16,548 nt of DNA from a candidate division KSB1 bacterium (GTDB lineage Bacteria; Zhuqueibacterota; JdFR-76; DREG01): assembly GCA_022566355.1 (NCBI GenBank), contig JADFJB010000105.1:1-16548 (forward strand). The letters are read 5' to 3'. Below the pieces are notes generated by a model, which ran no database searches, had not been told where the DNA came from, and saw only the letters and a program-made list of their open reading frames with translations. Positions 1 to 16,548 of the stretch are shown one piece after another. A program made the position numbers and the translations under genes. Position 1 is the stretch's first letter. Each line of letters starts with the position of its first letter.

Positions 1-59
1 ATAACTCCAACAATAAAATTGATTTTGGAGAAAAATACAAAAATGTGCATAAAAAAATC

Positions 60-87
60 TTGACGTTGTCAATCATTGGTTTATATT
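60..87 (+). promoter_or_regulatory. Probable sigma70-type promoter of the acyl-CoA ligase gene
   Basis: A -35 hexamer TTGACG (60-65) and a -10 hexamer TATATT (82-87) are separated by 16 bp, each one mismatch from consensus. A start near 94 would leave about 40 nt of leader before the ATG at 136. The -35 lies inside the inverted repeat TTGAC-GTT-GTCAA (60-72), which could be a repressor site; that part is inference. Confidence 0.5.
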
Positions 88-135
88 GGGTGAATCTTTT
101 TTGAATGGTAATTAAAAACTTAAGGTCTTCATATT

Positions 136-1659
136 ATGTCGAATATTAAAACTATTCAGGAATTATTGGAAAATGGAAAAGGTGATTCCATTGCAATTAG
201 CGCTCCGAATCGAACCGCTTTGACATTTTCCGGATTGCGTGATCACGTTGCAAATACAGTCGATACTTTAAATGCTCTAGGAATTGGCCGTAATGATCCT
301 GTAGCCATCGTTTTGCCAAATGGTCCTGAGATGGCTTCAGCATTTATCTCTATTGCAGCCGGCGCAACGACGGCTCCGTTGAACCCGGTCTACCAGGAAA
401 AAGAATTCGAGTTCTACTTAACTGACCTCAATGCAAGACTCCTAATCGTGAAGGAAGACAGTGAAAGTCCGGCCCGAAAAGTTGCTGAGAAACTTGGAAT
501 CGCCGTTGTGGAATTACAAACGAATGAAGGAGATCCGGCAGGAGTTTTTCAACTTAAGGGAAAGCCTTTGCCAAATGCCAAACCTCAATGTGGATTCGCT
601 AGGGAAAATGATAATGCACTCGTGCTGCATACATCCGGTACAACCGCGCGCCCCAAGATCGTTCCATTGAGCCAATTGAATATTTGTACTTCTGCCGAGA
701 ATATTGTCAACAACCTGGCATTGGTTCCTGAAGATAGATGTTTGAATATCATGCCTTTATTTCACATACATGGCTTAATCGCAGCGGTTTTAAGTTCGTT
801 GCGGGCAGGGGCTTCGGTTTTCTGTACGCCAGGTTTCAATGCATTGAAATTTTTTGCATGGCTAAAAGAATCCAACCCTACCTGGTATACCGGGGTGCCT
901 ACCATGCATCAGGCAATTCTAAGCCGTGCCTCCAGGAATAGTGATATTATCAAAAATTCTCGTTTACGTTTTCTGCGATCTTCGTCCGCATCGCTGCCTC
1001 CCCAGGTCATGATGGCAATGGAAGAGACATTTAATTCGCCGGTGATCGAATCCTATGGTATGACAGAGGCTGCGCACCAAATGGCTAGTAATCCCTTGCC
1101 GCCAAAAGAAAGAAAACCTGGTTCAGTTGGAATTGCCGCAGGTCCGGAAATTTCTATTATGGATGAAAATGGTAAACTATTAACCTCAGGCACAATAGGA
1201 GAAGTAGTTATTCGAGGACAAAATGTAACTTTAGGATATCTGAATAATCCTGCAGCAAATGCAACAGGATTTACGAATGGCTGGTTTCGCACCGGAGACC
1301 AGGGTATTATAGACACAGAAGGTTATCTTCGACTTACCGGCCGGTTGAAGGAGATTATCAATCGAGGCGGAGAGAAAATATCACCTCGAGAAGTGGATGA
1401 AATATTGCTGGATCATCCAGCCGTGCTTCAGGCAGTGACCTTTGCAATGCCTCATGAAAAATTAGGAGAGGAAGTGGCTGTTGCGCTGGTATTGAGAGAA
1501 GGCGAAACAACCACTGAAAAAGAGATCCGCGAATTCGCCGGTCAAAGACTGGCGGATTTCAAAGTGCCGCGTAAGGTAATTTTTCTTGATGAAATTCCAA
1601 AAGGTCCTACCGGCAAATTACAGCGAATTGGATTAGCAGAAAAATTGGGAATCACATAA
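136..1659 (+). CDS. AMP-forming acyl-CoA ligase, oxalate-CoA ligase (AAE3/Pcs60)-like
   Basis: This 507-residue ANL-superfamily enzyme would activate a carboxylic acid with ATP to an acyl-adenylate and then to the CoA thioester in the cytosol. Visible motifs are the P-loop HTSGTTARPK (165-174), PLFHIHG (207-213), the adenine-binding YGMTE (307-311), RTGD (385-388), the hinge after GRLKE (402-406), INRGGEKISPREVD (408-421) and the catalytic Lys494 in PTGKLQR. The blocks around SYGMTEAAHQMASNPLP and INRGGEKISP are those of plant AAE3 and yeast Pcs60, so oxalate is the best substrate guess. The length is normal for the family. The start has a weak AAGG (122-125) upstream. No oxalyl-CoA decarboxylase or formyl-CoA transferase is nearby, so a different short acid remains possible. 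The AMP-ligase class is certain; the substrate is inferred. Confidence 0.9.
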   Translation: MSNIKTIQELLENGKGDSIAISAPNRTALTFSGLRDHVANTVDTLNALGIGRNDPVAIVLPNGPEMASAFISIAAGATTAPLNPVYQEKEFEFYLTDLNARLLIVKEDSESPARKVAEKLGIAVVELQTNEGDPAGVFQLKGKPLPNAKPQCGFARENDNALVLHTSGTTARPKIVPLSQLNICTSAENIVNNLALVPEDRCLNIMPLFHIHGLIAAVLSSLRAGASVFCTPGFNALKFFAWLKESNPTWYTGVPTMHQAILSRASRNSDIIKNSRLRFLRSSSASLPPQVMMAMEETFNSPVIESYGMTEAAHQMASNPLPPKERKPGSVGIAAGPEISIMDENGKLLTSGTIGEVVIRGQNVTLGYLNNPAANATGFTNGWFRTGDQGIIDTEGYLRLTGRLKEIINRGGEKISPREVDEILLDHPAVLQAVTFAMPHEKLGEEVAVALVLREGETTTEKEIREFAGQRLADFKVPRKVIFLDEIPKGPTGKLQRIGLAEKLGIT

Positions 1660-1675
1660 ATTTACGAATTTTGTC

Positions 1676-1761
1676 ACTCCCGCATGTTTCTAGCGGGAGT
1701 CTATTCAGACCCCTGATAAACTTGTGCCCGCATGCTTTTAAGCGGGTAAGCTTTCGGGGGT
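1676..1761. repeat. REP-like double hairpin in the intergenic gap
   Basis: The first hairpin pairs ACTCCCGC (1676-1683) with GCGGGAGT (1693-1700), a perfect 8-bp stem around the loop ATGTTTCTA. The second pairs CCCGC (1727-1731) with GCGGG (1742-1746) around a similar loop, ATGCTTTTAA, and is nested in an outer ACCCC (1709-1713)/GGGGT (1757-1761) pairing. The shared CCCGCATG(T/C)TTyTA core suggests two copies of one extragenic palindromic repeat. No T-tract follows the first stem, so it is not a classical terminator, although it could protect the 3' end of the upstream mRNA. The rest of the gap to 1892 is AT-rich with no feature I can name. Confidence 0.6.
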
Positions 1762-1892
1762 AACAGTTTTAGAGTTTTCGTTCTTGCTTGAAAAAAATTA
1801 TAAATCATCGTATTAATCAATAGAAAATTTCGATGGTATTCAGTGCTATTATTAAGTAAAAATAACAATTTCATTCTAATTCCTCAAAATCA

Positions 1893-2861
1893 ATGAAAAT
1901 CTGCATTTATGGCGCCGGGGCAATCGGCGGATATCTTGGCGCCCAATTGGCAATAGCAGGCTATGATGTATCATTAATTGCCCGCGGACCTCACCTGGAA
2001 GCTATACAAAAAAAGGGTTTGATTTTATGGACAGAAGGGGAGAAAAAAGTTGCTAAAATAACGGCTACTGACAACCCGAAAGAGCTTGGTCAACAAGATT
2101 ATGTGATCATTACTCTCAAAGCGCATTCGGTTTCGCCCATTGTGGAACAAATGACACCGCTTCTCGGGGAGAATACGGCAATCGTCACCGCCCAAAATGG
2201 CATTTTGTGGTGGTATTTTTATAAGTTGGCGGGTTCCTTTGAGAATCATCGTTTGGAAAGTGTGGACCCTGGCGGACGGATTTGGGATACACTGAGACCG
2301 GATCGGGTGATAGGTTGTGTGGTATATCCTTCCAGCGAAATTGTGGAACCCGGAATTATCAGGCATATTGATGGCAAGCGTTTTATGCTTGGTGAATTGG
2401 ATGGTTCTAAATCTGATAGGGTAGTGGCTTTAAGTGTGGCTTTTACTGCTGCAGGTTTCAAAGCGCCTGTGCGAAAAAAAATAAGGGATGATATCTGGTT
2501 AAAACTTTGGGGCAATGTCTCTTTTAATCCGGTGAGTGTTCTTACTTCGGCAACATTGGAGCAAATGGCGCAGGACTTAGCTGTTCGTTCTGTCATTCGA
2601 AACATGATGGTTGAAGCTGCGGCTGTTGCAGAAAAACTGGATGTGAAATTTTTGGTCGATGTTGATACCCGCATTGGCTGGGCTGAAGATGTAGGCGCCC
2701 ACAAAACGTCCATGTTGCAGGATTTTGATAAGGGTCGGCCAATGGAAATTGATGCATTAGTAGGTGCTGTTTCTGAAATGGCTAAACTAGTTGGTACTCC
2801 CACACCCACAGTCGATACCGTACTTGCGCTATTAAGATTATGTGTTCAAAATTCTGAATAG
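1893..2861 (+). CDS. Ketopantoate reductase (PanE/ApbA)-family NAD(P)H-dependent oxidoreductase
   Basis: This 322-residue protein has a two-domain 6-phosphogluconate-dehydrogenase-like fold. The Rossmann nucleotide loop is GAGAIGGYLG (7-16), followed by VIITLKAHS with Lys76 and QNG (101-103). The C-terminal helical domain (about 195-315) carries DIWLKLWGNVSFNP with Lys204, matching the catalytic lysine of E. coli PanE (Lys176), and MEIDALVG with Glu285, matching its acid Glu256. Family members reduce 2-dehydropantoate to pantoate with NADPH for coenzyme A synthesis. An insert around NGILWWYFYKLAGSFENHRL (102-121) marks a PanE paralogue group whose substrate is often unknown. No panB, panC or panD is near, and the gene stands 233 bp behind the CoA ligase, so a pantothenate role is plausible but not shown. 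No good Shine-Dalgarno is visible before the ATG. Confidence 0.85.
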   Translation: MKICIYGAGAIGGYLGAQLAIAGYDVSLIARGPHLEAIQKKGLILWTEGEKKVAKITATDNPKELGQQDYVIITLKAHSVSPIVEQMTPLLGENTAIVTAQNGILWWYFYKLAGSFENHRLESVDPGGRIWDTLRPDRVIGCVVYPSSEIVEPGIIRHIDGKRFMLGELDGSKSDRVVALSVAFTAAGFKAPVRKKIRDDIWLKLWGNVSFNPVSVLTSATLEQMAQDLAVRSVIRNMMVEAAAVAEKLDVKFLVDVDTRIGWAEDVGAHKTSMLQDFDKGRPMEIDALVGAVSEMAKLVGTPTPTVDTVLALLRLCVQNSE

Positions 2862-2919
2862 AGTATTGATTTTTAGAAATTGGCTATTTCAATTATTAAT
2901 CTGAACAATTCATAGCAAC

Positions 2920-2947
2920 AAGTCACAAAGTCACAAAGTCACAAAGT
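2920..2947. repeat. Short tandem repeat, (AAGTCACA)x3 plus AAGT
   Basis: The octamer AAGTCACA occurs three times head to tail (2920-2943) and is followed by a partial AAGT. It lies 59 bp past the dehydrogenase stop codon in non-coding DNA. The number of units could vary by replication slippage. No function is apparent. Confidence 0.75.
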
Positions 2948-2965
2948 ATTGAAAAAAAAGAAAAT

Positions 2966-3088
2966 AAGTTTGAGTCCACTCTAAAAACCGATTCAGTCGC
3001 TTTTCTAAAATTAAATGATACATAAAAACAAATACTTATGAGAGCGATGGAATCGGTATCGCACCTTTTTAGAATGAACTCAAGTTTT
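2966..3088. repeat. Imperfect long inverted repeat
   Basis: The left arm (2966-3000) reads AAGTTTGAGTCCACTCTAAAAA and then CCGATTCAGTCGC, with one copy of each block. The right arm (about 3041-3088), read on the - strand, gives TTGAGTTCATTCTAAAAA, an extra 10 bases (GGTGCGATAC), then CCGATTCCATCGC. The two arms therefore look like copies of one dispersed element in opposite orientation, separated by about 40 bp of AT-rich DNA. No transposase or target-site duplication is evident. Transcribed RNA would form a long stem, but no T-run follows. This and the neighbouring tandem repeat occupy most of the 378-bp gap 2862-3239. Confidence 0.55.
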
Positions 3089-3150
3089 ATAATTATAAAA
3101 TAAATCGAAAGGAACTCATTTTTTAATAGTGGTTCTTCTAAGTTACATAA

Positions 3151-3180
3151 TTTTCGCGTCTTCGTGGCAAAAAATTCATG
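3151..3180. repeat. Dispersed 'TTCGTGGCAAAAAA' repeat fragment
   Basis: The segment TTTTCGCGTCTTCGTGGC followed by AAAAAATTCATG resembles the core of the direct repeats at 7042-7107 and 7853-7918, which read TTTGTGGCAAAAAATAATG. I read it as a decayed copy of the same dispersed intergenic family, on similarity alone. Confidence 0.35.
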
Positions 3181-3239
3181 AATAGTGCAAGTTAATCAAT
3201 CAACCATGCAATTGATAACCTAAACTCAAGGGATTTCTT

Positions 3240-4736
3240 ATGACTGCTGATAATCATAACAAAAGCTCGAAGAATGGATTAGCAAGTTTAAAACTTCCCA
3301 GTATGGTTCCCGCCAAATTGGCTCTATATTTTGGCCCCGGAATTATCCTGATGATGACCGGTATCGGGACCAGTCATTTAATTACTGCACCTGTAGCAGG
3401 AGGACGATTCGGTTATGCTCTTCTTTGGTGTATTCCTATTGCCTATATTTTTAAATACTATGGTTTTGAAATGGCTTTCAGGTTTACGAATGCCACCGGC
3501 AAGAGCATGGTCGAGGCATACAGTACGGCATGGAAAAAATGGCCATTATGGTATGTGCTGGTTACTACGTTGGTTCAATGCGCAATTGGGCAAGCCGGCA
3601 GGCTAATTGCGGCTTCTGCAGTATTATATTATTTATTCAGTGTTTCCCTGGGTTTTAATATCGCCATTGAATACTATGGTCTGTTTTTAGGTTTGATCTC
3701 AGTAGCAATCATTTTGCGGGGGAATTATAAAGCTGTTGAAATGGTTGCTAAAATTGCAGCCGGATTATTAGTAATTTCTACATTAGCCGTATATTTTGTC
3801 AAACCTGCGCCAATCTCCGCAATGGCCAATTTCTTTATTTTCGATACGCCGCAAGGTTCCTGGCTGATTATTGCTGCGTTTCTCGGTTTATTGCCTACAG
3901 GTATTGATGTCTCACTACAAGCATCAGAATGGGGGAAAGCAAAAAAAGTTGGGATGAGTAAGATCAGGACAAATATTGAAGAGTTGGGCATTGCCAAATC
4001 TTTCGATCCTTTTACATCAAAAAAGGAGGATCTAGCTGTCGATACCACCAAACTTCCTGACCATGCTCTTGAGTACTGTAGAAGATGGTTCAAAATCGGA
4101 TTGTGGGATTTTCGGCTAGGTCATGTAATTTCTTTTATTATTGCAATCATTTTTTTGTTATTGGCGGCTGTTTGGTTATATCCGAATCCTGTTGAAGGAC
4201 GAGCCGTGATCGGGGAAATTGCCAAAATTTTCACACTCAGTGTCGGACCATGGATGATGGCTATTTTCTTGCTTGGCGCTTTTGCGGCAACCTTTTCCAC
4301 CGCATTCAATTATTTCGACGGCTGGCCCCGGATTGTTGCTGCATGTAGCAGGAATATGTTCAAAAACACAGCGAGTCTGCAGGGGATTGAAAAAGAATCT
4401 CTGGCAGCTGAAAATAAAAGCAAATGGTATTCCGAATACAACATTTATCGAATGACGATGTTATATTCCCTTGTGGCTTCTGTTTTAATTATAGCAGGAA
4501 TACCGAAACCGGTTTGGTTAGTACTGGTTGCTTCGGCGCTGGCATTTTTTATTGCGCCTGTTATATTTTTTCTCAACCTTTATTATTGCTTAACGATTAT
4601 TCCCAAAGAAGATAAATATTTTTATCCTTCAACTTTTGCGAAATGGTTTGGCTGGGCAAGTTTTTTTGTTTTTACAATATTGAGTGCAATTCTAATTTTG
4701 GCGAGAGTATTTAAGATTGAGTTGTTTGGAGCATAA
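3240..4736 (+). CDS. Nramp-family transporter, divergent clade lacking canonical metal ligands
   Basis: This is a 498-residue inner-membrane protein with about 11 hydrophobic segments and the Nramp (SLC11, LeuT-like) fold. TM1 is recognised by FGPGIILMMTGIGTSH (31-46) running into AGGRFGYALLW (53-63). TM6 is recognised by AAFLGLLPTGIDVS (212-225). Canonical Nramps bind Mn2+/Fe2+ with Asp and Asn of a TM1 DPGN motif and Met of a TM6 MPH motif. Here the TM1 motif is GTSH (43-46) and the TM6 Met position is Leu218, so all three ligands are absent. The G-x-S-H form is, from memory, typical of a group common in FCB bacteria, so this is not a one-gene accident. A soluble loop of about 55 residues follows TM6 (about 230-285). 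The ATG is preceded by AAGGGA (3228-3233) at good spacing. The transported ion or solute cannot be stated; 'manganese transporter' would be an over-call. Confidence 0.8.
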   Translation: MTADNHNKSSKNGLASLKLPSMVPAKLALYFGPGIILMMTGIGTSHLITAPVAGGRFGYALLWCIPIAYIFKYYGFEMAFRFTNATGKSMVEAYSTAWKKWPLWYVLVTTLVQCAIGQAGRLIAASAVLYYLFSVSLGFNIAIEYYGLFLGLISVAIILRGNYKAVEMVAKIAAGLLVISTLAVYFVKPAPISAMANFFIFDTPQGSWLIIAAFLGLLPTGIDVSLQASEWGKAKKVGMSKIRTNIEELGIAKSFDPFTSKKEDLAVDTTKLPDHALEYCRRWFKIGLWDFRLGHVISFIIAIIFLLLAAVWLYPNPVEGRAVIGEIAKIFTLSVGPWMMAIFLLGAFAATFSTAFNYFDGWPRIVAACSRNMFKNTASLQGIEKESLAAENKSKWYSEYNIYRMTMLYSLVASVLIIAGIPKPVWLVLVASALAFFIAPVIFFLNLYYCLTIIPKEDKYFYPSTFAKWFGWASFFVFTILSAILILARVFKIELFGA

Positions 4737-4770
4737 ATCTTAATGAGATGATGGTTTTGAAAATCAAGAA

Positions 4771-4935
4771 AAATATCGAAATCCGAATATCTAAATTCTA
4801 AACAAATAAGAAATTCTAATTATTAATTTTTCAAACTTGATCCCAAATTAATTTAATTATCTAAACTACAGTTTGATTTTTTGAGTTTTAGACATTAGAA
4901 TTTGTTTGGGTTTTCGATATTCGATATTCTAATTT
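4771..4935. repeat. AT-rich imperfect inverted repeat upstream of the GGT-family gene
   Basis: The left side (4771-4820) contains ATATCGAAATCCGAATATC and then AAACAAATaagaaATTCTAAT. The right side (4891-4935), read on the - strand, contains AATATCGAATATCGAAAAC and AAACAAATTCTAAT. Both ends thus carry the same two blocks in opposite orientation, and a related sequence lies at 14627-14663. It fills most of the 221-bp gap before the GGT-family gene, so any promoter for that gene must lie within or beside it. Confidence 0.4.
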
Positions 4936-4957
4936 CTAATTTTACGGAGTTAAAAAA

Positions 4958-6652
4958 ATGAAATTCATATATTTACTACCTACCATGATTTTTTTCGTCC
5001 CGTTATTATTAGCACAAGACCGCATCACCGGCAGATCGTTTGCCACCCGATCCGAAGTGATAGCCCAAAATGGGATGGCGGCGACGAGTCAACCCTTAGC
5101 CACACAAGTGGCCCTTGATATTCTCAAGCAGGGTGGTACTGCTGTCGATGCTGCAATTGCAGCCAATGCCATGCTTGGTCTTGTTGAACCCACGGGCAGC
5201 GGAATTGGCGGTGACCTTTTTGCCATTGTCTGGGACGCCAAAACCCAGAAGCTTTATGGATTAAATGGAAGCGGCCGTTCACCTTATTCCTTAACCCTTG
5301 ATTATTTCAAGCAAAATGGTTATAAGCAAATTCCGAGTCGCGGGCCGTTGCCGGTTTCGGTGCCGGGCTGTGTGGACGGTTGGTTTGAATTACACAAGAA
5401 GTTTGGCAAATTGTCTATGGAATCCATTTTAGGACCTACCATAAAATACGCCCGGAAGGGTTTCCCGGTATCGGAACTGATTGCGTATTATATGCAGGCT
5501 CATGTGCCAATCTTGCAGGAATGGCCGGGTTTTAAGGAAACTTTTATGCCAAACGGCAGAGCGCCGGAAAAAGGTGAAATATTTAAAAATCCGAAATTAG
5601 CCAACACCCTGGAAAAAATCGCAAAAGGCGGCCGGGATGTCTTTTACAAAGGCGAGATTGCCAAAACCATCGATGCGTTTATGAAAAGAGTAGGTGGATT
5701 TCTTTCCTACAAAGATTTAGCAGATCATTCTTCAGAATGGGTTGAGCCGGTTTCCACTAATTATCGCGGCTACGATGTCTGGGAACTGCCACCCAATGGA
5801 CAGGGAATTGCCGCCCTGCAAATCTTAAATATTCTCGAAGGTTTTGATTTAAAGAGTATGGGCTTTGCCAGTACAGAATATATACCTCATTTTTTGGAAG
5901 CGAAGAAATTGGCATTCGAAGATCGAGCCAAATATTATGCCGATCCGGATTTTAATGAGATTCCGGTTGACTGGCTTATCTCTAAAGAATATGCTGAGGA
6001 GAGACGCAAGCTCATCGATCCTCATCGAGCGGCTTGGCGCTATGACGTTGGCAATCCCAGTCTGGAAGCTGGTGATACCATCTATCTGACTGTTGCCGAT
6101 AGTGAAGGCAACATGGTTTCGTTGATTCAGAGCAATTATCGTGGCATGGGATGCGGCCTTTCTCCGGATGGATTGGGATTTATTTTTCAAGATCGTGGTG
6201 AATTGTTCACTCTCGAAGAAGGTCATTTTAATACGTATGCACCGCACAAACGTCCGTTTCATACGATCATTCCAGCATTTATCACCAAAGACGGTAAGCC
6301 CTACATGAGCTTTGGCGTTATGGGTGGCGCTACCCAACCCCAGGCACATGCGCAAATCGTAATCAACATGGTTGATTTCGGTATGAATCTGCAAGAAGCC
6401 GGCGATGCCCCCCGGATTTTACATCAGGGCTCCTCCCAACCAACAGGTGAAGTAATGACAGACGGCGGATCTGTGTATCTGGAAACCGGAGTCGATTATG
6501 AGGTCATCCGGGAATTGGTAAAAATGGGGCACAATGTGGGCTACAATGTCGGTAGTTTTGGCGGTTATCAGGCTATTCTATTCGATTGGAAAAACAAGGT
6601 TTATTACGGTGCTTCCGAGTCCAGGAAGGATGGGCATGCGGCTGGGTATTGA
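4958..6652 (+). CDS. Secreted gamma-glutamyltransferase-family Ntn-hydrolase, copy 1 (intact)
   Basis: This 564-residue exported enzyme belongs to the GGT family, whose precursor self-cleaves so that a threonine becomes the N-terminal nucleophile of the small subunit. A signal peptide spans about residues 1-20 (hydrophobic run ending LLLAQ). The large subunit carries GGTAVDAAIAAN (59-70), GSGIGGD (80-86) and NGSGR (103-107). The cleavage site is GDTIYLTVADSEGN with Thr374 as nucleophile, leaving a small subunit 374-564. The residues that grip the glutamyl group in E. coli GGT differ: the NNQMDD block is FQDRGEL and the SS pair is HT (PFHTIIPAF). This is the YwrD-like pattern, so glutathione or glutamyl transfer is unlikely to be its reaction and an amide or acyl hydrolase is a better guess. 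GGAG (4946-4949) precedes the ATG. A near-identical damaged duplicate lies at 7912-9324. Confidence 0.85.
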   Translation: MKFIYLLPTMIFFVPLLLAQDRITGRSFATRSEVIAQNGMAATSQPLATQVALDILKQGGTAVDAAIAANAMLGLVEPTGSGIGGDLFAIVWDAKTQKLYGLNGSGRSPYSLTLDYFKQNGYKQIPSRGPLPVSVPGCVDGWFELHKKFGKLSMESILGPTIKYARKGFPVSELIAYYMQAHVPILQEWPGFKETFMPNGRAPEKGEIFKNPKLANTLEKIAKGGRDVFYKGEIAKTIDAFMKRVGGFLSYKDLADHSSEWVEPVSTNYRGYDVWELPPNGQGIAALQILNILEGFDLKSMGFASTEYIPHFLEAKKLAFEDRAKYYADPDFNEIPVDWLISKEYAEERRKLIDPHRAAWRYDVGNPSLEAGDTIYLTVADSEGNMVSLIQSNYRGMGCGLSPDGLGFIFQDRGELFTLEEGHFNTYAPHKRPFHTIIPAFITKDGKPYMSFGVMGGATQPQAHAQIVINMVDFGMNLQEAGDAPRILHQGSSQPTGEVMTDGGSVYLETGVDYEVIRELVKMGHNVGYNVGSFGGYQAILFDWKNKVYYGASESRKDGHAAGY

Positions 6653-6683
6653 AAGAATATATTCCATGAATGAAAGCAAGTGC

Positions 6684-6712
6684 TTGACTTTTAACTGAAC
6701 AAAACCTAAATT
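6684..6712 (+). promoter_or_regulatory. Possible promoter of the DUF433 gene
   Basis: TTGACT (6684-6689) and TAAATT (6707-6712) are 17 bp apart, about 42 bp before the DUF433 ATG. The spacing is ideal and the hexamers match 5/6 and 4/6. This supports separate transcription from the GGT-family gene. Confidence 0.4.
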
Positions 6713-6754
6713 TTAATAATATATTATTACTCAAAATAATTTAGGAATATTATC

Positions 6755-6988
6755 ATGGGTGTTATTGAAACCTGCTATGAACATATAGCTATCGATGAAG
6801 ATGGAATACCTTACATATTAGGTACGACCATGAAAGTAATTGAATTGATAAAGCTAAAGTTCGCTTACGGATGGAGTCCGGAAGAACTTTTATTCCAGCA
6901 CCCATATCTCACACTTGGTCAAATTCATGCCGCTCTCGCATACTATTGGGATCATACTGAAGAACTCGAAAAAGATATCGATGCTTGA
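6755..6988 (+). CDS. DUF433 family protein (VapB45-like antitoxin), orphan
   Basis: This 77-residue protein matches the DUF433 pattern. An N-terminal HIAIDEDGIPYILGTTMKVIELI segment (10-32; compare the family's 'HI..D...GKP.I.GTR..V..I') is followed by the helix-turn-helix-like GWSPEELLFQHPYLTLGQIHAALAYYWDH (39-67). DUF433 proteins are usually DNA-binding antitoxins transcribed just ahead of a DUF5615 PIN-like toxin. No such toxin follows here: the next gene begins 173 bp on and has its own antitoxin, so this is an orphan or remnant antitoxin. AGGA (6743-6746) sits 8 nt before the ATG. The family call is firm; the antitoxin role is by family analogy. Confidence 0.85.
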   Translation: MGVIETCYEHIAIDEDGIPYILGTTMKVIELIKLKFAYGWSPEELLFQHPYLTLGQIHAALAYYWDHTEELEKDIDA

Positions 6989-7041
6989 TCTCAAAGAATT
7001 AAAAAATTAAAAAAAAATGACCCCTGATTCCCCCTGGTCAC

Positions 7042-7107
7042 ACGAACAATAATTAGTGAAAATTCGTGTACATTTGTGGCAAAAAATAATGTTGAAAATT
7101 TCATTTG
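7042..7107. repeat. 66-bp direct repeat R1, left of the toxin-antitoxin cassette
   Basis: This stretch matches 7853-7918 with four mismatches in 66 positions by eye. Its core is TTAGTGAAAATTCGTGTACA followed by TTTGTGGCAAAAAATAATG. The two copies are 811 bp apart in the same orientation and bracket the DUF6364/PIN pair. R1 ends at TTTG, where the vapBC promoter -35 (TTGACA) begins. The 173-bp gap 6989-7161 holds R1 and that promoter region and nothing else I can identify. Confidence 0.8.
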
Positions 7108-7139
7108 ACAGGCGTATATTTATATTAACTGATACGTAT
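7105..7139 (+). promoter_or_regulatory. Possible promoter/operator of the DUF6364-PIN pair
   Basis: A perfect -35 hexamer TTGACA (7105-7110) overlaps the end of repeat R1. No clear -10 sits at 16-18 bp. CGTAT (7113-7117) and ATACG (7132-7136) form an inverted repeat, and ATACGTAT (7132-7139) is itself palindromic, as expected for an autoregulated toxin-antitoxin operator. The promoter assignment is tentative. Confidence 0.3.
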
Positions 7140-7161
7140 TATTTTTCCTGGAGGAAAAAAA

Positions 7162-7386
7162 GTGAAAACAAAATTGAATTTAACCATAGAAAATGATTTG
7201 GTGCCAAAAAGCAAAAAGTACGCAAAGGCAAAAGGTATTTCCGTGTCCAAATTGGTGGAAAATATGCTGCGCGATGTAACGCAAAAGCACCAGGATTCGT
7301 TTTCGCAAAAATGGCAGGGTAAATTTAAAGCCGTAGAAAAAAATGAAATACGTTACAAAAAATTAGAAGAGCGGTATCTGCAATGA
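7162..7386 (+). CDS. DUF6364-family antitoxin (ribbon-helix-helix-like)
   Basis: This 74-residue protein begins with a beta-strand, KTKLNLTIENDLV (2-14), then two helices, PKSKKYAKAKGISVSKLVENML. That is the DUF6364/ribbon-helix-helix layout in which the strand contacts operator DNA. The basic C-terminal tail (about 40-74) would wrap the toxin. The start is GTG at 7162, chosen because GGAGG (7150-7154) lies 7 nt upstream and the family motif begins immediately. Its TGA overlaps the toxin ATG in an ATGA, which implies translational coupling. The antitoxin role follows from this pairing and the family. Confidence 0.85.
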   Translation: MKTKLNLTIENDLVPKSKKYAKAKGISVSKLVENMLRDVTQKHQDSFSQKWQGKFKAVEKNEIRYKKLEERYLQ

Positions 7387-7805
7387 TAGTATTTTTGGAT
7401 ACCGATATCCTCATCGACCTTGCATCAGACAGAAAGCCGTTTTCAGATGATGCCGCCACGCTAATCGATGCTGCAGAAAACCGCCATTTTGAAAGCTTCA
7501 TTGCCTGGCATTCGATCTCAAATTATTATTATATCGTTTCTGCAAAAGTAAAAAAACAAGACGCCATTGAATTTGTCAAAGATTTGCTACAGTTTGTAAA
7601 TGTGGCTTCAACATCAACCAAAGACGTTTTGTATGCCACTGGACTTCTGTTTTCTGATTTTGAGGATTCACTTCAGGTAGCAGCAGCTAAAGCATGTAAT
7701 GCAGAGGTAATACTCACCAGAAATGTGAAACATTACAAAGCCAGTCCAATTCAAGTCCAAACACCAACGGATTTTATAAAAAAGAATAAGCATTTTTTTA
7801 AGTAG
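7383..7805 (+). CDS. PIN_3-family toxin (VapC-like ribonuclease)
   Basis: This 140-residue PIN-domain protein is expected to be a Mg2+-dependent RNase inhibited by the antitoxin encoded just upstream. Acidic metal-site residues are visible: Asp6 and Asp8 in FLDTDILID, and Asp92, Glu94 and Asp95 in FSDFEDSLQVAAA. They are followed by LTRNVKHYKAS (111-121), the usual last PIN motif. The order matches the PIN_3 group that typically pairs with DUF6364 antitoxins. The gene looks complete and all catalytic positions are present, so the toxin is probably active. The pair is enclosed by direct repeats R1 and R2, the second starting 47 bp after its stop. The RNA target cannot be deduced from sequence. 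Confidence 0.88.
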   Translation: MIVFLDTDILIDLASDRKPFSDDAATLIDAAENRHFESFIAWHSISNYYYIVSAKVKKQDAIEFVKDLLQFVNVASTSTKDVLYATGLLFSDFEDSLQVAAAKACNAEVILTRNVKHYKASPIQVQTPTDFIKKNKHFFK

Positions 7806-7827
7806 CACACCCACCCAAAAATTAACT

Positions 7828-7918
7828 GCCACGAATTTCACGAATTAACGAAACGAATAATAATTAGTGAAAATCCGTGTACATTTGTGGCAAAAAATAA
7901 TGTTAAAAATTTCGTTTG
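7828..7918. repeat. Palindromic repeat R2, direct copy of R1, fused to the truncated GGT-family copy
   Basis: Positions 7853-7918 are the direct copy of R1. R2 extends further left than R1 and there forms a long imperfect hairpin: CACGAATTTCACGAATTA (7830-7847) pairs with TAATTAGTGAAAATCCGTG (7861-7879), framed by GCCAC (7828-7832) and GTGGC (7887-7891). The right end, TCGTTTGCC, continues without a break into sequence homologous to the GGT-family gene from 5036. Part of the repeat is therefore now the 5' end of that open frame. Confidence 0.75.
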
Positions 7919-9480
7919 CCACCCGATCCGAAGTGATAGCCCAAAATGGGATGGCGGCGACGAGTCAACCCTTAGCCACACAAGTGGCCCTTGATATTAA
8001 GCAAATTCCGAGTCGCGGGCCGTTGCCGGTTTCGGTGCCGGGCTGTGTGGACGGTTGGTTTGAATTACACAAGAAGTTTGGCAAATTGTCTATGGAATCC
8101 ATTTTAGGACCTACCATAAAATACGCCCGGAAGGGTTTCCCGGTATCGGAACTGATTGCGTATTATATGCAGGCTAATGTGCCAATCTTGCAGGAATGGC
8201 CGGGTTTTAAGGAAACTTTTATGCCAAACGGCAGAGCGCCGGAAAAAGGTGAAATATTTAAAAATCCGAAATTAGCCAACACCCTGGAAAAAATCGCAAA
8301 AGGCGGCCGGGATGTCTTTTACAAAGGCGAGATTGCCAAAACCATCGATGCGTTTATGAAAAGAGTAGGTGGATTTCTTTCCTACAAAGATTTAGCAGAT
8401 CATTCTTCAGAATGGGTTGAGCCGGTTTCCACTAATTATCGCGGATACGATGTCTGGGAACTGCCACCCAATGGACAGGGAATTGCCGCCCTGCAAATCT
8501 TAAATATTCTCGAAGGCTTTGATTTAAAAAGTATGGGTTTTGCCAGTACAGAATATATCCATCATTTTTTGGAAGCGAAGAAATTGGCCTTCGAGGATCG
8601 CGCCAAATATTATGCCGATCCGGATTTTAATGAGATTCCGGTTGACTGGCTTATCTCTAAAGAATATGCTGAGAAGAGACGCAAGCTCATCGATCCTCAT
8701 CGAGCGGCTTGGCGCTATGACGTTGGCAATCCCAGTCTGGAAGCTGGTGATACCATCTATCTGACTGTTGCCGATAGTGAAGGCAACATGGTTTCGTTGA
8801 TTCAAAGCAATTATCGTGGCATGGGATGCGGCCTTTCCCCGGATGGATTGGGATTTATTTTTCAAGATCGCGGTGAATTGTTCACTCTCGAAGAAGGTCA
8901 TTTTAATACGTATGCACCGCACAAACGTCCGTTTCATACGATCATTCCAGCATTTATCACCAAAGACGGTAAGCCCTACATGAGCTTTGGCGTTATGGGT
9001 GGTGCTACCCAACCGCAGGCACATGCGCAAATCGTAATCAACATGGTTGATTTTGGTATGAATCTGCAAGAAGCCGGCGATGCCCCTCGGATTTTACACC
9101 AGGGCTCCTCCCAACCAACAGGTGAAGTAATGACAGACGGCGGATCTGTGTATCTGGAAACCGGAGTCGATTATGAGGTCATCCGGGAATTGGTAAAAAT
9201 GGGGCACAATGTGGGCTACAATGTCGGTAGTTTTGGCGGTTATCAGGCTATTCTATTCGATTGGAAAAACAAGGTTTATTACGGCGCTTCCGAGTCCAGG
9301 AAGGATGGACAGGCGGCTGGGTATGAATGGTTATCAGACGTAACTTCAAGTACCGTCTTTTTTATTATAATCATGAATAACAGCTTTGGAATTTGGAATA
9401 GGTTGTCCAGTTGCTTCACTATAAAGTACGTCAGGGCAAAAATCCACATCGTTTGGCCACACAAGCGTTCCAATTTCTGA
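7867..9480 (+). CDS. GGT-family duplicate, copy 2: internally deleted, no signal peptide, readthrough (probable pseudogene)
   Basis: Positions 7912-9324 match copy 1 (5036-6649) with about two dozen differences by eye, mostly silent, and one gap of exactly 201 bp. That gap removes copy-1 residues 56-122, including GGTAVDAAIAAN, GSGIGGD and NGSGR. The signal peptide is replaced by codons from repeat R2 (GTG at 7867 or ATG at 7900, neither with a Shine-Dalgarno). The 3' end loses the TGA by one base and reads about 50 foreign residues to 9480, antisense to DUF2442. The nucleophile GDTIYL (Thr296) is kept. Loss of export and of core N-terminal strands makes activity unlikely, yet the frame is open. 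The changes H-to-N, P-to-H, E-to-K and H-to-Q are the only substitutions in the shared part. At the P/H site copy 2 carries His, as family members usually do (YIHHF), so copy 1 is not ancestral everywhere. Confidence 0.8.
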   Translation: MKIRVHLWQKIMLKISFATRSEVIAQNGMAATSQPLATQVALDIKQIPSRGPLPVSVPGCVDGWFELHKKFGKLSMESILGPTIKYARKGFPVSELIAYYMQANVPILQEWPGFKETFMPNGRAPEKGEIFKNPKLANTLEKIAKGGRDVFYKGEIAKTIDAFMKRVGGFLSYKDLADHSSEWVEPVSTNYRGYDVWELPPNGQGIAALQILNILEGFDLKSMGFASTEYIHHFLEAKKLAFEDRAKYYADPDFNEIPVDWLISKEYAEKRRKLIDPHRAAWRYDVGNPSLEAGDTIYLTVADSEGNMVSLIQSNYRGMGCGLSPDGLGFIFQDRGELFTLEEGHFNTYAPHKRPFHTIIPAFITKDGKPYMSFGVMGGATQPQAHAQIVINMVDFGMNLQEAGDAPRILHQGSSQPTGEVMTDGGSVYLETGVDYEVIRELVKMGHNVGYNVGSFGGYQAILFDWKNKVYYGASESRKDGQAAGYEWLSDVTSSTVFFIIIMNNSFGIWNRLSSCFTIKYVRAKIHIVWPHKRSNF

Positions 9481-9648
9481 ATCAACTTTAACTTGTTTGA
9501 AAGTATCTATATTTTCCAATTGTGTAAATACACCTCCTCGCCCAACAATTCGGTTTCTAAAGTTTAATTCAATTTCTTTCCCATCGGTAAAAGTTATCAG
9601 TAATCGATAATTTTTAATATGACGAACTTTTTTTATTCGTGGGAACAT
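9346..9648 (-). CDS. DUF2442 domain protein
   Basis: This 100-residue protein has the DUF2442 pattern: an N-terminal strand region (KKVRHIKNYRLLITFTDGKEIELNF, 6-30) and the signature TLVWPNDVDFCPDVLY (61-76). The family is small and mostly uncharacterised, and often sits beside DUF4160, as here, with 10 nt between the genes. A toxin-antitoxin role has been suggested for such pairs, but I see no catalytic motif. AAAGAGA lies just before the ATG. Its last 135 bp overlap, antisense, the readthrough tail of the GGT duplicate. The duplication junction (about 9324) is 21 bp past its stop codon, so the gene itself is intact. Confidence 0.82.
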   Translation of the reverse strand: MFPRIKKVRHIKNYRLLITFTDGKEIELNFRNRIVGRGGVFTQLENIDTFKQVKVDSEIGTLVWPNDVDFCPDVLYSEATGQPIPNSKAVIHDYNKKDGT

Positions 9649-9658
9649 TGTGATCTCT

Positions 9659-9919
9659 TTATTTTAGTGGTTCAATTTTCAAAGCTGGTTGGTTTTTGTT
9701 AAGCCTATTCCAATTCTCTACTAATTCATTTTGATGCAGGGCAGTCCATTCAACAACCATAGATTCTGCTCGAGGTGGTAAATCTCCGCGTAAAACAGCA
9801 ATTGGATTAATTGAAATTTGAACCTCATTATTACCATAAACTGCATGAAAATGAGGCGGTGTGTGGTCATCAAAGTACATCCGTATAATAATACCAAAAA
9901 ACCGACTGATTTCTGGCAT
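9659..9919 (-). CDS. DUF4160 domain protein
   Basis: This 86-residue protein has the complete DUF4160 signature: MPEISRFFGIIIRMYF then DDHTPPHFHAVYG (17-29), with clustered Asp and His residues that could bind metal, and a C-terminal helix ALHQNELVENWNRLN (60-74). It is the upstream member of the DUF4160-DUF2442 pair on the - strand. GGAG lies 6 nt before the ATG (+ strand 9925-9928). Function is unknown; a toxin-antitoxin-like or regulatory module is the usual suggestion from its neighbours. Confidence 0.85.
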   Translation of the reverse strand: MPEISRFFGIIIRMYFDDHTPPHFHAVYGNNEVQISINPIAVLRGDLPPRAESMVVEWTALHQNELVENWNRLNKNQPALKIEPLK

Positions 9920-10007
9920 AACAACTCCATTCCATTATTGATATAAGTTTAAATAAAAACAACAGAAAATGCAATTTCAAATTTGTGAACTTACGACATT
10001 CATCTGT

Positions 10008-11957
10008 CTAATTATTTTCTTCCATCCAGGTCATAGCTTCAAAGACTTTTTGGTGGTTTCCTGAAAAAATAATCGTATCGTACTTTTCGATGATTAAATT
10101 CCCCAGGGGTTTTGATAAGACCTCAGTCTTACGGATAACACCGATGATCTCAGTGCCATCATAATGAAAAGGATCGAGTGATTCTAATTTTTTGTCTACG
10201 AAACGAGAATGGGGACTGATAAAAAACAATTCATTGTCTTGTTCGATATTATCAGAAATGGCGATCTTCCATTCTTCACGGGTTTCTTGCTTATAGAAAA
10301 ACTGGTAATGTTTTTTTCTTAACAAATTCGTTTGAATCCGGGTTATATGGTCAGGCATGTGATAAAATTTAAGGATATGATGAATAAATATAAGAGAGGT
10401 TTCCATATCCTGGGATAGCACGAGATCCGCTCCAAATTTATACATTGTTTCGACCTGGGTAATATAATTTGCCCGCACAATGATGCGCAAAGACGAATTT
10501 AATCTACGTGCGAGTTTCACGGTTCTCCGGGTAGCTTCCATGTCGTTGATCGCAATCACCAACAATGAAGCTTTGGAAATACCGATTAACTTCATATTCT
10601 GCTCCCGGTCAATATTACCAAAATGGATAGACTCTCCAAGAGATTTATACTTTTTTACTGTAGCAGGATTCATTTCAATAATGGTATAAGGAAAATCGAG
10701 CAGCTTTAATATTTTTGCAATATTTTGGCCGTTAACTCCGAATCCGGCGATTATGGTATGGTTTGTAAGTGGTTTTGATTGCTCAGAAATTTGTAAACCT
10801 TTTTTTAGTCTTTCCGATCTGCTTATTTTCTTGCCGATGTTGAGAGCTAACGGAATGGAAAACATACTTAATATTGCAGACGATAAAAGAATTTGATGGA
10901 TGTCCTGGTCAAAAAGTGTGTTTTCCTGGGCGACTTTCAAAAGGATAAATGAGAATTCACCGATATGAGCCAGGCCAAAAGCGGTCATCACTCCTGTATT
11001 TAATGGATGTTTGGTGACAACAAATATAGCCAGAATGATGACGAATTTTATAACGATTATGATCAAAGTAATCGATAAAACTTGTGTAAAATGTGAAAGT
11101 AAAAAGGAGATATTAACGAACATTCCGATGGATATAAAAAATATGGAATTAAAAATATGCCTGAATGGGATAATATCGGTGTTGATTTGATGCGCATAAT
11201 CGGAATCGGATATGGCTATTCCCACAATAAAAGCACCCATCGCCATAGACAAGCCCAACTGGTGGGCTAAGATGGTTAGCCCAAATAAAAAAACAAAAAC
11301 CGTTACCAATAATAAATCCGGCAAACGTACTTTAAAAATAAGCTTAAAAATATTGGGCAATACTGCTTTACTTACAATAAAAACTAAAATAACACTGCCA
11401 AAAGCCAACAGGATTTTCGTAACAATAGGACTCGTTTGGGCTTCACGAAATTGGCTAATAAGGGGAAGTAAAATCAAAGCCGGAATGATAACCGCATCCT
11501 GAAAAAGCAAGATGCCGGTCATCTTCAATCCGGAGGGTGAATTTAGATCGTCTTTTTCCTGCAATAATTTCAAGACGATGGCCGTACTGCTCAAGGCTAA
11601 AATAAAACCACCTAGCAAAGCCTGGTGCATTACCAAGCCGTACCAATAAAGTAAAAAAGAGAAAACCAGCCAGCTTATCGCTACCTGAAGCCCACCGAAT
11701 AGCAAAAAGTCTTTAAATATCTTCCTGATTTTTTCTAATGAAAATTCCAGCCCGATGGTAAACATGAGTAAAATAATGCCTATTTCAGCCAGAACTTCGA
11801 TATCAGAAATTGAATCAACTAATTGCAATGCGGTTGGGCCAATAATTACACCGGTTAGCAAAAAGCCGATTACCGGCGGTATCCTGAATTTAGACAAGAT
11901 CAGAATGATCAGGATGGCTAAAAATAAGATTAGTATGATGTCTTTGAGTAAAATCAT
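10008..11957 (-). CDS. Kef-type (CPA2) monovalent cation/proton antiporter with RCK domains
   Basis: This 649-residue inner-membrane protein has an N-terminal Na+/H+-exchanger domain of about 12 helices (residues 1 to about 385), with FRIPPVIGFLLTGVIIGP (25-42) as the family entry motif. It is followed by a cytosolic TrkA-N domain with the nucleotide loop GFGVNG (405-410) and a TrkA-C-like domain (about 560-645). It should exchange K+ (or Na+) for H+, gated by nucleotide bound to the RCK domain. The architecture matches KefB/KefC/YbaL. No KefF/KefG-type flavoprotein regulator is adjacent, so glutathione-adduct gating as in E. coli is not supported. The Shine-Dalgarno is weak, and a 14-bp palindrome lies 11 nt upstream of the ATG. 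The gene is separated from the DUF559 remnant by only 27 bp. Confidence 0.9.
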   Translation of the reverse strand: MILLKDIILILFLAILIILILSKFRIPPVIGFLLTGVIIGPTALQLVDSISDIEVLAEIGIILLMFTIGLEFSLEKIRKIFKDFLLFGGLQVAISWLVFSFLLYWYGLVMHQALLGGFILALSSTAIVLKLLQEKDDLNSPSGLKMTGILLFQDAVIIPALILLPLISQFREAQTSPIVTKILLAFGSVILVFIVSKAVLPNIFKLIFKVRLPDLLLVTVFVFLFGLTILAHQLGLSMAMGAFIVGIAISDSDYAHQINTDIIPFRHIFNSIFFISIGMFVNISFLLSHFTQVLSITLIIIVIKFVIILAIFVVTKHPLNTGVMTAFGLAHIGEFSFILLKVAQENTLFDQDIHQILLSSAILSMFSIPLALNIGKKISRSERLKKGLQISEQSKPLTNHTIIAGFGVNGQNIAKILKLLDFPYTIIEMNPATVKKYKSLGESIHFGNIDREQNMKLIGISKASLLVIAINDMEATRRTVKLARRLNSSLRIIVRANYITQVETMYKFGADLVLSQDMETSLIFIHHILKFYHMPDHITRIQTNLLRKKHYQFFYKQETREEWKIAISDNIEQDNELFFISPHSRFVDKKLESLDPFHYDGTEIIGVIRKTEVLSKPLGNLIIEKYDTIIFSGNHQKVFEAMTWMEENN

Positions 11958-11968
11958 GTTTCATTTAT

Positions 11969-11982
11969 CTTTACTAGTAAAG
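11969..11982. promoter_or_regulatory. 14-bp perfect palindrome before the Kef gene
   Basis: CTTTACTAGTAAAG is a perfect dyad 11 bp upstream of the antiporter ATG, where a repressor or a 5'-UTR stem would control expression. No matching -35/-10 pair is clear, so the operator role is inference. Confidence 0.35.
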
Positions 11983-11984
11983 TA

Positions 11985-12272
11985 TCAATAAATATAATTA
12001 CTGTAACATATAAAATTTGTACTTATCAATATCAAAAAAAGCATAGTTAATAATAATTCCCCTCTCGAGAGGGGAAGAAAATCCCGTCCCGGACGGATTT
12101 TCAGGGGTGTGTAATTATCGAGTGGTTTCTGATGGTGGAAATCGTATACGCAAATTTGTTTTCCTTTTAGTTTCTTCCAGAGCAAGATCTCAGACAATGT
12201 GCTGTTATTGCGGAGATTTCTGGCTAATTCTTTTAGTATTGGGTTGTATGGTATGAGTTTGCGTTTTGGCAT
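11985..12272 (-). pseudogene. Truncated DUF559 (Vsr-like) endonuclease gene fused to palindromic repeat
   Basis: The first 52 residues are typical DUF559 sequence: NPILKELARNLRNNSTLSEI (10-29), LLWKKLKGKQ (30-39) and YDFHHQKPLDNY (43-54, the last residues shared with the repeat). A full DUF559 protein is about 110-125 residues and continues with IVDFYC-type strands carrying the Vsr-like catalytic acids. Here the sequence instead turns into repeat DNA translated as TPLKIRPGRDFLPLSRG and then random hydrophobic sequence. The break coincides with the start of the repeat AATTACACACCCCT (- strand, 12116-12103), so the catalytic half is lost. The remaining frame is open to 11985 but should encode no active nuclease. 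The start at 12272 fits the family. Confidence 0.75.
12057..12116 (-). repeat. Palindromic repeat, left copy (inside the DUF559 frame)
   Basis: Read on the - strand, it starts AATTACACACCCCT (12116-12103) and contains a second dyad, AAAATCC/GGATTTT with GTCC/GGAC inside (12078-12101). It ends in the 20-bp perfect palindrome TTCCCCTCTCGAGAGGGGAA (12057-12076). An inverted relative lies at 12297-12332. No transposase is adjacent. Confidence 0.75.
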
Positions 12273-12296
12273 GAGTTAATGGGTTTTTTAGAGCAA

Positions 12297-12332
12297 AATT
12301 ACACACCCCTAAATCCCCTCTCTCGAGAGGGG
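12297..12332 (+). repeat. Palindromic repeat, right copy, upstream of the DUF559 remnant
   Basis: AATTACACACCCCT (12297-12310) is an exact inverted match to 12103-12116. It is followed by TAAAT-type spacer bases and the hairpin CCCCTCTC (12315-12322)/GAGAGGGG (12325-12332). Together with the left copy it brackets the DUF559 coding remnant in inverted orientation. The dyad inserted in the left copy (12078-12101) is absent here. Confidence 0.75.
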
Positions 12333-12458
12333 ACTTTGGAATTCTTTTTTCTTTCCCTTATTTTGTTGAAATAATTTACAGCAAGTTTTCAACTAGTCGT
12401 TCCTATTAATATCCCATACCCATATCGTTATCAATTTCTTAGTTTTACCACTGCGACT

Positions 12459-12491
12459 AACCTTCCGAAGGTTCGAACCCTTTGGAAGGTT
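12459..12491. repeat. Nested palindrome AACCTTCC...GGAAGGTT
   Basis: AACCTTCC (12459-12466) pairs with GGAAGGTT (12484-12491). The loop contains the perfect 10-bp dyad GGTTCGAACC (12470-12479), and CCTTCCGAAGG (12461-12471) is a near-dyad. It looks like a REP-type extragenic palindrome, different in sequence from the other families in this window. It is not followed by a T-run. Confidence 0.6.
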
Positions 12492-12502
12492 GAAACGACA
12501 GT

Positions 12503-12704
12503 TTACAAATCAAAAATTGGTGTAGTCGAAATACTGTACCCTGCAAAAATCCCCAAACCATTTTCGATATTACTCCTTGTCCTGGACATAACCATTAATC
12601 GTAAATTCCTGGGCAGAACATTGTGTAAAGTGGAAAGAATTATTATTAAAACTGATCGATAAAAACGCACGAATGTATTTTTTAGCTCGTTCTATTGTTG
12701 CAAA
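12503..12704 (-). pseudogene. Possible fused remnant: TonB-receptor-like start joined to DUF4249-like end
   Basis: Two short - strand frames abut. The first (about 12704-12570, no ATG) reads KKYIRAFLSIS, then a polar stretch, then SAQEFTINGYVQDKE and stop. This resembles the end of a signal peptide plus the first strand of the carboxypeptidase-like plug extension of TonB-dependent receptors ('FTISGYVKDKETGE'). The second frame (12574-12503) reads SNIENGLGIFAGYS, then ISTTPIFDL and stop, resembling the C-terminus of DUF4249 lipoproteins. These families are commonly neighbours in Bacteroidota, so one large deletion could have fused them around 12572. The evidence is motif memory on very short stretches. 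Apart from this, the 12459-12491 palindrome and the 12297-12332 repeat, I see nothing in the 480-bp gap 12273-12752. Confidence 0.35.
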
Positions 12705-12752
12705 GTAAAAAAACCCTAACTAAGGTAAACAAATTTCAGTTGAATTGAAACG

Positions 12753-13154
12753 CTATACCCAATTTTCAATTTTGAGATTTTCAATTTTATTAAATTCATT
12801 TATGTTATTTGTAATAAGAGTGGCATTTATGTGTACTGCATGTGTACTAATTAATAAATCTAATTGACCAATACGGTCGCCTATTTTTTTTAATTTTGCT
12901 CTTATTTCACCATATGTATGAGCTGCATCGCCTGGGTAATCTAATATATTTAGTGGGGTTAAGAATTCATTTAATGCGTCTTGATTTTCTTTTTTCATCT
13001 TACTATTTGCAACTCCATATTGAAGCTCGCAATAGGTGATGGATGATATCCCGATCTCACCAAGCTTTATGTTTTTAAATTTATCAATAACTTTCTGTGG
13101 GGTTTTTTTTATTATATAGATACAAATATTTGTATCCAGCATGTATTTTATCAA
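12753..13154 (-). CDS. vapC: VapC-family PIN-domain toxin
   Basis: This 133-residue PIN-domain ribonuclease is inhibited in the cell by the VapB encoded immediately upstream. Catalytic acids are Asp7 (YMLDTNICIYII, 4-15), Glu43 (SSITYCELQYGV, 37-48) and Asp99 (GQLDLLISTHAV, 96-107), followed by TNNINEF (115-121). All are intact, as in the MvpA/VapC group that cleaves initiator tRNA; that target is known for relatives and only inferred here. The reading frame's first usable codon is TTG (13154), giving a TTGA overlap with the vapB stop. An ATG four codons on (13142) would start at MLDTNI, also common in the family, so the start is uncertain by four residues. Confidence 0.9.
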   Translation of the reverse strand: MIKYMLDTNICIYIIKKTPQKVIDKFKNIKLGEIGISSITYCELQYGVANSKMKKENQDALNEFLTPLNILDYPGDAAHTYGEIRAKLKKIGDRIGQLDLLISTHAVHINATLITNNINEFNKIENLKIENWV

Positions 13155-13384
13155 TCGAACTTTTCTCTTTTTTGCTCTTCTCCCTGGTCACGATCCGACA
13201 TAAAATCCTCTGAAAATTTAGAGCATGCATCGAACATTGTCTTCCATGGATTTTCCTTAGGGATCAATACTACACATTCACCTAGCCTATTTATATAAAC
13301 TGATTTATCTTTAAACCTGAATTCCTTTGGTAGTCTAACTGCCTGACTATGTCCATTCATGAAAATTTTAGCTTCTTTCATCAT
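13151..13384 (-). CDS. vapB: VapB-family antitoxin (AbrB/SpoVT-like)
   Basis: The first part of this protein is a swapped-hairpin AbrB DNA-binding domain with the hallmark AKIFMNGHSQAVRLPKEF (about 5-22), followed by VYINRLGECVVLIPKENPW. The acidic-basic tail FSEDFMSDRDQGEEQKREKFD would bind and block VapC. The frame is open to 13435, but VapB proteins start just before AKIF, and a good promoter places the transcript start at about 13384-13385. I therefore chose the ATGATG at 13384/13381, giving 77-78 residues. The stop overlaps the vapC start by 4 nt. VapB normally represses its own operon, and the dyad overlapping the -10 fits that. Confidence 0.88.
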   Translation of the reverse strand: MMKEAKIFMNGHSQAVRLPKEFRFKDKSVYINRLGECVVLIPKENPWKTMFDACSKFSEDFMSDRDQGEEQKREKFD

Positions 13385-13388
13385 GCGT

Positions 13389-13419
13389 AAAGTATATACT
13401 TTAGAATAGAGATTTCCAA
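13389..13419 (-). promoter_or_regulatory. vapBC promoter with overlapping 14-bp operator palindrome
   Basis: On the - strand, TTGGAA (13419-13414) and TATACT (13396-13391) are 17 bp apart, matching -35 4/6 and -10 5/6. The -10 lies inside the perfect palindrome AAAGTATATACTTT (13389-13402), a plausible VapB operator. A start about 7 nt past the -10 falls on the ATGATG of vapB, implying a leaderless or nearly leaderless mRNA; no Shine-Dalgarno would fit between. Confidence 0.6.
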
Positions 13420-13516
13420 GTTTTTTTGTAAACAATAAGAAATAACAAAATCGCAGTAAGCTTTTAATTGATTAGAAACATTGTCACGAGTCAATGCCAA
13501 GCAAAAGAACCTGTAT

Positions 13517-14584
13517 TCAAATCGCCAAGCCTTCTTTCACCCCGAAAAACTTTTCAACCTTTATTGTTTGGATTTTATTCAAAATTACGATAAGATAATC
13601 CCCGGTTTCTATGAGAGTATCGTTCGGTGGCAGTTTTAACAAGGTTCTTTTATTGTCCTGGAATTTACTAATGCCTAGCAGAAAACAATTAAACCTGTTC
13701 TTAAAATTAAAAAAAACCTCGCCATATTTCTGATTCACATATGGATTTTTTTCTAATACCAGGTATTGTTGTAAGTCATATTGATCAGATGATTTGTTGC
13801 TGGACATTAGGTCAGTAGTAAATTCAGCCACAGCCGGTTCGAAAATATAACTGGCGACTAATTTAGAGGCAATTTCGTTTTTGGACAAAACATAGGTTAC
13901 CCCGGCGCTTTGGAATGTGTCTTTTAAGTCGACATTGTCCAGAATAACGGTAAAAGTTAAATCTGTAAAATGTTTTTTGAGATTTAAAATAGCAATTAGC
14001 TTTTCAGCATCACTCTGTAGATTAACTAAAACCATGTATGCGCGGTCAAGATTTGCTTTTCTAATGCAATTATAATTATCGAGTTCGGAATATAATACAA
14101 AGATAGATTTATAAGGAAATTCCTGGGGAATTAAATCGATATCATCCCTTTTGTCGGTAATAATCGCAATTTCTCTCTCGGCATTCAGCAATTGTTCAGT
14201 AATGGATTTTGCAAATGAATCCCAGCCAAGAATGACTATATGATTTTTAAACTTAGTTCCTTTAAGTCCCATTTTCTTCACTTCTCTTTTTTCATTTAGT
14301 TTTTCTGTAATATTTCCTACAAGCATTCCTAAGATTGCTAAACTCCCAAGAACAAAAGTTAAACCAATAATCTTACCTGAAGGTGAGACCGGGTAAACAT
14401 CGCCATATCCCACTGTTGTAAGTGTAACGACAGAATACCAAAATGCGTCAAAAAAGTTATGTATACTGCTATCCGTAGATTGCCGTTCCAGCGAGACCAG
14501 AACCAGCAATAATACAAAATATGTTACTAGAATGAAAACAACCCATGTAACTAAGTTGATTCTCTTTAAGTATTTTCGTGGCAA
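13517..14584 (-). CDS. MthK-like RCK-gated potassium channel
   Basis: This 355-residue membrane protein has two transmembrane helices (about 12-32 and 72-92) around a pore loop. The K+ selectivity filter is TTVGYGD (56-62), preceded by FFDAFWYSVVTL. A glycine-rich segment, VLGSLAILGMLVG (78-90), can act as the gating hinge. The cytosolic part is an RCK/TrkA-N domain from HIVILGWDSFAKSI (115-128; the GW form is as in MthK) to about 230, then a TrkA-C domain (about 265-350). Four subunits should form a channel opened by ligand binding to the RCK ring. The only start after the upstream in-frame TAG is TTG at 14584, with GAGA about 7 nt before it. The gene is convergent with nothing and sits between vapBC and the third GGT-family gene on the same strand. 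Confidence 0.9.
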   Translation of the reverse strand: MPRKYLKRINLVTWVVFILVTYFVLLLVLVSLERQSTDSSIHNFFDAFWYSVVTLTTVGYGDVYPVSPSGKIIGLTFVLGSLAILGMLVGNITEKLNEKREVKKMGLKGTKFKNHIVILGWDSFAKSITEQLLNAEREIAIITDKRDDIDLIPQEFPYKSIFVLYSELDNYNCIRKANLDRAYMVLVNLQSDAEKLIAILNLKKHFTDLTFTVILDNVDLKDTFQSAGVTYVLSKNEIASKLVASYIFEPAVAEFTTDLMSSNKSSDQYDLQQYLVLEKNPYVNQKYGEVFFNFKNRFNCFLLGISKFQDNKRTLLKLPPNDTLIETGDYLIVILNKIQTIKVEKFFGVKEGLAI

Positions 14585-14626
14585 CTAAATTCTCGTTTCA
14601 TTCAATACTGAAAGTTATGCAATAGT

Positions 14627-14663
14627 AAATCCGAAATCCGAAATTAGAATTTAGTATTTGTTT
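14627..14663. repeat. Dispersed 'AAATCCGAAATCCG' repeat at the 3' end of the GGT-family gene
   Basis: The stretch contains the tandem AAATCCGAAATCCGAAATTAG followed by AATTTAGTATTTGTTT. It shares GAAATCCGAA and the ATTAGAATTT/TTTGTTT blocks with 4771-4935. It abuts the stop codon of the - strand GGT-family gene. I read it as another copy of the same intergenic repeat. Confidence 0.4.
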
Positions 14664-16519
14664 CACCAGGCGATACCATAATCTTCACCAGAATTACTCA
14701 CACCGCCCCAGAACGATCCGTGCTCCCAATCGAAATAAATGGCTGTGATGGGCCCGGATGTTCTATTCCTAAAATCTAATCGATATCCCATATCTGCCAA
14801 TTTAGATCGCACCCATTTCGGAACTTCTTCATTCAAGACTAACCTGCCTGGAGTGGCATCATGCTTGCCAAAAGAGCTTTGCATCTGGTAACTCGTTATA
14901 TTTGCCGCTTCACAGGCTTCCTGCACATTCATGCCGAATTCCACCACATTCAAAAAGAACTGCAACAAGTTTTGATCTTGGGAATCACCGCCCTGCACAG
15001 CAAAAGACAGGTACGGTTTACCATCCTTCAGAGCCATACTGGGTGTTAGTGTCGCTCGCGGTCTTTTACCTGCAACCGGTAAGTTGTAAGGATTTTTACC
15101 TTCATCGAGGACAAAGCTTTGCATTCTCTGGCTCATTCCGATACCCGTATTCCCGGCTATACAAGCCGGCATCCAGCCGCCGCTGGGAGTTACAGAAACC
15201 ACCCAACCTTCTTTATCAGCTGCCTGGATGGAAGTTGTTCCCGCGTAAAAACCCTCTTCGTATTCTGCTTTTTCTATTTCGCTCAGCGCGGCAACAGTCA
15301 CCGTATCTACATTCGACCACTTTTTGAGAAGATGCAGAAATGGGTTTTTCTTGCCTTCAAACGGATACGGATCGCCTGGTTTGACGTCCGGGTTATTCTT
15401 CTCCCAATCGATCAGTTTCATCCGTTCTTTAGCATATTCTTTGGAGAGCAATCCCTTAATGGGCTCTTCGGGTGGGAAATAGGGATCGCCGTAATAAAAA
15501 TCACGATCGGCAAATGCAAGATTCATGGCTTGATAAAGAGTGTGGATATATTTCGTACTGTTATAACTCATGGCGCTCAAATCAATATTTTCCAAAATAT
15601 TAAGCGCTTGCAGCAATACCGGACCCTGAACCCAGGTCGTCAATTTGTAGACTTCAATACCTTTGTAAGTGGTCATCACCGGTTCTTCGATGTAGACTTT
15701 CCAATTAGCTAAATCTTCTAAAGTGTGCAATCCGCCTTGTTCTTGTGAACCACGTACAAATTCTTTGGCGATATCGCCTTTATAGAAACGATCGTAAGCT
15801 GCATAAATAGCTTCTTTTCGAGACTTTCCTGCAGCCAAAGCTTTTTCCTCGGTTTCAACGAGTTTCTTCAAAGTGTTCAAAAGATCTGGTTGTTTGAATA
15901 TTTCACCAGCATAAGGAGCCTCATGCTCTTCTCCAAGATGGGGAAGGAACACTTTCTTCGAATACGGCCATTTTTTGATACGATCTTTTCCTCTTTCGAT
16001 ACTCCTGACAAGTTGTTCCTCAATCGGATAGCCCTCGGCCAATTGCATGGCTGGTTCCAGGACTTGTTTGAGGCTCATGCTGCCGTACTCGGCGAGCATC
16101 ACCATCAATCCGCCAGGTGTCCCCGGTGTAACGGCTGCCAATGGTCCATAAGCAGGCGGGTATTTCATGCCCTTTTCTTTGTAGAATTCGGCTGTTGCCC
16201 CGGTTGGAGCAACCCCTAACGCATTAATACCGATTACCTTTTTAGTATGAGGATTGTAAATCAAAGCTTGCGTTTCACCACCCCAGCTTAAAACATCATA
16301 CATAGTGCAAGTTGCTGCCAACATTGCGCATGTTGCATCTACCGCATTGCCACCGCGGTCAAAAATTTTAGCTCCGGCTGTAGCGCCCAATGGTTTGCCG
16401 GTAATCGCCACCCAATGCCTGCCATGAAGTACAGGTTTTTGTGTTTGTGCGATTAATTGTGCACCGAATAAAAAGGATATCACAATAGCACAGTAAATAG
16501 GTTTGCTCTTGAATGTCAT
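14663..16519 (-). CDS. Secreted gamma-glutamyltransferase-family Ntn-hydrolase, second type
   Basis: This 618-residue exported enzyme has a signal peptide at about 1-25 (SKPIYCAIVISFLFGAQLIAQ). The large subunit carries GGNAVDATCAML (56-67) and a WGGE turn in place of GSGIGGD. The autocleavage site is YAGTTSIQAADKEG with Thr428 as nucleophile. Before it lies an extra stretch (about 370-420), so the protein is longer than classical GGTs (about 550-580). The glutamyl-binding NNQMDD block is replaced by GMSQRMQSF, and the serine pair by RAT (KRPRATLTPSMAL), so glutathione is an unlikely substrate and an acylase or peptidase-like role is more likely. It is a distant paralogue of the copies at 4958 and 7867, not part of that duplication. 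A perfect AGGAGGT (+ strand 16525-16531) lies 5 nt from the ATG, predicting strong translation. Confidence 0.87.
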   Translation of the reverse strand: MTFKSKPIYCAIVISFLFGAQLIAQTQKPVLHGRHWVAITGKPLGATAGAKIFDRGGNAVDATCAMLAATCTMYDVLSWGGETQALIYNPHTKKVIGINALGVAPTGATAEFYKEKGMKYPPAYGPLAAVTPGTPGGLMVMLAEYGSMSLKQVLEPAMQLAEGYPIEEQLVRSIERGKDRIKKWPYSKKVFLPHLGEEHEAPYAGEIFKQPDLLNTLKKLVETEEKALAAGKSRKEAIYAAYDRFYKGDIAKEFVRGSQEQGGLHTLEDLANWKVYIEEPVMTTYKGIEVYKLTTWVQGPVLLQALNILENIDLSAMSYNSTKYIHTLYQAMNLAFADRDFYYGDPYFPPEEPIKGLLSKEYAKERMKLIDWEKNNPDVKPGDPYPFEGKKNPFLHLLKKWSNVDTVTVAALSEIEKAEYEEGFYAGTTSIQAADKEGWVVSVTPSGGWMPACIAGNTGIGMSQRMQSFVLDEGKNPYNLPVAGKRPRATLTPSMALKDGKPYLSFAVQGGDSQDQNLLQFFLNVVEFGMNVQEACEAANITSYQMQSSFGKHDATPGRLVLNEEVPKWVRSKLADMGYRLDFRNRTSGPITAIYFDWEHGSFWGGVSNSGEDYGIAW

Positions 16520-16548
16520 AATGGACCTCCTGGTTTTGTTTAGATATT

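Follow-up and report, generated by a model that had tools for sequence, protein, structure and literature searches.

The stretch of DNA analyzed here (the window, 16,548 nucleotides from a candidate division KSB1 bacterium) raises the question of whether a decayed nuclease gene and the inverted palindromes that enclose it are parts of one repeat-spreading system, in the manner of RAYT enzymes and REP repeats, as the original prediction had it. The gene belongs to DUF559, a family that is widespread but, for the most part, functionally uncharacterized. A profile search gave a PF04480 (DUF559) match in the open reading frame at 11985–12272 on the minus strand, covering profile positions 4–44 of 109 (E = 1.2e-6), which bears out the proposed remnant. 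The match marks a gene remnant of the first 54 codons, as far as the DNY motif (12111–12272, minus strand). The reading frame runs from DNY directly into the left repeat, so the cut had been correctly placed at the point where that repeat begins. Of the residues invariant in 40 homologues (E27, D56, E67, D69, H73, and D80) the remnant retains E27 and lacks the other five; it is a catalytically dead, internally deleted element, unable to act because everything invariant but E27 is gone. An 87% relative with the same truncation codon lies on a separate contig (C157), where the fragment ends at the contig edge and a single flank can be compared with the window copy, and this pair is consistent with a deleted DUF559 derivative having been copied. 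The window copy resembles deletion-derived, non-autonomous elements of the MITE type in keeping both ends, losing the gene interior and having this relative elsewhere, although, unlike in the classical MITE setting, there is no classical transposase and no target-site duplication was seen.

The two repeats were described beforehand as inverted copies sharing an exact 14-bp sequence, and AATTACACACCCCT does occur at 12297–12310 on the plus strand and at 12103–12116 on the minus strand, inverted relative to each other. Exact copies of it number just four in the 4.62-Mb genome (two beyond the window pair) and zero in the reversed control. The palindromes are also as described, the left one (CCCCTCTCGAGAGGGG, 12059–12074) being perfect and the right one (12315–12332) near-perfect, and the palindrome pattern was absent from 200 shuffles of the window even when up to three mismatches were allowed. 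What has to be revised is the extent of the repeats, which are not palindromes alone: each consists of a hairpin, whose 5' arm is pyrimidine and whose 3' arm is purine, followed by a linker and by a G-rich tag, GGGGTGTGT, and the right one has a leader as well. On the plus strand, the left unit reads CCCCTCTCGAGAGGGG, then a 29-nt linker with a hairpin fold of its own, then GGGGTGTGT. Its hairpin, TTCCCCTCTCGAGAGGGGAA (12057–12076, purine arm AGAGGGG), has a single-strand DNA fold with z = −3.4, the linker hairpin, GAAAATCCCGTCCCGGACGGATTTTC, lies at 12077–12102 (plus strand, from single-strand fold and sequence) and recurs in solitary copies on five other contigs (C26, C121, C193, C12, and C134), and the putative third-strand tag at 12104–12112 (plus strand) mirrors the purine arm according to the class II triplex code. 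The right unit, on the minus strand, reads CCCCTCTC-GA-GAGAGGGG, linker ATTTA, GGGGTGTGT, with the hairpin at 12315–12332 (purine arm GAGAGGGG, from sequence and fold) and the tag at 12301–12309, and it matches the pattern AGAGGGGN{1,8}GGGGTGTGT at 12301–12321. Outside it lies a conserved leader of ~80 bp (12333–12411, minus strand), defined by the alignment of query positions 312–392 in C146, C44, and C68 and shared with copies on these contigs and on C113.

In the 3'-to-5' direction the purine arm GAGAGGGG becomes GGGGAGAG, to be compared with GGGGTGTG in the tag, a mirror relation in which G faces G and T faces A. To judge from these letters, the pairing code is that of an intrastrand triplex of class II, the antiparallel purine motif. 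Both window units fit that code (G-G, A-A/T) over 7–8 positions, where at least 6–7 triplets are called for, and the repeats are predicted to fold into a three-stranded hairpin.

The source genome contains one intact DUF559 gene (C146, PF04480 match of 102 bits), two disrupted ones (C139 and C82), and two truncated ones (the window and C157), and window-type units also occur singly on at least 12 other contigs. The gene on C82 is framed by a second type of unit (arm read GGAGGGGAA, tag GGAGGGGTT), which fits a second triplex-repeat family matched at 42 places in the genome, with many copies of 140–150 bp. There are, then, two kinds of DUF559 flanks in a single genome, and both kinds of unit are also dispersed in it. 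The window joins pieces of the two families, because its left flank (11997–12050, plus strand) is the 54-bp leader of the second family, truncated just before the first-family unit and 94% identical to positions 1–54 of the second-family query. In an alignment of 13 copies, these second-family repeats, 140–150 bp or more in length, have a conserved leader and a conserved tail, which may extend into a larger repeat (..GAATTTATGAAACAGACC).

The association of gene and units was examined at 80 DUF559 loci from a flank-blind peptide-pattern scan of 84,980 genomes, a sample unbiased by flanks since the loci were chosen by peptide pattern only. They span Bacteroidota, Planctomycetes (Brocadia), Nitrospirae, Desulfobacterota, Ignavibacteria, Cyanobacteria, Cloacimonetes, and others, and DUF559 genes with adjoining triplex units were found in about ten phyla. 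Within 250 bp, units in the predicted orientation flank the gene at 74 of the 80 loci, on one side or both, and at 48 of these on both; an upstream unit lies on the plus strand at 63/80 and a downstream unit on the minus strand at 59/80. Distal controls taken 1000–2000 bp away had units on 18 of 1172 segment-strands, and shuffled flanks gave none in 480 with the strict finder. The enrichment of palindromes near intact DUF559 genes that had been anticipated is thus evident. A second set of loci, from the small phylum of the window itself, gave a perfect unit at 22/29 loci vs. 1/198 distal segment-strands, and at L124 and L126 of this phylum the DUF559 genes are flanked by units of the E. coli type (GGGAGAGGG/GGGTGAGGG). 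The window pattern was tried as a universal marker and discarded: it matches 9 of 82 genomes of this phylum, six of the nine with DUF559, and it is unfit as a general presence test because it represents one of about 20 unit types. Among ten records from a plasmid collection, the finder detected units in Pseudanabaena, Sphingomonas, Azospirillum, Sinorhizobium, and Photobacterium, units were recognized by eye in Neisseria gonorrhoeae (DUF559 locus L170) and Deinococcus, and no unit passed the finder in the Picosynechococcus, Synechocystis, and P. aeruginosa records. Phage records gave just two distant DUF559 matches. The tags mostly point inward around the genes, and outward in dimers and in the Deinococcus element (see below). 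Gene and unit may even overlap: in many Flavobacteriia the unit encodes the protein tail HTPNPSQEGN, because the stop codon of the gene lies beyond it, and in E. coli the C-terminus of YcjD (SPSP) coincides with a degenerate unit, which is followed about 170 bp downstream by a full one.

The relation between arm and tag was assessed in the 135 hairpins nearest to DUF559 genes, picked blind to the tag. Of these, 119 have a tag that obeys the triplex code without exception (G opposite G, T or A opposite A), compared with 1 under an A-to-A-only code, 0 under A-to-C, and 29 under a direct-repeat code; a Watson–Crick or direct-repeat relation between tag and stem, which fits just those 29/135, was rejected. 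When arms were shuffled among loci, perfect matches averaged 66 and did not exceed 79. Counting distinct arms, with both locus sets pooled, 19/23 match their own tag perfectly, vs. 38/506 swapped pairs. The covariation spans about 20 distinct arm (3' to 5')/tag pairs, such as GGGGAGA/GGGGTGT, GGGGGGA/GGGGGGT, GGGGAGG/GGGGTGG, GGGGGAA/GGGGGAT, GGGAGGA/GGGAGGT, GGAGGAA/GGAGGAT, GGGGAAGAG/GGGGATGAG, and the E. coli type given above, and has no easy explanation other than pairing of tag and stem at some point. The triplex would form as DNA in the cell. Single-stranded DNA of the E. coli TM motif adopts a stable triplex in vitro, and neither duplex TM DNA nor footprinting in vivo gave a triplex signal (PMC4666352). 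The covariation of stem and tag is evolutionary evidence of natural selection for the three-stranded form, despite there being none in the in vivo footprints.

Units of this kind have a history of their own, and Hoyne 2000 is reportedly named along with Holder et al. 2015 for the PIT, boxC, and TM_ECO triplex motifs. PIT/boxC/TM repeats share with window-type units the class II order (pyrimidine arm, loop, purine arm, loop, third strand) and are likewise intergenic, dispersed and often in inverted pairs. They are abundant in >260 genomes, and the 2015 survey saw no mobility functions nearby (Holder et al., 2015; PMC4666352). Unlike these published orphan repeats, the units described here frame DUF559 in about ten phyla and comprise about 20 covarying types. 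The comparison with REP/RAYT, proposed from the one locus, stands as far as association, orientation and dispersed units are concerned, but the repeat turns out to be an intrastrand-triplex unit already catalogued as PIT/boxC/TM. Both systems have a small nuclease gene within inverted hairpin repeats that carry a short single-stranded tag, and in both there are dispersed solitary units, inverted dimers and a gene that is often decayed; as in REPtrons and REPINs, the inverted repeats flanking DUF559 are also dispersed singly and as inverted dimers. The enzymes differ, an HUH Y1 transposase in REP/RAYT and a PD-(D/E)XK Vsr-like nuclease in DUF559, and so do the tags, GTAG in the former and a G-rich third strand mirroring the stem in the latter. 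The gene is no HUH Y1 (IS200/IS605-like) transposase, matching PF04480/DUF559 and having a Vsr-like fold, and in place of GTAG beside an imperfect palindrome there is GGGGTGTGT or its covarying variants. Since the HUH enzyme and the GTAG tag are absent, this is not a RAYT system; it is a pairing of repeat and nuclease akin to REP/RAYT, with a different enzyme fold and DNA structure.

The protein itself was modeled with AlphaFold (pLDDT 92.8), and the model is closest to NGO0050 of N. gonorrhoeae (3HRL; Z 16.1, rmsd 0.8 over 94 residues), followed by I-Bth0305I (Z 11.9) and Vsr (Z 9.7). On the strength of this model DUF559 is taken to be a PD-(D/E)XK nuclease of the Vsr/I-Bth0305I fold, and all three comparators share the fold and a similar pattern of catalytic residues. 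The intact gene on C146 matches PF04480, and the catalytic residues are conserved in the 40 homologues, the window remnant having E27 only. Vsr targets T:G mismatches, I-Bth0305I serves in intron homing, and no link of either to triplex repeats is known, whereas the N. gonorrhoeae DUF559 locus does have triplex units nearby. For VsrA, a DUF559 protein of Caulobacter, a role in mismatch repair has been proposed (PMC12907096).

Among 398 genomes of the genus Flavobacterium, whose species share ancestry, PF04480 occurs in 49/53 with a window-type unit vs. 169/345 without (odds ratio 12.8, p = 2e-10), a contrast that is diluted because many PF04480 matches are domains of about 1000-aa proteins. 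A reversed control pattern had no occurrence in the same 398 genomes. PF04480 in this genus often lies within open frames of about 1000–1250 aa. Some Flavobacterium genomes also display clusters of units on one strand over tens of kilobases (L154, at G258:C1:73500-77500, as well as G242, G493, and G429), one array having a 95-bp spacing. A combined query on an even sample of E. coli records, scoring the presence of ycjD (the DUF559 gene) and the number of TM units, gave a median of 21 units (14–30, n = 37) in genomes with ycjD and of 10.5 (1–16, n = 20) in those without, a difference to be read as support and not proof, because it is confounded by phylogroups, following clades, and because O157:H7 strains have units (about 14) and no ycjD. 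K-12 has ycjD and about 20 units. The expectation that solitary units would go with DUF559 therefore held for Flavobacterium as a whole, but met exceptions in G004 (six units) and four Flavobacterium genomes, which have units without a DUF559 match, and in O157:H7.

Bearing on movement are dispersed dimers and sites where the element is present in some genomes and absent from others. One Flavobacterium has inverted REPIN-like dimers at three sites, the interior being conserved and the flanks diverging at the tags, and in a related Flavobacterium (G242) one of the dimers is absent at the orthologous gene junction. Perhaps the cleanest candidate for an autonomous element seen is on a plasmid of Deinococcus psychrotolerans (NZ_CP034185.1; L171, 1416–1936), where DUF559 lies within inverted repeats of ~55 bp that contain units with outward tags; it sits between paaD and paaZ, inside the paa operon, and is absent from a related plasmid (QL22). 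The E. coli TM sites lldD-trmL and yhfZ-trpS are present or absent depending on the strain. The element-less sites (G242, QL22, lldD-trmL, and yhfZ-trpS) yielded no clean insertion junction or target-site duplication, and differ from the occupied ones by a replaced stretch. The ycjD locus was considered as a clean empty site and set aside, and it is not diagnostic, because in genomes without ycjD its place is occupied by eef efflux genes.

From the association, orientation, covariation, dispersal and co-occurrence described above we infer a model in which a triplex formed in the cell would be recognized, cleaved and mobilized. On one DNA strand, the tag would fold back antiparallel on the purine arm (G.G-C; T.A-T or A.A-T triplets), and DUF559 would most likely recognize the folded unit when the strand is single-stranded, during replication or repair, and nick it at the tag or next to it. 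Copying of the unit or dimer to other places would then fall to host polymerase, ligase or recombination, so that units and dimers, as non-autonomous repeats, would spread in trans much as REPINs do through RAYT. We consider it probable that DUF559 processes the folded unit ends and spreads them as RAYT does REP/REPINs, via a different enzyme and DNA structure, and the family is the best candidate yet for spreading PIT/boxC/TM-type repeats. There is about an even chance that DUF559 elements are a distinct class of bacterial mobile DNA, with a Vsr-fold nuclease that recognizes the ends as intramolecular triplexes, that they are the source of the PIT/boxC/TM repeats in hundreds of genomes, and that YcjD is their E. 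coli member.

Other readings of the same data have to be weighed. DUF559 might be a selfish gene of the homing type, its insertion sites being triplex repeats that already exist and that spread by other means; the homing endonuclease I-Bth0305I is the closest characterized fold after NGO0050, and units do occur in genomes without a DUF559 match. We regard this as rather unlikely, since both sides of the gene hold complete, opposed hairpin-plus-tag units and not the halves of one split site, an association between unit copy number and DUF559 would not be predicted, and unit type tracks DUF559 relatedness, if weakly (Mantel r 0.20, with 8/2000 permutations as high). The Vsr fold, the role proposed for Caulobacter VsrA in mismatch repair (PMC12907096), and the instability of TM loci in E. 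coli (PMC4666352) would all suit a repair or guardian enzyme, kept next to unstable triplex repeats and resolving the structures there without mobilizing them. A repair enzyme that acts in trans, however, need not be physically linked to a unit on each side, and decayed genes that keep both units, like gene 3' ends encoded by units, are left unexplained by it, which makes a purely protective role distinctly improbable.

Two further proposals separate the units from the nuclease altogether. It is very unlikely that an unrelated enzyme, RAYT or another transposase, moves the units with DUF559 as a passenger; in the yhfZ-trpS interval one strain has a GTAG REP-like sequence where others have a TM unit, but the association found is with DUF559, no transposase lies near TM loci according to Holder et al. 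(PMC4666352), and the units do not have the GTAG tag of RAYT substrates. That the palindromes are ordinary bidirectional terminators, such as might flank any small mobile gene, is scarcely credible even if the left hairpin and its AT-rich tail score as terminator-like on the minus strand: terminators need no G-rich mirror tag, and E. coli PIT/TM motifs have no terminator activity (as cited in PMC4666352). This explanation was rejected on that ground and on the tag code, which is kept in 119/135 hairpins and covaries with the arm.

Spreading by DUF559 would address a long-standing problem. Triplex-forming repeats have been known for more than two decades in E. coli and in >260 genomes, and their spread had been unexplained. 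If mobilization is true, we know of no earlier mobile element whose ends are recognized in the form of a DNA triplex, and the task that RAYT performs for REP repeats would have been solved a second time, independently. The searchable literature, judged largely by title and with subscription journals outside it, gave no link of DUF559 or COG2852 to triplex or palindromic repeats.

Some minor observations concern the surroundings of the two window repeats and the yhfZ-trpS site. At the latter, the GTAG REP-like sequence belongs to E. coli 1919D3 (L201), and strains of group B2 have neither this sequence nor the TM unit found in others. Within the window, gamma-glutamyltransferase-like genes are found three times (4958–6652, 7867–9480, and 14663–16519), the copies at 4958–6652 and 7867–9480 being near-identical and in tandem, with the one at 7867–9480 damaged at its 5' end. 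PIN-domain (VapC-like) toxin genes are located near the repeat locus at 12753–13435 and 7383–7805, one of them paired with a MazE-like antitoxin gene.
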